This document shows positions 1-64,000 of a stretch of 64,000 nucleotides of DNA, piece after piece (within the stretch, counting starts at the first letter, position 1; every line of letters starts with the position of its first letter). The position numbers and the translations under genes are program-made. Below the pieces are notes generated by a model. The model did no database searches. It saw nothing but the letters and a program-made list of their open reading frames with translations, and was not told where the DNA came from. The DNA is from a virus, in the IMG/VR virus record IMGVR_UViG_3300020578_000058, positions 1 through 64,000 of that record, one strand, 5' to 3'.

Positions 1-1
1 C

Positions 2-1075
2 GTCAGCGGGTCGGGTTCCGACCTCTCCGCGCACTTCCTGTTCCGCGTCCATGAGGGCGTGGCGCAGGTGCTTGCGTTCCACCACCGCACCTTCTCTCTT
101 GCGCCGCTCACCAAGGCCCGCGTCGAAGGCGAGAACGGAGACGCCTTCACCGTCGAAGCGTGGCGCCTCACCAAGTGGGTCGGCGGCATTGGGGATGTCG
201 CAGTTCTTCTGTCCTCGGACGGCAACGGCGAGGTGAAGGTGTCCGGCGGTCGCAGCACCATCCGGCTCCGCTCGCTCGACCCGAGCAAGTTCCCGTATTG
301 GGACAAGACCCTCGCCGGGGCCACGAGCACGGGCAGCGTTCCTGCCCACCGTCTCGGTGCAGCGGTTGGCTACGCGCGTCGGTTCGTGTCGCAGGAGGAC
401 ACCACCCGCCCCGAAATCTCGCAGGTTGAGGCGATGGACGGGTGCCTGTGGTCGTCCGACCGCCGCACCGTGTCTCTCGTGAAGGTGGACGGCTTGGAGG
501 ACATGGGGCTGCGCGTGGCGGGCAAGGACATCCCCGCCGTGCTCAAGTTCTTGACGACCAAGCCCACGGCGGACGACACCGTGGAGGTGTTGGAGGCCGA
601 TAGCGCGGTCTACTTCCGGCGCACGGACGGCGCGCATGTCGGCGTGGCTCGTCCGAACGCGGCCTTCCCGAAGTTGAAGGGTGTCGAGAGTGACGCCTCC
701 GAGGTGTGGGTTGAGTTCGCCGGGGGCGACCTTCGCTCTGCCGTGAGCGTCCTGTCCGCGTCCGCGAGCAAGGACAACGAGGCCATTCTCCTGTCCGTCA
801 AGGACAAGCAGTTGGTGTTTTCCATGCCCTCCGAGGCGGGCGGCACCGACGAGTACCCCGTTGACCTCACGGCTTCGGAGAACCTCGACAAGTTCCCCGT
901 GGACGGTGCGAGCGTCGGCTTCTCGCACTTGCTTGGGTTCTGCGATCACTTCGCTCTCGACACCCTGCGCTTGGAGGTCCACTTCAAGGGCAAGGGGGGC
1001 TTCTTCGCCTTCCGCAAGGGTACTTCCGAGGAGGACGCGAACTCGTACTACACGGTGGTGGTGTGGCGCACTTGA
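2..1075 (+). CDS. DNA polymerase sliding clamp (beta-clamp-like), 5' end outside window
   Basis: This is the C-terminal part of a DnaN/beta-type processivity clamp, the ring that holds the replicative polymerase on DNA. The frame is open from base 2, so the true start lies left of the window; the GTG at 59 is internal. The visible 357 residues alternate short strands and helices as in clamp domains. A stretch around 240-290 resembles the clamp signature that ends in a Leu-Pro-like loop before the Phe-Pro pair ('SKFPYWD'). The downstream clamp-loader gene (4240-5649) supports the call. The last 13 bases overlap the next gene. Similarity is by pattern only, and the domain count cannot be settled because the N terminus is missing. 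Confidence 0.72.
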   Translation, partial: VSGSGSDLSAHFLFRVHEGVAQVLAFHHRTFSLAPLTKARVEGENGDAFTVEAWRLTKWVGGIGDVAVLLSSDGNGEVKVSGGRSTIRLRSLDPSKFPYWDKTLAGATSTGSVPAHRLGAAVGYARRFVSQEDTTRPEISQVEAMDGCLWSSDRRTVSLVKVDGLEDMGLRVAGKDIPAVLKFLTTKPTADDTVEVLEADSAVYFRRTDGAHVGVARPNAAFPKLKGVESDASEVWVEFAGGDLRSAVSVLSASASKDNEAILLSVKDKQLVFSMPSEAGGTDEYPVDLTASENLDKFPVDGASVGFSHLLGFCDHFALDTLRLEVHFKGKGGFFAFRKGTSEEDANSYYTVVVWRT

Positions 1076-1710
1076 CGCTTTCGGACGCTGTGCGTGCCCT
1101 GCGCTCTGACCTGTCACGGGTCGAGGGGCGCAGGGACGCCGCCCGTTCCCGCCTTCAACAAGCGGAGCGGGAGGTTGCACGGCTCACGGGAGAGGACCAA
1201 GTTCTTGACCGCGTGGCCGACCTGTTCCGCGTGCTTATTGACCGTGAAGTGGTGGACAACGCCAAGACGGCGGAAAGCCTGCTTACCGAGGGGCTGAAAG
1301 CCGTCTTTGACGACATGGACTTGTCCGTGCGCTCCGAGGTGGAGGTGCAGCGGGGCAAGGTGTCCGTGGACCTCTACACGGTGCAGACGCAGCCCAACGG
1401 GGTCAAGACCGAGGCTGCGAGCATCGACGCCTACGGCGGCTCCGTGTCCGTAGTGCAGTCGGTTCTGCTCCGCGTCGTGGTCACCATGCGCCGGGGAATG
1501 CGCCCCCTCCTGCTACTTGACGAGAGCCTCGGGGCCGTGGCCGAGCAGTATGTCCCGCGTGTCGGGCAGTTCCTACGGCTCCTGTCCGAGCGGGTAGGAA
1601 TGGACATTCTTGCAGTCACACACAACCCCGTGCTCGTGGAAGCCGCCCACAAGGCGTACCGCATCCGAAAGGACAACGGGGAAGCCACCTTCACCGAGAT
1701 ACGAACATGA
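1063..1710 (+). CDS. Rad50/SbcC-like ATPase C-terminal half, no Walker A
   Basis: 215 residues starting at a GTG that overlaps the clamp gene by 13 bp. Residues 10-45 form a basic and acidic coiled coil. A signature-like loop 'YGGSVSVVQS' lies at 124-133, Walker B with the catalytic acid ('LLLLDES') at 149-155, and an H-loop ('VTHN') at 185-188. These are C-lobe elements of SMC/Rad50/SbcC ATPases, which process DNA ends or hold DNA. No P-loop is present, so the protein needs a partner carrying Walker A, perhaps encoded left of the window. It lies between the clamp and primase genes and so probably works in replication or recombination. It could also be an inactive relative. Confidence 0.6.
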   Translation: MAHLTLSDAVRALRSDLSRVEGRRDAARSRLQQAEREVARLTGEDQVLDRVADLFRVLIDREVVDNAKTAESLLTEGLKAVFDDMDLSVRSEVEVQRGKVSVDLYTVQTQPNGVKTEAASIDAYGGSVSVVQSVLLRVVVTMRRGMRPLLLLDESLGAVAEQYVPRVGQFLRLLSERVGMDILAVTHNPVLVEAAHKAYRIRKDNGEATFTEIRT

Positions 1711-2462
1711 AGCCCGAAGGTGCGGTTCGACAGAAGTTGAAGCAGGTTCGCTTCCGACATGCCAAGCGCGAGTTGGACGCTGCGCTCACCCGTACTTCCT
1801 CTACCTGTGGGCACAACGCGGTCTACGATGTCCCCGGCGTGGGGGAAGTCGGCGTGTGCCTGCTCAACCAAGGCGTCGTGTGTGACGCCGAGCGCGGGGC
1901 AGACCTTGCCCCCGGCTGCTCCTCCTACTCGTGCAAGTACACGAAGGACGGCATGAAGGAGGCATTGGAGTCCGCGTTCGACGGGTCTATTGCCGAAGTC
2001 GCAACCAAGTACCCCGACGCTGCGGCGCTCATGTGGGTTCTCACCGACGAGCCCCTTGCTCCTGACACTCTGCCGCTCATGGACCCGTTCGGGGAGAGCG
2101 GGGTGCTCGTCGGCACCTTCTTTGGTGTGCCGCTGTGGGTCGGCTCCGAGAGCGCAAGGCTCATGGTGGGCCAAGCCCTCCACACGCTCATTGAAGATGA
2201 GGCCCACCTGCGGCGTGACGCGACCATGAAGGCCGAGGCGCTGCAAGCCATGCAGGAAGAACTCGATGCCTTGCAAACCGAAGTGCAGGGGGTCCGCGAG
2301 CGGTTCGTGCTGACCGAGAAGGACTTGGCCTTGGTCACAATCGACCTCAAAGGTCGGGTGCAGGAGTTGGAGGACGCCCTGCGCCGGGTGACCGAGGAGC
2401 GGGACACCCTGCAAGCCAAGTTCGACCTCCCTCTGTGGTCGCCAAGCCGGTGGTCGAAGTGA
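1707..2462 (+). CDS. Hypothetical protein with Cys cluster and C-terminal coiled coil
   Basis: 251 residues; the ATG overlaps the preceding stop (ATGA). I do not recognise a family. The N-terminal 75 residues hold five cysteines (about positions 34, 51, 59, 71 and 76) that could bind a metal. The middle is a mixed alpha/beta region. Residues about 165-240 are a strongly heptad-like, charged coiled coil. Its place inside the replication block, translationally coupled to the ATPase gene, suggests a replication accessory role, but that is inference. Confidence 0.6.
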   Translation: MKPEGAVRQKLKQVRFRHAKRELDAALTRTSSTCGHNAVYDVPGVGEVGVCLLNQGVVCDAERGADLAPGCSSYSCKYTKDGMKEALESAFDGSIAEVATKYPDAAALMWVLTDEPLAPDTLPLMDPFGESGVLVGTFFGVPLWVGSESARLMVGQALHTLIEDEAHLRRDATMKAEALQAMQEELDALQTEVQGVRERFVLTEKDLALVTIDLKGRVQELEDALRRVTEERDTLQAKFDLPLWSPSRWSK

Positions 2463-2980
2463 ACCCGTCTCTTACCGCAGTCGTGTCCATGACCCGCAAG
2501 GCGGGGGGCGTGCCACTCATGACCGAGGTTCCGGTAGAGCCGGAACTTGCACCGTTCCTCGTGACCTCGACCAAGGCGGTGACTTGGATAGGGCGGGCGG
2601 TGGGTGGCCGGGTGCGTTCCGCCATTCGCACCGTGAACCCGCACGCGCACTTCGCAGAACTTGTTGAGGCCGTGGCCGCCAAGAGCGTGGAGGAGGGGTG
2701 GGGCAGCGTGTTCCCGCTCACCCCCGAGGGGGCCAAGCAGGGTGTGGTCTACTTGGTAGACCACGGGTTCACCGACCTCACGCTCCTGACTACCGAGGGG
2801 GTGCCCGAACTCAATCTGCCCGAGCAAGTGGGGCTTGTGTCGGCCCCGTGGCTCCCGGTCAATACGGCGGTGCTTGTTCCGACCGACCGCGAGTACGTCG
2901 GCCTCACGCTCGACTTCGGCAACGGCTCTATCGCCACCGTGCTGCACAACGCCTCTCGCGGCGTCGTCGTTCTGCGGTGA
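2459..2980 (+). CDS. Hypothetical protein of the replication block
   Basis: 173 residues if started at the GTG that overlaps the previous stop (GTGA, 2459-2462). In-frame GTGs at 2435 and 2450 are alternatives, but the stop-start overlap is the habit of this genome. It looks like a compact alpha/beta protein with no membrane segment and no motif I can name. It is followed four bases later by the primase gene, so the two are probably co-translated. Confidence 0.5.
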   Translation: MNPSLTAVVSMTRKAGGVPLMTEVPVEPELAPFLVTSTKAVTWIGRAVGGRVRSAIRTVNPHAHFAELVEAVAAKSVEEGWGSVFPLTPEGAKQGVVYLVDHGFTDLTLLTTEGVPELNLPEQVGLVSAPWLPVNTAVLVPTDREYVGLTLDFGNGSIATVLHNASRGVVVLR

Positions 2981-2984
2981 CCCC

Positions 2985-3710
2985 GTGCAAGCATGGCTCA
3001 ATGACGCGCTCTTGACTGCTGCTGCTGACCTCCCCGAAGAAGTTGAGGGGTACGCACTTGGGCGGGGACTTCCCGAGCGCATGTTCCGCAGCATGGGGAT
3101 TGGAGCGTGGCGGCTCCCGCCAACCGAGGCTCCTGCCGAGGACTTCCGCAAGAAGTTTGGCCCGCACGGGGAAGTGGTGCAGGGGTGGTTGTCTATTCCC
3201 GTGCGCTCACCCCGAGGCACGCTGCTCGGGGTTGAGTTTCGGCGGTGGGACGGGGAGAAGGCGGTGCGGAAGTACCACCTTGCCGACGCCGCATGGAACC
3301 CTCTTTTTCACGGGGAGTGGCCTCTTGCCTTGCACAAGTTGTGGGCGGGAGGGGATGTGTGGGTCGTGGAGGGCATCTTCGATATGTGCCTCGCCCATGT
3401 CGTTCCCGAGCGGGACACGGTGCTCTCGACCGGAGGTGCCGCAATGTCCCGGCAGCATGTGGACTTCGTGGCTCGGTTCTTGTCCCCCAAGGCCCTGTTC
3501 CACCTCACTTACGACAACGACGAGACGGGGCGCCGTCAAGCGACGGGCTTCACGGACGACAAGACGAAGCGGCATGTACCGGGGGTGCCCGAACGCCTGC
3601 GACGGGTAGGAGTTGCCTGCCATGTCACCCGCTACGCAGGGGGCAAAGACCCCGGCGAAATATGGGAGCGTGGCGGGGCTGCGGCCCTTCGCGCAGCCTT
3701 CCGTCTCTGA
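2985..3710 (+). CDS. TOPRIM-domain DNA primase (DnaG-like core)
   Basis: 241 residues from the GTG at 2985, four bases after the previous stop. The TOPRIM fold is visible: a conserved Glu in 'VVEGIFD' at 127-133 (E129) and the acidic pair in 'TYDNDETG' (D177 and D179), with the glycine-rich 'LSTGGAA' between them. The N-terminal 90 residues match the RNA-polymerase-like part of phage primases ('LLGVEFRRW'). There is no zinc-binding domain and no helicase domain, so this is a minimal primase that should act with a separate helicase encoded elsewhere. Sites of this type make RNA primers for lagging-strand synthesis. Confidence 0.8.
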   Translation: MQAWLNDALLTAAADLPEEVEGYALGRGLPERMFRSMGIGAWRLPPTEAPAEDFRKKFGPHGEVVQGWLSIPVRSPRGTLLGVEFRRWDGEKAVRKYHLADAAWNPLFHGEWPLALHKLWAGGDVWVVEGIFDMCLAHVVPERDTVLSTGGAAMSRQHVDFVARFLSPKALFHLTYDNDETGRRQATGFTDDKTKRHVPGVPERLRRVGVACHVTRYAGGKDPGEIWERGGAAALRAAFRL

Positions 3711-3754
3711 CCTTCTGACCGCGCCCCCCCTTCAACCCTCACCGGAGAATGCTC

Positions 3755-4219
3755 ATGGCTTCTGACTATTGGCACGCCGCAGACGACATCTACGACACGA
3801 TGAAAGAACTTGTCGCCCACAACCACCCCGACCTCGCTCTTGCGGTGGACGAAATCGCCATTGTGTTCAAGGAGAAGGCGGGCAAGTCCGGCGGACGCGC
3901 GGTGCTCGGCAAGGCGAGCAAGGTGGCCCCGCTCGCCAACGCGCTCTCCGCGAAGCCGTACAAGTTCGTGTTGGAAATCGGCGCGGACCAATGGGAGCAC
4001 GGCCTGACCTCCAAGCAGCGCGAGGCCCTTCTCGACCACCTGCTCTGCTCTTGCCACGGGGACGAAGATCCGAAGTCGGGTGAGATGAAGTGGTCGGTGG
4101 TGAAGCCCGACCTGTCCGCCTTCCGCGACAACATTGAGCGGTACGGCATGTGGTTCCCCTCCGACGAGGAGAGCGCGGACGCCGCGTCGTCGGCGGTCGA
4201 GGAGATGTTCTCGTCCTGA
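3755..4219 (+). CDS. Degenerate phage metallopeptidase-like protein
   Basis: 154 residues. The ATG at 3755 is chosen over the one at 3749 because GGAG at 3744-3747 gives a normal seven-base spacing. The layout follows the 'putative phage metallopeptidase' family: an N-terminal helix pair, then a strand ending 'VLEIGADQW' (72-80), then the helix that normally carries a His-Glu-Leu-x-His zinc motif, then 'FRDNIERYGMW' (123-133). Here the motif region reads 'LLDHLLCSCHG': the catalytic Glu and the second His are replaced. It is therefore probably not an active zinc peptidase of the usual kind. It sits between the primase and clamp-loader genes. Confidence 0.6.
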   Translation: MASDYWHAADDIYDTMKELVAHNHPDLALAVDEIAIVFKEKAGKSGGRAVLGKASKVAPLANALSAKPYKFVLEIGADQWEHGLTSKQREALLDHLLCSCHGDEDPKSGEMKWSVVKPDLSAFRDNIERYGMWFPSDEESADAASSAVEEMFSS

Positions 4220-4239
4220 CCCTTGTTCGCAGGTGAACC

Positions 4240-5649
4240 GTGGCCCTCGATACTCGCTACCGTCCGCTCAACTACGCCGATGTGCTCGGGCAGGAAGCCT
4301 CCGTTGAGGTTCTTCGACAGTTCGTGCGCGAGGGTCGCGGTTTCCATCAGTCGTATGTGTTCTGCGGGCAGCACGGCTCGGGCAAGACGACCCTCGGTCG
4401 CATTCTTGCTCGGGCCTTGTTGTGTGAGGCCCCCGTGGACGGGGAGCCGTGCAACGCTTGCGGCTCCTGTCAGTCCATCATCGAGCGCGGCACGAGCGAG
4501 TGCTTTGTAGAACTCGACGCCGCCACTCGGTCGGGCAAGGGGGATGTGACCAAGATCACCGAGGAGGTCACCTACTCGACCTTCTCGGGCAAGCGGCGTA
4601 TCTACCTGTTTGACGAGGCACACCAACTCTCCAAGCAGGCTCTTGACGCGCTCTTGAAGCCAATGGAGGACACGGCCCCCGGCACCGACGACAAGTTGCT
4701 CGTCTGCATCTTCTGCACGACCGAGCCGGGCAAGATGCGGAGCACCATTTTCTCCCGGTGCGCCCCCGCGTTCGTCATTCGCGCCGTCTCGCCCGAGGGC
4801 ATTGCCGGGCGGCTCGCCACGGTCTGCGAGGCCGAAGGCATTGCTTACGAGAAGGAGGCCCTTGTCACGGTCGCCGCGCTGACCGAGTGCCACATTCGGG
4901 ACGCCCTCAAGACCGTCGAGGGTGTCGCCATGCTCGGAGGCGTCACCAAGCAGACCGTCTCGCAGTACCTACGGCTCGACGCCAACGAGACGGTTCTCGA
5001 CCTCCTGCTTGCGGTTGGGAGGCGCGACACCGCCGAGTGTGTGCGGTTGGCTGACGCCCTCTCCACTACGCTGTCGCCCTCGGCTGCTTACGAGCGGTTG
5101 GCCGAGGCTTGCATGGTGGTCTACCGGCACCGGCTTGGGGTCACGCCCCCACCTGCTTATTGGAGCCGTGAGCGCGTCACGGCGGTTGCCGACGCTTTGG
5201 GGGACGCGGTTCTGCATGTGGCGGCGACCTTCGCAGACCCGCCGCGCCGCCCCGCGCCAGCGTCGTTGGCGCTCGATGTCGCGCAGGCTTGCTTTGCGCT
5301 CTCGGGTGCCCCTGTTGTTCATAGGGTTCCCGCGGAAGTTGTCGCGGTTCCCACAACTTCGACACCCGCGCCGTCAACACCCGCGGTAAGTTCCCGCGTG
5401 GGTAGTGTGGCACCAGCCGCCACCTCTCGACCAACGACACCCGCGCCGAACGCTGCCCCCCATGAAACCCCAAACGGGGTCTACATTGACCCGCGAGCGG
5501 TGCGAAAGTCTACCTCAATGGAAGGAACCTCTCCTGCTCGCCCTTCTGCGCTATCGCCAACGCTCTTTCGGGACGCTCTTGCGACCCGTCTCTCGGAGTT
5601 GAGAGATGAGGCGCGACGAACGGGACGCTCAAACATGGGCGGTGCTTGA
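4240..5649 (+). CDS. dnaX: Clamp-loader ATPase, DNA polymerase III gamma/tau-like
   Basis: 469 residues from the GTG at 4240 (AGGTG just upstream). It loads the sliding clamp on primed DNA. Features in order: 'RYRP' N terminus typical of DnaX; P-loop 'GQHGSGKT' at 43-50; zinc-type cysteines at 62, 71, 74 and 77; Walker B 'DEAH' at 125-128; sensor 'CTTEP' at 159-163; arginine-finger 'SRC' at 172-174; a helical collar; then a Pro/Ala/Ser-rich tail from about residue 360. Bacterial-type gamma/tau is unusual in phages, most of which use the host loader or a T4-like one. The last 44 bases overlap the next gene in another frame. Confidence 0.93.
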   Translation: MALDTRYRPLNYADVLGQEASVEVLRQFVREGRGFHQSYVFCGQHGSGKTTLGRILARALLCEAPVDGEPCNACGSCQSIIERGTSECFVELDAATRSGKGDVTKITEEVTYSTFSGKRRIYLFDEAHQLSKQALDALLKPMEDTAPGTDDKLLVCIFCTTEPGKMRSTIFSRCAPAFVIRAVSPEGIAGRLATVCEAEGIAYEKEALVTVAALTECHIRDALKTVEGVAMLGGVTKQTVSQYLRLDANETVLDLLLAVGRRDTAECVRLADALSTTLSPSAAYERLAEACMVVYRHRLGVTPPPAYWSRERVTAVADALGDAVLHVAATFADPPRRPAPASLALDVAQACFALSGAPVVHRVPAEVVAVPTTSTPAPSTPAVSSRVGSVAPAATSRPTTPAPNAAPHETPNGVYIDPRAVRKSTSMEGTSPARPSALSPTLFRDALATRLSELRDEARRTGRSNMGGA

Positions 5650-6163
5650 ACTCACCCGTGCAGGTGAGCGGCTCATAGAAGAAGGGAAGATGGAGGAGGC
5701 GCTTCGGCGGCACCTCAAGTGCGGAGACGAGCACCGTATCTTCATTCCCGCCGTTTTCTACCCCCCTGTCCGGCCTGACGACACGCCCATTGTCCTGTCC
5801 GTCACGGAGGGGTATGTCTTTGTTGCTACCGGGCTTCCCGATAGCAACCTCTACGCCCTTGAAGCAACCCCGCTCGTTCGGAAGGTGCTCCACACGCGCA
5901 GCCCCAACGGGATGCGCGTGCTCATGACGGTGCCCGACCACTCTTTGTCGGAACTGCGTCGAGGGCTGGCAAAACTCGTCGCCTCGTCCATTTCTGCGGG
6001 AATGCCCGTTCTTGTCCTGCACGGTCTACTTGCAGGCTTGGAGGGCTCCGTAGTCTCGGACAACGGGGAGACGATAGATGTGTATGTGGAGATGCGTTCA
6101 TTGCGCCTCCTGCGACGACTTCCCAAGACTTCGGTAAGACCTGTGAAGTCAACAGGGGGCTGA
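5606..6163 (+). CDS. NusG-like transcription factor (NGN plus KOW)
   Basis: 185 residues from the ATG at 5606, overlapping the dnaX 3' end by 44 bp. The N-terminal part fits a NusG NGN domain: 'TWAVLELTRAGE' (10-21), 'FIPAV' (46-50), 'VTEGYVFV' (66-73) and a hydrophobic core to about 125. The C terminus is a KOW-type barrel: 'GMPVLVLHG' (132-140), 'AGLEGSVV' (143-150) and a closing strand with 'LPKTSVRPV' (172-180). NusG and RfaH bind RNA polymerase and change pausing and termination. With the sigma-like gene just downstream, the likely role is redirecting host RNA polymerase or antitermination of late operons. The family call rests on motif order, not on a search. Confidence 0.7.
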   Translation: MRRDERDAQTWAVLELTRAGERLIEEGKMEEALRRHLKCGDEHRIFIPAVFYPPVRPDDTPIVLSVTEGYVFVATGLPDSNLYALEATPLVRKVLHTRSPNGMRVLMTVPDHSLSELRRGLAKLVASSISAGMPVLVLHGLLAGLEGSVVSDNGETIDVYVEMRSLRLLRRLPKTSVRPVKSTGG

Positions 6164-6187
6164 CCCTTCACCTTGGGGCACCTCCGC

Positions 6188-6799
6188 ATGTCGAACTACT
6201 GGAACGGGCTTCGGGTCATGGACCCGAGCGATATGGAGCGGTTCTTCTCCGAGGAGGACACTCTCGGCAACATTAGCATCACCGGCTCTGACATGCTTTC
6301 GGACGAGAGCGAGGTCCAAGTCGAGATGGTGCGGAAGGTGCTTGACCGCTTGCCACCCCGCGAAGCCGACTTCGTGGAACTTTACTTTTTCAAGAAGATC
6401 CGGCAGACAACCATTGCATCCATGTTCAATGTCTCGCAGCCGACCATCTGCTACCGCTTGCAGCGGGCAGCAGCGCGCATCAAGTACCTGCTCTCGCTCC
6501 CCGAACTTGCGCCGGGCGAGTTGGAGAAGGCCATGCGGGGCGTCATTTCCGACGAGATGGACATTCGGATTATGGTCGGCATGGCCGATACGACTTGCCA
6601 AAGCGGGGTCGCCAAGAGCCTCGGGGTGAGCCAAGGGCTCGTGCGCCACAGGTTCTTCCGCACGCTGAACCGGCTCAAAGCCCTCGACGGCATGGAGAAG
6701 TATGTCCTTCTCTTTCAAGCCGTGGCCGACAACCTCAACATCATGCGCGAGGTCTACCGCGCCGAGTGGGATGAGCCTGTCATTCACTTCGTCATGTAA
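6188..6799 (+). CDS. Sigma-region-4-like protein with two helix-turn-helix domains
   Basis: 203 residues; ATG 6188 is preferred to TTG 6173 because the GGGG at 6175-6178 then serves as ribosome site. Residues 46-102 look like sigma-70 region 4: 'VLDRLPPREADFVELYFF', then a helix-turn-helix ('TTIASMFNVSQPTICYRLQRA', split here as 74-84 and 85-94). A second helix-turn-helix follows at about 135-165 ('GVAKSLGVSQGLVRHRF'). There is no region 2, so it should not melt promoters alone. It could be an appropriator or activator that recruits RNA polymerase, or a late-gene regulator. It lies directly after the NusG-like gene and is the last gene before the virion genes begin. Confidence 0.62.
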   Translation: MSNYWNGLRVMDPSDMERFFSEEDTLGNISITGSDMLSDESEVQVEMVRKVLDRLPPREADFVELYFFKKIRQTTIASMFNVSQPTICYRLQRAAARIKYLLSLPELAPGELEKAMRGVISDEMDIRIMVGMADTTCQSGVAKSLGVSQGLVRHRFFRTLNRLKALDGMEKYVLLFQAVADNLNIMREVYRAEWDEPVIHFVM

Positions 6800-6848
6800 G
6801 CCGTGGCGGTGACTACGCTATGAAGAACCGCAGGGGTGGAGGCGTCCG

Positions 6849-7160
6849 GTGTCCCACCATTCTTGCGTAAAGCGGATTGTCATGGCGAAGCGGGTTGCTG
6901 CGCGTTGGGTTGAGGCCCATGCGACCCCGCACCACCGCCTGACGGTCTACTTGTCCGCCGACAACATGACCAACATCCCGGCGGCGCTGCGCTCCTTCCG
7001 TAACGGGAACATGCGCCTTGCCTCCGTGCCTCCCATTCCCGACCTCGGGCTGCAAGTGGAGTTCGACCACCTCACCGTGTGGTCGCAGAACCGCACGGCC
7101 ATGCTCGCCTTGGAGAAGTGGTTGCAGGCCCGAGGGTGCGAAACCATCGGAGTTTGGTGA
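6849..7160 (+). CDS. Small hypothetical protein
   Basis: 103 residues from the GTG at 6849, which has GGAGG six bases upstream; the in-frame ATG at 6882 lacks a ribosome site. The N terminus carries 'MAKRVAARWVEA', a helix motif that recurs in several virion-block proteins of this genome. The rest is mixed alpha/beta with no recognisable fold. Its stop overlaps the next start (TGATG). A promoter-like TACGCT lies at 6814-6819. Confidence 0.55.
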   Translation: MSHHSCVKRIVMAKRVAARWVEAHATPHHRLTVYLSADNMTNIPAALRSFRNGNMRLASVPPIPDLGLQVEFDHLTVWSQNRTAMLALEKWLQARGCETIGVW

Positions 7161-7588
7161 TGGCCGCGTCTCTCATTCAGTCGGAGTTCGTCTACCGCTC
7201 GGGCCTTCCCTCCGAGCAGTACACCTTCACCATTGTCTCCAATAGCGTCGGCGTGCTCGCGGTGCGGGACATTCAGAATCCTTACGGGTTCATTATCAGC
7301 CCGTACTCGCCCATTCCGCAGACCGTTACCAACGACATCAGCACCGCCATGCAACAGGTGGAGGCACTCTTGGCTGCTACCTCTGCCGTCAACGGCACCC
7401 TCACCTTCGTCACCGAGAACACCAAGACCTACACTTTTGCCTCGGCGCTTGCAACGGCGAACTACCGCGTGCAAGTCACGACAAATTCCTTTGTGCCGCT
7501 GCGCGTCACGGGGCAGACGACCACCTCGTTCACCATCCAAGCCGCCGCGACCTTCACGGGAACGGTCGGCTTCGATGTGTTCATCTAA
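7160..7588 (+). CDS. Probable virion structural protein
   Basis: 142 residues; the ATG at 7160 overlaps the preceding TGA. The sequence is rich in Thr, Val and Ala with alternating hydrophobic strands, as in beta-sandwich tail or decoration proteins. A central helix 'STAMQQVEALLAATS' separates two beta regions. No catalytic motif is seen. It is immediately followed by the beta-helix protein, which suggests the two are parts of one appendage. Confidence 0.5.
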   Translation: MAASLIQSEFVYRSGLPSEQYTFTIVSNSVGVLAVRDIQNPYGFIISPYSPIPQTVTNDISTAMQQVEALLAATSAVNGTLTFVTENTKTYTFASALATANYRVQVTTNSFVPLRVTGQTTTSFTIQAAATFTGTVGFDVFI

Positions 7589-7600
7589 CGGACGCCCACC

Positions 7601-9157
7601 ATGCCGCAGCCGCCGTTTCTCATTGACCAACTGCAAGTTGAGCCGGGTTCGGGGCAAACGCTCCTTATCAACCGGGACTCGGCCACCGGGTCATTGAAGT
7701 TCACCGACGCCGTGGTGACCACCGGGGCCTTGCTCAAAGACCTATTGAGCCTCAATGGCGTCACGGGCACCTTCATTGTCGGGTCGGGTGGTTCGGGGGC
7801 CGACTACACCTCCATTCAAGACGCCCTCGACGCTATCCCGAACACCTCGTCGCCCTTGGCCCCGTCTCTCGTGCTGGTCCTGCCGGGGGAGTACACCGAG
7901 AACTTGACCATTGAGAAGGACGGCGTGGCGCTCGTTGGCCTCGGCAGCGTCTACTTGCAGAACTCGGGCGCGAGAGACACCGTTACGGTCGTCGCTTCGC
8001 CGGGGGCCACGCCCGAGAATGTCGTTTTGCGCGGGTTGACCATCACCAACAACCAAGTGGGCTACGCCTGCGTGAAGGTGGACGGCGCGTTCACCTTTGC
8101 CTCGGCCACGGTGACGGTGAACTCGGCTCCTCTCGCGGCGGGGGACACCATCGTTATCAACGGGGTCACGCTCACGGCGGTCTGCCCCTCTCGCACTTCG
8201 GGCAGCGACGATTTCAGCGTGGCGTTCTTGACCCCCACCGCTATTGCAGCGGAGATTGAGGCGGCGGTCAACGACCCGGCCAACTCGTTCGCCTCGTTCG
8301 TGACGGCGACGGCGGTTGGCCCCGTCGTCACCCTGTCCGCCAACACGCCGGGCGCGGGCGGGAACGCCTACACGCTTACGGCGACCACGACCCCGGCGGG
8401 CGGCTTCACCCTGTCGGGGGCAACCTTCGCGGGAGGCGGCTCGGCAGGCAGCACCGTCGCTCTTGGGGAGGTGTTGGTCGAGGGTTGTATTCTCGTGGCG
8501 AGCGCGGCGGGCGGCTACACCGTTCGCGGGGACACGGCGAACCACATTCGGGTGCAAGGCGGCACCTGCCGAGGCTCGTCCTCCACGGCGCAAGTCCTTG
8601 TGGAGAACTGCGCGGCCCTGCGTATGTTCGGCGTAGAGCAAGTGCCGAATGTGAGCCTGTCCTACGACACCACGGCTGACCGACCCTCGGACTTGTCTTG
8701 CGCGTACCTGCTCTCGGGGTGCGGCGAAGTTGGGGATGTGCTGTGCGACCTCAACGGGGCGGGTTCGCTCACCCTTGCGAACTGCCCCGTGGTCGGCACG
8801 GTCGGGCAGGCGGGCGACCAAGTTCTTTCGGTGGTGCGGTCCTCTCTTGGGGTACTCACCCTCAATGACACGACGGCGGCGACCCTCTCGCAGTCCACCC
8901 GTGGTGCGGTGGCCGCCGACCCCACGGCTACGCTCGCAGAGACGACCGCTTCGGGCAGCGTGGTCTTTGCTGCTTCTGTAAGCGAGACGGTGAACCTTGA
9001 CGCCCCCGCCCCCAATGCGAACTACACCGTGTTGCTCGACACCGGCAGCACGGCTGAAACCTTCGCCGTGACGGCGCGCACGGCCACCGACTTCACCGTG
9101 GACGCCTCCATTGCTGCGACCACGACCGTTCGGTACACCATTCTTCGGAGCGTGTGA
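7601..9157 (+). CDS. Right-handed beta-helix virion protein with inserted beta module
   Basis: 518 residues. Residues 55-110 ('GSGGSGADYTSIQDALDAIP', then 'LVLPGEYTENLTI') match the entry of pectate-lyase/pectinesterase-type beta helices, the fold of many tailspikes. At about 165-285 there is an inserted module ('TIVINGVTLTAV', 'AAEIEAAVND', 'VVTLSANTPGAGGNAYTLT', then 'LSGATFAGG') that recurs in other virion proteins of this window. The helix resumes afterwards. Such proteins bind or cut surface polysaccharide. No carboxylate active site can be assigned by eye, so it could be purely structural. Confidence 0.65.
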   Translation: MPQPPFLIDQLQVEPGSGQTLLINRDSATGSLKFTDAVVTTGALLKDLLSLNGVTGTFIVGSGGSGADYTSIQDALDAIPNTSSPLAPSLVLVLPGEYTENLTIEKDGVALVGLGSVYLQNSGARDTVTVVASPGATPENVVLRGLTITNNQVGYACVKVDGAFTFASATVTVNSAPLAAGDTIVINGVTLTAVCPSRTSGSDDFSVAFLTPTAIAAEIEAAVNDPANSFASFVTATAVGPVVTLSANTPGAGGNAYTLTATTTPAGGFTLSGATFAGGGSAGSTVALGEVLVEGCILVASAAGGYTVRGDTANHIRVQGGTCRGSSSTAQVLVENCAALRMFGVEQVPNVSLSYDTTADRPSDLSCAYLLSGCGEVGDVLCDLNGAGSLTLANCPVVGTVGQAGDQVLSVVRSSLGVLTLNDTTAATLSQSTRGAVAADPTATLAETTASGSVVFAASVSETVNLDAPAPNANYTVLLDTGSTAETFAVTARTATDFTVDASIAATTTVRYTILRSV

Positions 9158-9159
9158 CC

Positions 9160-9729
9160 ATGAGCCAAGACTTTTGGGCTTCCCTGACCGAGAACTCCTC
9201 CTCGCAGTTGCTTACGGCTGCTATGGACACGCACCTGTCGGGCAAGGCTATTGGCGAGTCCTTTGAGGGCGTTCGTGCTCTCACCGACGCGGGCCGGGCC
9301 AAGCAGGCGCTTTCTCTCCCGGTCGAAGTCGGCACCCGTGTCGCTTTCGTCGGCGGGCTTGGTGCGGTTCTCACCTACGAGAACCCTCCCGAGACGGGCA
9401 GCATGGGCAGCGTTGTCCATGTCAAGAGCGCGGGCGGGAACCTCACCTCGCACGAGGGCAAGGTGTTCGTGTCGTGGGATGACGGGCGGTTCCTTCCCGT
9501 CCACGCCGAGCACTTGCGGTTGGCGGGCCAGCCTGCGGGACGGGTCAAGCGGCAGGCGTCCGTGCGCCGTATTGCCAGCCTCGGAGACTTGACCTCGTTC
9601 TTCACCAAGGTCGGCACCGATACGCTCATCCACAAGAGCACCCGCGACCTGTGGGCCTTGAAGCAGGACGCCGGGGGCTACCTTATTGAGCGGCTCTTTG
9701 ACGACAGCGGCGAACCCCTCAAAGGATAG
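9160..9729 (+). CDS. Conserved phage protein with SH3-like domain
   Basis: 189 residues; ATG 9160 has GGAG nine bases upstream, better placed than for the GTG at 9154. Residues about 55-125 form a small beta barrel ('EVGTRVAFVGGLGAV', 'GKVFVSWDDGRF', 'VHAEHLRLA'). The C terminus ('LIHKSTRDLWALKQD' then 'IERLFDDSGEPLKG') is a motif I have met at the end of proteins in virion gene clusters of other large phages. Function unknown; probably a virion or assembly protein. Confidence 0.55.
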   Translation: MSQDFWASLTENSSSQLLTAAMDTHLSGKAIGESFEGVRALTDAGRAKQALSLPVEVGTRVAFVGGLGAVLTYENPPETGSMGSVVHVKSAGGNLTSHEGKVFVSWDDGRFLPVHAEHLRLAGQPAGRVKRQASVRRIASLGDLTSFFTKVGTDTLIHKSTRDLWALKQDAGGYLIERLFDDSGEPLKG

Positions 9730-9780
9730 CGTGGGGGCGGTAGTCGCCTTATCGCTCGACTTCCCGTAGGAGCGTTCGCC

Positions 9781-10482
9781 TTGTCCGCTGACCCGAACCG
9801 CGTACTTGCCGCCTATCTTGCCCGCCCCCCCAAGGTGGCGGGCGAAGTGCGCTTCGTCAAAGACCGCTCGGGCGACAAGTCCGAGTGGGGTTGGGGGCCT
9901 CCCGGCCCTGCCGAGCGGGACATTGACGAGCAGTTCGTGTTCAATGCCAAGCACCTCAAACCGCTTGCGCTGACCCTGCGCTCGTCGCTCATGGCTCTCG
10001 GTCATGTGGCTTCGGCCTACACGCGCTTCACGAAGATCAAGTCCTCCAATGTGTCTCCTGACGGGAACCTCGGCGGCAAGGGGTACATTCAGAAGATTGC
10101 CGATATGCGGCGGCAGTTGGTGAACTGCGTAGAGGCGTTGTCGTCGCTCACGGACACCATCTACGACGAACTCAATGCACCGCATTGGAACCCTGCCGAG
10201 GACACCATGTCCCCCCGTGACCGGGATGAGGTCAAAGAAATCGTCCAAGAGGCCGAGGAAATCAAGGAAGATCCCGAAGCGTGGGCGCAAGAGGAGGAGG
10301 ACACCACCCTCTCCATGACGACCGGGCCTCGCAAGACGGCCTCGGGCAAGCAGGCGCAAGTCACGCGCTCGCTGCGGTTCCTCCGCGCAGCAGCCACCAG
10401 CGGGCACCTCTCCTCCGAGCAGATGCAGCGGTTGGCGCATGAACTTGCCCGCATTGAGCAGACCCTCGTGGAGCAACAATGA
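9781..10482 (+). CDS. Hypothetical, mostly helical phage protein
   Basis: 233 residues from a TTG at 9781 with GTAGGAG upstream. The first 20 residues include 'RVLAAYLARP', related to the repeated RVAAR-type helix. A long helical core (about 60-130) is followed by an acidic linker and a basic C-terminal helix ('QVTRSLRFLRAA'). No family recognised. It is coupled to the next gene by ATGA overlap, so the two products probably work together. Confidence 0.5.
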   Translation: MSADPNRVLAAYLARPPKVAGEVRFVKDRSGDKSEWGWGPPGPAERDIDEQFVFNAKHLKPLALTLRSSLMALGHVASAYTRFTKIKSSNVSPDGNLGGKGYIQKIADMRRQLVNCVEALSSLTDTIYDELNAPHWNPAEDTMSPRDRDEVKEIVQEAEEIKEDPEAWAQEEEDTTLSMTTGPRKTASGKQAQVTRSLRFLRAAATSGHLSSEQMQRLAHELARIEQTLVEQQ

Positions 10483-12911
10483 AGAAGAAGCCTGTCATTG
10501 CCTCCGTTGAGGTTCTTGGCGAAGCCCACCTTCCCGCAGACCTTCTCACGCCCACGATGGGGTCGAACTACGGCCTCGACGGCTACGAGGACATGGACTA
10601 CGGCTCGGGCGTCATGTACGGCGGGCGCGGACTTGCGCCCGTGACCCAAGAGGCTCCTGCCACCCCCACGGGCATCAACCGGGGCGCGTCGGAACACCTC
10701 GTTTTGGACGACATGCTCAAAGAGGCGTCGAACCTTGCGGAGCACTCGTGGCTCTCCGAGGCGGTGCAGGACTTGGAGCGGTTGCCCGAGAACCCCGTCC
10801 ACATTGTCCCCGAGTTGGAAGAACTGTGGGGGGCCAACCGCCCTACGGACGGCCTTCGGGTCTATGAGCGGGACTTGAAGCAAGCCTCGTTTGAGGAGCA
10901 AGACGACGAGCCGACCGTCAAGCACGCCACCGAGCGCGACCTTGCGGCGTTCGTCGCGCAGGCCATGCGCCGTTCCGCTGCGGGCCACCCGCTCGCGGAC
11001 ATTCTTCGCGCGACCTACCTCGATGTCGGCAAGCACGACGCTCCCCGTATTCGCGCTGCCATGCAGTTGGTGCAGGCCGAGCACGGCCTTGCCGGGAATG
11101 TGTTCGTCCGGCACTCGGCGTACCCGAAGTACGAGCAGGGCAAGTGGACGGAGCACCTTCGCCGCACGGCCAAGGACGCCCGCTACCTCGTCGTGGCTCC
11201 GCAAGTTCTCAAGTCGGCAACATGGGTGCAGGACGGGCGTTGCACTCTGACCGGGCGGTGTGTGGTCACCGAAGTCCCGTGGCGCGAGGCACACGCCTAC
11301 TACGCTCCCCGGCTGCGGGACGCAGGGCGCCGCGTAGCGTCGGGCGACCCCCGCGAGGCGTTGCGGGTCGCGTTCCTGTCTCTCCCCGAGAAGCGGGTGG
11401 CGACGGGTGAGAACTTGCCCACGCATGTCACGCCGTCCGAGCGTGTGTCGAGCGGAGAGGCCCGCACGGCGTTCGCCAACACCAAGGTCGAGCGCAAGGT
11501 CTACGACCCTACGCCCGCCCACGACGCGAGGGTTCGTGCTGCACTTCACCGCAAGTTGGCGAGCATGGCCGAGAACCACCTGCTCGCCCCCGGTGACCGG
11601 GACCGGCTTGTGGCGTCCACGGCGCACCCGAAGGAAGTGTTGAAGGCTGCTGCGGCGCTCGCGGGAGCCGCGAAGAACGGCACCTATGAGGGTGCCCGCA
11701 TGGGGGTCTTCGCGGGACTTGCCCGCGCTGTTCCGGTTGAGCAGGTCGAAGGGGCGTGGCAGGCACGGGAGGGTGCCAAGCAGCGGGCTCGCGTTGCTGC
11801 GGCGGTGGAGAAGATCAAGACCTCCATCGAGCACGGCATCCGAGGGGGCGCACTCCAACAGGCCATATCTCGCACGGTTCACCCCGAGGACTTCCGGCTT
11901 GTAAGTGCCGAAATCTCCCCGCTTCTGCGGGCGACCAATGCCCTTGCCGAACCCGACCGCACCCCGACCAAGTACGCGGGAGAGCAACTGCGCCCCTTCA
12001 CGGGCGCGGTGAAGCACACCCCCACCGAGCAGGTTGCGGGCGCATGGCAGGCGAGCGCACAGACCAAGCAGGCGTCTCGTGTGGCCTCTGCGGTGGAGAA
12101 GGTCAAGAAGGCGGTCGAGCACGGCCTTCGTGGTGCTGCTCTCAAAGAAGTCATCACCCGCACGGTCCACCCCGAAGATGTCCGGCTTGCGGGCCGGGCA
12201 CTCGACCCGCTCTTGCGGGAGACGAACGCGCTTGCCGAGCCTGACCGCACCCCCACCCGGTACTCGGGGGCCAAGTACGCCGCGCATGTGGCAAAGAAGG
12301 CTGCGAGCGCGGTTTCCCCGAACACGGTGCAGTCCGTGGTCGGGTGGGTGCGCCGGGCCATGAACGAGGGCTTTGCAGGCAATGACCTTGACGCGCTCGT
12401 GGAGAAGCGGTTCGCCTCCGAGGTGCTCGCCGCCGCCCGTGAGAACATCACGGCAGCACGGCGCGAGCACGAGGGCGGCGCAGGCTTCCTGTACATTGAG
12501 GCGTCGGCCTATGCGACGGCGGACGGCGTGAAGGGCTGCGAGCAGGGTGCGCTCAAACACCGCGCCAACCAAGTCAAGACGCTGCTTGCCATCCCGAACA
12601 AGTGCGGCTCCTGTGTCCACGCCCGCGCACTTGCGGACGGCACGCAGAAGTGTGCCCTCTACAACAAGGTGCTCGTCGCCCGAGACGACTTCGGTGCGAC
12701 CCTCGACAACATGAAGCGGGCCAACATCCGGTCGGCCAACATGGACGACCAAGAGGCCACCGCTTCGCTTTTCGCTCCGTCCTACGACGAGGGTGAGTTC
12801 AACCTGCACAACGCTTCCCTTGACGGCTTCTCCCTCACCGCGTTCCCCGAGAACGACAAGGTGAACGAGGTCGCCTTCGGCGGGTTGTTCGTCAGCAACC
12901 CGTGGGAGTAG
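10479..12911 (+). CDS. Large internal-repeat virion protein with Cys motif
   Basis: 810 residues; ATGA overlap with the preceding gene. An acidic N-terminal third is followed by about four imperfect 90-100-residue repeats. The clearest two copies begin near residues 417 and 513 and share 'EQVxGAWQA', 'TVHPEDxRL' and 'TNALAEPDRTPT'. A weaker copy precedes them and another follows at about 613 ('VVGWVRRAM'). Near residue 705-730 there is 'CGSCVHARALADGTQKC', a Cys-x-x-Cys...Cys motif related to one in the gene at 31022. The protein is helical and Ala/Arg/Glu rich with no membrane span, which argues against a tape measure. Likely an internal head or neck component. Confidence 0.55.
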   Translation: MKKKPVIASVEVLGEAHLPADLLTPTMGSNYGLDGYEDMDYGSGVMYGGRGLAPVTQEAPATPTGINRGASEHLVLDDMLKEASNLAEHSWLSEAVQDLERLPENPVHIVPELEELWGANRPTDGLRVYERDLKQASFEEQDDEPTVKHATERDLAAFVAQAMRRSAAGHPLADILRATYLDVGKHDAPRIRAAMQLVQAEHGLAGNVFVRHSAYPKYEQGKWTEHLRRTAKDARYLVVAPQVLKSATWVQDGRCTLTGRCVVTEVPWREAHAYYAPRLRDAGRRVASGDPREALRVAFLSLPEKRVATGENLPTHVTPSERVSSGEARTAFANTKVERKVYDPTPAHDARVRAALHRKLASMAENHLLAPGDRDRLVASTAHPKEVLKAAAALAGAAKNGTYEGARMGVFAGLARAVPVEQVEGAWQAREGAKQRARVAAAVEKIKTSIEHGIRGGALQQAISRTVHPEDFRLVSAEISPLLRATNALAEPDRTPTKYAGEQLRPFTGAVKHTPTEQVAGAWQASAQTKQASRVASAVEKVKKAVEHGLRGAALKEVITRTVHPEDVRLAGRALDPLLRETNALAEPDRTPTRYSGAKYAAHVAKKAASAVSPNTVQSVVGWVRRAMNEGFAGNDLDALVEKRFASEVLAAARENITAARREHEGGAGFLYIEASAYATADGVKGCEQGALKHRANQVKTLLAIPNKCGSCVHARALADGTQKCALYNKVLVARDDFGATLDNMKRANIRSANMDDQEATASLFAPSYDEGEFNLHNASLDGFSLTAFPENDKVNEVAFGGLFVSNPWE

Positions 12912-12913
12912 TC

Positions 12914-13792
12914 ATGCCTTCGCCCTCCACTCAACAGTCCGAGGTCGTTGCCATGCGCTTGCAGGGCATTCTTTCGGTGCTGCGGGCGCAGTATATGTCC
13001 TACCAAACCTCGCATTGGCAGGCGCGTGGGCAGGCGTACTACGGGAACCACCTCCTGTTCCAACGGCTCTACGAATCGGTGCAGGCCGAAGTAGACGCCG
13101 TGGCCGAGAAGGCGGTTGGCTACCTCGGTGCCGACGCCGTAGAACTCGTCCCGCAAGTCGAACTCGTGTTCTCGTGGGTGTCCCGGTGGTCGAAGGTGTC
13201 CGACCACCACATGCGGGGCTTGCAGTCCGAGCGTGATGTGCAGGCAGTTCTGCAAGCCGCCTACGACGCCATCAAGGCGGCTCGGGCCATGACCCTCGGC
13301 CTCGATGATTGGATCATGGCGACGGCGAACGCCCACGACACGAACGCCTACCTGCTCCAACAGGTCGTGCAGGCCCCTGCGGGGCGCGTGGCCTCCCTCG
13401 TCAACAAGCGGTTCGCTGCGCCGTCCGACTCGGGGGCGCCGTCTGCCGAGGGCGCGTTTCGCAACATGAACCCCAAGTTCCACGAGACGCGGCAGTTCGC
13501 GGAGACGGGGGCCATCACCAACAGCAAGACCGTCGCGCAGAAGGCTGCACCCATCCTCGACATCTCCAAGTCCGAGGCGAAGGAGGGCGTCAACCAAACG
13601 CCTCCTACCACCAAGGAAATCTTGCAAGAGCCGGGCGGCAAGACGCTTTCCACGCTGAACCGCGCTCTCTACGACACCGTGGACCCGAAGGTGGAGAAGG
13701 ACAAGGGCAGGCGCGCGAAGGGGGCGACCCTTGCGGCTTGGACCTACCTCACCCCCGAGGGCGGGTGGACGCTTGCCCGTAGGAGCGAGTGA
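12914..13792 (+). CDS. Dps/ferritin-like protein with C-terminal extension
   Basis: 292 residues; ATG 12914 has GGGAG five bases upstream. Residues 20-155 fit the four-helix Dps fold: 'MSYQTSHWQARGQAYYGNH', 'LFQRLYESVQAEVDAVAEKAV'. His34, His46, Asp61 and Glu65 have exactly the spacing of E. coli Dps His51, His63, Asp78 and Glu82, the intersubunit ferroxidase site; the position of Asp67 is Gln50. Dps oxidises iron and protects DNA. The 135-residue extension is polar and unlike Dps. The gene sits among virion genes just before the packaging block, so the protein may be packaged or may form part of the head or neck. Alternatively the fold has been reused structurally. Confidence 0.7.
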   Translation: MPSPSTQQSEVVAMRLQGILSVLRAQYMSYQTSHWQARGQAYYGNHLLFQRLYESVQAEVDAVAEKAVGYLGADAVELVPQVELVFSWVSRWSKVSDHHMRGLQSERDVQAVLQAAYDAIKAARAMTLGLDDWIMATANAHDTNAYLLQQVVQAPAGRVASLVNKRFAAPSDSGAPSAEGAFRNMNPKFHETRQFAETGAITNSKTVAQKAAPILDISKSEAKEGVNQTPPTTKEILQEPGGKTLSTLNRALYDTVDPKVEKDKGRRAKGATLAAWTYLTPEGGWTLARRSE

Positions 13793-14370
13793 TGAACAAG
13801 AAGGTCGTCGGGGGGCAGAAGCCCTTCACCATCCTCGTCGCCAACCTCAAAGGGGGGTCTGACCCGTCCCGTGGGGCTGCGTTCAACCCCGTGAAGCAGC
13901 GCACGGCGTTCACCATGCAGCACTTCGTTGAGGTCGGCGGGCGCGGCGAGACGACCTTCCCCCTATCCCGGTCCACCCCCGGCACCGCCACCCGCGTTGG
14001 GTACGCGACCTACACCGTGGCGGACACCCCCGTTCGGGGTTCTGGCACCGTGACCGTGGCGAACAACTCGTTCCTCGGCCCGACTACCGTGACGGTGGGC
14101 AAGTACGAGTTCTTGTCGGGGTCTGACTTCGCCATTGGGGCCGGGGTCAACAACACCGCCACGAACCTCGCAGCGGCTATTGACGCCACGTCCGAGTATT
14201 CGGCAAGTGCCGTAGGAGCCGTGGTGACGGTCACGGGGCTGACCGGCCCGCTCGGCAACGAGGTCGCCTTCTACGCGGGTGGGGCTTCCCCCAACAACTT
14301 CACCTTCTCCCCGGCCAACCGCATGGCAGGGGCCGAGCCGTACATTGGCCCCGTGCTCATCGTGCCGTAG
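13792..14370 (+). CDS. Virion protein with the shared beta module
   Basis: 192 residues; ATG 13792 overlaps the preceding stop, with GGAG seven bases upstream. Residues about 75-185 repeat the beta module seen in the beta-helix and neck proteins: a 'GTVTVANNSF' strand, 'TNLAAAIDATSEYSAS', 'AVVTVTGLTGPLGNEVAFY' and a closing Gly-rich turn. It is a small, possibly stand-alone version of that module. No enzymatic motif. Confidence 0.5.
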   Translation: MNKKVVGGQKPFTILVANLKGGSDPSRGAAFNPVKQRTAFTMQHFVEVGGRGETTFPLSRSTPGTATRVGYATYTVADTPVRGSGTVTVANNSFLGPTTVTVGKYEFLSGSDFAIGAGVNNTATNLAAAIDATSEYSASAVGAVVTVTGLTGPLGNEVAFYAGGASPNNFTFSPANRMAGAEPYIGPVLIVP

Positions 14371-14409
14371 GGCGGCGGTAAGGTGGGGGCACAACGGTAG
14401 AGGTGCCTC

Positions 14410-15087
14410 ATGACGGCAGAAGAACGCGCCCAACTACTCGCCATGTTGCCCCAAGGCATTTCCCGCGTTCGTGTCACGAACGCGGAGGGCAAGCAGTACT
14501 ACAAGGCAGTTCCAGACATTCTTGACACCGACACGGTGGACCTGACCGCTGCGGGTAAGCCTATTGTCATGCGGGCACCTCCCGGTCGCCCGGTCGGCTC
14601 CACCGCGAAGCCTGCGTTGCCCCCGGTGTCGAAGCAGGCCGAAGAAGTCTCGCAGGCGAAGGACAACCACGAGGCCCTTTCGGACCTCGTGGCCGTCACG
14701 AAGCAGAACTCCGAGGCTGACGCGGTGTTCCACACGCTCATGAACGGGCTTGCGGTGGAAATCACCTCTTTGGAGTTTGAGCGCCGGGAAGCCGAGCGCA
14801 AGGGCGAGGACACCTCCAACATCTCGTCCAAGCGCGTCCGCGCTATCAAGACCATGACCGACGCATGGTTGAAGAAGCGGGAGAAGGTGGACTCGGGCAC
14901 CATTGACATGGAAGGGGTGGCCTTCAAGACGCTGTTCTCGTTCACCCTTGAAACGGTGCGCGCGGCTATGGGCGATAGCGGTATGCGCCCCGAGCACATC
15001 GAGACGGTCTTTGCGAAACTCTCCAAGCGGCTTGCGGACGGGTGGGCCGAGGACGCCAAGGCCCGTATGCGTGAGGCAACGAAGTGA
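14410..15087 (+). CDS. Candidate small terminase subunit
   Basis: 225 residues; its stop overlaps the GTG start of the large terminase, the usual place for the small subunit that recognises phage DNA for packaging. The N-terminal 60 residues are a small mixed domain ('GISRVRVTNAEGKQYYKAVP'). Residues 85-215 are almost entirely helical with heptads, fitting an oligomerising region. I see no clear helix-turn-helix, so the call rests mainly on position. A promoter-like TAAGGT lies at 14379-14384. Confidence 0.5.
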   Translation: MTAEERAQLLAMLPQGISRVRVTNAEGKQYYKAVPDILDTDTVDLTAAGKPIVMRAPPGRPVGSTAKPALPPVSKQAEEVSQAKDNHEALSDLVAVTKQNSEADAVFHTLMNGLAVEITSLEFERREAERKGEDTSNISSKRVRAIKTMTDAWLKKREKVDSGTIDMEGVAFKTLFSFTLETVRAAMGDSGMRPEHIETVFAKLSKRLADGWAEDAKARMREATK

Positions 15088-17006
15088 GCCTTGCGGACCT
15101 TGCCATCGCAGCGGGTCGGCGCACCACTTCGGACGCGACCGACACGGGTGTAGATGTCATCACCTTCATTGAGGCCCCGTGGGGGCTTGGGCTACGCCTG
15201 TTCCCCGTGCAACGGGTCATCCTCAAAGCCCACTACGGCTTGGAGTTAGACGACAACCCGCACGGGTTCGACCTCGCACAGCCTGTTCCGGCAGACCACC
15301 CCGAGTACCGCCTCGACCTCGTGGACGACGACGGGTTCTACGCGCTTCGCATTCCGGTCACAGACTGGCGGCGGCAGAACCTTCGGTACTTGACCGAAGC
15401 GGGCTACCTCCGCTACCTGTACGACGACGGGCGGTGCAATGTCCGTGAGGTCGTTCCCGGCAAGGAGCGCCGGGAAATGGTGCTCTCGGTCGGACGGCGT
15501 TCGGGCAAGACGCTCATCACTTCCTGCATTATTGCCTATGAAACCTACAAGTTGCTCCTCAAAGGCAACCCGCAGGCGTACTACGGCTCGTCGCAAAGCA
15601 ATGTCGTGCAACTTATCTCGGTGGCAACGGACAAAGACCAAGCGGGTCTGCTGTACCGGGAGGCAAGCGGCCACTTCTCCAAGTGCGACTTCTTCAAGGC
15701 GTACATGGCGAACGCCACGCAGTCGTTCGCCACCTTCCAGACGCCCTTCGACATTGAGCGGTACGGCTCCTACAAGGACAACCCGAAGGCCCGCTACTCG
15801 ATCAATGTGACCTTTCGCTCTTGCGTGGCGAAGGGGCTGCGCGGCGGTGCCAACATTCTCGTTGCCTTGGACGAGGTTGCCCACTTCACCGACGAGGGGC
15901 AGTCGTCGGCGGACGATGTGTACCAAGCCGTCGAGCCGTCTACCCGAACCTTCTCCCCGAAAGACCCAAAGAACACCACCAAGCCCATCGGAGAGAACGA
16001 GGGTCGCATCATCCTCATCTCGTCGCCGCTCGGTAAGCAGGGGTTGTTCTACAAGCAGTACACGCTCGGGTTCACGGGTGGTGTGGCCGCCGACAACATG
16101 CTCTGCATTGAGGCCCCGACTTGGGAGGTCAACCCGACCGTCCCCGCAGGCACCTTTGAGGGCTCGTACCTCAAAGACCCCCGTGTGTTCTTCACCGAGT
16201 TCGGCGCGCAGTTCACCGACCGGACCCGTGGTTGGATTGAGAGCGCGGACGACCTGTTCGCTTGCATTGACCCCGACGCCCGCCCCAAGACCCGTGGGGC
16301 TCCGCGCTACCCGCACTTCATGGGCCTCGATGTGGCGCTCGTGGGCGACTACACCTCCGTCGCTATTGGGCATGTCACGCCCGAGGGCAAGGTGGCCCTC
16401 GACTACATTGACCGCATTCGTGCCGGGGAGGGCGACTACCGCAACCAAGAGCGGTTGGAGTTTGACGATGTGGCCGATTGGGTAGAGCGCCTCTCCAAGC
16501 AGTTCTACATAAGCGAAGGCATCTTCGACCAATGGGCCGGTATCCCAATGGAGCAGGCTCTTGCCAAGCGCGGGCTCGGGCAAATGAAGTCCGTCCACCA
16601 CACGCGCTCGCTCACCTCGCAGATGTTTCAGAACTTCAAGGACATGATGCTCGACAAGCGGCTGGTCTTGTTCGACTGGCCCAAGCCCGAGGGCGAGGAT
16701 CACGCGGAGTACCTTCAAGAACTGCTGGAACTCCAAGCCGAGGTCGTCAGCAAGTATGTCATCCTCGTGTCCGCCCCCAACATGGACGGCAAGCACGACG
16801 ACTACGCGGACGCCCTCGCGCGCATGGTGTGGGTTGCCACCGCCAAGGCAGGCAAGCCCGTCACTATCACCGGGGTCCACTCCTCCCGCTCGCTTGCCTC
16901 TATGTCTCGCACGGTGTCGCCGGTTGGCAACCTTCTCCGTCTCAAACGGACGGGGAGCCATCCCGACCGCATGGTGCCCAAGGCCCACAAGAAGAACAGG
17001 CGGTGA
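15084..17006 (+). CDS. terL: Large terminase subunit (packaging ATPase-nuclease)
   Basis: 640 residues from the GTG in a GTGA overlap. It pumps DNA into the prohead and cuts it. ATPase motifs: Walker A 'SVGRRSGKT' (135-143), Walker B 'ILVALDEVAHF' (258-268), coupling motif 'LISSPLG' (311-317). The RNase-H-like nuclease starts at 'GLDVALVGDYTSV' (first Asp at 416) and ends with 'HDDYADALARMV' (571-582). The order and spacing are those of myovirus terminases. The length matches the family. Confidence 0.96.
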   Translation: MSLADLAIAAGRRTTSDATDTGVDVITFIEAPWGLGLRLFPVQRVILKAHYGLELDDNPHGFDLAQPVPADHPEYRLDLVDDDGFYALRIPVTDWRRQNLRYLTEAGYLRYLYDDGRCNVREVVPGKERREMVLSVGRRSGKTLITSCIIAYETYKLLLKGNPQAYYGSSQSNVVQLISVATDKDQAGLLYREASGHFSKCDFFKAYMANATQSFATFQTPFDIERYGSYKDNPKARYSINVTFRSCVAKGLRGGANILVALDEVAHFTDEGQSSADDVYQAVEPSTRTFSPKDPKNTTKPIGENEGRIILISSPLGKQGLFYKQYTLGFTGGVAADNMLCIEAPTWEVNPTVPAGTFEGSYLKDPRVFFTEFGAQFTDRTRGWIESADDLFACIDPDARPKTRGAPRYPHFMGLDVALVGDYTSVAIGHVTPEGKVALDYIDRIRAGEGDYRNQERLEFDDVADWVERLSKQFYISEGIFDQWAGIPMEQALAKRGLGQMKSVHHTRSLTSQMFQNFKDMMLDKRLVLFDWPKPEGEDHAEYLQELLELQAEVVSKYVILVSAPNMDGKHDDYADALARMVWVATAKAGKPVTITGVHSSRSLASMSRTVSPVGNLLRLKRTGSHPDRMVPKAHKKNRR

Positions 17007-17008
17007 CC

Positions 17009-17266
17009 ATGCCCTCGTACTCCTCCGAAACCCCCGTGCGCGCAAGTCACCGCTACATTGCCCGGCTGCTCAAGACCGACTTCAAGGACAAGCACCGCTT
17101 GCCCGACCCCGAGGCGTGCGACCGCGTGAGCGAGGTGTTCGCACGCCTCGGGGGGTCGTGGGCTGACCTGTTTCTCGGCTCCTCGGAACAGGTGGCTCTG
17201 CTTCGCAATGTCATTACTGCGGCTATCAGTAGCGGTGTGCTGCCGCCGAAGCCGAAGTGGAGTTGA
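17009..17266 (+). CDS. Small hypothetical protein after terminase
   Basis: 85 residues from the ATG at 17009, three bases after the terminase stop. It is a helical protein ('HRYIARLLKTDF', 'ACDRVSEVFARLGG', 'VALLRNVITAAI'). No family recognised. Tight packing between terminase and the next virion gene suggests a small assembly factor. Confidence 0.55.
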   Translation: MPSYSSETPVRASHRYIARLLKTDFKDKHRLPDPEACDRVSEVFARLGGSWADLFLGSSEQVALLRNVITAAISSGVLPPKPKWS

Positions 17267-17269
17267 ACC

Positions 17270-17860
17270 ATGCCCCCCACCCGTCAAATCATTCAGAACT
17301 CCTCCGTCGAGGACTGCGGGGATGTGGAACTGCACCTTCGCGGTGACCGCTTCTTCGTGCAGCCGGGTCCGGTGCTGCTCTCGACGGGCTGGCGCGGCGG
17401 GCTGTGGGTTCGCTATGTCTCCGGTGACTACGACTTCACCGTAGAAGCGAGCGACGGGAACACCTGCACCGGCTTCCTGCTCTTTCAGTCCGAGGACTAC
17501 CAGCCATCCCCCCCGCCTTTCGGCACAGGCGTCGGCTCTCCCGAGAACTACCTTGCCCACCAGTTCCTTGCGAACGGGCAGGGCGGGCAGAACATCGCCA
17601 CCCTCATCGCAGGTGGAACGCGCTGCTACTTCAAGGTCTACGAGCAGTTTCAACTGAACGGCGGGGTCCGCGACCCGAACCTCCCCATCACCTATGTCCT
17701 CAATGAGAACTTGAAGGTGAGTGAGAACGGCTTTCTTTGCAACGACAGCGATGTGGAACTTGCGCTCGCGGGTGTGACTACCCCGAAGGTCGTGGGCGTG
17801 TGCTCGGCGGTGCCGAACGACACCAACCAGAGCCGTCTCGGCTTCGACCTCAAGTACTGA
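17270..17860 (+). CDS. Probable virion structural protein
   Basis: 196 residues; ATG 17270, four bases after the previous stop. The sequence is rich in beta-type residues and Gly/Asn turns with four cysteines (e.g. positions 16, 67, 118, 155). It has no enzymatic motif. Its place between terminase and portal suggests a head or neck protein. Confidence 0.5.
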   Translation: MPPTRQIIQNSSVEDCGDVELHLRGDRFFVQPGPVLLSTGWRGGLWVRYVSGDYDFTVEASDGNTCTGFLLFQSEDYQPSPPPFGTGVGSPENYLAHQFLANGQGGQNIATLIAGGTRCYFKVYEQFQLNGGVRDPNLPITYVLNENLKVSENGFLCNDSDVELALAGVTTPKVVGVCSAVPNDTNQSRLGFDLKY

Positions 17861-17885
17861 CGGGTACTCTGTCCGTGAGGTCGTC

Positions 17886-18206
17886 ATGCCGCGCCCCACA
17901 ACCCTCGACCCCGCCGAAGTAGACCGCATGGTGGAGCGGCAGGTGCGCTCTGCGGCGCAAGCCGTGGCATCGGCGTTGCGGGCGGTAGAGCAGACGCACA
18001 CTCCCCGTTCTCGGCGGGTGGCGCGGCACCTTGCAGGCGTGCTGCGAATGCTCCAAGACACGGGCAGGGTCACCTCACCCTTCGACCCCGTGGACGAGCC
18101 CTCCACAGGTCGGGCGGCAAAGGTCGCCGCCCCACTCCCCGAGCCCCCTCCTCCCGTCGAACCTCCTGCACCCCCGGCAACAGAAGTAGAGGCACCCGAT
18201 GCGTGA
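17886..18206 (+). CDS. Small protein with Pro-rich tail before portal
   Basis: 106 residues. The N-terminal 60 residues are a single basic helical region ('VERQVRSAAQAVASALRAVEQ', written here in part) and the C-terminal 35 residues are Pro/Glu/Ala-rich and probably disordered. Its stop overlaps the portal start by 8 bp. A promoter-like GGGTACTCT lies at 17862-17870, just 15 bases before the ATG. Function unknown. Confidence 0.5.
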   Translation: MPRPTTLDPAEVDRMVERQVRSAAQAVASALRAVEQTHTPRSRRVARHLAGVLRMLQDTGRVTSPFDPVDEPSTGRAAKVAAPLPEPPPPVEPPAPPATEVEAPDA

Positions 18207-19902
18207 GCAAGACGACGCTACGCCGGTCGGGCATGTTCCCTCGGGTGACGGCAAGTCCAAGGCCAAGACGGGCAAGCCCCGCAAGGTCGCCACGACGGCC
18301 ATGCGCTCCAAGTTCGCCTCCATCGGAGGGGGTTTGGGCGGTGCGGGCACCGTGCAGGGCATGGGCGGCAACTTCTACTCGCCCGAACTCTCAACCGACT
18401 TCCTTGAACTCCCGCAAAGCCTTCACGAACAATGGAACTACTATCGGTTCTTCTACCGTTCCGAGCCGTTCGTCGGGCAGGCCATTGATCTCCACACCGA
18501 ACTCCCGCTCTCCAAGATCCGCATTGCTCGCCCGAAGGCCAAGAATGTGGAACTCGCACAGGAGGCCACGCGCTTCTGCGAGCGGTGGGCGCAGCGCATT
18601 GGGCTGCTCCACCGGCTCATCGCCATCGTCCACGAACGCAACCTCATTGGCGAGGTGTTCATTTGGTGCGAGGACGCCAACCCCGACATGCCCCGCGAGG
18701 TGCGCGAAGAAGTCCTGCGTGAACTGAACGAGGACGGCGAAGCCGTTGAGCGGTGGGTGGTTCGGGACGACGCCGACGAGCGCGCCGCCCGGTGGCTGCG
18801 GAAGAACTACAAGGGGTGGACGGGCGTGCGGTGCTTGCCCCCCGAACAGGTGCGCGTCGAGTCGTTCAACTTCACCGACGAACGCATCTTTGAGTTGATC
18901 CCCGACAGCAAGACCAAGAGCATTATTGAGAAGTCCGACTCGGGGGACGCGAACGCGCAGCGCGTGGTGGCGTCCATGCCACCGGATGTGGTGGCGGCGG
19001 TGCGTAACGGCGCGAACATTCCGTTGAACACCGACCCCGACGCGGGCTCCTTCGTCTACTACATGGCGAACCGCAAGTCGGACTACGAGCAGCGTGGGCG
19101 CAGCATTCTTGAACGCTGTATGCGCGTCTTGGTGTACCGGGACAAGTTGCGGCAGGCGCAGACAAGCATCGCTTCGCGGCACATGACCCCCATTCGGCTC
19201 GTGTACGCCGAGGACATGGATCAAGCCGATGTGGAGGCGTTGCGTGAGCAGGTAGACCTTGCCCTGCAAGACCCCGACTACTCCATCATTGCGAACTTCC
19301 AAGTGAACTGGGAAGAAATGGGGGCCGACCAACGGCTTCTCGATCTTGGGACCGAGTACGACATGACCGACCGGCAGTTGTACGCGGGCTTGGGCGTGAC
19401 GGAGGGCTTGCTCTCGGGCGAGAGCGCCTACTCGGGCGACCGCATCAACTTGGAGGTCATCAACACGCGCTACATGCTGCTGCGGGAGCAGGTGCAAGAC
19501 CTCGCGGAGAACGCCTTCTTCCGGCCCATGTGTGCGCGCATGGGCTTTGTGGAGGAGGACGAGTACGGCGAAATGCAAGTTCTTGTGCCGCGCTTGTCGT
19601 TCACGCGGCTTGCGCTCCGCGACAACTCCGACACCTTCGACGCCCTCTACAACCTCTACACGAAGGGGTCGCTCGATGTGGACACCATCCTTGAACTTCT
19701 GAACCTTGACCCTATTGCGGTCAGGGAGAAGGTCGAGCGTGACCTGTTCACGGTCAATGACCCGACCTTCAATGAAGTCATGCGGGGCATCTACGGAGAC
19801 GCGGGCCGCAAGTTGGCCGAGGAGAGCGATGTTGTCACCAAGATCGCCAAGGGTCTTGGCCTCAAACACACGCCCCCCAAGGAGGGGGGCGACCGCTTTT
19901 AG
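18199..19902 (+). CDS. Portal protein
   Basis: 567 residues. The portal is the twelve-part ring at one head vertex through which DNA enters and leaves. The N terminus is Gly-rich and flexible, then 'SLHEQWNYYRFFYRSEPFVGQAIDLH' marks the start of the portal fold (about 75-100). The stretch 'IIANFQVNWEEM' to 'LGVTEGLLSGESAYSGDRINLEV' (about 365-420) is typical of T4-like and related portals. The 3' end carries a terminator hairpin and overlaps the convergent SWIM gene by 4 bp. Confidence 0.9.
   Translation: MREQDDATPVGHVPSGDGKSKAKTGKPRKVATTAMRSKFASIGGGLGGAGTVQGMGGNFYSPELSTDFLELPQSLHEQWNYYRFFYRSEPFVGQAIDLHTELPLSKIRIARPKAKNVELAQEATRFCERWAQRIGLLHRLIAIVHERNLIGEVFIWCEDANPDMPREVREEVLRELNEDGEAVERWVVRDDADERAARWLRKNYKGWTGVRCLPPEQVRVESFNFTDERIFELIPDSKTKSIIEKSDSGDANAQRVVASMPPDVVAAVRNGANIPLNTDPDAGSFVYYMANRKSDYEQRGRSILERCMRVLVYRDKLRQAQTSIASRHMTPIRLVYAEDMDQADVEALREQVDLALQDPDYSIIANFQVNWEEMGADQRLLDLGTEYDMTDRQLYAGLGVTEGLLSGESAYSGDRINLEVINTRYMLLREQVQDLAENAFFRPMCARMGFVEEDEYGEMQVLVPRLSFTRLALRDNSDTFDALYNLYTKGSLDVDTILELLNLDPIAVREKVERDLFTVNDPTFNEVMRGIYGDAGRKLAEESDVVTKIAKGLGLKHTPPKEGGDRF
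19871..19900 (+). terminator. Intrinsic terminator inside the portal 3' end
   Basis: An 8-bp perfect stem (CGCCCCCC at 19871-19878 with GGGGGGCG at 19884-19891), loop AAGGA, followed by ACCGC and TTTT at 19897-19900. The hairpin lies in the last codons of the portal gene and would end the packaging operon before the convergent cassette. Confidence 0.6.
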
Positions 19903-20342
19903 TAGAGCGGGCCGAATTCCGCCCGCCGCAGGGCGAGCGTCTCGGCCATGTCCTCGGGGTGCGGGTCTTCCCACCCCTCGTCCAGCATGTCGAGGGCGGT
20001 GGCGAGCGCCTTGCGCTCCCCGGTCACCCGCACCCACTCGGGGCGGGCGAAGTTCACCACCCACCGCTCGGTGACGGCGAGGGCGTGCTTGCACGCCCCC
20101 ACCCGCCCGTGGTCGGGGCAAGTACAGTTGAAGGTGGCGCGGTCGAGGTCCACGCGCACCGCGTATTCCTCGCTGCCGAGGACGCGGGCGACGAGGAGTC
20201 CCCCGTTGTTACGGGCCACGGCCCACGCCACCTTGACGGTGGCGGCGCGCTCGCGCCGGGCGCGGTTCGCGCCGTCGAGGAGGCGGCGAGCCGCCTGCCC
20301 ACGAGCGCGGAGGGTGGCGAGCGCGGCGTCGAAGTCGTTCAT
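19899..20342 (-). CDS. SWIM zinc-finger protein
   Basis: 147 residues from the ATG at 20342, which has AAGGAG upstream. A helical basic N terminus ('ARRLLDGANRARRERAA') is followed by a strand pair and the SWIM motif Cys73-x-Cys75...Cys84-x-His86 ('CTCPDHGRVGACKH'). SWIM fingers bind DNA or protein. It is the last gene of a two-gene minus-strand cassette and has its own copy of the conserved minus-strand promoter. Biological role unknown. Confidence 0.7.
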   Translation of the reverse strand: MNDFDAALATLRARGQAARRLLDGANRARRERAATVKVAWAVARNNGGLLVARVLGSEEYAVRVDLDRATFNCTCPDHGRVGACKHALAVTERWVVNFARPEWVRVTGERKALATALDMLDEGWEDPHPEDMAETLALRRAEFGPLY

Positions 20343-20383
20343 GCGGTGCTCCTTGCCTGTGAAACAGGACGGGCGGGGTGAGA

Positions 20384-20417
20384 GGGGTACGCGGCACCGG
20401 GCTACCGCGAAACCCCC
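20384..20417 (-). promoter_or_regulatory. Conserved minus-strand promoter, copy 1
   Basis: On the minus strand, a -35-like GGTTTCGC, 17 bases, and a -10-like GCGTACCCC. Bases 20378-20398 and 20407-20417 are identical to 58466-58486 and 58495-58505, with the same 8-base gap. It lies 41 bases upstream of the SWIM gene start and inside the 3' end of the HNH gene. Confidence 0.6.
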
Positions 20418-20836
20418 TCCACGAACGAAATGTCGAGGGTCCACTCATGCCGGGACCGCTCCTCCCATTCAGCCCGCGCCCGGTCAAGGTAGTCGGCGCA
20501 CTCCTGCTCCGACCAACCGTTCACTTTGCGGAGGTGCTTGACGGCTTGCGGACCACGCCCAACGGCGAACGCCCGCCCAATGTGCTTGACCTCGTGGCAG
20601 GACGGGCAGAGGGCCACGAGCCCCACGAGCCGTTGGACCCGTGTGGTGTCGTCGTACTCCCACCGCTCGTGCGCCTCGACGGGCCACTTGCGGCCCTTGC
20701 CGCCGCAGACCTCGCACCTGTGCCCTGCCGCCTCGTAGCAGGCACGGCGCAGCCTGTCCCACTCCGAGGGGCGCAACCGCGAGCGTAGGTTGTCGCCCCA
20801 TTGGCTCGCGGGCACGAGGTCTACTGTGAGCCTCAT
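20402..20836 (-). CDS. HNH endonuclease
   Basis: 144 residues; ATG 20836 has GGAGG four bases upstream. Zinc cysteines 'CEVCGG' (41-46) and 'CPSC' (77-80) flank the HNH core with 'VEAHERWEYDD' (His56) and 'HEVKH' (81-85). The helical C terminus ('WSEQECADYLDRARAEW') is a common partner of this subfamily. HNH enzymes nick or cut DNA; in phages they act in homing, packaging or host-DNA attack. Position far from the terminase start and in a minus-strand cassette favours an accessory or homing role. Confidence 0.82.
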   Translation of the reverse strand: MRLTVDLVPASQWGDNLRSRLRPSEWDRLRRACYEAAGHRCEVCGGKGRKWPVEAHERWEYDDTTRVQRLVGLVALCPSCHEVKHIGRAFAVGRGPQAVKHLRKVNGWSEQECADYLDRARAEWEERSRHEWTLDISFVEGVSR

Positions 20837-20856
20837 GCGGCCTCCGACCAATCCAG

Positions 20857-20890
20857 AATGTACGCAGCACCCTTGTCCCCCGAAACCCCC
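20857..20890 (-). promoter_or_regulatory. Conserved minus-strand promoter, copy 2
   Basis: Minus strand: GGGGGTTTCGG, an 8-base gap, then GGTGCTGCGTACATT. Spacing equals that of the other three copies; the -10-like part is TACATT rather than TACCCC. It ends 20 bases before the HNH gene start at 20836. Confidence 0.55.
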
Positions 20891-20958
20891 TCCTGCATGA
20901 AAAGTTCGGGGGCGGTGACGAGCCTATGCACCGTCCCGAAGCAAGGTGAACCACGCCC

Positions 20959-23900
20959 ATGCTCCGTCGCCACGCTGCCACACCCAAGAAGTACGAGCAC
21001 ATCGACTTCACCCCGCCCGAGGGTGCGGCCAATGCTGCTGCGAAGGGCTTGGAGTACCGTGAGAAGGCCAGCCCTTCCAACAAGGGCGGGCTTACGCCTG
21101 CCGAGGCGAGCAAAGAGGGCATTGGTTCGGGCGTGCAGCGTGCGGTGAACTTGAAGAACCGCAACACGCTCTCACCCGACACCATCAAGCAGATGCACGG
21201 CTTCTTCTCGCGCCACGAGAAGAACAAAGGTGTGGCCCCCGAACACAAGTCCGAGCCGTGGAACGACAAAGGGCATGTGGCGTGGCTTCTGTGGGGGGGA
21301 GACGCAGCAAGGTCGTGGGTCGATAAGGTTCTCGGGCAAATGGAGAAGGCCGACGAGAGAGAGGCCGTGAAAAAGGCTGCTCGGTTCCTCGCTTCCGGCC
21401 CGTCCCTGTCATTGGACGACCTCGGCTACGGGAGCCTCACGACGGACGAGGAAGCCTTGTTGCTCACCCCCTCGGCTGCGTTCCCGGCGAATGTGCTTGC
21501 GTTCATTCCGCAGGTGCCTTGCCCCGAGAACTCGTCTTTGGAGACGCGGCGGGAACTTGCCCACTTGCTTCGGTTGCAGCACGAGGCCCGGCCCTACCTC
21601 GCACAGCAGGTAGCCGCGACCGACGAGAACGCTACGGCCACCTTGGAGGCGTACTGCGCCGAGCACGGGTTGGACGCAAGCGGTGTGCTCCCCATCACGA
21701 ACGCTGCCCGCCCGGTGATCCTGCAAGTCAAGCGGCTCTATAACCGCCCGCGCCCGTACCAACTGGCCGAGTTCTTGGAGCCGGGGTTCCGCCCCATGTC
21801 GTCCACGACGGCCCACACGCCGTCGTATCCGAGCGGTCATTCGGCGCAGGCGGTGCTTGTCGCGCTGCTCCTGTCGGGGCTTTACCCCGAGCACCGGGAC
21901 GCTTTCATGGCTCTCGCCCAAGAAGTCGGCACACACCGCATGGTCGGCGGCTATCACTTCCTTTCGGACATTACCTACGGCGAGCAAGTCGGGCGGGTGC
22001 TCTACGAAAGCATGGCCCGCGCCTCGGTGCGTACCGCTGCCGCCAAGTACGCTGCCGCCAAGTACGCTGCCGCCAAGTACGCTGCCGCCAAGTACAAGGA
22101 AAAGAAGAAGGTTCCCAAGGCGGACGGGTCGGGCAAGACGACCGTGTATGTCTACTCCGAGCGGCAGGTGGCGAACCGTCACCGGGAGAAGGCCGAGCGG
22201 TTGGAGGACTTCAAGCCCGCTCTCGCGGAACTTCGCGCACAGGTCAAGAAAGACCTCGACGCGAATGACCCGAAGAAGAACTTGGTCGCCCTCGCCGTGG
22301 GCCTCATTGACGCGACTTACGAGCGGGTCGGCAACGAGGACAGCGCCGACAATGGGCACTACGGGGTCACGGGGTGGCTCCGCAAGCATGTGACCTTCAA
22401 GGGCAAGCGTGCCGTCATTCGCTATGTGGGCAAGTCGGGCGTCAAGCACGAGAAGTCGGTGGACGACGAGGCTCTTGTCGGCGCATTGAAGAAATGCTGC
22501 GGAGACAAGGACGGGGACGAGGCCGTGCTCTCCCTTGGCAAGCACACCGTCACCTCCGATGAGGTGAACAAGTACCTCAAACCCTACGGCATCACCGCCA
22601 AGGACTTGCGGGGGCTGCACGCCAACCGGGAGATGCAGGAGCGCCTGCGCGCTATCCGCAGCAAGGGGCCGAAACTGCCCCGGCTTCGGAAGGAGCGCGA
22701 CCCCATTCTCAAAGAGGAGTTCCAGAAGGCGTTGGAGGGTGCCGCCGAAGCCGTGGGGCATGAGCCTGCGACCTTGCGGAAGCAGTACCTCGTCCCCGGC
22801 ATCGAAGAAGCCTACATGAAGGACGGCACGGTGACCCGCGACCTCACGGCGAGTACCCGTGTCGCCGCCCTCTACTTGCGGGCGACCAAGACCGACGCCG
22901 AGCGCGAGGACGAGGAGGCCGAGCGGCTGCTCAAACCCGAGCCGAAGTACAAGCCACCTCGGAACGACTTGCGCCGTCGCCGTGTCGAGACGGAGCAGGA
23001 CGCCGACCCCGACAAGAAGCAAGACGACAAGGACAGGTCGCAGAACTACAAGGACGCTGCTCACCGAGCGTTGGTGCAGCGCGTGGCCGCACGCTTCTTG
23101 TTTGCGAAGTCCGGTCCCGGTGGGAGTGCTACCAACACCTTGCAGGAGCGCGCACAGAAGGAGTTCGACGCCTACGAGAAGGAACACCCCGACACCGAAC
23201 TCAAGGTCGAGGACTTCGTAGAGCGCATCCAGAAGCAGCAGCAGGGGTCCAGCGGTGGGGCTCCACTCAATGAGAAGGCCCAAGCCGCCCAACAGAAAGC
23301 GGAGTTGGCAGCGTTAGAGGTCAAGCGAAAGTCCGAGGGTGTGCAAAAGGCCGTGGACAAGGTTTCGGCTATGTGGAAGGACATGCCGAACCTTCCCGGC
23401 ATGTCCAAGCAGAACCACGAGCGCATCAAAGAAGCCGTCTCGTCCTTTGGCCCCAAGCAGCGCGAGGAGTTCCTTGCCGCCTTTGAGACAGAGAAGGACG
23501 CCCTCGTAGGCAAGTACGCCGGGGACAAGAGCGAGTACGACCCGGCGTTTGTCGAAGAAGCCCTGCAAAGCATGGAGAACACCCCGAAGGGCAAAGACCC
23601 CAAGGCCGTGGGAAAGAAAGCCATGCAGGCCATCTTCACCGACCGTGTGCTGCTCAACCCGCTTATGCTCACACCCTCGGATCCCTTGTCAGACAACCCT
23701 GACAAGGGAGACGAGCGACACCCCCCTGCCAAGGCAGCGAAGCGGGTGGGCCAAGCCGTCAAGCGGTTCTCCCGCGCTTCCAAGGCCGAAGTGGACGCCA
23801 TGAGCGGCAGGCTCAAGTCTGCCCTCAAAGCGTGTGAGCCCGGCTCCCCCCAACACGAGGAGTTGCTTGCCATGCAGTATGGCATGGCGGTGGCCGCTGC

Positions 23901-24630
23901 CATGCCCAAGGCGAAACCCAAGGGCAGGCACGGAGACGAGCCCGAAGGAGAGGGGGGGAAGCCCGAGAAGGCCGCGAAGCCTCCCGAGGGCATGTCCGGC
24001 GTCGAGTTCGGCTTGCTCCAACACCTGCACAAGAAGGGGGACGACACATCCGAGTTGGTGGGGTTGTCGTTCCGCAATAGCCGGGACGACAAGAGCGCCG
24101 TGGCAGACACCAAGAAGTTTGTCCGCGAACAGGCAGATGGCATGAGCATGGGCGAGTTGAACGACATGCTCCCCCCGAACATGCAAAGTCTCTCTGCGTC
24201 GTTCCTCGCCTTGAAGAAGTCGCTCCCCTTTGTGAGCGAGGGGTTGTTCTCGGGCTTCTCGGAAAAGTCGCGCTCCAAGCAGCGTGCAGAGCAAGAAGCC
24301 GGGTGGAGCAAAGACGAGGCTCGGATCGCAGACGAACTCCGCACGACGCTCGTAGACTGCGTTTCCGAGACGGTCGGCAAGGACGAGAAGGCGGTCACAC
24401 GAGCAAGCAGGTCCGTCAAGGACTACGCTCATGACACCGCAACGCCCAAGGGGGACGCAAGCAAGTCCGGCAAGTCGTGGGCAGACTGGTTGCAAGGGTT
24501 GCGGGCAGACTTCATGAAGGCGCTTGGCTCGTCCTCCAAGACGGGTTCCCGTCGAGTGTGGTCACCCACCGTGCCCGGCTACGCGCTTGACGCGCCTCCG
24601 CTCTCGGTAGCGGCTCTATACACCCTCTGA
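20959..24630 (+). CDS. Fusion: head-type domain + PAP2 phosphatase + topoisomerase IB
   Basis: 1223 residues from ATG 20959. Domain 1 (about 14-132) has 'ASPSNKGGLTPAEASKEGIG' and 'HVAWLLWGGDAARSW', a conserved phage domain I believe is Pfam DUF5824. Domain 2 (about 150-350) is a PAP2/haloperoxidase-type phosphatase with all three motifs: Lys258-x6-Arg265-Pro266, 'PSGH' 291-294 and Arg327-x5-His333-x3-Asp337. Four Ala-Ala-Ala-Lys-Tyr-type repeats (359-379) form a linker. Domain 3 (about 395-620) is a type IB topoisomerase with the full catalytic set by alignment to the vaccinia enzyme: Arg456, Lys492, Arg551, His601 and Tyr610. The remaining 600 residues are helical, charged and unassigned. 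It heads the capsid assembly block, after the portal. Confidence 0.8.
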   Translation: MLRRHAATPKKYEHIDFTPPEGAANAAAKGLEYREKASPSNKGGLTPAEASKEGIGSGVQRAVNLKNRNTLSPDTIKQMHGFFSRHEKNKGVAPEHKSEPWNDKGHVAWLLWGGDAARSWVDKVLGQMEKADEREAVKKAARFLASGPSLSLDDLGYGSLTTDEEALLLTPSAAFPANVLAFIPQVPCPENSSLETRRELAHLLRLQHEARPYLAQQVAATDENATATLEAYCAEHGLDASGVLPITNAARPVILQVKRLYNRPRPYQLAEFLEPGFRPMSSTTAHTPSYPSGHSAQAVLVALLLSGLYPEHRDAFMALAQEVGTHRMVGGYHFLSDITYGEQVGRVLYESMARASVRTAAAKYAAAKYAAAKYAAAKYKEKKKVPKADGSGKTTVYVYSERQVANRHREKAERLEDFKPALAELRAQVKKDLDANDPKKNLVALAVGLIDATYERVGNEDSADNGHYGVTGWLRKHVTFKGKRAVIRYVGKSGVKHEKSVDDEALVGALKKCCGDKDGDEAVLSLGKHTVTSDEVNKYLKPYGITAKDLRGLHANREMQERLRAIRSKGPKLPRLRKERDPILKEEFQKALEGAAEAVGHEPATLRKQYLVPGIEEAYMKDGTVTRDLTASTRVAALYLRATKTDAEREDEEAERLLKPEPKYKPPRNDLRRRRVETEQDADPDKKQDDKDRSQNYKDAAHRALVQRVAARFLFAKSGPGGSATNTLQERAQKEFDAYEKEHPDTELKVEDFVERIQKQQQGSSGGAPLNEKAQAAQQKAELAALEVKRKSEGVQKAVDKVSAMWKDMPNLPGMSKQNHERIKEAVSSFGPKQREEFLAAFETEKDALVGKYAGDKSEYDPAFVEEALQSMENTPKGKDPKAVGKKAMQAIFTDRVLLNPLMLTPSDPLSDNPDKGDERHPPAKAAKRVGQAVKRFSRASKAEVDAMSGRLKSALKACEPGSPQHEELLAMQYGMAVAAAMPKAKPKGRHGDEPEGEGGKPEKAAKPPEGMSGVEFGLLQHLHKKGDDTSELVGLSFRNSRDDKSAVADTKKFVREQADGMSMGELNDMLPPNMQSLSASFLALKKSLPFVSEGLFSGFSEKSRSKQRAEQEAGWSKDEARIADELRTTLVDCVSETVGKDEKAVTRASRSVKDYAHDTATPKGDASKSGKSWADWLQGLRADFMKALGSSSKTGSRRVWSPTVPGYALDAPPLSVAALYTL
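22036..22095 (+). repeat. Four perfect 15-bp tandem repeats (coding linker)
   Basis: GCTGCCGCCAAGTAC repeated four times without change, encoding Ala-Ala-Lys-Tyr-Ala units that join the phosphatase and topoisomerase domains. Perfect identity at the DNA level suggests recent expansion. Confidence 0.95.
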
Positions 24631-24708
24631 ATGGTAAGCCCCCTTGCGCTCCGCATTCGGGCGGGGCAGTTTCACTCCCATTCCCTCCGAAACCGCAGGA
24701 GTTCTCCA

Positions 24709-25377
24709 ATGGCCCGTCTCACCCGCCAAGGGGCGCGCAACCTCACCGCAGCCCTCGACAACATCGCCCAAGTCGTCCAGCAGCGCGCCGCGTTGCTCGG
24801 CCTCGACACGCGCACGGCTACCGACTTCGCGTACCGTTGCGACCTCTTGTCGGACGCTATTGAGCGCACCGCTTCCGCGAACTTCCCGCTCTCCCGGCAG
24901 GCCACAGACGCCTATGGCAAGGGCAGCGACGACGAGGGCATGAGCGTCGAGCACGGCGAGGGTGGGTTCGACCCGAACTTGATTGGGGACGAGGTTCCCG
25001 GCCCGTTGGAGATCATCGAGCCCCCGAGCGAGCCGTGGATGGACGGGCACTTCACGCAGGAGAAGTACCACGTCCTCGGTGAGTTGCAGGAGGCGGGCGA
25101 ACTCGGCCCCGTTCACCTCGCTTCGCTTCTGACCAAGGCTGCGGGCATCATCCTCGCGCAAGAGAGCGACAAGGAGGAGCAGGAGGAGGAGCAGCAGGAG
25201 GTCAAGAAGTCGGCCAAGAAGGGCCAGCAGAAGGGCAAAGTTCCTCCGCAGTTCCTTGAGCAGCAGAAGAAGAACAAGGGTGAGGAGCAGCAGGCCGAGA
25301 AGGAGGAGCAGCAGGAGAAGGGCGCCAAGAAGAAGGCGTCGGCTGCGAATGATTGGGGCTTCAACCTCACCCGCTGA
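24709..25377 (+). CDS. Scaffold-like protein with Glu/Gln/Lys-rich tail
   Basis: 222 residues from ATG 24709 (CAGGAG upstream). The N-terminal 70 residues are helical; a central part holds 'FDPNLIGDEVPGPLEII' and 'EKYHVLGELQEAGEL'. From about residue 160 the chain is almost only Glu, Gln, Lys and Ala, ending in a short hydrophobic 'DWGFNLTR'. Such charged tails are seen in prohead core and scaffold proteins. It precedes the protease gene, fitting a head-assembly role. Confidence 0.5.
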   Translation: MARLTRQGARNLTAALDNIAQVVQQRAALLGLDTRTATDFAYRCDLLSDAIERTASANFPLSRQATDAYGKGSDDEGMSVEHGEGGFDPNLIGDEVPGPLEIIEPPSEPWMDGHFTQEKYHVLGELQEAGELGPVHLASLLTKAAGIILAQESDKEEQEEEQQEVKKSAKKGQQKGKVPPQFLEQQKKNKGEEQQAEKEEQQEKGAKKKASAANDWGFNLTR

Positions 25378-25400
25378 ACCTCTTGCTGCGAGGCGAGCCC

Positions 25401-25967
25401 GTGAGCCGCACCCACCGCACCGCACAGAACTATGTCAACTACCAAGAACGGGCTTCCGAGTTCGCGGTAGGTGATGTAGTCGTTCCCTTCGGCTATTGGC
25501 CGGGGGTGTCGGGCCGTATTGTGGCCTTGTGGCCCGCTATCGGCATGGCCGATGTGCAGTTCACGGGCGGGACAAAGCGGTATCCCGTCGAAGAACTGCA
25601 ACGCATTGACGCTGATGGCAATGCCAACCCCCCGCGCACCGATAGCGTGCCGGGGGGCAAGGGCACGGTGCCGGTTCCCACGACATCGCCCCCGCAGCGG
25701 GACGACATTGACGCGCTCGCCACGCGGGTCGCGCACGGCTTCGTGCGGAACGCGCTCTACTGGTCGGCGCCGGGGCGCAAGTACCGCTTGACCCGCTCCG
25801 AACAAGACGCAGGCTGCTACAACTGCCCGAAGTGTGACGACTCCCCCTTGCGCCGCACCGTGTACAAGCGCATGAACGGGGTGAGCGAGCGGTTGCTCGG
25901 CTGTCCCGCCTGTCTCTTTCTCATCAAGGAAGGGGACATTCTCGGGCACGACCGCGAGGGTGGGTGA
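25401..25967 (+). CDS. SH3-like plus zinc-ribbon protein
   Basis: 188 residues from the GTG at 25401. Residues 20-70 form an SH3-like barrel ('FAVGDVVVPFGYWPGVSGRIV'; 'RYPVEELQRID'). The C terminus is a treble or ribbon-type zinc site: Cys139, Cys142, Cys145 and Cys168, Cys171. 'ATRVAHGFVRNA' (107-118) resembles the recurring RVAAR helix. It ends four bases before the protease gene. Function unknown; probably a virion or assembly protein. Confidence 0.55.
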   Translation: MSRTHRTAQNYVNYQERASEFAVGDVVVPFGYWPGVSGRIVALWPAIGMADVQFTGGTKRYPVEELQRIDADGNANPPRTDSVPGGKGTVPVPTTSPPQRDDIDALATRVAHGFVRNALYWSAPGRKYRLTRSEQDAGCYNCPKCDDSPLRRTVYKRMNGVSERLLGCPACLFLIKEGDILGHDREGG

Positions 25968-25970
25968 CGC

Positions 25971-27446
25971 ATGGCTTTCATGAAGTACGCTCGCGCGCAG
26001 GTCATGCACCCCCGCATCACGGGGGCCGCGTGGCAGGGCATCCGTAAGCAGGCGTCGTCTGCCCCCACGGCGTCAAAGAACCTCGTGGCGCAAGCAGGCG
26101 AGATCCTCGGGGAGACTTTCTCCCCTGAGCGGTACTTGTTGACACACTGTTCGATTGTGGCAAGCGTCGATGTGGATACGGTGCCGAATGTGAAGTTGGG
26201 CACCGAGAAGGTCGGCTCCCGCACCGTCACGCGGAAGTGGGCCGACTACTACATCAAGCCAGAGTGCGCGCAGTTTGTGAACAACAACGGCGACTCGTGG
26301 TCCCGCGAAGTGCTCATGAAGTCGTTCCGCACCTTCATTGGGGCGCACAACTTCTTGGAGCATGTGCAAATCGAGGAGCAGTCGAAGGGCCGCATCATTG
26401 ACGCCGTGGCCCGCAACATTGGCCCTTCGGTCTATGTGGACATTCTCGTGGCGACCGACCGCAAGCACGCCCAACTCGTGCAGGACATTGAGAGCGGTAA
26501 GATGAGCACGCTCTCGATGGGCTGCTCCTGCGAGTTCACGCTTTGCTCTCAATGCGGGAATGTCGCGGTGGACGAGACGGACCTTTGCGAGCATGTGAAG
26601 TACTCCAAACTCAACACCTTCTTCGATGCCCGTGGGCAGCGGCGGGTCATTGCAGAACTGTGTGGGCACTCCTCTCACGGGGAAACGGGTGGGGTTCAAT
26701 TCATTGAGGCGTCTTGGGTCGCCGTTCCGGCCTTCGCAGGCGCGGTCATGCGGAACATCCTTGACCCCGGTTCCGTCTCGCCCGAGAAGGCCAAGCATTT
26801 CTCCGAGGTGCTATCGGCACCTCCTGCCGAGTGGGGCACCAACATCCTCCGCGCTGCGTCCGAGCACCGCACGGCGCAGCAGTTCGACTTCGGGGACGAG
26901 GGTGGCGACGAGGGTGGTGAAGGGGAGGGGGACACCAAACCCCCCGAGAAACCTTCCAGCCCTTTCGCGGACATGGAGGACGAACTCTACACGGCGGTCA
27001 AGAACCGCGTGAAAGAGCGGTTGGAGAAGGAACTGCGTGAGCAGAATGTCGAGAAGGCTCTCGACACCCCGACCGCCCCGAACGAGAGCGTCATCAAGGA
27101 AGCGGCTATAACCAAGGCCGCTGTGCAGAAGTTCGCCCGTGAAGCCCATGCCAAGAGCGTTGACACGCTTCTTCGGGTAGCATCCTCGGACGCTGCTTTC
27201 GTGGACGGGCTTGTGGAAATCGACCGTTCTTTTGGACTTCGCGTTCCACAGTCTGTCTATCGCACGGCCCTTACGGTAGGTGCGACCACGAACTACCTTT
27301 CTCCTGACGACTACTTCTGCGCCTGTCATAAGCAAGCGCGGAGGGTGCTCTCCCCTTCCGAACTTCGGGTCGCATACCGAATCGGCAACCTGCTCACCCG
27401 AAAGGGGAGCATTCACCCCCGCAACCGAGGACACAACCATGCGTGA
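25971..27446 (+). CDS. Probable prohead maturation protease
   Basis: 491 residues. The first half fits T4 gp21-like and related prohead serine proteases: a His in 'TFIGAHNFLEHVQ' (121-133), 'GRIIDAVARNIG', 'VYVDILVATDRKHA' and a Ser in 'STLSMGCSCEF' (179-189). It carries an extra Cys-rich insertion ('LCSQCGNVAVDETDLCEH') that could bind zinc. The second half is acidic, then helical, and may be scaffold-like. Position (scaffold, protease, scaffold, capsid) supports the call. These enzymes remove scaffold and clip capsid proteins before DNA packaging. Confidence 0.7.
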   Translation: MAFMKYARAQVMHPRITGAAWQGIRKQASSAPTASKNLVAQAGEILGETFSPERYLLTHCSIVASVDVDTVPNVKLGTEKVGSRTVTRKWADYYIKPECAQFVNNNGDSWSREVLMKSFRTFIGAHNFLEHVQIEEQSKGRIIDAVARNIGPSVYVDILVATDRKHAQLVQDIESGKMSTLSMGCSCEFTLCSQCGNVAVDETDLCEHVKYSKLNTFFDARGQRRVIAELCGHSSHGETGGVQFIEASWVAVPAFAGAVMRNILDPGSVSPEKAKHFSEVLSAPPAEWGTNILRAASEHRTAQQFDFGDEGGDEGGEGEGDTKPPEKPSSPFADMEDELYTAVKNRVKERLEKELREQNVEKALDTPTAPNESVIKEAAITKAAVQKFAREAHAKSVDTLLRVASSDAAFVDGLVEIDRSFGLRVPQSVYRTALTVGATTNYLSPDDYFCACHKQARRVLSPSELRVAYRIGNLLTRKGSIHPRNRGHNHA

Positions 27447-29022
27447 GCGTCTGACTTGGAAGCGCGGCGGGGCTCTCAATGCTCCCCCGCGCCGTGCTTC
27501 TGCCCACCCCGCCTACCCCGACGAGGGTGCCGCCTCCCCGGCTTACCAGCCCGACCCCGAGGCCGACGCCTACGAGAACGGCAATCCTTCTGCGTGGGCC
27601 GAAGACCCGAACCCCGGCCCGTACCCGCAGTCGGCGCACCCCTCGTACCCCGACGAGGGGCCTGCCTCTCCCGCCTACATCGCCAAGCAGGGCAGCGTTG
27701 CCCTCGCCTTGGAGCGCAAGGCCGCCAAGTGCGTTCGCCTCGCTTCGGCCATGCTCGGGCCGACCGCTTCGCAGCACGAAGTCGAGAGCCAAGCGTTCGC
27801 GTTCATGGACATGAGCGAGCGCGCCCTCCAAGCCTCCCTCTCCCGTCTCGCGCAGCAGGACGAGGAGGAGCAGCAGGACGCCGAGGAGCAGCAGGCCGAG
27901 GAGCAGGCCAAGAAGGCCGCCCTCCGTCGCCGCGCGCAGCAGGCCAAGAAGGACGCCGAGGAGCAGCAGGCCGAGGAGCAGCAGGCCGAGGAGCAGCAGG
28001 AGGTCAAGGGTGGCAAGAAGGCCGCTCTCGCCAAGGCTGCTTACTTGCGCCGCCTCGCGCAGCAGATTGAGGAAGAAGTCGAGGAGGAGGTCGAGGACGA
28101 CGACTCCGACGAGGACGAGGACGAGGCGCAGCAGGAGAAGGGAGCCAAGAAGGCTTCCGTTCTTGACGCCCGCCTTGCCCGCATCGAGCGCCTCCTGACC
28201 GCTGGCGTTCCCGGCATGTTCATGCAGCACAACATGGCGCAGCAGAAGTCTCCCGAGGAGGCCATGTTTGAGGCCATGCAGGACGAGGCCATGCAGGACG
28301 AGGCGCAGTCCTTGGAGGAGATGCTCTTGGAGGAGATGCAGGACGAGGCGCAGCAGGACGAGGCGCAGCAGGACGAGGCGCAGTCCTTGGAGGAGATGCT
28401 CTTGGAGGAGATGCAGGACGAGGCGCAGCAGGCCCCCAAGCCCTTCGGCATGATGGCCGAGCAACTTGCCATGCAGGGCGACAACGCTGGCCCGATGGTC
28501 GAGTCCATGCGGCACAACATGGCGCAGCAGGCTCCCATTGAGGCGCAGTTGGCCGAGATGCTCCAAGAGGAGGGCATGGCCGGTGTGCTTGGTGCCGAGT
28601 ACGCGGACGAAGCCGAAGCCATGCTCGTTGACCCGAGCGGCGACGACTACATCGGCGCAGACGGGATGCTCGTTGACCCGAGCGGGGACAACTACGACGA
28701 CGGCATGGTGGCCGACCCGATGGGCCTCATGGGTGACGGCGGCAACGAGGACGACGCCATTCTTGCGTCCCTCTTTGGTGGCGAGGCCATGAAGTACGCC
28801 AAGAAGGGTCAGCAGGGCCATGCCGACGCCGAGGCGCAGGAGGAGGAGCAGGAAGCCGACGAGCCCAAGAAGGGCCAGCAGAAGGCCGCTGCCCTTCGCC
28901 CGCAGCCCCGCAAGGCGTCCACGGGTGCCACCCGCCTCGGGGGCATCACGAAGGAGGCTGCCGAGGTTGGCGACCTGTCGAAGTTGTGGGAGTCGGCCCC
29001 CGATGTGAGCAAGTACTTCTAA
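27439..29022 (+). CDS. Acidic repeat-rich scaffold / prohead core protein
   Basis: 527 residues from the ATG at 27439, overlapping the protease 3' end by 8 bp. After a Pro/Tyr-rich start with two 'YPDEGxASPAY' copies, the chain is dominated by Glu, Gln, Ala, Asp: repeats such as 'LEEMLLEEMQDEAQQ' (twice) and 'MLVDPSGD' (twice). A helical 'AKKAALRRRAQQAKKDAEEQQ' section (split) precedes it. The end 'DLSKLWESAPDVSKYF' looks like a conserved capsid-binding tail. The composition and the position before the capsid genes indicate scaffold. A strong terminator follows. Confidence 0.65.
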   Translation: MRERLTWKRGGALNAPPRRASAHPAYPDEGAASPAYQPDPEADAYENGNPSAWAEDPNPGPYPQSAHPSYPDEGPASPAYIAKQGSVALALERKAAKCVRLASAMLGPTASQHEVESQAFAFMDMSERALQASLSRLAQQDEEEQQDAEEQQAEEQAKKAALRRRAQQAKKDAEEQQAEEQQAEEQQEVKGGKKAALAKAAYLRRLAQQIEEEVEEEVEDDDSDEDEDEAQQEKGAKKASVLDARLARIERLLTAGVPGMFMQHNMAQQKSPEEAMFEAMQDEAMQDEAQSLEEMLLEEMQDEAQQDEAQQDEAQSLEEMLLEEMQDEAQQAPKPFGMMAEQLAMQGDNAGPMVESMRHNMAQQAPIEAQLAEMLQEEGMAGVLGAEYADEAEAMLVDPSGDDYIGADGMLVDPSGDNYDDGMVADPMGLMGDGGNEDDAILASLFGGEAMKYAKKGQQGHADAEAQEEEQEADEPKKGQQKAAALRPQPRKASTGATRLGGITKEAAEVGDLSKLWESAPDVSKYF

Positions 29023-29048
29023 CCCCTGACGGGGGGAGAAGTCCCTGA

Positions 29049-29091
29049 CGGGGGGCGGGAGGCACAACCTCTCGCCCCCCGGTTCGTTTTT
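29049..29091 (+). terminator. Strong intrinsic terminator after scaffold gene
   Basis: A 14-bp stem with one G-U pair (29049-29062 with 29068-29081), loop CACAA, then GTTCGTTTTT. Two direct copies of CCCTGACGGGGGG lie just upstream (29026 and 29043 regions). It separates the protease/scaffold unit from the capsid unit. Confidence 0.9.
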
Positions 29092-29255
29092 GGCACCCAC
29101 TTCCGTCAATAGTGAGTGCATACCAACCCGCATGGGTACAGCCGCAAACTTCTTTGGAAGGGTGTGGTTGCGGGTTGGGGGGCAGTTCCGCTCACCGCTC
29201 TGATTTCGGCAACACCCCATCCCTGTAAACAGGGAGCAACGCCAAGAGGTTCATC
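29092..29255 (+). promoter_or_regulatory. Leader of the capsid operon
   Basis: 164 bases without a credible gene. TCCGTCAATA at 29102-29111 is repeated exactly at 44446-44455, upstream of another isolated virion gene, and may be part of a promoter. A small hairpin CCCTGTAAACAGGG (29221-29234) lies just before the AGAGG ribosome site of the next gene and could influence its translation. Confidence 0.35.
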
Positions 29256-29969
29256 ATGGCTATGCTTGGACAGGCGAGTGGTGGGTTTACGGAGTCGTCC
29301 TCGGCTTTGCGCTTGCTGCATGTCGGCATTCGCAACACGAACGCCATCCTCACGGACGACGCCTTCACCCAGACCAACCCGCCCATCATCACCACCGCTT
29401 CCACCATCTCCGACACCGTGGACACCTCGGTTCTCGGCGTTCTGTCCGGCTCGGTCGCCATTGCGCGCCCCGACCAAGGCAGCAACTATGTTGGTGGCCC
29501 CGGCTCCTCGACCCTCATCACCGTAGGCGGTGGTGGCGGTACGGCATCCACGGCGTCCGCGACGAGCCTCCCGCGCAACTACACGCCGGTCGGCTTGTTC
29601 ATCAACAACGCCGTTGGCAACGCCTACGAGAACACCCCCGGCCCCGCGTCGGGCCTCGGCCCGTATGTGTCGGCAATGGGCACCTACGCCTCGCAGTTGT
29701 ACGAGACGCAGGCCCTCGCCGCCATCGGCGCAATCGCTGCCGGTGGCGACCTCCCGTACATCTCGGGTGTCGCGCTCATCGCTTCGTTGAACGGCTACCT
29801 CATGCCCGCTCGGGTGTGGACGGGTGCCGCCGACGCGAGCGCCGACCTCGTGACGACCGCCCTTCAGTCCGCCGTCTTGAACTCGGCTGGCGCCTCTACC
29901 ACCATCGCGATTCTTCGGATGCCTGCTGACAGCACGCAGCCCGAGATCGTGTTCGACCAGCGCATCTGA
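29256..29969 (+). CDS. Capsid-associated (decoration-type) protein
   Basis: 237 residues; ATG 29256 with AGAGG upstream. The sequence is rich in Gly, Ser, Thr and Ala with a Gly-rich loop ('VGGGGGTASTASATS') and a hydrophobic C-terminal half. It is the first gene of a two-gene unit with the major capsid protein, set off by terminators on both sides, so it should be made in large amounts. A head decoration or minor capsid protein is most likely, but no family is recognised. Confidence 0.55.
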   Translation: MAMLGQASGGFTESSSALRLLHVGIRNTNAILTDDAFTQTNPPIITTASTISDTVDTSVLGVLSGSVAIARPDQGSNYVGGPGSSTLITVGGGGGTASTASATSLPRNYTPVGLFINNAVGNAYENTPGPASGLGPYVSAMGTYASQLYETQALAAIGAIAAGGDLPYISGVALIASLNGYLMPARVWTGAADASADLVTTALQSAVLNSAGASTTIAILRMPADSTQPEIVFDQRI

Positions 29970-29984
29970 CGGGAGGGCACGAGC

Positions 29985-30860
29985 ATGTCTGTCAACAACA
30001 GCGTCAAGCAGAAGTTGATCTCGGAGTACATCAACACTCCGCAGGGTCGCGCCAAGTTGGCCGCGTCGATGACGCAGCCGCTCCGTCTGCGCCGTGACTA
30101 CATGGCGGTTGGTCGCAAGACCTTCCTCGTGGAGCAACTGCCGGACGGCGCGCTGCCGATCTACGACAAGGATCCCGATGTGACCGCGTTCGTGGTCGGT
30201 GAGGAGGGCGAGAACATCGTCGCCATCACCAAGCCCCGCCGCGTCATCTTCCCCCTGTTTGAGATCGCGTCCAACCCCGAGATCCCCCTCACGCAAATCA
30301 AGGAGCGTCGGTTCGACCTCATTGAGCGCGCACAGGACTTGGCTCGGGCGCAGATCCAAGCAGCCGAGGACGAGCGGGTGTTCTCCGTTCTCGACGCCAT
30401 CGCCACCAACGGCTTCGACTCGGTTTCGGGGCAGTTCAACCCCGACATCCCGGTTGTCGCCCCCATCAGCGGTGCCGTCCTCGCGGACGCCTACGCCGAG
30501 ATCGAGCGGAACGACCTCCGCGTTGCCCGCGTGTTCATGAACGCTCGGGACTACGCGGACCTCCGCAAGTTCGGTCGGGACATCCTCGACATCGAGAGCC
30601 AGCGCGAGTTGCTCAAGACGGGCCTCATGGGCACGCTTTGGGGCGCGCAGATCATCGTGTCGCGTCTCGTCCCGGTCGGCACGGTCTATGTCTGCTGCGA
30701 GCCCGAGATGTTCGGTCGGATGCCCGTCCGTACCGAGTTGACCGTGCTCTCTGCCGACGACCCGAAGGCCCGCACCATCGGCTTCTCCGTGTTCGAGAAC
30801 ATCGGTATCGGGGCCTACAACCCGAAGGGCCTCACGCGGTTGACCATCACCCGCGCGTAA
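29985..30860 (+). CDS. Major capsid protein (HK97 fold)
   Basis: 291 residues; GGGAGGG upstream of ATG 29985. The pattern is that of short HK97-fold capsid proteins: an N-terminal arm, then 'ITKPRRVIFPLFEIASNPEIP' region (part), the spine helix 'RFDLIERAQDLARAQIQAAEDERVF' (part), and the A-domain 'DLRVARVFMNARDYADLRKFG' leading to 'GLMGTLWGAQIIVSRLVPVG', as in many marine and actino-phage capsids. The gene is followed by a near-perfect terminator, fitting a very abundant product. Confidence 0.9.
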   Translation: MSVNNSVKQKLISEYINTPQGRAKLAASMTQPLRLRRDYMAVGRKTFLVEQLPDGALPIYDKDPDVTAFVVGEEGENIVAITKPRRVIFPLFEIASNPEIPLTQIKERRFDLIERAQDLARAQIQAAEDERVFSVLDAIATNGFDSVSGQFNPDIPVVAPISGAVLADAYAEIERNDLRVARVFMNARDYADLRKFGRDILDIESQRELLKTGLMGTLWGAQIIVSRLVPVGTVYVCCEPEMFGRMPVRTELTVLSADDPKARTIGFSVFENIGIGAYNPKGLTRLTITRA

Positions 30861-30882
30861 GCCTCCTACCGGGGTTTCCTGC

Positions 30883-30921
30883 AAGGCCGCACACCGCGAG
30901 GTGTGCGGCCTTCGCACTTTT
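30883..30921 (+). terminator. Strong terminator after major capsid gene
   Basis: A perfect stem of at least 12 bp (AGGCCGCACACC at 30884-30895 with GGTGTGCGGCCT at 30900-30911), loop GCGA, followed by TCGCACTTTT. The bases up to 31021 then hold only a weak GGGGGTGG/CACCTCC hairpin near the next ribosome site. Confidence 0.93.
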
Positions 30922-31021
30922 GGGGTGGCAGCGGTGGCGCATTTCCGGCACATTGTTGGGGGGCGGTAGCCCTTCGATACTCAAAGGGGGTGGTACACAC
31001 CTCCTTGTCGAGTAGGCCCAC

Positions 31022-32335
31022 ATGAACCGCACCGCAGCCGAAGAAGTTCGTCTCGTCGCCTACTTCGGCAAGACGCCCGACCCCACGCCTTCGGCCAAGT
31101 CCCGCTACGAGTGGGAACTTGCCGGGGACGACGCGCTCACCCCTGCCGCCGAAGCCGCTCTCGTGGACAACTTGCGGAAGCGCATCTTTGGGCAGCGCAC
31201 CGTGGGGCTCGTGGTTCGCATTCCCTTGTTCGGGAAGTCTCCCGTTTCGTTCTCGGGGCTGACCCTGCAAGACCTTCCGAAGAAGTTGCAGGGTGAGGTG
31301 TCGAACCTCGTTGCACCTTCGGGGGGTTCGCGCACCGTGAGCCACCCCAACCCCACGAACCTTCCCGAAGCCCCGCAAGGCACCATGCTCCGCGAGTTCG
31401 CGGCACCTGCGCCCGACCCCGACAGCCTCACCTCGCGCACCACGAAGTTGGCGGCGGGCCTCCCTCACGGCTCTCCTCTGCGCCGGTTCCTCGTGGCGAC
31501 CGTGAAGGCTGCGTGCCCCGGTCACCTTGGGAACCCCATGCAGACCCCGCCGCAGTTGAGCCGCGCAAGCGCGCCGGGCGTGTCGTGCGGTTCCTGCACC
31601 TACTTCTGCCCGACCCGCAATGTCTGCAAGGCGTTCGGGGACTTCCCGGTGTCCGCTGACATGGTGTGTGCGGCATGGCAGGCCGAGGGCGAAGCAGGCA
31701 TGGGCCAGCCTTCCGAGTTCGGGCTGCTCACGGCGTCCACAAAGAGAATGGCAAAGGGCACCCCCCGCTCCTTCTTGGAGCAGAACCCGACCGCACAGGT
31801 CGAGGTCATGCCCGAAGCAGGTATCACCGTCATTCGGTACAACGGCGCCAAGTCGGGCAAGCCCGCCGCAGCCGTCTACTCGGGCAAGAGCGACAGCCCC
31901 TTGTGGGACTACTTCTTCGGGTCCGAGAGTGCCCGCGAGCAGTACATTGCCGACCAAGTGGAAAAGAGCAAGGCCGCCATGTCTGCTCGGCAAGAGCGGG
32001 CACAGGCCAAGCGGGACTTCCAACACGGCTTGAAGGACGGCGACATTCTCTATTCGTCGTGGGGCTACGACCAAACGAACATCAACTTCTACGAGGTCGT
32101 CGGCGTCGTCGGCAAGCAGGTGCTTATCCGCGAAGTCGAGTCGAAGGCCGTCCGACACGAGCGCGGCGCTGACTATGTGGTGCCGGTCCCCGGTCGATAC
32201 ACGGGTGCGGTCTTGAAGAAAATCCCGCAGAAGGGCTACCGCGACCAAGCGTATGTGAAGGTGACCACCTCGCAGAACGCCTACCCGTGGGACGGCAAGC
32301 CCAAGTACGAGACGGCAGGGGGCTTCGGCCACTAA
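31022..32335 (+). CDS. Cys-cluster virion-type protein
   Basis: 437 residues from ATG 31022. A middle motif 'CGSCTYFCPTRNVCKAF' (around residues 188-204) followed by another Cys ('MVCAAW') resembles iron-sulfur or zinc clusters with Cys-x-x-Cys...Cys...Cys spacing, and is related to the motif in the 10479 gene. The C-terminal 100 residues ('GDILYSSWGYDQTNINFYEVV', 'YVVPVPG', 'AYPWDGKPKYET') are a conserved small domain known from phage and plasmid proteins of unknown function. Possibly a structural protein with a bound metal. Confidence 0.5.
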   Translation: MNRTAAEEVRLVAYFGKTPDPTPSAKSRYEWELAGDDALTPAAEAALVDNLRKRIFGQRTVGLVVRIPLFGKSPVSFSGLTLQDLPKKLQGEVSNLVAPSGGSRTVSHPNPTNLPEAPQGTMLREFAAPAPDPDSLTSRTTKLAAGLPHGSPLRRFLVATVKAACPGHLGNPMQTPPQLSRASAPGVSCGSCTYFCPTRNVCKAFGDFPVSADMVCAAWQAEGEAGMGQPSEFGLLTASTKRMAKGTPRSFLEQNPTAQVEVMPEAGITVIRYNGAKSGKPAAAVYSGKSDSPLWDYFFGSESAREQYIADQVEKSKAAMSARQERAQAKRDFQHGLKDGDILYSSWGYDQTNINFYEVVGVVGKQVLIREVESKAVRHERGADYVVPVPGRYTGAVLKKIPQKGYRDQAYVKVTTSQNAYPWDGKPKYETAGGFGH

Positions 32336-32379
32336 CCTTCCGCGTGGGTAGGGTGGTCCCGTAGGGGGGGGCGTGGAAG

Positions 32380-32979
32380 GTGCTGATCGCCGTTTCGGGA
32401 AACATCGGGGCTGGAAAGTCTACTCTCGCCAAAGCCTTATGTGAGCGAGGTGGGCTTCACCTCATTCCCGAGCCGGTTGAGGACAACCCCTACCTCGCGG
32501 ACTTCTACGCCGACCCTGTGCGGTGGGCGTACCACGCGCAGACCTTCATTATGGCCGTCCGGCATGAGCAACAGAAGCGGGCACACGATTTCTCCCGGTC
32601 GGGGACTTCGTGCTTGCTCGACAGGTGCTTGCACGAGGACCGCATCTTCGCAGCCGTGGCCCGCGACAAGGGGTATTTGGCCCCAAGGGAGTGGAACACC
32701 TACGCGACCTTGCACCGGGCGTTGCTCGCGTCGGCGCCGCCTCCCGAAGTAGTGGTTTACCTTCGCACCACGCCCGAGGTCGCGCAGTCCCGTATCTCGC
32801 TACGGGGCCGCACCGAAGAAGCGACCATCCCGCTCGACTACCTCGCGGCGCTTCACGCCGAGTACGAGCAATGGGCCGAGAGCATGGAACTCACGACCCG
32901 CGTGCTCGTCGTGGACGCTTCGGAGAACTTTGCTGACGCCGACGCCGTGTGGGCCGAGGTTCAAGCCTTCCGGTTGTAG
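32380..32979 (+). CDS. Deoxynucleoside kinase
   Basis: 199 residues from the GTG at 32380. It phosphorylates deoxynucleosides to feed phage DNA synthesis. P-loop 'GNIGAGKST' at 7-15, the substrate-binding 'LDRCLHED' (80-87), a hydrophobic core and the lid region 'RISLRGRTEE' (138-147) followed by 'YLAALHAEYEQW' are those of the dCK/dGK/dNK family. The GGGTAGGGT at 32347-32354 is a possible promoter. The 3' end overlaps the convergent gene by 19 bp. Confidence 0.9.
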   Translation: MLIAVSGNIGAGKSTLAKALCERGGLHLIPEPVEDNPYLADFYADPVRWAYHAQTFIMAVRHEQQKRAHDFSRSGTSCLLDRCLHEDRIFAAVARDKGYLAPREWNTYATLHRALLASAPPPEVVVYLRTTPEVAQSRISLRGRTEEATIPLDYLAALHAEYEQWAESMELTTRVLVVDASENFADADAVWAEVQAFRL

Positions 32980-33476
32980 CGGGCGAGCAGGGCGCGCACG
33001 GCTTCTTCGTCCGAAGCGTTCTCAATGGCGTTCGCCAAGTCGTCGTCCCCTTCTTCGGGTTCGGGTTCCATGCCCCCATCCTCGTCCATGCCCCCATCTT
33101 CGTTGTCGAGTTCGTCCTCCTCGTAGTAGGCGAACCTGTCCTCCAAGACAGGTTCTTCGACGGGAAGCGGGGTCAAGGGTGCCGGGGGTGCTGCGGGCCT
33201 CGGAGCCGCGACCACGGGCTGCGCCGGAAGCAGGGCCAACAACCCCTTCAATGCGGCCACCTCTCCTGCAAGGAAGTCGGCACGGCTCTGCACCTTCTTG
33301 CGAAGGCTTTCCACCTCGTCGTGGATTGCCTTCACGCGCCCTGCGGCGTCCTGTTCAACCTCTGCGATTTTGGTGTCGAACTGTGCTTTGAGCGTGTCGA
33401 ACTGCTGCGGCAGCGCGCCGCGCTCTTGCGTCAAGAGGTTGATTTGCTCGGTCAGGTAGGCGCGAAGGTCGGTCAT
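32961..33476 (-). CDS. Coiled-coil protein with acidic tail
   Basis: 171 residues. Residues 1-75 are a continuous amphipathic coiled coil; 80-105 is Pro/Ala-rich; 110-150 is strongly acidic (Asp/Glu/Gly); the end is a short helix 'EEAVRALLARYNR'. The start ATG at 33476 follows the upstream gene by 3 bases, so the three minus-strand genes 34022 to 32961 form one operon. Scaffold-like or chaperone-like by appearance; function unknown. Confidence 0.55.
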   Translation of the reverse strand: MTDLRAYLTEQINLLTQERGALPQQFDTLKAQFDTKIAEVEQDAAGRVKAIHDEVESLRKKVQSRADFLAGEVAALKGLLALLPAQPVVAAPRPAAPPAPLTPLPVEEPVLEDRFAYYEEDELDNEDGGMDEDGGMEPEPEEGDDDLANAIENASDEEAVRALLARYNRKA

Positions 33477-33479
33477 GGG

Positions 33480-33848
33480 CTAACACACTCCCGGTTTCAC
33501 GAACGATACCCGTAGCCCGGCCCCCGCCCCTCCCCCGGTGTCGCTGAACAAGTCCACCTCTTGTTCTGCGCTAATTGTGAGCGATGTCAAGGGCTCCGTT
33601 CCCTGCATGACCCCGTAGAGCACAATGGCGTCCGAGAGGTACGAGGGGACGGTCACGGTGTAAGCGAACCGCCCCGTGTCTCCCGGCACCGCCGTCATTG
33701 GAGTCGCGGGGGGCACGAGCACCGTCTTGACGCCGTTCACGAAGTAGAAGGCATAGATAGTCGGGTCGGCGGGCACAACGGGATCTCCGGCCCCGTCGAG
33801 GAACAGGACCGTGAAAGTGAACGGTTGACCAATGACCGCCTTCGCCAT
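33480..33848 (-). CDS. Ig-like beta-sandwich protein
   Basis: 122 residues; second gene of the minus-strand operon. The pattern 'FTFTVLFLDGAGDPVVP' followed by strands 'YAFYFVNGVKTVLVPP' and 'GRFAYTVTVPSYLSDA' fits an immunoglobulin-like virion domain. A Gly-rich linker leads to a short C-terminal strand. The same kind of domain opens the gene at 45570. Probably virion surface. Confidence 0.5.
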   Translation of the reverse strand: MAKAVIGQPFTFTVLFLDGAGDPVVPADPTIYAFYFVNGVKTVLVPPATPMTAVPGDTGRFAYTVTVPSYLSDAIVLYGVMQGTEPLTSLTISAEQEVDLFSDTGGGAGAGLRVSFVKPGVC

Positions 33849-33854
33849 GTTGGG

Positions 33855-34022
33855 TCAGTCCTTCTTGGCGCGGGCTTCCCACGCGGCCTTCGGCACCCAA
33901 GTCGCACCGTCCCACACCATGCCGTCGCGCTCCTCACCCACCGCTACGGAAGGCGCGTGGAGGTTCGGAAGGCTCGTTGACTTCGGGGCCGTGACGGACA
34001 CGCTGCGCTTCAAGAAGGCCAT
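33855..34022 (-). CDS. Small protein with 'MVWDGATWVP' motif
   Basis: 55 residues, first gene of the minus-strand operon. The start ATG at 34022 has AAAGGAG six bases upstream. A Pro/Ser-rich N terminus is followed by 'DGMVWDGATWVPKAAWEARAKKD' (23 residues, positions 33-55; key residues the two Trp-containing turns), a motif of small beta-hairpin domains often found on phage structural proteins. Confidence 0.6.
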   Translation of the reverse strand: MAFLKRSVSVTAPKSTSLPNLHAPSVAVGEERDGMVWDGATWVPKAAWEARAKKD

Positions 34023-34231
34023 GTTCTACTCCTTTCCGACTACGGGAGCATAGCACCGCTACCGGCACAAAAACTTCTGCGGTTGCCCGCCTATGCAACC
34101 CTATATGGGCAAGGGCACCACGGCACGGGCCGCTCAACCTACGACACGATCCGTGCGAGTGTCCACCCCTCCTCCCGTCGCGCTTTCCCCTCGGGCTTCG
34201 CTCACACAATTCCTCCCAAGAGGTAGTCCAC
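34023..34231. promoter_or_regulatory. Divergent regulatory region with dyad
   Basis: 209 bases between the minus-strand operon and the fibre gene. On the minus strand a TATGCT at 34052-34047 is well placed as -10 for the 34022 start. A dyad GGTTGC...GCAACC (34081-34086 and 34095-34100) could be an operator. GCCTATGCA at 34090-34098 is also found at 20932-20940, just before the topoisomerase fusion gene. No gene is seen here. Confidence 0.35.
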
Positions 34232-37200
34232 ATGGCTACGCAGGACAAGAACCTGATCGTTCTCAACAGCGGTCAGTTGGAGAAGGCCGCCGCCACCGAC
34301 ACCATTCGGGTTTACAGCCTGACGGTGGACGCGGGCGCCGACATCACGGGCGACACCAAGATCACGGGTGATCTGGAAGTCACCGGCACCATTGTCAGCA
34401 AGGACACCGAGAACGTCGTCATCAGCGATGCGTTCCTCGACCTTGCTTTCGGCAACACCACGACCACGCCCTCGGCGGGTGGTATCACCGTCACGATGAA
34501 CCGTGCCTCGGGCTTCACGCTTGAGACGGTCACGGCCTTCACGGCGGGTTCGGCTCCCACTACCCCCCCGACCTTCACCGTGTCGGGCGGCTCCACCGCT
34601 CTCGCGGCTGGCGACATTGTTGCCATCACGGGTGCAACCGATGTGAACAACGACGGCTTGTTCGTCGTTGCGGGCGTTGCGGCTGGCGTCGTGACCATCA
34701 AGGGTATCGGCGGCACCTCCCCGAGCGGCTCTGTCCCCTTCGTGCAGAACCAGTTCACGGCGGGCACGGCGCAAACTGCTTCGGCCTACAAGGTGGACCT
34801 CTCGGCCTTCGCGTTTGCGGACGGCACGGCCTCCTTCAAGGAGCCGGGTGGCGCTTCTTGGGGCAAGGGCACCTTCGTCACGGCCTACGCCTCGAACGCC
34901 ACCGAGAGTGACTTCACCGGCAACGGCGATTGGGACTCGGCAGCGCAGACCTCCTTGCAGGAGGCGTATATCGTCGGCAACACCATCACCACGTCTGTTG
35001 GTGAGGGCGATGTTGTTGTTGCGGGCACCGAGAAGTTGGATGTGACCGCCACGGGCGGCGTGTCCATCAGCACCATCCTCGACCTCAACGGCTCGATGGA
35101 CGCCGATGTTACCACCTACGATGTGGACGCCTCTGGCGCGTACACGGTCACGGCGGGCGCAGCGTCGAAGATCAACACCACGGCTGGGGACTTGACCCTC
35201 GACGCCGAGGCGGCGAGCCTCGTCCTCGACGGTGGTGAAGCCGCTGCCGACGCGGTGCGTATCGTCGCTTCCAACGCGGGCGGCGGTATCGACATCGACG
35301 CGGGCACGGCGGGTATTGCCCTCGACAGCACCGGGGCCATCAGCCTCGCTGCGGTTGGCGCTTCGGACTTCACGGTGGCGGGCAACCTCACCTTGGAGAC
35401 GAGCGGCGCGGGCATCACCGATGTGAAGTCGGCTGCCGAAGTGCAGGTCACCACGCTCCTGCTCGATGTGAACGCCTCGGGCGCGGTCGAAGTGAACGCC
35501 GCTGCGGCTTCGCACTTCACGGTCGCGGGCGCTGCCCTCACCCTGTCCACCACCACGAGCGGCAACCTCGTTCTCGGCGCCGCTGGCAACATCGACGCCG
35601 ACGCCGTGCAAGTCACCGTTGACGCCACCAACTTGGTGTCCATCGGTGCCGGTGCCGCCTCCAACTTCACCGTGTCCACGGGCGACCTGTCGCTCACCGC
35701 CACGGCGTCTTCGGTGGTCATCACGGGCGGCGAGGCCGCTGCCGACGCCGTGACCATCACCGCTTCCAACGCGGCGGGTGGCCTCGACCTCAACGCGGGC
35801 ACGGGTGGCATCACCCTCGACACCTCGGGCGCGTTGAGCCTCGACTCGACCGGCACCGCCTCCAACCTGTCGCTCACCGCGAACGACGCTGGCACCGCCA
35901 CGTTGACCATCGCGGCGACCAACGCGGGTGCGGGCGTTGCCGACCTCGACATTGACGCGGACGGGGCCATCACCGTTGACGGTGCCTCGTTCAGCGTTGA
36001 CGGTACGAGCGCGTCGAACATGACCGTGACGGGGGGCAACCTCACCGTCAGCACGGTCACGAGCGGTGTTCTCGCCGTCACGGCGGCGGGCAACCTCGAC
36101 ATGGACGCGGGTGGCGCCGTCACCCTCGACGCCTCCGGTGGTTCCATCAGCATCGGCGGCAACGCCAACGCCCACGGGATCAACATCGGCACGGGTGCGG
36201 CGGCTCGCACCATCACGGTCGGTAACACGACGGGGGCCACCGCCCTCGATGTGAACCTCGGCACGGGTGGTATGACCGTTGACACGCAGTCCGGCGGGGC
36301 CATCAGCCTCGACGCGGTGGGTGCGGCCTCCAACTTCTCGGTTGACGGCGGCAACCTCACCCTGTCCACGGCCACGAGCGGCAACCTCATCCTCGCCTCG
36401 GCTGCTGCCGTGGACATGGACGCGGCGACCGATGTGACCGTTGACGCGGGCGGGCTCATCAGCCTCGACGCGGCGACCTCCTCCAACTTCACCGTCACGG
36501 GCTCGGGTCAGGACTTGACCCTCGCGGTGGCGGGCGGCGGCGCGCAGAAGTTGGTGGCTTCTTCGGCGGGTACGGGCGCGGACGCGGTTCGCGTCAACGC
36601 CTCGGCAGGCGGTATCGACATCGACGCTTCGGCGGGCGGCATCACCGTGGACACCACGGGCGTTCTGTCCCTCGACGGCGGTGACTTCACCGACCTGACC
36701 ATGAGCGCCAACAACGCCGCGGGCAAGACCCTCACCATCGAGGCCAAGAACGCGGGTGCGGGCACCGCCAACATCGCCGTGAAGGCCAAGAGCGTCATCC
36801 AGTTGGGCGACTCGTCCACCTACTCCTCGGCGTTCATTCAAGCGCAGCACTTCCTCGTGTTCCAGCAGGCCGCAGGCTTGGATGTCGAGGCGGGTGAGGC
36901 GTTGGCGCAGGGTGATGCGGTTGTCGCCAAGTGGGACGCGGGTGCCTCCAAGGTCCGCTACTTCAAGGCGGCGAACAACGCCGGTTCCGACTTGGAGCGC
37001 AATGTCCACGGCATCGCGCAGAACCCGGCGGGTGCTGCGGGCAACATGATCAAGATGGGCTCCGTGCCCGGCGTGCAGATGACCACCGCTCTCACCAGCC
37101 TCACCAGCGCGGACATCGGCAAGCCCCTGTTCCTCGGAACGGGTGGTGCGCTCTCGGTCACCCCGCCGACCGCTTCGGGCACCTCGGTGTTCCGTGCGGG

Positions 37201-37282
37201 CTTCGTGATCAGCCACAACGGCGGTCCCGGCGGCAAGGCCATTGTGCTGTTCCAGCCGCAGTTCATCGCCAAGATCCTCTGA
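34232..37282 (+). CDS. Large beta-repeat fibre protein, probably a head fibre
   Basis: 1016 residues; ATG 34232 with AGAGG upstream. The N terminus ('TGDTKITGDLEVTGTIVS', then 'ISDAFLDLAFGN') is a typical phage-fibre entry. From about 240 to 880 there are many degenerate repeats of 20-30 residues based on '(S)xxGxxSLDATxxSNFTVxGxxLTLST', which should form a long beta helix or beta roll. The last 130 residues ('LDVEAGEALAQGDAVVAKW', 'GIAQNPAGAAGNMIKMG', 'IGKPLFLGTGGALS') look like a DUF2190-type capsid-decoration domain. That pairing suggests a fibre fixed to the head. Repeats are GC-rich and prone to recombination. Confidence 0.7.
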   Translation: MATQDKNLIVLNSGQLEKAAATDTIRVYSLTVDAGADITGDTKITGDLEVTGTIVSKDTENVVISDAFLDLAFGNTTTTPSAGGITVTMNRASGFTLETVTAFTAGSAPTTPPTFTVSGGSTALAAGDIVAITGATDVNNDGLFVVAGVAAGVVTIKGIGGTSPSGSVPFVQNQFTAGTAQTASAYKVDLSAFAFADGTASFKEPGGASWGKGTFVTAYASNATESDFTGNGDWDSAAQTSLQEAYIVGNTITTSVGEGDVVVAGTEKLDVTATGGVSISTILDLNGSMDADVTTYDVDASGAYTVTAGAASKINTTAGDLTLDAEAASLVLDGGEAAADAVRIVASNAGGGIDIDAGTAGIALDSTGAISLAAVGASDFTVAGNLTLETSGAGITDVKSAAEVQVTTLLLDVNASGAVEVNAAAASHFTVAGAALTLSTTTSGNLVLGAAGNIDADAVQVTVDATNLVSIGAGAASNFTVSTGDLSLTATASSVVITGGEAAADAVTITASNAAGGLDLNAGTGGITLDTSGALSLDSTGTASNLSLTANDAGTATLTIAATNAGAGVADLDIDADGAITVDGASFSVDGTSASNMTVTGGNLTVSTVTSGVLAVTAAGNLDMDAGGAVTLDASGGSISIGGNANAHGINIGTGAAARTITVGNTTGATALDVNLGTGGMTVDTQSGGAISLDAVGAASNFSVDGGNLTLSTATSGNLILASAAAVDMDAATDVTVDAGGLISLDAATSSNFTVTGSGQDLTLAVAGGGAQKLVASSAGTGADAVRVNASAGGIDIDASAGGITVDTTGVLSLDGGDFTDLTMSANNAAGKTLTIEAKNAGAGTANIAVKAKSVIQLGDSSTYSSAFIQAQHFLVFQQAAGLDVEAGEALAQGDAVVAKWDAGASKVRYFKAANNAGSDLERNVHGIAQNPAGAAGNMIKMGSVPGVQMTTALTSLTSADIGKPLFLGTGGALSVTPPTASGTSVFRAGFVISHNGGPGGKAIVLFQPQFIAKIL

Positions 37283-37304
37283 TCTTTCGGTGAACTGAAA
37301 CCAG

Positions 37305-37344
37305 CGGGGGTGGGGGGTGAGAGCCCTCCATCCCCGTTCGGTTT
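37305..37344 (+). terminator. Intrinsic terminator after the fibre gene
   Basis: A 13-bp stem with two G-U pairs (37305-37317 with 37324-37336), loop TGAGAG, followed by TTCGGTTT. It closes the fibre transcription unit. Confidence 0.8.
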
Positions 37345-37371
37345 ATGGGTATTGTCCACCTCGGAGGCTAC

Positions 37372-37875
37372 ATGGCTACGCCCGCTACCCAACCTGTCGC
37401 CAACAAGCAGATGCGTGTCGGGCTCGGAGAAGCCATTCAACGCCTCTTGCGAGTTGAGGCCCGTCTTATGAACGGCTTTGCCGCCGTCGAAGAAGAAGAC
37501 CTCGCGCAGCGACAACTCATTCTTGACGCGCTCAACCTCACGCAACTTGACCTCGGGTTCGACTGCGACGGGGACGACATTCCCGACACGGTGGACATTT
37601 TTGAGAAGGCGGCGCAGACCTCGTGCTGCCGCATTGTCACCGAGGCCCCCAAGCAGAAGAAGGCGAAGGGCAAGTCCCGTGTGGCCGAGGAGAAGGCGGC
37701 GGCTCCTGCGCCCGTCTTTGAGGTGGTGGCCCCCGCACCTGCGCCCCCCGAACTTCCGCCGGTTCCCGCCCCGGCTTCCGAGGCGCAAGCAGACACCAAC
37801 CCCACCGCCAAGAAGCAACCAAAGAAGTCCAAGGGCTTCTTCGGAACGCTGTTCGGCGGCTCCAACGACGAGTGA
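37372..37875 (+). CDS. Protein with calcium-binding-like loop and Pro-rich tail
   Basis: 167 residues from ATG 37372 (GGAGG upstream). An N-terminal helical region is followed by 'DCDGDDIPDTVDIF' at about 64-77, a Asp-x-Asp-x-Asp loop like thrombospondin type 3 or dockerin calcium sites. The C-terminal 70 residues are Pro/Ala/Lys-rich and end 'GFFGTLFGGSNDE'. GGGTATTGT at 37347-37355 is a possible promoter between the terminator and this gene. Role unknown; likely virion-associated. Confidence 0.5.
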   Translation: MATPATQPVANKQMRVGLGEAIQRLLRVEARLMNGFAAVEEEDLAQRQLILDALNLTQLDLGFDCDGDDIPDTVDIFEKAAQTSCCRIVTEAPKQKKAKGKSRVAEEKAAAPAPVFEVVAPAPAPPELPPVPAPASEAQADTNPTAKKQPKKSKGFFGTLFGGSNDE

Positions 37876-37883
37876 GGTGACCC

Positions 37884-38219
37884 GTGCCGACCTTCCTGTT
37901 TCTTTGTGCGGCCTACGGCTTGTGCTTCGGGCTCATGAACGACAAGGCACCTCTCGTGCCCTTGCTTCGCAAACTTCCGCTGTTCCCTGACGCGGAGGGG
38001 CGGACCTTCTTCTCGCGCATGTTCGCATGTCCCTACTGCACGGGGTTCCATGCAGGGTGGCTCACTTGGTTGCTCCTGCGCCTGCCGGGACACCTCGTAG
38101 CAGGGGGCCTCGACCCTCTCGTGCTCGGGGGTGAGGTTCTTGCTCACGCCTTTGCGGCGAGTGCGTTCTGCTACCTTGCGGACATTGTGGCCCAATGGGT
38201 CGAAGAACAGACTTCCTGA
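37884..38219 (+). CDS. Membrane protein with CPYCTGFHAGW motif
   Basis: 111 residues from the GTG at 37884 (GAGG upstream). It has a hydrophobic N-terminal segment, a central 'CPYCTGFHAGWLTWLLLRLPG' region (21 residues, 49-69) and a hydrophobic C-terminal segment, so two or three membrane spans. This matches small phage and bacterial membrane proteins of the DUF1360 type. It could take part in lysis or in changing the membrane, but no lysis partner is seen. Confidence 0.6.
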   Translation: MPTFLFLCAAYGLCFGLMNDKAPLVPLLRKLPLFPDAEGRTFFSRMFACPYCTGFHAGWLTWLLLRLPGHLVAGGLDPLVLGGEVLAHAFAASAFCYLADIVAQWVEEQTS

Positions 38220-38237
38220 CCCTTACCGGGTGCGCGC

Positions 38238-38537
38238 ATGTCCCGTCCTACTGACAGCAGGGCAATGGTCCGGTGTGAGGTGACAATGGGGGGCGAAAGC
38301 CCCTTCGGCACCTACGCCAATGCCTTCCGCATTGTCCCCGACAATGAGCATGAGGTGTTCTTGGACTTTTGCATCTACTCGGCGCACACCAACACCGCCC
38401 AAGTGGTGTCCCGCGTCCGCGTGGCCGTGGAGTTCCTTGCGACCGTGCAAGAGCGGATTGCTCGGGATGTTGAAGCCGCCCCGACGCGCAATACGCTGTT
38501 TTTGGTGAACCTTCCGAACGGTGGTGAGGAGAACTGA
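38238..38537 (+). CDS. DUF3467-like small protein
   Basis: 99 residues. The core 'TYANAFRIVPDNEHEVFLDF' followed by 'VVSRVRVAVEFLATVQERIARDV' fits the DUF3467 family (conserved Tyr-Ala-Asn and Leu-Asp-Phe, then an Arg-Val helix). These short proteins occur in bacteria and phages with no known function. ATG 38238 is the annotated start; the 3' end is two bases before the next gene. Confidence 0.55.
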   Translation: MSRPTDSRAMVRCEVTMGGESPFGTYANAFRIVPDNEHEVFLDFCIYSAHTNTAQVVSRVRVAVEFLATVQERIARDVEAAPTRNTLFLVNLPNGGEEN

Positions 38538-38538
38538 C

Positions 38539-38955
38539 ATGCCCGTTGCGCGTGGCACCAACGCTATCGGAACAGGGGCCTTCGTTACGCTCCCCAATGT
38601 GCTCGCCTCGGAGTCATTGGCTACGGGGCTGGCCGTAGGGCTGAACCCCTCGGGAGAAGTGGTGCGGTGCTCGGCGGCTACTCTCGGCTACACCTTCCTT
38701 GGGTTCATGTTGACAAGCGCGGCAACCGGCGCTCCTGTCTCCATTGTCTCCATGCGCGGGTCCGCCGTCGTGCCCGTGGTCGAAGGCGGCGGGCCGCTCA
38801 CCCCCGGCGACAAGGTGTTCCTCTCGGGGACTTTGGGCGAAGTGTCGCACACGCCTCCCACGGGCGCGGGCTTCACCTCGGTCCAAGTAGGCATTGCGAC
38901 CTCGGCCACGCAAATGGTTCTGCTCACCGACCAACGGGTGCTGTTGCTCGGGTGA
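38539..38955 (+). CDS. DUF2190-like capsid decoration protein
   Basis: 138 residues from ATG 38539 (GGAG eight bases upstream). The arrangement 'ESLATGLAVGLNPSGEVVRC', 'GYTFLGFMLTSAATGAPVSIVSMRG', 'LTPGDKVFLS' and 'VQVGIATSATQMVLL' fits small head-decoration proteins. It resembles the C-terminal domain of the 34232 fibre, which suggests both bind equivalent sites on the capsid. Confidence 0.55.
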   Translation: MPVARGTNAIGTGAFVTLPNVLASESLATGLAVGLNPSGEVVRCSAATLGYTFLGFMLTSAATGAPVSIVSMRGSAVVPVVEGGGPLTPGDKVFLSGTLGEVSHTPPTGAGFTSVQVGIATSATQMVLLTDQRVLLLG

Positions 38956-39009
38956 GGCGGGTACGGTTCTTCACCCGCTCTCGCCTTTCCTTTCAGTCAG
39001 GAGAACTTC

Positions 39010-40068
39010 ATGCAAGCCGACACCGCGTTCCGTGCCTACCGCGCCATCTACAAGATTCATGTGGGAGGATTGGAGCGGGACATTCTCAAAGACGATGTGG
39101 TTCACTTCGACGGGACGAGCATGAAGGTGGGCGACAAAGCGGTGGAAGCCCCCACGCTCGTCGCCGCTATCAAGGTCGGGTGGCTTGTTCCCTTTGACCA
39201 GCAGGGGGGCGAGTACAAGCCTGCACCGGCCAATGTGCAGATGCACAAGGCGGCTCCTACCGGCCCCGAGCGCAAGCCCATCGCCAAGACCGTCGTTCAC
39301 GACGAGGAGCGCGATGTGGGCCACCTGTCCCGTGTCCGTGGTGCGAACGCCCCCGAGACGCACACCGCGAAGAACGCGGGCATGACCCACAAGGCTGCGA
39401 GCGCCAAGGAGGAAGCAGGCTCCGTGGACGACGGCGTGGTGGTCGGGCGTTTCAAGACCCCTGCGCGTGCCGGGGCCATTGAGGTGGGCAAGGACGATCA
39501 GCGCGTGATACGCGACCTTGACCCGCTCACGGGTCGCAAGTTGGAGAGCCTCGTCGTCAAGACGGCTACGGGGGATGTGCAGGAACCTCGGGTGGGAGAC
39601 ACGCTGGACGAACTTCTGCCCGACGCGGCTTCGTCCTCTGTGCCCGATCCGGGCACCACCGACCCTGACACGCGCGCCCGCAACTACCGGGACATGGACA
39701 CCCGCGCCAAGACCTTCGTGGGCAGTTCTTCGGTCGGCGGCATGGAGGAGGGCACCGTTATCGGCAAGGTCGGCACCAAGACCGCGACTTCCGAGAAGCA
39801 GGAGGCCCCCGCTATCGAACTCCCCGCCGAGAAGCAGGAGGAAACCGTCGTGGACGAGGTGCCGCCCGAGGCCATCGTCCAAGCCAAAATCGAGATGATT
39901 CAACAGTTCGTGCCGGGGTTCTCGTGGGACATGAAGGAGAACTGGATGGTGCGGGCCAAGACCGCCCTCGACAAGTACAAGGGCAACATGCCGGTTCTCA
40001 ACGCCATTCTGTCCATTGAGACGCCCCCCGTCCGCAAGCGCATCATGAAGGCGCTCTACGGGGAGTAG
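39010..40068 (+). CDS. Conserved phage virion protein
   Basis: 352 residues from ATG 39010. The N terminus 'FRAYRAIYKIHVGGLERDIL' then 'DDVVHFDGTSMKVGD' and 'LVAAIKVGWLVP' is a compact beta domain that I recall from virion clusters of other large phages. The middle is polar and disordered, full of Lys, Glu and Asp. The last 60 residues fold as helices ('AKIEMIQQFVPGFSWDMKENW'; 21 residues at about 296-316). A promoter-like GGGTACGGT lies at 38959-38967. Confidence 0.55.
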   Translation: MQADTAFRAYRAIYKIHVGGLERDILKDDVVHFDGTSMKVGDKAVEAPTLVAAIKVGWLVPFDQQGGEYKPAPANVQMHKAAPTGPERKPIAKTVVHDEERDVGHLSRVRGANAPETHTAKNAGMTHKAASAKEEAGSVDDGVVVGRFKTPARAGAIEVGKDDQRVIRDLDPLTGRKLESLVVKTATGDVQEPRVGDTLDELLPDAASSSVPDPGTTDPDTRARNYRDMDTRAKTFVGSSSVGGMEEGTVIGKVGTKTATSEKQEAPAIELPAEKQEETVVDEVPPEAIVQAKIEMIQQFVPGFSWDMKENWMVRAKTALDKYKGNMPVLNAILSIETPPVRKRIMKALYGE

Positions 40069-40130
40069 GCTCTTTCGGTGGCGCGGCTATCCCCCACCAC
40101 ACCGTAGGCGTGTGAGAAGGAGCGGTAGCC

Positions 40131-41084
40131 GTGCCCCGTAAGTCCGCAAGCACAGGTACACCCCTCGCGTGGTCGCTCCTCACCGAAGGGGCGACCAACG
40201 CCTCGTTGGAGGCGCACCGCTTGCGGCAGATGGTGAACCGGCTGCTCGTGCTCGTGGAGGCGTCCGAGAAGCGCGACCACCTGTACGAAGTGGCCGGGGA
40301 CATCATCGTGGACTTCCCGCGCCACTTGCAGAACCTTGAGCGGCACCTCGACCGGCTCAACTACGCGCTTGCCTCGGTGGGGAAGAAGCAGTACCGCGAC
40401 CGCATCCCCCTCACCGACAGGTACAAGGTGGACTACGCCATGCAAGACGCGGCGTTCCCCCTTGTCTCGGACGAGGCCCAAAGCCCGTTCCCCCCGCCGA
40501 AGCCCGAGACGGCGGCGCAGCGGGTGGCTCGGCGCTACGCCCAACAACGGCGGGCGGACCTGTCCCCGCCTCTCGGCGTCCCCGGCGGGCCGTGCCAAGT
40601 CATGAGGCGCATTGAGGACCGGGTGCGGAACCCGAGGGTGCGGGAAGAACTCATTGAGGATGTGGAGAGCGGCGGCGACCTCGACAACCAAGAGGCGTCG
40701 AAGGTCTACTCCCTTGAAGGTGAGAAGGGGGTGGACGGCACCCCCTTCAAGAGCCTCGTGCTGACCGCCCATGTGCAGTTTCGCATGGATCAACGCGCCG
40801 TGTCGGTGGCCGATGTGAAGGCGGCGCTGCTCAAGTTCCACGAGGCTTACGGCAAGGAGAAGTCCACCAACTCGCCCAAGTGGAAGGCGTGGGAGCAAGA
40901 CCTCGACCGAGGGGAGCCTATTCGGTGGGACTCCCCCACGGGGCTGACCGTGGTGTTCACCGCTCGCGCGGTGGGTGTGGACCCCAAGGGGCGCAAGTTG
41001 CGGCAGGCTACGCTCGTGACGACCTACTGGACCGGCAAGCCGAACCCCCGTCCGACCCCGGTGAACTCGTGCCCCGCCATGTGA
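40131..41084 (+). CDS. Protein with C-terminal DUF4258-like domain
   Basis: 317 residues from the GTG at 40131 (AAGGAG upstream). The N-terminal 110 residues are helical ('RQMVNRLLVLVEASEKRD'). 'AAQRVARRYAQQRRADL' resembles the recurring RVAAR helix. Residues about 200-310 contain 'LTAHVQFRMDQRAVSVADVKAAL' (part) and 'GLTVVFTARAVGVD' ... 'LVTTYWTGKPNP', which fits the DUF4258 / RelE-like alpha-beta fold used by mRNA interferase-type toxins. Whether it is active is unknown. It overlaps the next gene by 4 bp. Confidence 0.5.
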   Translation: MPRKSASTGTPLAWSLLTEGATNASLEAHRLRQMVNRLLVLVEASEKRDHLYEVAGDIIVDFPRHLQNLERHLDRLNYALASVGKKQYRDRIPLTDRYKVDYAMQDAAFPLVSDEAQSPFPPPKPETAAQRVARRYAQQRRADLSPPLGVPGGPCQVMRRIEDRVRNPRVREELIEDVESGGDLDNQEASKVYSLEGEKGVDGTPFKSLVLTAHVQFRMDQRAVSVADVKAALLKFHEAYGKEKSTNSPKWKAWEQDLDRGEPIRWDSPTGLTVVFTARAVGVDPKGRKLRQATLVTTYWTGKPNPRPTPVNSCPAM

Positions 41085-43111
41085 AGGACGCGGCGAGCGC
41101 CGTGCCGGGCATTTCTACGGTTGTCTCGGACAAGTCGAAACTCAACCTGCCCACCGACATTGACCGGGAGAAGGAGAGTGTTCTGCCCCCCGGCTCCGCA
41201 CACCCCGGCAGCGGCGGGCGGGACATTCGACAGCGGTTTGAGTTCAACACCCCTGACAACGACATTGACAAGCGCCCTCGCACCAAGGGGGTGGAGGGGG
41301 ACCAGTACGGCAACCCGTCAAAGGACGATACAGCGGGCGTCACGCGGCGCACCATGACGGCGTTTCTGACCAAGACCGCCTTCATGGAGATGGTCGCTCG
41401 GGTGGTCGAAGCCTACCAGCGGCGGCGTGTTCGCACGCGCAAGCAGCGGGGGCGTGCCCGCACCAAGTCGCGGCAGTACTATCAGCGGAACCGCACGAAA
41501 ATCAAGATGCGGAGCCGCGCTTGGCGCAGGCGGAACAAGAACAACGCGCAGCACAAGGCGAATGTCCGGCACTACCGGAAGCACCCGAGTATGCACCGCC
41601 GTCTTGCGTGGCAGACCACGACGACACAGCCGACCTTCCAGCACAAGCAGAACCCGCAGAAGAAGCGCAAGGACAACCGCGCGTACAAGGCGCAGCGCAG
41701 CCTCAAAAACAAGAAAGCCCTCATTCGCTACCACAAGTTCTGCAAGCACAACTCCATGTGCTTGCGGCAGCGGGAGCAGCAGCGGGAGCACCCCAAGCGG
41801 TTCAAGCGCAGGCCCTTCCGCACCGAGGAGCAAGTGAAGAAGGACCGGCGGGAGCGTGAGCAGGCGCAGCGGGACAAGCAGGCGCAGTTCGACACGGGCG
41901 GGTCGCTCTTGGTCGGGCAGAGTGTCGGCTTCTCGCTCGCCCCGAGCATGGACGCTGCGTATGTGAACAACATCAACCCCGAGACGGGCGAGGTGACTTT
42001 CACTTACGAGGTGGAGGACGCCACCGAAGTCCCCGAGCAGGGCACGCTGCCTTTGCCCGTGTTCTTGGAAGCGGCGGTGTTCTACGACGACGAGGGCGAG
42101 GACGCCTTCTTCGACCTCATTGACACCACGCTCGGGGTGGAAGCCTACGAGGAGTTGGACGAGGCGACCGTGCAGGCGTGCGCGGTGCTATTTGACCACG
42201 ACCCTGACGCCCCTGACTTCCAAGCCCGGTGTCGCCGCCTGCTCGACGGAGGAGAACTTGCCAAAGCGGACCCCGGTGAACTCCGCAGCGTGCTCGACCT
42301 CGTGGTTCGTGCCCCCGAGGGCGAGGACATTCTCGACGCTGTGACGCGGGTGGCCCGTCGCAAGTTGGCGGGTGACCTCATCCTTTACGACAAGGAGAAC
42401 CCGAAGCAGGAGACAGACCAACCGGGAGCCAACACGCAGTATTCGGCTGTGGGGCCGGGGACTTATCAGCGCAAGCCTGACGAGAAGGAGGGCTTGCCAA
42501 GTGGTAGTCAGATGCCTGACAACCACACGGACAATGTTCCCGCAGGTTCGTCCCGCGTCGTGCCCAACGGGCAAGGGCAAATGTGGTCGGGGGACGCGAC
42601 CTACATGCAGGCGTCCCTTGGCTCCGGTGCGCGCCACAAGGTCGCCGTGACCATTGCAGAACTGCTCTCGGCAACCGACCCCGCCGTGGTGGTTCGTGGC
42701 AAGGGCATTGTGCCCAAGTTGAAGCGGGCGCGGCCTGACAAGGGATTTTGGGCGTTCACGGTTTCCGGTAGCAAGGGTGCTACCTACACCGTGAAGGTCA
42801 AGGCTGTCGTGAAGGGCGCAACCAAGTACATTGAGAAGGGGCAGGTGCAGGTGTCCTGCACCTGCGAGTTCTTCCGGTGGCAAGGCCCCGAGCATTGGGC
42901 CAAGGTTCAGAAGTACCTGTACGGGAAGCCCGTGGGCACGGCAAGCAAGCCCTCGGTCAAAGACCCCGACGCCCGCAACCGGATTTGTAAGCATGTCGCA
43001 GGAGTGCTCTCCTTCGCACGCAAGAACAAGTACCGGGTGGCTTCGGAGAATCACCTTCCGGCATGGGTGCTCGACACCGAGTGGGTTCCCGTCCTCGACG
43101 CGGGGGGGTAG
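41081..43111 (+). CDS. Basic protein with SWIM-type zinc motif
   Basis: 676 residues if started at the GTG overlapping the previous stop; an in-frame GTG at 41069 is possible. Residues about 100-270 are extraordinarily basic (runs of Arg, Lys, Gln, His; e.g. 'RTRKQRGRARTKSRQYYQRN') and should bind nucleic acid. A short acidic beta domain follows. The C terminus has 'VQVSCTCEFFRWQGPEHWAK' then '...RICKHVAGVL', a SWIM-type Cys-x-Cys...Cys-x-His site with a long loop. Possibly an internal virion protein that contacts the packaged DNA. Confidence 0.55.
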   Translation: MKDAASAVPGISTVVSDKSKLNLPTDIDREKESVLPPGSAHPGSGGRDIRQRFEFNTPDNDIDKRPRTKGVEGDQYGNPSKDDTAGVTRRTMTAFLTKTAFMEMVARVVEAYQRRRVRTRKQRGRARTKSRQYYQRNRTKIKMRSRAWRRRNKNNAQHKANVRHYRKHPSMHRRLAWQTTTTQPTFQHKQNPQKKRKDNRAYKAQRSLKNKKALIRYHKFCKHNSMCLRQREQQREHPKRFKRRPFRTEEQVKKDRREREQAQRDKQAQFDTGGSLLVGQSVGFSLAPSMDAAYVNNINPETGEVTFTYEVEDATEVPEQGTLPLPVFLEAAVFYDDEGEDAFFDLIDTTLGVEAYEELDEATVQACAVLFDHDPDAPDFQARCRRLLDGGELAKADPGELRSVLDLVVRAPEGEDILDAVTRVARRKLAGDLILYDKENPKQETDQPGANTQYSAVGPGTYQRKPDEKEGLPSGSQMPDNHTDNVPAGSSRVVPNGQGQMWSGDATYMQASLGSGARHKVAVTIAELLSATDPAVVVRGKGIVPKLKRARPDKGFWAFTVSGSKGATYTVKVKAVVKGATKYIEKGQVQVSCTCEFFRWQGPEHWAKVQKYLYGKPVGTASKPSVKDPDARNRICKHVAGVLSFARKNKYRVASENHLPAWVLDTEWVPVLDAGG

Positions 43112-43139
43112 CACCCCTCTTTACGGGTAGGGGTGGGCC

Positions 43140-43250
43140 ATGCTCACCTTCCTGTCCGGCTTCGCCTGTGGGGCCATCTCTACGGCAGCGTTTGTCGTCG
43201 TGCTTTGCTTCGCGCTCGACCGGGCGGTGCAGCCTCCGAACGGCGGGTAG
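43140..43250 (+). CDS. 36-residue single-span membrane protein
   Basis: ATG 43140 to TAG 43250. Residues 3-26 ('LTFLSGFACGAISTAAFVVV' and on) form one clear membrane helix, followed by 'LDRAVQPPNGG'. AGGGGTGGG lies just upstream as ribosome site. Size and shape fit a small holin-like or membrane-modifying peptide, but nothing nearby proves lysis. The stop codon overlaps the next promoter-like GGGTAGCGT. Confidence 0.5.
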   Translation: MLTFLSGFACGAISTAAFVVVLCFALDRAVQPPNGG

Positions 43251-43284
43251 CGTCCACCCGTCAACAAACGGAGTTCTATTCCCC

Positions 43285-43671
43285 ATGCCCATCTACGGCT
43301 ACAACTGCCCCGCGTGCGGGCACCAGTTCGACCGCAGGCTCCCCATCGCGCAATACGACGAGCCGCAGTCGTGCCCCGAGTGCGGAGCCCAAGCCAAGAA
43401 GCAAGTTTCCTTGCCCATGTTCAACCTCGTCGGAGATGACTGGCCGGGCAAAGCCAACCGCATCAACTCTCAAATGGCCGAGAAGAACAAGCGGCTCTCG
43501 GCCCGTCAGGCGGCGAACCACGGCGCACCGGCACGCCTCGTTCCCAATGTGGAAGGCGAGCGCACCGAGTCGTGGTCCGACGCTGCGAAGTTGGCGAAGG
43601 ACAAGGGCAAGGACGCGAGCGGCTACGAGCGCATGGCCGCAACGGAGAAGGTCAAGCCTTCGACCTCGTGA
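43285..43671 (+). CDS. FmdB-type zinc-ribbon protein (paralogue A)
   Basis: 128 residues from ATG 43285. The first 40 residues are an FmdB-like ribbon: Cys8-x-x-Cys11 ('YNCPACGHQFD') and Cys30-x-x-Cys33 ('CPECG'). The rest is helical and basic. FmdB-like ribbons are frequent in phages and bacteria as putative regulators. A second copy with the same layout is at 58547-59038. Confidence 0.75.
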   Translation: MPIYGYNCPACGHQFDRRLPIAQYDEPQSCPECGAQAKKQVSLPMFNLVGDDWPGKANRINSQMAEKNKRLSARQAANHGAPARLVPNVEGERTESWSDAAKLAKDKGKDASGYERMAATEKVKPSTS

Positions 43672-43721
43672 GGTGCGTTAGGCTATCTATCCGCCGCGAG
43701 GGGGCACGGAGGTAGCCCCGC

Positions 43722-44429
43722 GTGGAACCCTGTCCCCTGCTCATTGAGCGCAAACCGGGAGTGGTGAGCCTTGCCGTCCGCACGACGGCGGGTGTGCAGT
43801 CCTACTCCTTTGGGGCGGCGTTGTCCCTCGACGCGGCCTTCTCGGGCGTTACCGCCATGTTTGAGGTGCCTGCGAATGGCTCTTTCTCGTCGCCCACCCT
43901 CCGCAAGTCACGGGTGAACGCGGTGCAGGAGAGCAACCGGGGGCTGACCCGCGTGCAGTTCGCCCCGGTGGACTACGCCTCGGCCACTATCCCCGGCGAC
44001 ACCTACACGACCTTCTTGCGGGTGCGAGAGCGGAACTCTGCGGGCACGCTGCTCGCGGCAGGCCCCATTCTTGTGGTGCCTCCCGGCGACTTCTTCTGGA
44101 CGAACCGGCGCAGCCTCGTGCTCAATGGCACAGCACCGGACGTGTCGGGCGCGGGCGCGAACAACTACCCGCCGCCGGGGGCCATGCGGTTCGTGCTGCC
44201 ACAGTTCGCGGACCAACTGCAAATCATGAACACGGGCGCAGTCAACACCCTGTATGTGTCCTTCGGTCAGGGGTTGCAGGAAACGCCCATTCCACCTACG
44301 GGTGCGGGCGCCCCCGTGGTTTCGGTCCCGTTTTGGCAAGCCGGTGCTTCGGAACTGTTCGTGCGAGCCCAAGGTGGCACCACCCCGTTCACCGTCATTG
44401 CGGCGGTCGTGAATGGCCTGCACGCTTGA
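43722..44429 (+). CDS. Probable virion structural protein
   Basis: 235 residues from the GTG at 43722. Beta-rich and Pro/Gly-rich, with 'SLDAAFSGVTAMFEVPANGSF', 'YTTFLRVRERNSAGTLLAAGPI' (22 residues around 105-126) and a C-terminal half resembling a jelly-roll ('PQFADQLQIMNTGAVNTLYV'). No known family recognised. Likely tail or decoration protein. Confidence 0.5.
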   Translation: MEPCPLLIERKPGVVSLAVRTTAGVQSYSFGAALSLDAAFSGVTAMFEVPANGSFSSPTLRKSRVNAVQESNRGLTRVQFAPVDYASATIPGDTYTTFLRVRERNSAGTLLAAGPILVVPPGDFFWTNRRSLVLNGTAPDVSGAGANNYPPPGAMRFVLPQFADQLQIMNTGAVNTLYVSFGQGLQETPIPPTGAGAPVVSVPFWQAGASELFVRAQGGTTPFTVIAAVVNGLHA

Positions 44430-44445
44430 CCTCCCCTCCCGGTAG

Positions 44446-44455
44446 TCCGTCAATA
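44446..44455 (+). promoter_or_regulatory. TCCGTCAATA element, second copy
   Basis: Ten bases identical to 29102-29111, here 55 bases before the next start. Both copies precede isolated, terminator-bounded virion genes. Confidence 0.3.
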
Positions 44456-44509
44456 CAGGGCCGCTTGTAGGAAGCCTCCCCTCACCCTTCTTCTTCGGAG
44501 AACACCCCC

Positions 44510-45157
44510 ATGCCGTTCATTGCCATGCGCCGCACGGACATCCCCAACGGTGTCCTGCAAGTCCTCGACCTCGTTCCGAACACCTCCCTTCGGAACCAAA
44601 TCTACGACCCCATCGGTCAGACCAAGTACATCAACCGCTTCTCCACGGACACGGTTGCGGCCCTGTCCGCGAACGCGACGGTTGCCGAGTACTCGGGCCT
44701 CGCCGCCTACCTGCTCGACCATGTGACGGACGCCGGAACCGCCGTGACCATCACCGTCACCGTGGCGAACGCGACGGCGGTTGCTATCGAGGCACTTCTC
44801 GACGCGGGTAGCGCGGTCACCGTCGCGGCGGTGAACGCGGCCCTTATCGCGGCGGGCGCGGGCGCGGGCACGGGGCTGGCGACGGCTCCCTCTGACGGTG
44901 CCATTGCCGACATCCTGCAAATCCTCGCGGGTGGGCAGTATGTTCTTCCGGCAGGCAGCGTGGTCGGCAACGAGGCCGCTCCTGCGGGCCTCGGCTCCTT
45001 CACGAGTGGTGTCTACCTCTCGACCTACGACACGGGCGCGTTCCAAATCTCCCTCGGGAGCGGGCAACTCTCCGTGTTCACCTCGTCCGCGTTCGACTAC
45101 CTCGGCACGACCGGCGCGGCCCTCGCCGTCTACAACGACGACGGCACGCTCGCCTAA
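44510..45157 (+). CDS. Virion protein, probably abundant
   Basis: 215 residues from ATG 44510. The N terminus 'MPFIAMRRTDIPNGVLQVLDL' (21 residues) contains the capsid-type phrase Pro-Asn-Gly-Val-Leu-Gln-Val-Leu-Asp-Leu; the centre is Ala/Val/Thr-rich; the C terminus has 'LPAGSVVGNEAAPAGLGSF' and 'AFDYLGTTGAALAVYNDDG'. It stands alone between a promoter-like element and a hairpin terminator, which suggests high expression. A head or tail tube-like protein is possible; no family assigned. Confidence 0.5.
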   Translation: MPFIAMRRTDIPNGVLQVLDLVPNTSLRNQIYDPIGQTKYINRFSTDTVAALSANATVAEYSGLAAYLLDHVTDAGTAVTITVTVANATAVAIEALLDAGSAVTVAAVNAALIAAGAGAGTGLATAPSDGAIADILQILAGGQYVLPAGSVVGNEAAPAGLGSFTSGVYLSTYDTGAFQISLGSGQLSVFTSSAFDYLGTTGAALAVYNDDGTLA

Positions 45158-45195
45158 CCAGCGAGCCTCCCCGCTTGGGGTTGAGGGGCTTCCTC

Positions 45196-45234
45196 GGGCC
45201 TCGGCGGGTAGCGTGAAGCGACCCGCCGAGGCCC
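45196..45234. terminator. Perfect 14-bp hairpin, probable terminator
   Basis: GGGCCTCGGCGGGT (45196-45209) pairs perfectly with ACCCGCCGAGGCCC (45221-45234), loop 11 bases. The following GACTTCTTT is a weak T-tract, so termination on the plus strand is likely but not certain. The loop contains a promoter-like TAGCGT (45209-45214). Confidence 0.7.
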
Positions 45235-45262
45235 GACTTCTTTACCAAGGTGCCCGCACTTC

Positions 45263-45523
45263 ATGGAACCCATGTACCGCACAACCGACCTCTACTACGC
45301 CGCCTACTTGAAAGTGGCGGGCGTGTCCTTTCAAGGGACCGAGCGCGAGGGCGGGCGCGTGTTCTTCTTGTTTGACGACCAAGGCCCGCTCGTCATGCGC
45401 GACTTGCGGAACGCCTACTTCACCGACACGGCGAAAGTCGCCCCGCTCATGTTCGTGCAAGCCATCAAGACCATGAAGGCGCTGACCTTCAATGACCGTG
45501 GCGAACGGCCCCCTTCTACTTGA
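45263..45523 (+). CDS. DUF5659-like small protein
   Basis: 86 residues. 'YRTTDLYYAAYLKVAGVSFQG', 'GRVFFLFDDQGPL' and 'MRDLRNAYFTDTAKVAPLMFVQAIKTMK' match the DUF5659 pattern of phage and bacterial proteins (Thr-Asp-Leu...Ala-Ala-Tyr-Leu, a Phe-x-Phe strand and a long helix). Function unknown. Its stop codon lies in a short tandem repeat. Confidence 0.65.
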   Translation: MEPMYRTTDLYYAAYLKVAGVSFQGTEREGGRVFFLFDDQGPLVMRDLRNAYFTDTAKVAPLMFVQAIKTMKALTFNDRGERPPST

Positions 45524-45557
45524 CCCGCCCTCTACTTGACCCGCCCTACTTGACCCG
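45516..45557. repeat. Three near-perfect tandem repeats CTACTTGACCCG(CCCT)
   Basis: Copies begin at 45516, 45532 and 45546. Each carries TTGA, so the first supplies the stop of the 45263 gene. The array ends just before the GAAGGAG ribosome site of the next gene. Confidence 0.85.
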
Positions 45558-45569
45558 AAGGAGCACTCC

Positions 45570-46466
45570 ATGAGCGTCGTCTACCAACAGGGGCAGGTGC
45601 TTGGGCGTGGGGACTTGGACATCTACCTCACGAACTCGGCGGGCAACCCCGCGAACGCCTACACCATCACCTACGCCGTCTACTATGTGGACCCGACCTC
45701 GTGTGTAGAGGTTCTCATTGGGCCACCTGACCGGACGCCCGTGAACCCGGCGGTGGGTGAATACTACGCAGCCCTGCAAGTTCCTGCGGGAGCCGCACCG
45801 GGGACATACCGTATTCGGTGGTTGTTCCAAGAGACGGCGGCCACTCCGCAAGCAGGAGCGGTGCAGGAGTTCGGTGTCGTTTCTTCGCAGGTGCAGACGA
45901 GCACGAACACCATGACAGGCTGCATGGCTGACCTCGTGCGGAAGATGCGGGTCATGACCCGCGACAACAACCCCGACCGCAACTACCGCTTCCGACCCCC
46001 CGAGGGTGAGGGCACCATCGGGTGCTACAACCAAGTGTTCGGCTATGTGTGGACGGACGAGGAGTTCGCAGACTACCTCACCATCGCTCTCGACAAGTGG
46101 AACCTCCACCCGCCCGAGACGGAAGAACTGCGGACGGTGGACATGGTGTGCTCGCAGAAGCCCGCGTGGCGTGCGGCTCTCCTGTGGGGGGCCTTGGTGA
46201 ACGCCGCACAGGCGCTTGCTTACAACTGGACTGTGAACGAGTTCTCGTATTCCATTGGCGGCATCTCCCTCGACATTCAGCGCACCTCGTCCTACATGGA
46301 CTTGAAGCGAAATGCCGAGGAACAATGGGACAAAATGACGGAAGCCAAGGCACGCACGACAAAGTTCTTGCGCGGCTTGCAGCAGCCCCGCTTCGGACGC
46401 GGCGTGCGTAGTGCCTTCGGCCCTTATGTCGGAAAGGGGGTTTTGTCGCCCCGTAACTTCGTGTAG
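45570..46466 (+). CDS. Conserved head-tail virion protein
   Basis: 298 residues; ATG 45570 with GAAGGAG upstream. Residues 1-95 are Ig-like ('DLDIYLTNSAGNPANAYTIT', 'PAGAAPGTYRIRWLFQET'). The rest contains 'LVRKMRVMTRDNNPDRNYRFRPP' (23 residues near 125-147; key motif Asn-Pro-Asp-Arg-Asn-Tyr-Arg) and 'WTDEEFADYLTIALDKWNLHPP', which I associate with neck or connector-type proteins in other large phages. Function unproven. The gene ends in GTAG followed by T6. Confidence 0.6.
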   Translation: MSVVYQQGQVLGRGDLDIYLTNSAGNPANAYTITYAVYYVDPTSCVEVLIGPPDRTPVNPAVGEYYAALQVPAGAAPGTYRIRWLFQETAATPQAGAVQEFGVVSSQVQTSTNTMTGCMADLVRKMRVMTRDNNPDRNYRFRPPEGEGTIGCYNQVFGYVWTDEEFADYLTIALDKWNLHPPETEELRTVDMVCSQKPAWRAALLWGALVNAAQALAYNWTVNEFSYSIGGISLDIQRTSSYMDLKRNAEEQWDKMTEAKARTTKFLRGLQQPRFGRGVRSAFGPYVGKGVLSPRNFV

Positions 46467-46519
46467 TTTTTTAGCCTCTACATCGGGAACGGGGTATGGG
46501 TTGTTGGAGGCTCTCCGAC

Positions 46520-46579
46520 ATGCCGACCACCTGTCCCAACTGCTCTCGTGAGTTCAAGGGTTCTCGGGTAGACGGATAG
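46520..46579 (+). CDS. 19-residue micro-ORF with CPNC
   Basis: ATG 46520 with GGAGG nine bases upstream, reading Met-Pro-Thr-Thr-Cys-Pro-Asn-Cys then a short basic tail, stop at 46577-46579. It looks like one half of a zinc ribbon and ends ten bases before the thioredoxin start. It could be a leader peptide, a remnant or chance. Confidence 0.3.
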   Translation: MPTTCPNCSREFKGSRVDG

Positions 46580-46588
46580 AGGCAGACC

Positions 46589-46945
46589 GTGGCGACAGGA
46601 ACCGCAACCAAAGAACTCCGCAAGGTCGTCCGTGAGGCAAAGGCCCACGGCGTACCTGTCCTCGTGGACTTTTGGGCTCCGTGGTGCGGGCCGTGTCGTG
46701 CGCTCGCCCCCCACTTGGAAGTTCTTGCCCGCGAGCACGGTGACCGGCTTCTCATCTTGAAGGTGGACATTGAAGCCCACCCCGATGCCGCCACCACCTA
46801 CGAGGTGCGGGCACTCCCGACGCTCGTGTTGTTCCGCGACGGGAAGGAGGCCAAGCGCCATGTCGGGGCTGCGAACCTCGCACTCCTGCAAGACCTCGTG
46901 GCCCCTCCCGCTCCTACCCCCCCTGCTCCTACCCCCGCATCGTAG
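46589..46945 (+). CDS. Thioredoxin
   Basis: 118 residues from the GTG at 46589. 'VDFWAPWCGPCRAL' (26-39) with Cys33 and Cys36, and the cis-Pro in 'ALPTLVLF' (about 75-82), are the marks of thioredoxin. Length matches except for a Pro/Ala tail. It may reduce ribonucleotide reductase or assist a polymerase. It overlaps the convergent kinase gene by 17 bp. Confidence 0.93.
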   Translation: MATGTATKELRKVVREAKAHGVPVLVDFWAPWCGPCRALAPHLEVLAREHGDRLLILKVDIEAHPDAATTYEVRALPTLVLFRDGKEAKRHVGAANLALLQDLVAPPAPTPPAPTPAS

Positions 46946-47423
46946 CGGTAGGGGGGGTGGTGACCCGCGTGACGCGGGCGAACCCCTCGCGCACATGGGG
47001 CGGGAAGCGGCTCAACTTGTCGGCCATGCCTCGCACCGTCTCCTCGGGCACCTGTCTGTCGGGCGTGCGGGCCGCGTTGCGGGCCAAGCACACCGCGAGC
47101 GGGGTGTCGAGCCACACAACCTCGACGGGCTTGTTCATGCTGCGGGCGAGCGTGACGAACTCGGCCCGCGCCTTGTCTCCGCAGAGGGTCGCGTCGAAGT
47201 ACACCGCGCCCTGCTCCCCGTGGGAGCCGAGCCAAGTGCTCTTGCCCGCGCCGGGGATGCCGACCATGAGCACGAGCCGCTCGGCGTCGGGCAGCACCGC
47301 CCGAAGGTGTGCGCGGGCCATGTCCCACGCGCGGGCCACGCGGGGGACAGACCACTCGTACTGCCCCGCCTCGTTCACGAGGTGGGCGTCGGGGGACACG
47401 ACGGTGACGGGGGATTTGCCCAT
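46929..47423 (-). CDS. P-loop kinase, polynucleotide-kinase-like
   Basis: 164 residues from the ATG at 47423; the GTG at 47474 would add 17 residues with codons unlike the rest of the genome, so the shorter form is preferred. 'VVSPDAHLVNEAGQYEWSVPR' opening and P-loop 'GIPGAGKST' at 55-63 resemble the kinase part of T4 PseT-like enzymes. A lid-type 'LARNAARTPDRQVPEE' follows. Substrate (nucleic acid 5' end or small molecule) cannot be told. Last gene of the six-gene minus-strand operon. Confidence 0.7.
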   Translation of the reverse strand: MGKSPVTVVSPDAHLVNEAGQYEWSVPRVARAWDMARAHLRAVLPDAERLVLMVGIPGAGKSTWLGSHGEQGAVYFDATLCGDKARAEFVTLARSMNKPVEVVWLDTPLAVCLARNAARTPDRQVPEETVRGMADKLSRFPPHVREGFARVTRVTTPPTATMRG

Positions 47424-47466
47424 ACTCGGAGTACGCACGAACACCTCTCCGCGAAAGCCTCTTGGT

Positions 47467-47643
47467 TCATCCACGCCCTGTTCCGGCTTCGTGTTCGGGA
47501 ACGGTGAGGTCGTGAACCCTGTCGGACCAGCGGCGCAGCCCGACTTGGAACAGAAGTTCTGAAAGCGGGTGCGCCACGAGGTTGTGCAGCGACCACTGGA
47601 ACCGCTCGGGCAACTTGCCGAGCAAGTGGGGCAAGCGGTTCAC
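47467..47643 (-). CDS. 58-residue protein with HNLVAHPLSELLFQVG motif
   Basis: GTG 47643 overlaps the upstream stop (GTGA); stop at 47467-47469. 'WSLHNLVAHPLSELLFQVGL' and 'RVHDLTVP' form one amphipathic helix plus a tail. I recall very similar short proteins in other phages and bacteria, function unknown. Confidence 0.65.
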   Translation of the reverse strand: MNRLPHLLGKLPERFQWSLHNLVAHPLSELLFQVGLRRWSDRVHDLTVPEHEAGTGRG

Positions 47644-48047
47644 GGCTCGTCCTGCTCTTGGCGACGGGGTGACAAGTGCTCACGGGACTTCATGGCGTCC
47701 ACGAACGCGCACCACATAGCCCGAGCCGCAGCCTCGACCGTGGGCAGCACCTCCTCAACCTCCTCGCGCTTTATCGAGTAGATGGTGGCTCGGAGCCAAC
47801 GCCCGTCACCCGCCTCGCCCCCCACATCGAACTCCACCGACCCGTCGAACTTGTCTCCCGTCGAAGGGTGTCGAAAGTCCGCGTAGGCGTTCACATGCAC
47901 GCTCGGCGGCTTGTCGTTGCACGCGCAGTCGGGTGCGCCCACGAGCCGTGCCATGCCAAAGCAGCGCGTTCCTTCGGGCTTGGTGCGGTCGGTGTACTCC
48001 TTCCCCCCGAGCCGGATGAGCAGGTCACAGGTTTCCTCGTGGGTCAT
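47640..48047 (-). CDS. Hypothetical accessory protein
   Basis: 135 residues from ATG 48047 (GAGG upstream; ATGA overlap with the preceding gene). 'EETCDLLIRLGGKEYTDR' is a helix; the middle has two Cys ('DCACND') and beta strands; the end is helical and charged. No family recognised. Confidence 0.55.
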   Translation of the reverse strand: MTHEETCDLLIRLGGKEYTDRTKPEGTRCFGMARLVGAPDCACNDKPPSVHVNAYADFRHPSTGDKFDGSVEFDVGGEAGDGRWLRATIYSIKREEVEEVLPTVEAAARAMWCAFVDAMKSREHLSPRRQEQDEP

Positions 48048-48202
48048 GTCATCCTCATGGTTCGCCGCAGGTACTCCACGGCCTGTTGCACACGCTCGTC
48101 GTCGGGCAATGCCTCGGAGGTCTGTTCGACCGCGAGGATGCAGTCGTAGAGGCGCACGCCTGTCAAGGCGCGAACCCGCACGGCGAGCGTCCGTGTTCTC
48201 AT
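48044..48202 (-). CDS. 52-residue hypothetical protein
   Basis: ATG 48202 has a perfect AAGGAGG site. The chain is a basic start ('RTRTLAVRVRAL') and one helix ('DERVQQAVEYLRRTMR'). Stop overlaps the next start as ATGA. Its excellent ribosome site and coupling make it a credible gene despite the size. Confidence 0.6.
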   Translation of the reverse strand: MRTRTLAVRVRALTGVRLYDCILAVEQTSEALPDDERVQQAVEYLRRTMRMT

Positions 48203-48223
48203 GCCTCCTTCTTACGCGGGCGG

Positions 48224-48730
48224 TCAAGACCACGACACCCCCCAGCCCTGTTGGGCGCAGGTGGAGAGCAAGTCCCGTACTTGCGATACGCAGCGCACCA
48301 CTCGCTCGTCCTCCACGGCCCCCATGAACACGCGCGGCCCCGTGGTGATAGCCGGAAGCCCGTCCTCACACACTCCCACGCGCACGGTGCGGGGGGCTTC
48401 GCCTCCTTCGGAGAGGTGGGGGACGCGCACACCCTCCTTTCCGAGCACGACCATGCACCGCTGCAAGAGGAACGGCAGGGCAGCGTGCTCAATGGAGCCG
48501 ACCAACCCGTGCTCGCTCTCGCCCTCAATGGCAAGGAGGTCGAACACCACCCGCGCCATAGCGTTGGTCATGTCCACGGGCGGCACGGCGTACTCGTCCG
48601 CCCACTCCTGCCCGTCCTCGCAGTAGCCGCACCGCTCCTCTGCGGTGCAGGTCAGCCCCATGCTCGGGGACGAGCATGGGCGGCGCACCGACTCGCACGG
48701 TGCGCCGGTCGCGGCGAAGGTGACGCTCAC
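48224..48730 (-). CDS. Hypothetical protein with Cys-x-x-Cys site
   Basis: 168 residues from the GTG in a GTGA overlap. 'CTAEERCGYCEDGQEW' near residue 27-42 may bind zinc. The remainder is mixed alpha/beta with a conserved-looking 'AITTGPRVFMGAVEDERVVR'. No family recognised. Confidence 0.5.
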   Translation of the reverse strand: MSVTFAATGAPCESVRRPCSSPSMGLTCTAEERCGYCEDGQEWADEYAVPPVDMTNAMARVVFDLLAIEGESEHGLVGSIEHAALPFLLQRCMVVLGKEGVRVPHLSEGGEAPRTVRVGVCEDGLPAITTGPRVFMGAVEDERVVRCVSQVRDLLSTCAQQGWGVSWS

Positions 48731-49050
48731 GCGCCCTCCACGCGGGCGCGGGCGGCGGCGAAGCCCGCCGCAATTTCGATGCGGGTGGGAGCGAACTCCA
48801 CCCCGCAGTCTTCCCACCGCTCCGCGATCAAGGACGCCGCAGCGTCCATCACCTCGTCGGAGGTGTTGCCGAGTGCTCGGGCCACACCACCGTTGTTGAA
48901 GTGGCCGAAAATGGCCTCCCCCACCGTCTCGTTGCTAAACTGGGACCACCCGCCGAAGGCGGTGGCGAGCGCGTCGAGGACGAGGCCCGCCGCCTCGGTG
49001 GCGGCGGCGGTGGGGGCGGCGGTGAGGGCGACGGTGGCGGGGGTGGTCAT
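48727..49050 (-). CDS. Hypothetical helical protein, first gene of operon
   Basis: 107 residues from ATG 49050, which has GGAG about seven bases upstream; the ATG at 49062 lacks a site. Ala-rich helices ('ALTAAPTAAATEAAGLVLDAL'; 21 residues) and 'ARALGNTSDEVMDAAASLIAERW'. No family recognised. It follows copy 3 of the conserved minus-strand promoter. Confidence 0.5.
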   Translation of the reverse strand: MTTPATVALTAAPTAAATEAAGLVLDALATAFGGWSQFSNETVGEAIFGHFNNGGVARALGNTSDEVMDAAASLIAERWEDCGVEFAPTRIEIAAGFAAARARVEGA

Positions 49051-49077
49051 TTGGGGCTCCATGTTGGGGTGACACAT

Positions 49078-49112
49078 GGGGTACGCTTGACCCGCTTATG
49101 GCGAAAGCCCCC
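49078..49112 (-). promoter_or_regulatory. Conserved minus-strand promoter, copy 3
   Basis: Minus strand: GGGGGCTTTCGC, an 8-base gap, then GGTCAAGCGTACCCC, same spacing as the other copies. The -10-like part ends 27 bases before the 49050 start. The -35-like part overlaps the first codons of the divergent dCMP deaminase gene. Confidence 0.6.
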
Positions 49113-49643
49113 ACGGGAGAGTTTTTCAGCGTGAACCCGAAGCACCTCGACCTTCGTATCCGTCAATGCCTCATTCTCGCGGAGGCAAGCAACTGCCCGC
49201 GCAGGAAGTTCGGGGCGTTACTCCTTGACCCGCTCCGCAATGTCGTGCTCGCGGACGGCTACAACGGTGCGCCTCGGGGTGGCTCGCACCTGTGCGGCAC
49301 CGACACCGTATGCGAGCGCGACCGGCTCGGAGTCGTGTCGGGGACACGCATGGAGGTCGGGTGCCACCATGCCGAAGCGAATGTCGTCTGCAACGCAGCG
49401 GCGAATGGCACACCTACTCGGGGGGCCGTGCTTGTGGTGACGGGCGAGCCGTGCCTCATGTGTGCCAAACTTCTTCACCACGCCGGGGTGTGTGAAGTCG
49501 TGGTCGTGCGGGGTGGCTACGCAGGCGGCACGGACGGCACCGACTACTTGGAGCGTCACGGGGTCAAGGTCACCTACCGTGAAGGCCCCCGCGACCCTCG
49601 GGCAAGTGGTCCCGGCGAGAGCGCGCCCTACGAAATGACTTGA
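49098..49643 (+). CDS. dCMP deaminase
   Basis: 181 residues. Zinc-deaminase motifs His91-Ala-Glu93 ('HHAEANV') and Pro118-Cys119-x-x-Cys122 ('PCLMCAKL'), plus the extra Cys region typical of dCMP deaminases ('LCGTDTVCERDRLG'), identify it. It converts dCMP to dUMP for thymidylate synthesis. It is the only plus-strand gene inside a minus-strand stretch. A promoter-like GGGTACGCT at 49079-49087 would give a very short leader. Confidence 0.9.
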   Translation: MAKAPTGEFFSVNPKHLDLRIRQCLILAEASNCPRRKFGALLLDPLRNVVLADGYNGAPRGGSHLCGTDTVCERDRLGVVSGTRMEVGCHHAEANVVCNAAANGTPTRGAVLVVTGEPCLMCAKLLHHAGVCEVVVVRGGYAGGTDGTDYLERHGVKVTYREGPRDPRASGPGESAPYEMT

Positions 49644-49646
49644 CCC

Positions 49647-49865
49647 TCACCGCTTCAAGAACGAGGCGGCAGCGGTGAACCCCTTCGCGGAGACGCGCGG
49701 TGGGTTGGACTTCGTGAGCCAGCCCTTGTCGAGCGCGCACTTGACATACGGGCTGCTTGTGTCCGCATCGAAGTCGAGCGCCAAGCCCCGCACGCAGCGG
49801 TCGGCCCACACCACGAGCAGGCTGCGGGTGTACTCCTCCACGAAGTCAGACTCGGCTTGCGTCAT
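49647..49865 (-). CDS. Small hypothetical protein
   Basis: 72 residues; ATG 49865 with AGGAG eight bases upstream. 'ALDKGWLTKSNPPRVSAKGFTAAASFLKR' (29 residues, 44-72; key Trp and Ser-Ala-Lys-Gly-Phe) resembles the end of a winged helix. A minus-strand TATAGA at 49911-49906 may be its -10. It is a single-gene minus-strand cassette. Confidence 0.5.
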   Translation of the reverse strand: MTQAESDFVEEYTRSLLVVWADRCVRGLALDFDADTSSPYVKCALDKGWLTKSNPPRVSAKGFTAAASFLKR

Positions 49866-49984
49866 GGGGTAGGCTCCTCAAAGGGCGGGCCGGTTCGTTG
49901 GCCGTTCTATACGGCACAGAGAGGTGGACGCCCTCGATCCGCCCCCCCGGTTTCTCTACCCGTCCCTTCAAGGAGACTTCACCC

Positions 49985-50836
49985 ATGTCCGACACCGTGC
50001 TTCGTCAACGGCTCATTCGTGTCGCTTCGCAGTTGCCGAAGGGCAGCGCGGAGCGTCGGCAAGTTCTCGCCCTCCTCGCGCCGGACACCCTGCGGAGCAA
50101 GGTCGCCGTCAACCAAAAGACGCAGGACTTCGTGGAGTGGGTGGTCAACACCGACCCGGTTCCTATGTCCGAGGCCGAGATTGTGAAGTTCGTGAAGGGC
50201 ACGCTCCGCATGGAGATCAAGCCCCCCATTCAGAAGCGTGAAGGTCCGCGCTTTCAACCGGGTGACCGGGTGAAGGTCCAGAAGGACAAGCACAAGGACG
50301 AGGCGACTTCCGGCCCGTACATCGAGTTCAACGGCAAGATTGGTACGGTGGTTACCGTTGAGGGGCAGGACGCCCTCGTGAAGATGGACAGCGGCCCGTC
50401 CGAGCCCGTCCGCTTCATTGGTGCGCTCAAGCCCCGTGGTGTCGGCCTGTTCAAGTACACCCCCGCCTTCGTCATGGAGGGCTCCGTGGCGGTGGAGATG
50501 GTCTACTACATGGACGCCGAGGCCGATGTGAAGGAGGAGCAGGCGGTCGTGGTTGAGCAGTACATGGGCCGTGCCCGTCAGGGCGAGAAGCGGTCCATGA
50601 ACTACTACACGGGCCACCTGTTCAATGCGCGGCTCAATCAAGCGGGTCAGGTCTACTTCCAGATGTTCCCGCAGCAGCGCGTCGAAGTGGACCCCGAGAG
50701 CGAGGGGGGTTTCTTGGCCCGCTCGTTCAACCCGTCGAAGGGCAAGGTGCTCTACATCGGTCGCCTCAACACCGACCGCCCGACCGGGTGGGAGAAGGAG
50801 TTGGCCGACATGCGTGCGAAGGCGGGCGTCCCGTAG
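49985..50836 (+). CDS. Conserved virion-type protein with KOW/SH3-like domain
   Basis: 283 residues from ATG 49985 (AAGGAG upstream). The N terminus 'LRQRLIRVASQLPKGSAERRQVLALL' (26 residues, 6-31) is the RVAAR-like helix seen in several genes. Residues about 85-150 form a KOW/SH3-like barrel ('FQPGDRVKVQKD', 'GKIGTVVTVEGQDALVKM'). The C-terminal half is mixed. Probably virion-associated; no family name. Confidence 0.5.
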   Translation: MSDTVLRQRLIRVASQLPKGSAERRQVLALLAPDTLRSKVAVNQKTQDFVEWVVNTDPVPMSEAEIVKFVKGTLRMEIKPPIQKREGPRFQPGDRVKVQKDKHKDEATSGPYIEFNGKIGTVVTVEGQDALVKMDSGPSEPVRFIGALKPRGVGLFKYTPAFVMEGSVAVEMVYYMDAEADVKEEQAVVVEQYMGRARQGEKRSMNYYTGHLFNARLNQAGQVYFQMFPQQRVEVDPESEGGFLARSFNPSKGKVLYIGRLNTDRPTGWEKELADMRAKAGVP

Positions 50837-50871
50837 TGTACGGGTAGCGTGTCCGGCAGGAGAAGAACTTC

Positions 50872-51144
50872 ATGTCGGACACGCCCTCGACTTACGGACA
50901 GGTGGACAACAAGGTGCTCAATGCCGTCTCGCGGCTCAAAGCACGGGTGCGCGACCTCACCTCCGAGGTCGGGCGCGTCGAAGTCCACAAGTCGCGCCTC
51001 CTTGCAGAAATCGAGCACCTTGACGCAGAGGCGGCGCGTCTTCTCACCGAGGAGGCTCGCCGCCTTGGTGTTCCCGAGGGCACCCCTTGGCGTATCGGAG
51101 AGGACGGGCACGCAGAGGCGGTGCCCCAACCCGCAGGAGGCTGA
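50872..51144 (+). CDS. Small coiled-coil protein
   Basis: 90 residues. Residues 12-65 form one coiled coil ('LNAVSRLKARVRDLTSEVGR'...). ATG 50872 has GCAGGAGAAG upstream, and GGGTAGCGT at 50842-50850 is a good candidate promoter. Possibly an assembly chaperone for the next, large protein. Confidence 0.55.
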   Translation: MSDTPSTYGQVDNKVLNAVSRLKARVRDLTSEVGRVEVHKSRLLAEIEHLDAEAARLLTEEARRLGVPEGTPWRIGEDGHAEAVPQPAGG

Positions 51145-51147
51145 ACC

Positions 51148-53274
51148 ATGACGGCGACAGGATGGACGCCTACGGCGGGGGAGTTCCCCTTCGCACCTGC
51201 CAACGGCACCGTCATGTCGGCGTTCACCGGCAACGCTTTCGACATTCGGTGGGACGACCCCTCCACGCTGAACACGGGGCCTGCCACGCCAAGCGTGCGG
51301 GCTTCCGTTACGGTCACGGTGGTCGGGATGCCCGTGACGCGGAGTGCCGCCACAGGCACGCTTACGGTGGTCACGGCTCCCGTTCCCGTGGGGGCCAATG
51401 TCACCATTCAAGGCACGACCTTCTACTCGGTCGCAGGTGTGCCGGGGGCCAATCAGTTCAACGGTTCTTCGGCCTCCGTGTCCACCGTTGCTGCGAACCT
51501 CGCCGCAGCCGTCAATTCAAGCCCGCTCTACTCGGGCGGGGTCGTTGCGGCCTCGTCCGTGGGGGGTGCGGTCACTCTCACGGCGCGTACCGAAGGGGCA
51601 ACGGGCAACTTGGTCACGCTCGGTTCGGCCACACCCACGGTGGTTGTCTCGGGGGGGACACTCTCGGGCGGGGGTGACGGGGCGTACATCTTGCTCGCCA
51701 CGCAGTACCTCTACGCGGCTACCACGCGCACGTCGGGGGGCATGGACTTCGCGGTGAGCGCAAGCCCCTACGAGACGGCGCAGAGCATTGCCGCAGCCAT
51801 CAACGACAAGGCGAACTCGGTCGGGTTCGTCACCGCTTCGGCCTACGAGAATGTCGTGACCCTCTACGCAGCCATTGACGGGAGCGTGGGCAACGGCGTC
51901 ATGGTCGAGACGAACGACGCGGCCCTCACTCTTTCGGGAAGTCAGACCTCGGGAGGCTACGGTGTCCCCTGCTTGGGGAAGTCGAACTCTCGGTGGAACA
52001 TCATTGGGGTCAATGTCTACCGCTCGGACACGGGCGAGCGCGGCCCGTACTTCCGCGTGAACAAGGTTCCTGTCGGGAGTGATTTCTTCCGCGACCGCAC
52101 GGACATTGTGCTTGTAGAGGACGAGGTTGTTGATTGGTCTTGGGGGTGGGTCTACAAGGGTGACGCCCCGAACTTGAACCTGTGGCGGCTCCGCACGCGG
52201 CACCGGCCCCTCGTGAAAGAGGCCGGGGACGCGGTGCCCGCGAACTCACCCGCCGATGTGCTTGTGACGGTGGACGGGCGCGTGGCCCCTGTCTCGCGGG
52301 TCTTGGGGCAGTCGGGGGAGATAGACCTCGACCCCGACCCGGTGTGGAACCCTGCGACCGAGAACTATGTCTACCCCCCGGTCCCGAAGCCTGACGGTAC
52401 TTCGGTGGTCACGGTGTCCTACCGCTACTCGCGGCTGAACCTCGTGACTTCGCTCGACGCGAACTCCAAGGTGTTCTACCGTCTCACGACGGTTGCGGTG
52501 GACCCCACGGGGACTTCACCTTCGGGCTTGGTCGAAACCCCGCTCGGGTACTCGGAGCCCTTGTCTGCGCTCAACAGCGAAAAGACCGACTACATTTGGA
52601 CGGAGGCCGTTCGCCGGAACCGTTGGATCTTGGAGCAGGGTGGCGAGCGGGTCAAGTTGTTCATTCGCCGGGTGACGGGCGTACCCTGTCCTTGTCAATG
52701 GGATGTGGCGGTGTTCGCGTTCGCCAAGCAGCCCTACAACTACTGTTCGTGCTGCTACGGCACCGGCTTCTTGGGCGGCTACGAAGGCCCTATTGACATT
52801 ATCGTGGCCCCCGACGAGAGCGAACGCCGCGTCACGCAGACTCCAATGGGCCGTCGTTTGGAGAACACCTACGAGGTGTGGACCGGCCCGCGCCCCATGC
52901 TCTCGCAGCGGGACTTCATTGTGAAGCAGAACGGCGAGAGGTTCAGCGTCGGCCCCGTGCGCCGCACACAGGTGCGGGGCTACACCTTGCAACAGGCGTT
53001 CTCTATCGGGAACCTTGACGAGAAGGACATTCGGTACTGCGTTCCGCTCACGGGGCTGGAAACCCTGCCGTGGCCCGAGACGCGCTACACCAACCCCGAG
53101 AACGCTTACGAGCGTCCCGAAAGCCCCTGCGCCGAGGGCGACCCGTTCCCCGTGGGCTATGACTACCAAGCCACGCCTATGGGCACCAATGTCCCGAAAG
53201 TGCCCGAAGGACGCCAACTTCGCGGGCGTACTCCGGTGTGGGCGAACATCATGTACGGGGGCAAAGGCCCATGA
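51148..53274 (+). CDS. Large neck/baseplate-type virion protein
   Basis: 708 residues from ATG 51148. Residues about 65-175 and 180-270 are two copies of the shared beta module ('NVTIQGTTFYSVAG', 'AANLAAAVNSS', 'AVTLTARTEGATGN', 'VSGGTLSGGG'). The rest has Fn3-like strands, then 'GVPCPCQWDVAVFAF' and 'YNYCSCCYGTGFLGGYEGP', a Cys-rich zinc knuckle, and 'EVWTGPRPMLSQRDFIVKQNG' (21 residues near 600) which I recall from conserved neck or head-closure proteins of large myoviruses. It starts a tightly coupled set 51148-55596. Confidence 0.6.
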   Translation: MTATGWTPTAGEFPFAPANGTVMSAFTGNAFDIRWDDPSTLNTGPATPSVRASVTVTVVGMPVTRSAATGTLTVVTAPVPVGANVTIQGTTFYSVAGVPGANQFNGSSASVSTVAANLAAAVNSSPLYSGGVVAASSVGGAVTLTARTEGATGNLVTLGSATPTVVVSGGTLSGGGDGAYILLATQYLYAATTRTSGGMDFAVSASPYETAQSIAAAINDKANSVGFVTASAYENVVTLYAAIDGSVGNGVMVETNDAALTLSGSQTSGGYGVPCLGKSNSRWNIIGVNVYRSDTGERGPYFRVNKVPVGSDFFRDRTDIVLVEDEVVDWSWGWVYKGDAPNLNLWRLRTRHRPLVKEAGDAVPANSPADVLVTVDGRVAPVSRVLGQSGEIDLDPDPVWNPATENYVYPPVPKPDGTSVVTVSYRYSRLNLVTSLDANSKVFYRLTTVAVDPTGTSPSGLVETPLGYSEPLSALNSEKTDYIWTEAVRRNRWILEQGGERVKLFIRRVTGVPCPCQWDVAVFAFAKQPYNYCSCCYGTGFLGGYEGPIDIIVAPDESERRVTQTPMGRRLENTYEVWTGPRPMLSQRDFIVKQNGERFSVGPVRRTQVRGYTLQQAFSIGNLDEKDIRYCVPLTGLETLPWPETRYTNPENAYERPESPCAEGDPFPVGYDYQATPMGTNVPKVPEGRQLRGRTPVWANIMYGGKGP

Positions 53275-53891
53275 AGGTCAGCCTCAAACCCAAGGGCCGC
53301 AGGGTCTACGGTCGCCCTCTCTTGAAGAAGTTCGGCGGGGACGGCGCACCCGTGGACTTGACCCCCGAGGTGTTGGAGGAAATCGGCAAGACCATCCTCG
53401 ATTCGGTGAAGCACGAGGCGCGTATCGAGATTGCCAAGTACATGAACAAGCCCACCCGCGACGGCGGTGGAGACACGCCTGCTTACATTCGGGACATGAA
53501 GGCGTTTCTTGCGATGCTCAAAGTGCGGGTCGGCGGCAAGAGCAGCGTTGAGTTCTACTTGGCCGAAGGTAAGCGCAAGAAGCGCGTGGGCGACCGCTTG
53601 CACACGGTCAACCCGTACCACCACAGGTTCATCAGCAGCGACCCCAAGGACCAAGCACCCTTCGTCATGGACACCCTCAAGTCGAAGGTTGGCAAGACGG
53701 TGCCCCTCGTGGAGTTGGACGGTGAGGTGGTGTTCCGTGTTGTGCTGCCGAACGCGGCTTGGGTTCACCCCGGCTTCTTGAAGTACACCTTCCTTGAACG
53801 AGGCATAACGAAGGGTCGGGCCAAAGCCGCCGATATTATCCGCGAGAAGGTCATTGTGCCCCTCATTGCCAACGGAGACATTTTCACATGA
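53271..53891 (+). CDS. Probable tail-completion / neck protein
   Basis: 206 residues from the ATG overlapping the previous stop. The basic N terminus ('KPKGRRVYGRPLLKKF'), an early helix 'EVLEEIGKTILDSVKHEARI' and a beta-rich second half ('EVVFRVVLPNAAWVHPG') suit a small neck or tail-terminator-type protein. Context supports it: next to the neck protein and upstream of tail genes. No family name by eye. Confidence 0.5.
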   Translation: MKVSLKPKGRRVYGRPLLKKFGGDGAPVDLTPEVLEEIGKTILDSVKHEARIEIAKYMNKPTRDGGGDTPAYIRDMKAFLAMLKVRVGGKSSVEFYLAEGKRKKRVGDRLHTVNPYHHRFISSDPKDQAPFVMDTLKSKVGKTVPLVELDGEVVFRVVLPNAAWVHPGFLKYTFLERGITKGRAKAADIIREKVIVPLIANGDIFT

Positions 53892-54580
53892 CCGAACTGC
53901 GCGTGACCGAACTGCGCGTGGAGTGCATGGCTGACCGCGCAGAAATGCCTGACCTCGGCCTCTCCTTGCGCCGAGGCCAAGTGGCGTGGGTGCCTGCCGA
54001 CAGCGGTGCCAAGTCTGCTTGCCTTCGGGCTTTGCGTGACATTCGCGCCGTGTCGGTAGTATCAGCGCAGAGGTGTTCCGCCATGCGAAGTCCGCCACCC
54101 CCCTCCTTCCGCCTTGCGCGGAAGGGCACCACGCCCCGAGTGCCGACCAGCGGCCCTGTACCCGTGGTTGTGCAGGGGGGTGTTCCCGTCGAAGAACTGG
54201 ACGCGCGTATTGAGCAGGCCGTCGCAGGAGCCGTGGACAAGTTGGCCGACCGCCTTGTGGCCGCGCTCGGGCAGCAGCGGACTGCACCTGCAAGCAGCGC
54301 GCCTCTCAATGAGGAAGCCCTCTCGCGGGCCGTGGCGGACGCTGTATCGCAGGCTCTTTCGCAGCAGGTGGGCGGCGCCCTTCGCTCGGGAGGTGGGGGC
54401 TCTCGGGCCTTGGTGAGCGGCCCCGAAGAACCTGTTTACATTCCCTCGGGTATCGTCTCGTCCGAGACGGCCACCGACCTTCAAGTGACGGCGCAGGCTA
54501 CGGACGCGGGCGACCTTGCCGGTGCCGCGTCTGCCCTTCGCAAGACCCGCACCCGCAAGACCACAGGAACCCCCGAATGA
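53888..54580 (+). CDS. Virion protein with N-terminal small domain and long linker
   Basis: 230 residues; ATGA overlaps at both ends. The start 'MPDLGLSLRRGQVAWVPADSG' (21 residues near 19-39) is a short domain that I recall from other phage neck clusters (conserved Asp-Leu-Gly and Arg-Arg/Lys-Gly-Gln). A long Pro/Ala/Ser-rich linker and an Ala/Gln-rich helical part follow. Function unknown. Confidence 0.5.
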   Translation: MTELRVTELRVECMADRAEMPDLGLSLRRGQVAWVPADSGAKSACLRALRDIRAVSVVSAQRCSAMRSPPPPSFRLARKGTTPRVPTSGPVPVVVQGGVPVEELDARIEQAVAGAVDKLADRLVAALGQQRTAPASSAPLNEEALSRAVADAVSQALSQQVGGALRSGGGGSRALVSGPEEPVYIPSGIVSSETATDLQVTAQATDAGDLAGAASALRKTRTRKTTGTPE

Positions 54581-55596
54581 GCACCGACAAGAGCGACAAG
54601 ACCAAGCCCAACCGTGGGGTCGGGCTCGACCTCGGGACAATGAACATTGTCTCGGCTCGCTCTCGCAGCGGCAAGGTGGACTTCTCTCGCATCCGAGACG
54701 CCTTCCTCGACCTCGACATCAGCGCCAAGAAGATGCTCAAGTTGAGCGGCGTGTCCTACATTGAGCGCGGTGAGAACATCGTCGTCATCGGTGACGCCGC
54801 TATGGAAATGGCGAACGTCTTTGGTCGGGAGGCCCGTCGCCCTCTGTCCCGTGGCTTGGTGGCCGCAGGTGAAGTCGAAGCGTTGGAAGTCCTCGGGGTC
54901 ATGGTCAAGAATGTCCTCGGCGCCCCCGTGGAGCCGAACGAGGTCTGCTACTTCTGCGTGCCCGCTGCGCCCGTGGACGAGGACCGGGATGTGGTCTACC
55001 ACCGGGGCGTCTTTGAGCGCATTGTGACCGAGTGCGGCTACAAGGCCATCTCCTCCAACGAGGCTATGGCGATTATCTACTCCGAGACGGCCAACGAGGG
55101 CTTCTCGGGCCTCGCCATCTCCTTCGGCAGCGGCATGTGCAATGTCGCCCTTGCCGTCAACGGCATTGAGGGATTCTCGTTCTCCGTTGCCCGTGGGGGC
55201 GATTGGATTGACGAGGGTGCAGCCCGCGCCGTGGGCAGCACCCGCTCCCGTATCTGTGCCTTGAAGGAGAAGGGCTTCGACTTGCTCGCGCCCGTGGGCC
55301 GGGAGCAGGAGGCGCTTGCCCTCTACTACAAGAGCCTCATCGAGTACTGCTTGGAGACGACCGCCCGCGAGTTCCTTCGCATCAAGGACAAGTTCTCGCT
55401 TCCCAAGGCTGTGCCCTTCGTGGTGTCGGGCGGGACGAGCCTGCCCACTAACTTCGTGCCATTCCTGACCTCGGTGTGGAGCCGCATGAAGAAGAAGTTC
55501 CCGTTGGAGGTGAGCGAGGTTCGCCACGCCTCCGACCCCATGAACGCCGTCGCTCGGGGTTTGCTCGTGCTCGCCCTGCAAGAGTACGACGACTGA
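54577..55596 (+). CDS. Actin/Hsp70-fold ATPase
   Basis: 339 residues; ATGA overlap. Phosphate-1 loop 'GLDLGTMN' (16-23), connect-1-like 'NEAMAIIY' (161-168), phosphate-2-like 'LAISFGSGMCNVAL' (179-192), a 'RGGDWID' turn (206-212) and the adenosine motif 'VVSGGTSLP' (282-290) show the actin/ParM/MreB/Hsp70 superfamily. The usual Asp of phosphate 2 is Ser182. Polymer-forming members move plasmids or shape cells; chaperone members fold proteins. It is encoded among neck and tail genes, so it may assist tail assembly or position DNA or virions in the cell. Confidence 0.8.
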   Translation: MSTDKSDKTKPNRGVGLDLGTMNIVSARSRSGKVDFSRIRDAFLDLDISAKKMLKLSGVSYIERGENIVVIGDAAMEMANVFGREARRPLSRGLVAAGEVEALEVLGVMVKNVLGAPVEPNEVCYFCVPAAPVDEDRDVVYHRGVFERIVTECGYKAISSNEAMAIIYSETANEGFSGLAISFGSGMCNVALAVNGIEGFSFSVARGGDWIDEGAARAVGSTRSRICALKEKGFDLLAPVGREQEALALYYKSLIEYCLETTAREFLRIKDKFSLPKAVPFVVSGGTSLPTNFVPFLTSVWSRMKKKFPLEVSEVRHASDPMNAVARGLLVLALQEYDD

Positions 55597-55640
55597 TAGG
55601 GCGGGCGTGCCTATTGCCCGCGTGAGGTCGGAGAAGGCCC

Positions 55641-56888
55641 ATGTTCGCTAACCTCACCGAGTCCATGAAGCGGCGCATCCTCTTGGAGTTGCGCCGCTTT
55701 TGGTCTTTCGACCCGAAGTACCGCGACACCCTTGTTGACAACATCCAAGGGAAGTACGCTTTCTCCGAACGCCCCCAAGTGGGCATTATCCTCAAAGGCT
55801 CGTCTGCCAGCCCTATGCAGTTGTCCGCCGACAACTTCCAAGGCACGGTCGTCTCCTACTGCCACCTTGCCAAAGTCTACGGGAAGCCGGGGTTGAGCAT
55901 TGAGTGGGTCCGCGAGGACTCCCGCGCCATCCAGAAGAACGGCGGCGTGTTCCCCTCGCCCCGTGGCATCTACTTCATTGAGGTTCGCTTGGAGGAGGTC
56001 AGCCTCCCGGTCGAAGCCTGCCCAACGCCCATGAACGGCGAGCAACTCGTGTTCTATGTGGACCCGCTGCTCGATGTCATTGACGAACGGGCTGCTCGGC
56101 TTACCGCGTTTCAGTACCAAGTGGCGCAAGGTGAGTTCTACGACGGCTCCCTGCGCGTCTACGAAATGCCGGGGAACATTCCCCTCACCTTGGGGCTGGA
56201 CTACACCGCCGACCCCGCCACAGGAACCATCACGCTCGTCCGCCCTGTACCTTCCTCGGACTTCTTGTCCGTGGACTACCGCTACGCGGGCGAGAGTGTC
56301 GGGCCGTTTCCCGTGCCGCAGGACGGCTCCAACAACACGGCCATTCCCGGCGTCGTGCTTGCCTTCGGGCGGCGCTCCGAGGACGGCGACATCATGCTCG
56401 TCGTGGTCGGGGACACACGCGAGGCGTCCGCTCGGGAGTACGGCGGGCGGTGGGAGATGAACTTCGACCTCGACATTATGGCGCGGGACACGGCGGCGCA
56501 GCAGGAGATCACCGACCGGACCCTCATGTTCTTCCACGCCGTCGCCCGCAACCGGCTCTCGGAGGAGGGCATTGAGATCACGCAAGTCTCAATGGGCGGC
56601 GAGGCCGAAGAAGTCTACGACGAGACGGGCGACGACTACTACTTCACCGCAAGCATCAGCCTCACCATTCTCACAGACTGGTGCCTGTGGGTGCCGCTCG
56701 ACCATGCTTTCACGCGGATCATTCCGGTGGCGTTGGCTTCGGAGCGGGCGGTCACGGGTCTGACGGACGACCAACTTGCGGCGTCGGGTTCTCCGACGAG
56801 CCTGTATGTGGCGCAGGACTTGCGGTTCCTGTCCCCGACCGACCCGTTCTTTCGGGACCGGACGCGGGACTACGAGTTGATCCGGTAG
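55641..56888 (+). CDS. Conserved tail/neck structural protein
   Basis: 415 residues from ATG 55641. The first part ('ESMKRRILLELRRFWSFDPKYRDT'; helix at 7-30) is followed by beta regions ('GIILKGSSASPMQLSADNFQG'), 'PRGIYFIEV' and a later 'ARDTAAQQEITDRTLMFFHA'. I recall this layout from virion proteins of cyanophage-like and jumbo myoviruses next to sheath genes, without a firm name; a tail-terminator or connector role is likely. Its last 137 bases overlap a minus-strand gene. Confidence 0.55.
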   Translation: MFANLTESMKRRILLELRRFWSFDPKYRDTLVDNIQGKYAFSERPQVGIILKGSSASPMQLSADNFQGTVVSYCHLAKVYGKPGLSIEWVREDSRAIQKNGGVFPSPRGIYFIEVRLEEVSLPVEACPTPMNGEQLVFYVDPLLDVIDERAARLTAFQYQVAQGEFYDGSLRVYEMPGNIPLTLGLDYTADPATGTITLVRPVPSSDFLSVDYRYAGESVGPFPVPQDGSNNTAIPGVVLAFGRRSEDGDIMLVVVGDTREASAREYGGRWEMNFDLDIMARDTAAQQEITDRTLMFFHAVARNRLSEEGIEITQVSMGGEAEEVYDETGDDYYFTASISLTILTDWCLWVPLDHAFTRIIPVALASERAVTGLTDDQLAASGSPTSLYVAQDLRFLSPTDPFFRDRTRDYELIR

Positions 56889-57249
56889 CCTGCTTGCGCT
56901 GCTCGTGGCGGCGCACAATGCGCTGCTCGGTGTTGGGCACGCGCTCCCGACCGGCAACGGGGCCACGGCGACCAATGCGCTTGCGCTCACCCGTGCCAAT
57001 CTCCTGTATGCCCGTGAGTGCGCCTTGCTCGTCCACCGTGCCGACGAACCGCACGGTGTTCGACGGCGGCGTGGACCTCTTGGGCTGCGGCTTCTTCGTC
57101 GTGACCCGACCCTTCTCCTTGCCACGGAACAGGTGTGCGACCTCACCCGACTTCGGGTGGACCTTGGTGTGGTAGTAGAGTTCTTCGATCACCCGTCCCT
57201 GCCTTCGCAGCAGGGTGTGTGCTGCCATGAGCAGGGCGTCGGGGGTCAC
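56752..57249 (-). CDS. Basic hypothetical protein, long antisense overlap
   Basis: 165 residues from the GTG overlapping the upstream stop (GTGA). 'ALLMAAHTLLRRQGRVIEELYYHTK' (25 residues near 5-29) is helical; then 'SGEVAHLFRGKEKGRV'; the C-terminal 60 residues are Arg/Pro/Ser-rich. Those last codons lie opposite the 3' end of the structural gene at 55641-56888 (137 bp), so the tail may be low-constraint extension. Last gene of the cassette. Confidence 0.5.
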   Translation of the reverse strand: MTPDALLMAAHTLLRRQGRVIEELYYHTKVHPKSGEVAHLFRGKEKGRVTTKKPQPKRSTPPSNTVRFVGTVDEQGALTGIQEIGTGERKRIGRRGPVAGRERVPNTEQRIVRRHEQRKQATGSTRSPASGPERTGRSGTGTASPAPHTGSSENPTPQVGRPSDP

Positions 57250-57458
57250 GAGCCGTGCCCCCCACGGCGACCGGAGCGGCAGTAGCGACACCACGATTGG
57301 TTTCGCACCACATCTTCGCCGTTCGGTCCCGCGTGCTTCATGCGCCGAAGGCCGAACTCGTTGAGGGGCTTTGTGACCCCGCAGGACGGGCACTTGCGGT
57401 TCACCGCGCCCGTCTTGTGGTCCCGCTCTCCCTGCACTACTACGATGTCGCGCTGCAT
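57246..57458 (-). CDS. Small zinc-finger protein
   Basis: 70 residues from ATG 57458 with GGAGG upstream. 'KCPSCGVTKPLNEFG' and 'SWCRYCRSGRRG' form a four-Cys site of the kind found in HNH-adjacent and phage recombination-endonuclease VII-like fingers. Without the catalytic His/Asn part it is probably only DNA- or RNA-binding. Confidence 0.65.
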   Translation of the reverse strand: MQRDIVVVQGERDHKTGAVNRKCPSCGVTKPLNEFGLRRMKHAGPNGEDVVRNQSWCRYCRSGRRGGHGS

Positions 57459-57490
57459 GGTTCCACCTCCCATGAACGCATACACGACGA

Positions 57491-57510
57491 GGGGGGTGCT
57501 TCCACCCCCC
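57491..57510 (-). terminator. Hairpin between two minus-strand genes
   Basis: GGGGGGTG (57491-57498) pairs with CACCCCCC (57503-57510), loop CTTC. It lies between the 57540-58427 gene and the next start. No clear T-tract follows on the minus strand, so attenuation is more likely than full termination. Confidence 0.4.
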
Positions 57511-57539
57511 ACCACCGCGCCCTTTCCGAGAGGGGGCGG

Positions 57540-58427
57540 CTACGCCGGAACCGGATAGTCGCGCTTGTCGGTCCACCGGAGGAGCGCCTTGCCCGTCTCG
57601 GGGCAGAGCAGGCTGCGCCCGGTGACCACTTCACCGTCCACACTCTCGCCCATGTACTCCATGTTGGAGTGGGCGATCCACCGCGACCCCACGGGGCCGA
57701 GCACATACTCCCGGCCAGCGAAGGTGACGCGCTCGCCCGCTGCCTTGTAGGCCCCGCCCGAAGCCTGCCACTCGGCGGCGAGCGCCTTGCGGGCCTCACC
57801 GGCCTTGCGGGCCTCCTCACGCTTGCGGGCCTCAACAGCGCGCCGCTCGGCGCGAGCGACCAGCGTGCCCGCGTCCCCCGCCCCCATGAGGGCGCGGAGG
57901 CCCAACTTGGCCTCCGCGTCGTGAAGGGCAATGAACGCCTCCACCTCGGCGACCACCGCGCGGGCCAGCGCCACGAGCGCGTCGGCCTCCTCGACCGTGA
58001 ACCACCGCACATCGAACCATTCACCCAGGCGGGTGCCGACCTCGGCGTAGCGGGCCGTGAGGGCGGCGCGCTCCTGCGCCACGGCGGGGAGGGGCACCAC
58101 GCCCGTCTCCACGAGCACGGCGGGGTGGTTCGGCCCCCGCCGCACGCAGCGCACGGTGGGCCGCACATAGCCGGTGCGGCCCCCGCCAACCTGATAGTCA
58201 AAGCCCGTCGTGCGGGCGTAAAGATCGCCGGGCAGGAGCCCGTGGTGCTCACGGCGAGCCGTGTGGTAGGTGGTGCGGCGCACCTCCACAATACAATCCT
58301 CGCACCCTTCACAGCCCGAAACCACGCCCTCGCCGCCGCAGGACGACGGCGATTCGTCGCCGTCGTCCTCGACGCCGCAGCAGGGGCAGTAGGAACAGGA
58401 GTAACCACGGCAGACTTCGCACGACAT
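57540..58427 (-). CDS. Cys-rich N-terminal accessory protein
   Basis: 295 residues from ATG 58427 (GGAG six bases upstream). The first 20 residues carry six Cys (3, 6, 11, 14, 16, 17), a compact zinc site like DnaJ-type or phage ribbons; more Cys follow at about 30-46. Then 'YVRPTVRCVRRGPNHPAVLV', a helical middle rich in Ala/Glu/Arg ('ARAERRAVEARKREEARKAG'), and a beta-rich C terminus ('REYVLGPVGSRWIAHSN', 'SLLCPETGKALLRW'). No family recognised. First gene of the cassette, with copy 4 of the promoter. Confidence 0.6.
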   Translation of the reverse strand: MSCEVCRGYSCSYCPCCGVEDDGDESPSSCGGEGVVSGCEGCEDCIVEVRRTTYHTARREHHGLLPGDLYARTTGFDYQVGGGRTGYVRPTVRCVRRGPNHPAVLVETGVVPLPAVAQERAALTARYAEVGTRLGEWFDVRWFTVEEADALVALARAVVAEVEAFIALHDAEAKLGLRALMGAGDAGTLVARAERRAVEARKREEARKAGEARKALAAEWQASGGAYKAAGERVTFAGREYVLGPVGSRWIAHSNMEYMGESVDGEVVTGRSLLCPETGKALLRWTDKRDYPVPA

Positions 58428-58471
58428 TCGGAACTCCGTGCCCGCTCGGCGGGACAGGTGGGGGTGTGAGA

Positions 58472-58505
58472 GGGGTACGCGGCACCTCCTCGGAGCGAAA
58501 CCCCC
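58472..58505 (-). promoter_or_regulatory. Conserved minus-strand promoter, copy 4
   Basis: Minus strand: GGGGGTTTCGC, 8 bases, GGTGCCGCGTACCCC. Identical to copy 1 at 32 of 32 bases outside the gap. The -10-like part ends 44 bases before the 58427 start. Confidence 0.6.
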
Positions 58506-58546
58506 ACGGGTAAGGTTTTTCGTCCTTCGCTTCATGGAGCAGGGTC

Positions 58547-59038
58547 ATGCCCGTCTACGAGTTCACCTGCCATTCCTGCGGCCTTCGGTTCGACAAGTTG
58601 TTCCGGCGCATGGAGAGCAGCGACACCCTTGCGGAAACCCCGTGTGACTCCTGCGGGGAGCCTGCTTACCGACAGGTCACGGCAGCGGCGTTCAAGTTCT
58701 CGCACGCCCCCTCCCAAGTACGAGGCGCGGCTCCCCCGAACACCGGCACGAGCGACGATTGGAACTACGACAAGGCCATTGGCCGAGACGCCGAGCAGAA
58801 GTGGAAGGTAGTCGAGAAGCGGGACGCGGAGAAAGCCCGCGTCATCCGGCAGGGGCGCGAAAACGGGCTTGCTCTCAACAACGGTCAACTCGTGCGCTCG
58901 CGGGAGGACGGCTCTTACCGGGCCATCACCGAGCCCGAGCGCAAGGTGGTGAACGAGCGTCGGGATGTAGCGTTCCAAGTGGCGCAAGCGGCACGGGAGC
59001 AGTCGAAGAAGAAGCCGCCCGAGGGGACCGGCGGCTGA
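58547..59038 (+). CDS. FmdB-type zinc-ribbon protein (paralogue B)
   Basis: 163 residues from ATG 58547. Cys8-x-x-Cys11 and Cys33-x-x-Cys36 ('FTCHSCGLRFD', 'PCDSCGEPAYRQV') form an FmdB-like ribbon; a helical charged tail follows. Paralogue of the gene at 43285. It sits just before the tail sheath gene. Confidence 0.75.
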   Translation: MPVYEFTCHSCGLRFDKLFRRMESSDTLAETPCDSCGEPAYRQVTAAAFKFSHAPSQVRGAAPPNTGTSDDWNYDKAIGRDAEQKWKVVEKRDAEKARVIRQGRENGLALNNGQLVRSREDGSYRAITEPERKVVNERRDVAFQVAQAAREQSKKKPPEGTGG

Positions 59039-59170
59039 TAGCGTCCCTATACGGGGCAGGAAGGAAAGAACTCCCCCACGAGGGGACGGCTACGACCTAT
59101 ACCGCCGTGCTTGCACTTCTCGGCCCTCTCGCACCGTGAGCGGGTTCGCACCACTTCTCCGAGGTTCCCA

Positions 59171-62100
59171 ATGGCCTTCCCCGGCAGCGTCTATGCCCCT
59201 CCCGGCGTTTACACGCAGACCAACTTTGAGTCCCCCGTGCAGGGCATTGCCGCGAACCTCCGCGTTCCGGTGTTCATTGGCACCGGCAACGAGATCCTCG
59301 CGCAGTCGAACCTTGAAGTCGTGCGCGGTTCTTCCGCGAGCGTTGACCAGCGGGTTGTCGAGGAGGACGAGACGGGCCGTGCGGTCACCTTCGTCTCCCC
59401 GAGCGGGTCGGTGACCCTCGGTGCTTTCAATGGCACCTATGACCGTGTGCAGGTGCGGCACTTCCCCATCGTGACCGGCAACGGCACGGGGACGACGGCG
59501 ACGGACACCTCCTCGGTGAGCGTCACTGTGAACGGCGACCCCGTGGTTGTCCTGTCCATGAACGCGGCCCTTGGCATTCTCAAGTTGAGTGTGGCCCCGG
59601 CTGCGACCGACACCGTGCGCGTCACCTACTACTTCGACCGCACCGACACGCTCATCACCGATGACCTCTCCGAGCAGGTGACGCCCGAGGCCCCCGTGCT
59701 CTACGGCGCGGTGGGGCAGAACTACACCATCACGACGGGCAGCAACGACACGCTCTCCTTCACGGTGGACGACACGGACACGGTGAGCGTCACCATTTCT
59801 GCTTCTCCGAGCGGCGGGTGGACGGCGGCGCAGGTGGCGGCGTTCATCAACAGCGCGGCGACGGGCACGAGCCTCGTGGCCGGTACGGCGACCAACAACT
59901 TCGGGCAGGTGGTCCTCACGCTGACTGCCGACCGCGATGTGACGGTCGGGAACGGGACCGCGAACACGACCCTCGGCTTCTCCTTCGGGGACACGACGGC
60001 GCGCAACAAGGTGTTCTACACCTTCCAGCAGCCCATTGTGGACGGCTCGGGCGGCGGCGTCACCACGACCGACCCTTCCGATGTGACGGTGAAGGTGGAC
60101 GGCGTGCAGGTCATCCCCTCGGCGGTGGACGGGCAGTCCGGTGCCGTGACCCTGCCCTTCGCCCCCGAGGTTGGGGCCACGGTCACGGTGGAGTACTACT
60201 TCAACTCGTGGCAGGACACCTTCGACTACTTGGCGAACCGCAACATCACGGACATCACGCTCTGCGGCGTGGCGCCCGACCGTTCGGACTATGTGGACGG
60301 AACGGACTTCGTGCTCCAAGACGACAAGATTGTTTGGGGCACGGCGGTTCTTGTGGCGTCCGGCACGCACACCTCGGGCGCTACTTACTTGGACGAGTCG
60401 CAGGTGACGCCGACCCTCGTGGACGCCCGGCAGTACCTCGCCCCTTGTGCGACCGTGAGCGCGACCACCTTCACGCTGCCTTTGCAGCCCACGACGGGCA
60501 ACGGGCGTGACACCCCGCTCGGCACCGCGACCTACAACAAGGTCGCCAACGGGCGCATCGACCTCCCGACGAACCGCCCCGACCTCGTGTACGCCTATTG
60601 GGGCTACTCGGTCGAGGACGCGCTCGACCGTGGCCGCGTGACCGTGACCAAGGTGGACAGCGCCACGAGCACCATCACGCTCTCCGAGCCGGTGCCCACG
60701 GGTGCGACGGTCTACGCGACTTTCTACTACAACACCATCGTTGACCAAGCCTACACGCTCACGAGCGTCACGCCGGGTCCGAGCGGCGTTGGCACCTACA
60801 CCGTGAGCAACGAGGACGGCACGCTTCTCGTGACCCCGACCTCGGGCAGCAAGTCCGCCGGGCTTGCCACCATTGAGTTGGTGTTTCCGAGCGGCTCCGA
60901 GAGCCTGCCCGACTTCCGCTACGAGACGCCGTTCGACGCCGACCTGTTCACGGGAGCCGTCGAAGAAGATGTCACGGTGACCTTCGCATCCAAGGACGCG
61001 ACCCCCGCCAAGTACGCGGTCCCGTCGAGCGGGCCGTACTACGCGGTGTCGGGTTCTTCCGACCGCTTCCGCTTGAAGGTGGACGGCTCTGACCTCGTGA
61101 GCGGTGCAGCGGGTCTGAACCTGTCTCGTCCTCTCGCGGGGGTCACGGGGCTCGGCTTCCCGGCGCAGTTGGTCGGCAACGAGGCCGTGTACGACGCTCC
61201 GAGCGGTGGCGCTTCCTTTGAGGTGGACGCGACCAACAACACGGTCAACATGGAAGTGGACGGGGTGCTCGTGCAGGCGGTGGCCGACGACAACGCCTCG
61301 GCTACGCTGGCCGACTTCGCGGCTGCAATCAACCGCGCCGCTTCGGGCGAGGTGGACACGGCGGCGGGCGGCGGCGCTTCGACCATCACCCTTGCGGCCT
61401 CCGCGTCGTCGCAGGACGACTTCTATGTGGGCTACAAGGTGCATGTGACGGCGGGTGCCGCCATTGGCGACATTCGCACCGTGACCGCCTACAACGGCAC
61501 CACTCGGGTCGCCACGGTGACGCCCGCTTGGACGGGTGCTCCCGGCGGCGGCGACACCTACTCGGTGTACGACGAAGCCACCCTTCCGCAGTATGTGACC
61601 GGCACGGCGTTCACCTCTCCTGTGGTCATTTCGGCGGGCGACTACGACCAACTCCGGTTCGTCTACTCGGGCGATACCTCGGCGTCCTTGGGCACGCTCA
61701 CCGCGACCCTCACTCCTGGCACCTACACCTCCTCTGCGGCTCTTGCGGCGGCGGTGCAGACGGCAATTGACGCCGCCATCGCGGCGGCTCCTCCCGCTGC
61801 CTACGGTGCATTCTCGGTGGTGGTCGCTGCGAACACCTCGGGCAAGTTGGTGTTCTCGCTCGTGCGCGACCCGACCGACACGAACGGCTACTTGGAGTTC
61901 GTCACCAACGCGGCCCCGGCGCGGGACTTCGCGGTTCTTGCGGGCATCTCCGCTGCAAGTGCTGCGAACGGCGCACAGGCCAAGTTGGTGAACGGGGCCA
62001 TTGCTCGTCACTTTACGGTTGGCGCTGCTCCGCTCCTGTACGACCGCTTGGTGCTCCGTTCTCGGTTGGTGCCGGGCAGCGGCAGCGTGGACGGTCAGGG

Positions 62101-64000
62101 TGTTCTTGCCGTCACGCAACTCAAGCAACTCGGCGGCACCGGGGCTTCGCTCGCGGGCCTTACCGCCAACGAGAACGCCTACGCCGGGTTGAAGGGCACC
62201 ATTCTGCCCGCCACCCTGCTCGGGACGGTCGGCCTTGCGGGCGGGCAGGTTCCGGCTGCGGCCTACGGTGACGCCCGCGACGGTCAGCCCGTGGTGACCT
62301 TCTTCGCGGCGGGCGGCACGAGCGCGCAGAACAACGAGTTCAAGTTCACCTTCGACAATGTGCCGGTGACGGTGGTGTTCACCGACGCGGCGGGTGCGGC
62401 TATCCCCTCGGGTGGCAGCGCCGATGTTCCGCTCGGTCCTGCAACGACGGCCAACACCGTTCTCAACCAAGTGGCGGCGGCTATGGCTTCCGTTGGCTTG
62501 GGTGCGAGCGCGGCAGCGGTGGTGTCGGCGGGCTTGGTGCGGCAGGAGGGCGCAAGCATTCGCTTCCGCTCGGCCCTGTCCACCCCGACCTCGGGCATCG
62601 TGGTCGGCACGGCGAACGCGAACGACACCCTCGGGTTCGGCGCGGGCGACAGCGCGGAGCGCACGAACCTGCAAGTCGAAGTTCTTGTCTCGGCGCTCAT
62701 GGCGCACTTCGACGGCTCGGTGGCGAACTCGCTGCTCAACTGGTCGTCGGGCGGCGCGGCGACGTACTTCGCGGGCGAGGCTCTTGCCAAGCGCGTGACG
62801 GACGCCAGCAACGCCGAGTACCTCTACTTGCAGTCGTTGGGCAACGCGGGCTTGGGCACGACTTCTTCGGTCGAGTTCGCGGCTGCTACTTCGGCAAGCG
62901 TCACGCTTCCCGGCGTCGGCTTGGGGGTCATCGCGGGCGACGGGGCGACGGGCGAAGCGGCTATCAGCGGCTTCTATGTCACCTCGACCGACATTGTGAG
63001 CGGCTCGGGCACGGCCAACACCTCGTACCTCAACAGCGGCACGGGGCAGGACGGCGTGGTGGGGCAGACCTACCGTGACGCGGTGACGGGCTTGACCTTC
63101 ACGGTTCTTCCGCGAGCGGGCAACCTCGCCTACCCGAGCGGGCAGTTCTTCACCATCGTCGCTCGCAAGTTGGTCACGACTGACGCCAACACCCCGGTCA
63201 ACACGCTTCCCGGTGTGGCCCTCACGGTGAGCAACACGCTCGGTGTGGCGGCGGGGGACACGGCGACGGTCACGACCTACGCGCGCAGCGGGTCGCAGCC
63301 TGCGGTGGGGGATGTCTACTATGTCTCCTACACCTACACGAAGCAGGACTACAACACGGCCCTCTACACCAAGTTGTCGGCTATTGAGGCTGCTTACGGC
63401 CCCAACAGCCCGCTCAACCCGGTGGTGCTCGCCTCCTACCTCGCCATTCTCAACGGCGCGGTGCTGGTCGGCATCAAGCAGGTGCAGAAGGACACGGACG
63501 CCGACAACAACGGCGAGTTCGATACGGCCTCCGAGAGCGCGTACCTCGCGGCCATTGACGACCTTGAAGGGCAGTTGCCGGGGGGCATCCTCCCCGACAT
63601 TCTGACCCCGCTCAAGGGCGACAGCGTGAACCTGTTCCAGTACCTCGCCAAGCAATGCGACATTCAGAGCAGCATTCGCTACCGTGCCGAGCGCACGGGC
63701 GTAGTCGGGTTCTCGGCGGGCACGCAGCCCACGGCGGCAGGCAACGCGGCGGTCGCGGTCGGTCGCACGCGCCTTCGGTGTGTGTACCCCGACATTGCGA
63801 ACCTCACGCTCTCCCGTGCGGACGGTGCGACGGACACCTACTTGGTGGACGGCACCTTCCTTGCGGCGGCTCTCGTGGGCTCGCTCGTGTCCCCGACGAC
63901 CGATGTGGCTACCCCGTGGACGGGTCGCCGCCTGTTCGGCTTCGACCGTATCGCCCGCATCCTCGACGCGGTTCAGCAGAACCAAGTCGCGGTCAAGGGC
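59171..64000 (+). CDS. Giant tail sheath protein, 3' end outside window
   Basis: ATG 59171 (GAGG seven bases upstream); open to the edge, 1610 residues so far. The sheath contracts to drive the tail tube through the host envelope. The N terminus ('PPGVYTQTNFESPVQGIAANLRVPVFIGTGNE', residues 11-42, key motif Pro-Gly-Val-Tyr-Thr) and C-terminal core ('LNGAVLVGIKQVQKDTD', 'IQSSIRYRAERTGVVGFS', 'TPWTGRRLFGFDRIARILDAVQQNQVAVKG'; key Trp-Thr-Gly-Arg-Arg) are clear sheath signatures. Between them lie roughly 1200 residues of Ala/Thr/Val-rich beta domains, several like the shared beta module. Usual sheaths are 370-700 residues. Confidence 0.92.
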   Translation, partial: MAFPGSVYAPPGVYTQTNFESPVQGIAANLRVPVFIGTGNEILAQSNLEVVRGSSASVDQRVVEEDETGRAVTFVSPSGSVTLGAFNGTYDRVQVRHFPIVTGNGTGTTATDTSSVSVTVNGDPVVVLSMNAALGILKLSVAPAATDTVRVTYYFDRTDTLITDDLSEQVTPEAPVLYGAVGQNYTITTGSNDTLSFTVDDTDTVSVTISASPSGGWTAAQVAAFINSAATGTSLVAGTATNNFGQVVLTLTADRDVTVGNGTANTTLGFSFGDTTARNKVFYTFQQPIVDGSGGGVTTTDPSDVTVKVDGVQVIPSAVDGQSGAVTLPFAPEVGATVTVEYYFNSWQDTFDYLANRNITDITLCGVAPDRSDYVDGTDFVLQDDKIVWGTAVLVASGTHTSGATYLDESQVTPTLVDARQYLAPCATVSATTFTLPLQPTTGNGRDTPLGTATYNKVANGRIDLPTNRPDLVYAYWGYSVEDALDRGRVTVTKVDSATSTITLSEPVPTGATVYATFYYNTIVDQAYTLTSVTPGPSGVGTYTVSNEDGTLLVTPTSGSKSAGLATIELVFPSGSESLPDFRYETPFDADLFTGAVEEDVTVTFASKDATPAKYAVPSSGPYYAVSGSSDRFRLKVDGSDLVSGAAGLNLSRPLAGVTGLGFPAQLVGNEAVYDAPSGGASFEVDATNNTVNMEVDGVLVQAVADDNASATLADFAAAINRAASGEVDTAAGGGASTITLAASASSQDDFYVGYKVHVTAGAAIGDIRTVTAYNGTTRVATVTPAWTGAPGGGDTYSVYDEATLPQYVTGTAFTSPVVISAGDYDQLRFVYSGDTSASLGTLTATLTPGTYTSSAALAAAVQTAIDAAIAAAPPAAYGAFSVVVAANTSGKLVFSLVRDPTDTNGYLEFVTNAAPARDFAVLAGISAASAANGAQAKLVNGAIARHFTVGAAPLLYDRLVLRSRLVPGSGSVDGQGVLAVTQLKQLGGTGASLAGLTANENAYAGLKGTILPATLLGTVGLAGGQVPAAAYGDARDGQPVVTFFAAGGTSAQNNEFKFTFDNVPVTVVFTDAAGAAIPSGGSADVPLGPATTANTVLNQVAAAMASVGLGASAAAVVSAGLVRQEGASIRFRSALSTPTSGIVVGTANANDTLGFGAGDSAERTNLQVEVLVSALMAHFDGSVANSLLNWSSGGAATYFAGEALAKRVTDASNAEYLYLQSLGNAGLGTTSSVEFAAATSASVTLPGVGLGVIAGDGATGEAAISGFYVTSTDIVSGSGTANTSYLNSGTGQDGVVGQTYRDAVTGLTFTVLPRAGNLAYPSGQFFTIVARKLVTTDANTPVNTLPGVALTVSNTLGVAAGDTATVTTYARSGSQPAVGDVYYVSYTYTKQDYNTALYTKLSAIEAAYGPNSPLNPVVLASYLAILNGAVLVGIKQVQKDTDADNNGEFDTASESAYLAAIDDLEGQLPGGILPDILTPLKGDSVNLFQYLAKQCDIQSSIRYRAERTGVVGFSAGTQPTAAGNAAVAVGRTRLRCVYPDIANLTLSRADGATDTYLVDGTFLAAALVGSLVSPTTDVATPWTGRRLFGFDRIARILDAVQQNQVAVKG

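Follow-up and report, generated by a model that had tools for sequence, protein, structure and literature searches.

Comparison with its homologs shows the protein encoded at positions 20959-24630 of the window to be one version of a multi-enzyme (polyvalent) protein that is subject to shuffling, its modules being reordered, fused or split from one phage to another. The window is the whole 64,000-nucleotide stretch analysed, positions 1 to 64,000 of the 68.8-kb viral record IMGVR_UViG_3300020578_000058. We regard the identity of the modules as virtually certain from their sequences (Table 1): a head-associated N-domain, a PAP2 phosphatase and the catalytic domain of a type IB topoisomerase (TopIB). 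That such a polyvalent-type protein is delivered by the virion seems probable. With slightly more reserve we also favour the explanation as a whole, namely that a huge phage would hold this tagged multi-enzyme chain in its head and eject it with the DNA.

Table 1. Features of the polyvalent protein gene and of neighbouring head genes (positions in the window)
Feature	Position	Strand	Basis or description
Portal protein	18199..19902	+	PHROG 16240 E=8e-31; 63% identical to LR745208
Whole ORF	20959..24630	+	1223 aa: N-domain, PAP2, TopIB catalytic domain, helical C-terminal region
N-domain, residues 10-138, helical, head-associated	20986..21372	+	PHROG 2859 E=7e-10 (residues 10-133); AF2 pLDDT 87.8; fusions to portal / prohead protease elsewhere
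Degenerate tag KKAARFLA, N-domain/PAP2 joint	21370..21393	+	translation
PAP2 module, residues 157-353	21427..22017	+	Pfam PF01569 E=6e-16 (residues 257-345); PDB 7f17; profile range; motifs
PAP2 motifs	21730-21756, 21829-21840, 21937-21969	+	K258-x6-RP; PSGH 291-294; R327-x5-H-x3-D337
15-bp x 4.1 repeat (AAAKY x4), 100% identical, PAP2/TopIB joint	22035..22095	+	TRF
TopIB catalytic domain, residues 395-637	22141..22869	+	Pfam PF01028 (Topoisom_I) E=3e-22 (residues 406-608); invariant pentad; Foldseek to variola TopIB
TopIB catalytic residues	R456 22324, K492 22432, R551 22609, H601 22759, Y610 22786	+	translation
Tag RVAALYL, immediately after TopIB	22858..22878	+	motif
Tag RVAARFL, ahead of C-terminal region; L004 split point	23080..23100	+	motif
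C-terminal region	23116..24510	+	separate gene in L004; distant homologs in huge-phage polyproteins
Degenerate tag-like C-terminus SVAALYTL	24604..24627	+	translation
Small head-region gene	24631..25377	+	L004 homolog fused to polyprotein C-terminal region
Head maturation protease candidate	25971..27446	+	PHROG 18299 E=1e-14
Major capsid protein (MCP)	29985..30860	+	PHROG 2522 E=5e-53; 85% identical to LR745208

Modules of the protein and their setting among head genes

The whole frame, with 1223 open codons on the plus strand, is coding and selected, as judged from a GC content of 64, 44 and 81% at codon positions 1, 2 and 3 and from dN/dS values against relatives that indicate purifying selection in all four regions (below 0.32 throughout; TopIB 0.07-0.08, N-domain 0.10-0.13, PAP2 0.16-0.26, C-terminal part ~0.3). 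Homologs spanning the full length occur in two relatives (L002 and L003). GC at the third position, dN/dS and these homologs together rule out a chance ORF and bear out the single frame of the original prediction. A defence-system protein was also considered and rejected, as PADLOC gave no match.

A head-type domain had been predicted at the N-terminus, and the PHROG match and the occurrence of the domain in fusions with portals and prohead proteases confirm it. Its AlphaFold2 model is all-helical and confident; searched against the PDB, this model matched no known fold, and many of its structural matches in BFVD are named prohead protease, portal, XkdF or Mu gp29-like. In other contigs the N-domain is fused to a portal (L289), DUF2213 (L219), a phosphatidylserine decarboxylase (L215) or a nucleotidyltransferase (L214). 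From these fusions and the BFVD matches it is best named a head-associated module.

Both enzyme domains were matched in Pfam far over the curated cut-offs. All three PAP2 motifs are present where predicted, and in a PDB sequence search the module matched the acid phosphatase 7f17 (E=1e-13). The original prediction allowed for a phosphatase acting at the membrane, which the nearest relatives argue against: by its sequence the module belongs with the soluble class-A acid phosphatases, since these relatives are soluble and no membrane-like stretch is seen (peak 19-residue mean hydropathy only 1.5). A membrane lipid phosphatase is thus unlikely, given the absence of hydrophobic helices. With class A non-specific acid phosphatases (PhoN and PhoC, of the PAP2 superfamily) the module shares all three motifs, solubility and the best PDB sequence matches, but unlike them it is an internal module of a larger chain and has no signal peptide of its own.

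The five catalytic residues of TopIB lie where the original prediction placed them, and the pentad is invariant across 34 aligned sequences. The module matched the topoisomerases of D. radiodurans (2f4q, E=3e-9) and variola virus (2h7f, E=5e-5) in the PDB, and its model reached a Foldseek probability of 1.00 to variola TopIB, with pLDDT of about 85-96 across most of the catalytic domain. However, the enzyme is not complete, as had been proposed: the alignments begin at residue 77 of 2f4q and residue 63 of 2h7f, so that it lacks the N-terminal clamp domain and consists of the catalytic domain only. Type IB topoisomerases require neither ATP nor metal. With the clamp lacking, relaxation activity of the module is putative. 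A scan of genome contigs with narrow patterns yielded no relative that could point to a cellular source of this TopIB clade. The low confidence of the PAP2 half in the AlphaFold2 model A8, which counts against our preferred explanation, confines the structural evidence from that model to the TopIB half. An alignment mixing PAP2 and TopIB fragments (A5) appeared misaligned and was left out.

The gene lies between the portal and protease genes, as originally described. Best matches of the window's MCP and portal are those of the 485-kb phage LR745208, followed by Tunturiibacter phage Tunturi_5 (309 kb) and Bacillus phage G (498 kb), and on the strength of the identities to LR745208 (85% for the MCP, 63% for the portal) the window is probably a piece of a huge phage genome. 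Two further contigs (G005, 288 kb, and G010, 113 kb) share its head module of portal, enzyme cassette, small proteins, protease and MCP, a synteny judged by eye from gene lists, that is, from protein starts and gene order.

Shuffling of modules among relatives

A TopIB profile search returned 53 loci, mostly on contigs of 80-500 kb, with TopIB ORFs of 273 to 2798 aa. Near relatives retain the N-domain, PAP2 and TopIB and have extra modules inserted: a 2H phosphoesterase in L002, a PolyA_pol-type nucleotidyltransferase together with 2H in L003, and in L004 a module that by eye resembles an Ntn hydrolase. In L044, PAP2, N-domain and TopIB follow a different order, and further relatives contribute HAD_SAK_1, InPase, LPD1, an intein and NUDIX (the last in G004). 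Altogether, shuffling was seen in L002, L003, L004, L008, L009, L032, L044, L046 and L056. Between L003 and the window, the PAP2 modules are 63% identical and the flanking modules 89-92%, as expected if PAP2 had been replaced independently; in other phages, PAP2 modules are joined to cytidylyltransferase-like domains. In G005, the neighbour of the TopIB polyprotein is a protein combining nucleotidyltransferase, HAD-SAK and 2H, plausibly an RNA-end repair set, and a tagged 2H protein of G004 scores just over the cut-off of the anti-CBASS family Acb1, in line with early counter-defence.

The C-terminal region is subject to the same rearrangement. A tag marks the point at which the frame is divided in L004, where the TopIB gene ends RVASRWLFKELK and the next gene carries RVAARWL near its start; this second protein comprises the C-terminal region of the window protein and the homolog of the window gene at 24631-25377. 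Division into separate proteins with inactive sites had been named as evidence against the original prediction. Splits do occur, in relatives such as L004 and L026, but the active sites are retained and the prediction therefore stands on this point.

It fared less well on function. The protein was supposed to be built into the prohead, its topoisomerase relaxing DNA in the course of packaging or injection, for which the gene position, the N-domain and the general knowledge that TopIB is independent of ATP and metal can be adduced. However, the TopIB-PAP2 fusion is missing in most head-module relatives, the slot is taken by RNA-repair enzymes that have no packaging role, and linear DNA being packaged is not topologically closed. 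We consider this possible but unsupported role very unlikely; the relatives instead point to interchangeable enzymes that may be delivered together and act after entry. The modular nature of the protein, like the recurring tag described below, was absent from that earlier account.

A recurring tag at module joints and protein ends

Throughout these phage genomes, the short motif R-[VI]-[AV]-x-[RK]-[YFW]-[LKA] recurs where modules join and at either end of unrelated proteins. Near TopIB loci it was counted 61 times, against 0.74 expected from residue shuffles, and across five whole contigs 40 times against ~1.7, permuted patterns giving a median of 1 and a maximum of 13; a 400-kb part of G007 held 5 against 0.4. 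At control phage loci it was not clearly enriched (3 against 1.2 and 4 against 0.8 expected). The tag is a statistically real, genome-wide motif. Among the 40 copies on the five contigs, 15 are found at residues 1-30 (5 expected) and 6 close to the C-terminus; the N-terminal excess was weaker in a Shine-Dalgarno test (19 against 11.7). Stand-alone TopIB genes retain the motif right after the start codon. The window phage carries the tag almost only in the polyvalent protein, which counts against our preferred explanation, and relaxing the motif in a scan of the window revealed no further convincing tagged protein. Nor did the motif occur in the examined stretches of phage G, Tunturi_5 and the LR745208 head region, and a 40-aa tagged leader peptide used as bait matched no isolate. 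The tag is apparently new: a literature search of partial coverage found no published description.

The linker between PAP2 and TopIB, originally described as a perfect four-unit repeat, is indeed that, and it proves to be more than a repeat peculiar to this joint. Relatives carry a single unit at the same position (e.g. RTAAAKYKDKK or RVAARYKEKKK), and the (AAAKY)4 array is, from this comparison, the expansion of one copy of a motif that recurs within the protein. Such an expansion, and the frequent position of tags at fusion points, would suit a mere helical linker or a gene-fusion remnant with no function of its own. This we hold to be quite improbable, as the sequence is specific (the 40 copies against a median of 1 for permuted patterns), tags also sit on the ends of proteins without visible fusion, and position +2 varies in concert within a genome, being V in 13/13 tags of G004 and A in 14/16 of G005 (Fisher P=2e-6). 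A concerted change across unrelated proteins fits a shared binding partner.

That the tag is a packaging or targeting signal is, on sequence evidence, an evenly balanced proposition. Instead, the head maturation protease might cut the precursor at each tag and so free the enzymes inside the head. Tags do lie at module joints, the same modules are separate genes in relatives, and processing befalls the P1 proteins DarA and DdrB as well as head proteins of SPN3US and T4 (PMC5512222, PMC5694885). Yet tags at extreme N- and C-termini would leave little to cut off, no conserved Glu column surrounds the tag as it does T4 and SPN3US sites, and the motif is absent from the window's MCP, which makes a processing site unlikely. 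We judge it equally unlikely that the tag sends proteins not to the capsid but to a replication compartment inside the cell, or to some other structure built by the phage, with the enzymes then acting during replication. Tagged genes are scattered over whole genomes, TopIB is suited to replication, and its gene lies away from the head genes in G002 and G004, a placement that fits a general tag rather than a head-cassette rule; against this stand the N-domain, common to portals and prohead proteases, and the position of the cassette, which in the window, G005 and G010 is inside the head module.

Proposed delivery and relation to described systems

In the delivery model that we prefer, unrelated enzymes would share one chain held at the head by the N-domain. 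N-domain and tags would recruit the protein into the prohead, where it would remain inside, to be ejected together with the phage DNA. Without needing ATP, TopIB could then relax the phage DNA as it enters or in early replication, and PAP2 might dephosphorylate soluble substrates (RNA ends, nucleotides or signalling nucleotides). PAP2 would in this way belong to a set of enzymes for early counter-defence or RNA repair, to which relatives would add their nucleotidyltransferase, 2H, HAD-SAK, NUDIX and pyrophosphatase modules. The action of PAP2 on nucleotides or RNA ends is a tentative assignment. Similarly speculative is the wider proposal that one lineage-tuned tag (R-V-A/V-x-R-Y/F-L) serves as a general capsid-loading signal at the N-terminus, at the C-terminus or between modules, with TopIB, PAP2, RNA-repair and possibly anti-CBASS enzymes as cargo.

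By analogy, the closest functional counterparts of the tag are the capsid targeting sequence of T4 and the propeptides of SPN3US (PMC5694885). These are likewise short peptides common to unrelated proteins, which in their case are packed into the head, whereas the tag of the window lineage also occurs C-terminally and internally, differs in sequence and lacks the x-x-Glu cleavage motif; as a loading signal it would be more versatile than that of T4. If so, it would offer a sequence handle to predict the injected proteins of huge phages, mostly unknown, as well as a portable means of loading proteins into very large capsids. In encapsulins, a short cargo-loading peptide is found on unrelated enzymes enclosed by an HK97-fold shell. 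A loading tag would be the viral counterpart of such peptides, although it is not restricted to the C-terminus and its binding to the shell is putative. The topoisomerase and the PAP2 phosphatase would extend the list of enzymes believed to enter the host during the first minutes of infection, and with one gene slot a phage could swap delivered enzymes like cartridges.

The kind of protein is known. Polyvalent proteins (Iyer et al. 2017, PMC5512222) are a described class of large phage chains of unrelated enzymes, encoded near late genes and combined with virion domains. Here, too, PAP2, TopIB and an N-domain of unrelated biochemistry are joined in one polypeptide, encoded near virion genes (portal to protease and MCP). 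Modules described for this class (2H, InPase, Pol-beta-type nucleotidyltransferase and LPD) are shared with the protein's relatives; none lies in the window protein itself, and 2H, InPase, LPD1 and nucleotidyltransferase are found in close or more distant relatives. Pfam detected no MPTase in it either. By contrast, that paper leaves PAP2 unmentioned and has topoisomerase in a reference title only, and the passages of it that were considered contain no recurring tag. Literature searches of partial coverage found neither a link between a polyvalent protein and topoisomerase IB nor a described protein with the PAP2 and TopIB combination, in agreement with the original prediction, and both the combination and the tag are apparently undescribed. 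Stand-alone TopIB is known in the jumbo phages PaBG, NCTB, RSL1, Lu11 and Motura (PMC7824862), and in PaBG, as in the window, a few genes separate it from the MCP. Unlike the window protein, the two inspected, those of PaBG and NCTB, are single enzymes of ~560 aa whose N-terminal part is long, and their identity to TopIB of the window is no more than about 25-30%.

Tag dialects and tagged proteins

The tag, a short motif found at module joints and protein termini (R-[VI]-[AV]-x-[RK]-[YFW]-[LKA]), occurs in dialects: at position +2, its [AV] position, all 13 copies in the related phage contig G004 carry V, whereas 14 of the 16 copies in the related contig G005 carry A. A 182-aa 2H protein of G004 (L180:11466-12014, reverse strand) bears the tag at its C-terminus and also just exceeds the Pfam cut-off for the anti-CBASS protein Acb1; likewise tagged is a 610-aa protein with a Zeta_toxin-family domain (L154:15331-17163).

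Genes interspersed among the head genes

Location of further features in the window
Feature	Coordinates	Strand	Position
Acidic, Gln-rich repetitive protein	27334-29022		between protease and MCP
Two ORFs	19899-20851	-	between portal and polyprotein

The repetitive protein is built of EAQQDEAQQ units and is, by its position, a scaffold candidate. Judged by eye from their sequences, the two ORFs resemble proteins of the SWIM zinc-finger (CTCPDHGRVGACKHALAV) and HNH (CEVC..CPSCH) types, respectively; neither had a Pfam match at 1e-3.

Module fusions in other loci

In other phages (loci L083, L121 and L124), cytidylyltransferase-like domains (PHROG 395/3041) and PAP2 modules are fused, in either order. 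L215:5164-8067 joins an N-domain of the window polyprotein's type to a phosphatidylserine decarboxylase domain. A 2798-aa polyprotein with one end open (L020:1-8397) combines TopIB with a nucleotidyltransferase, which is split by an intein with a LAGLIDADG domain.
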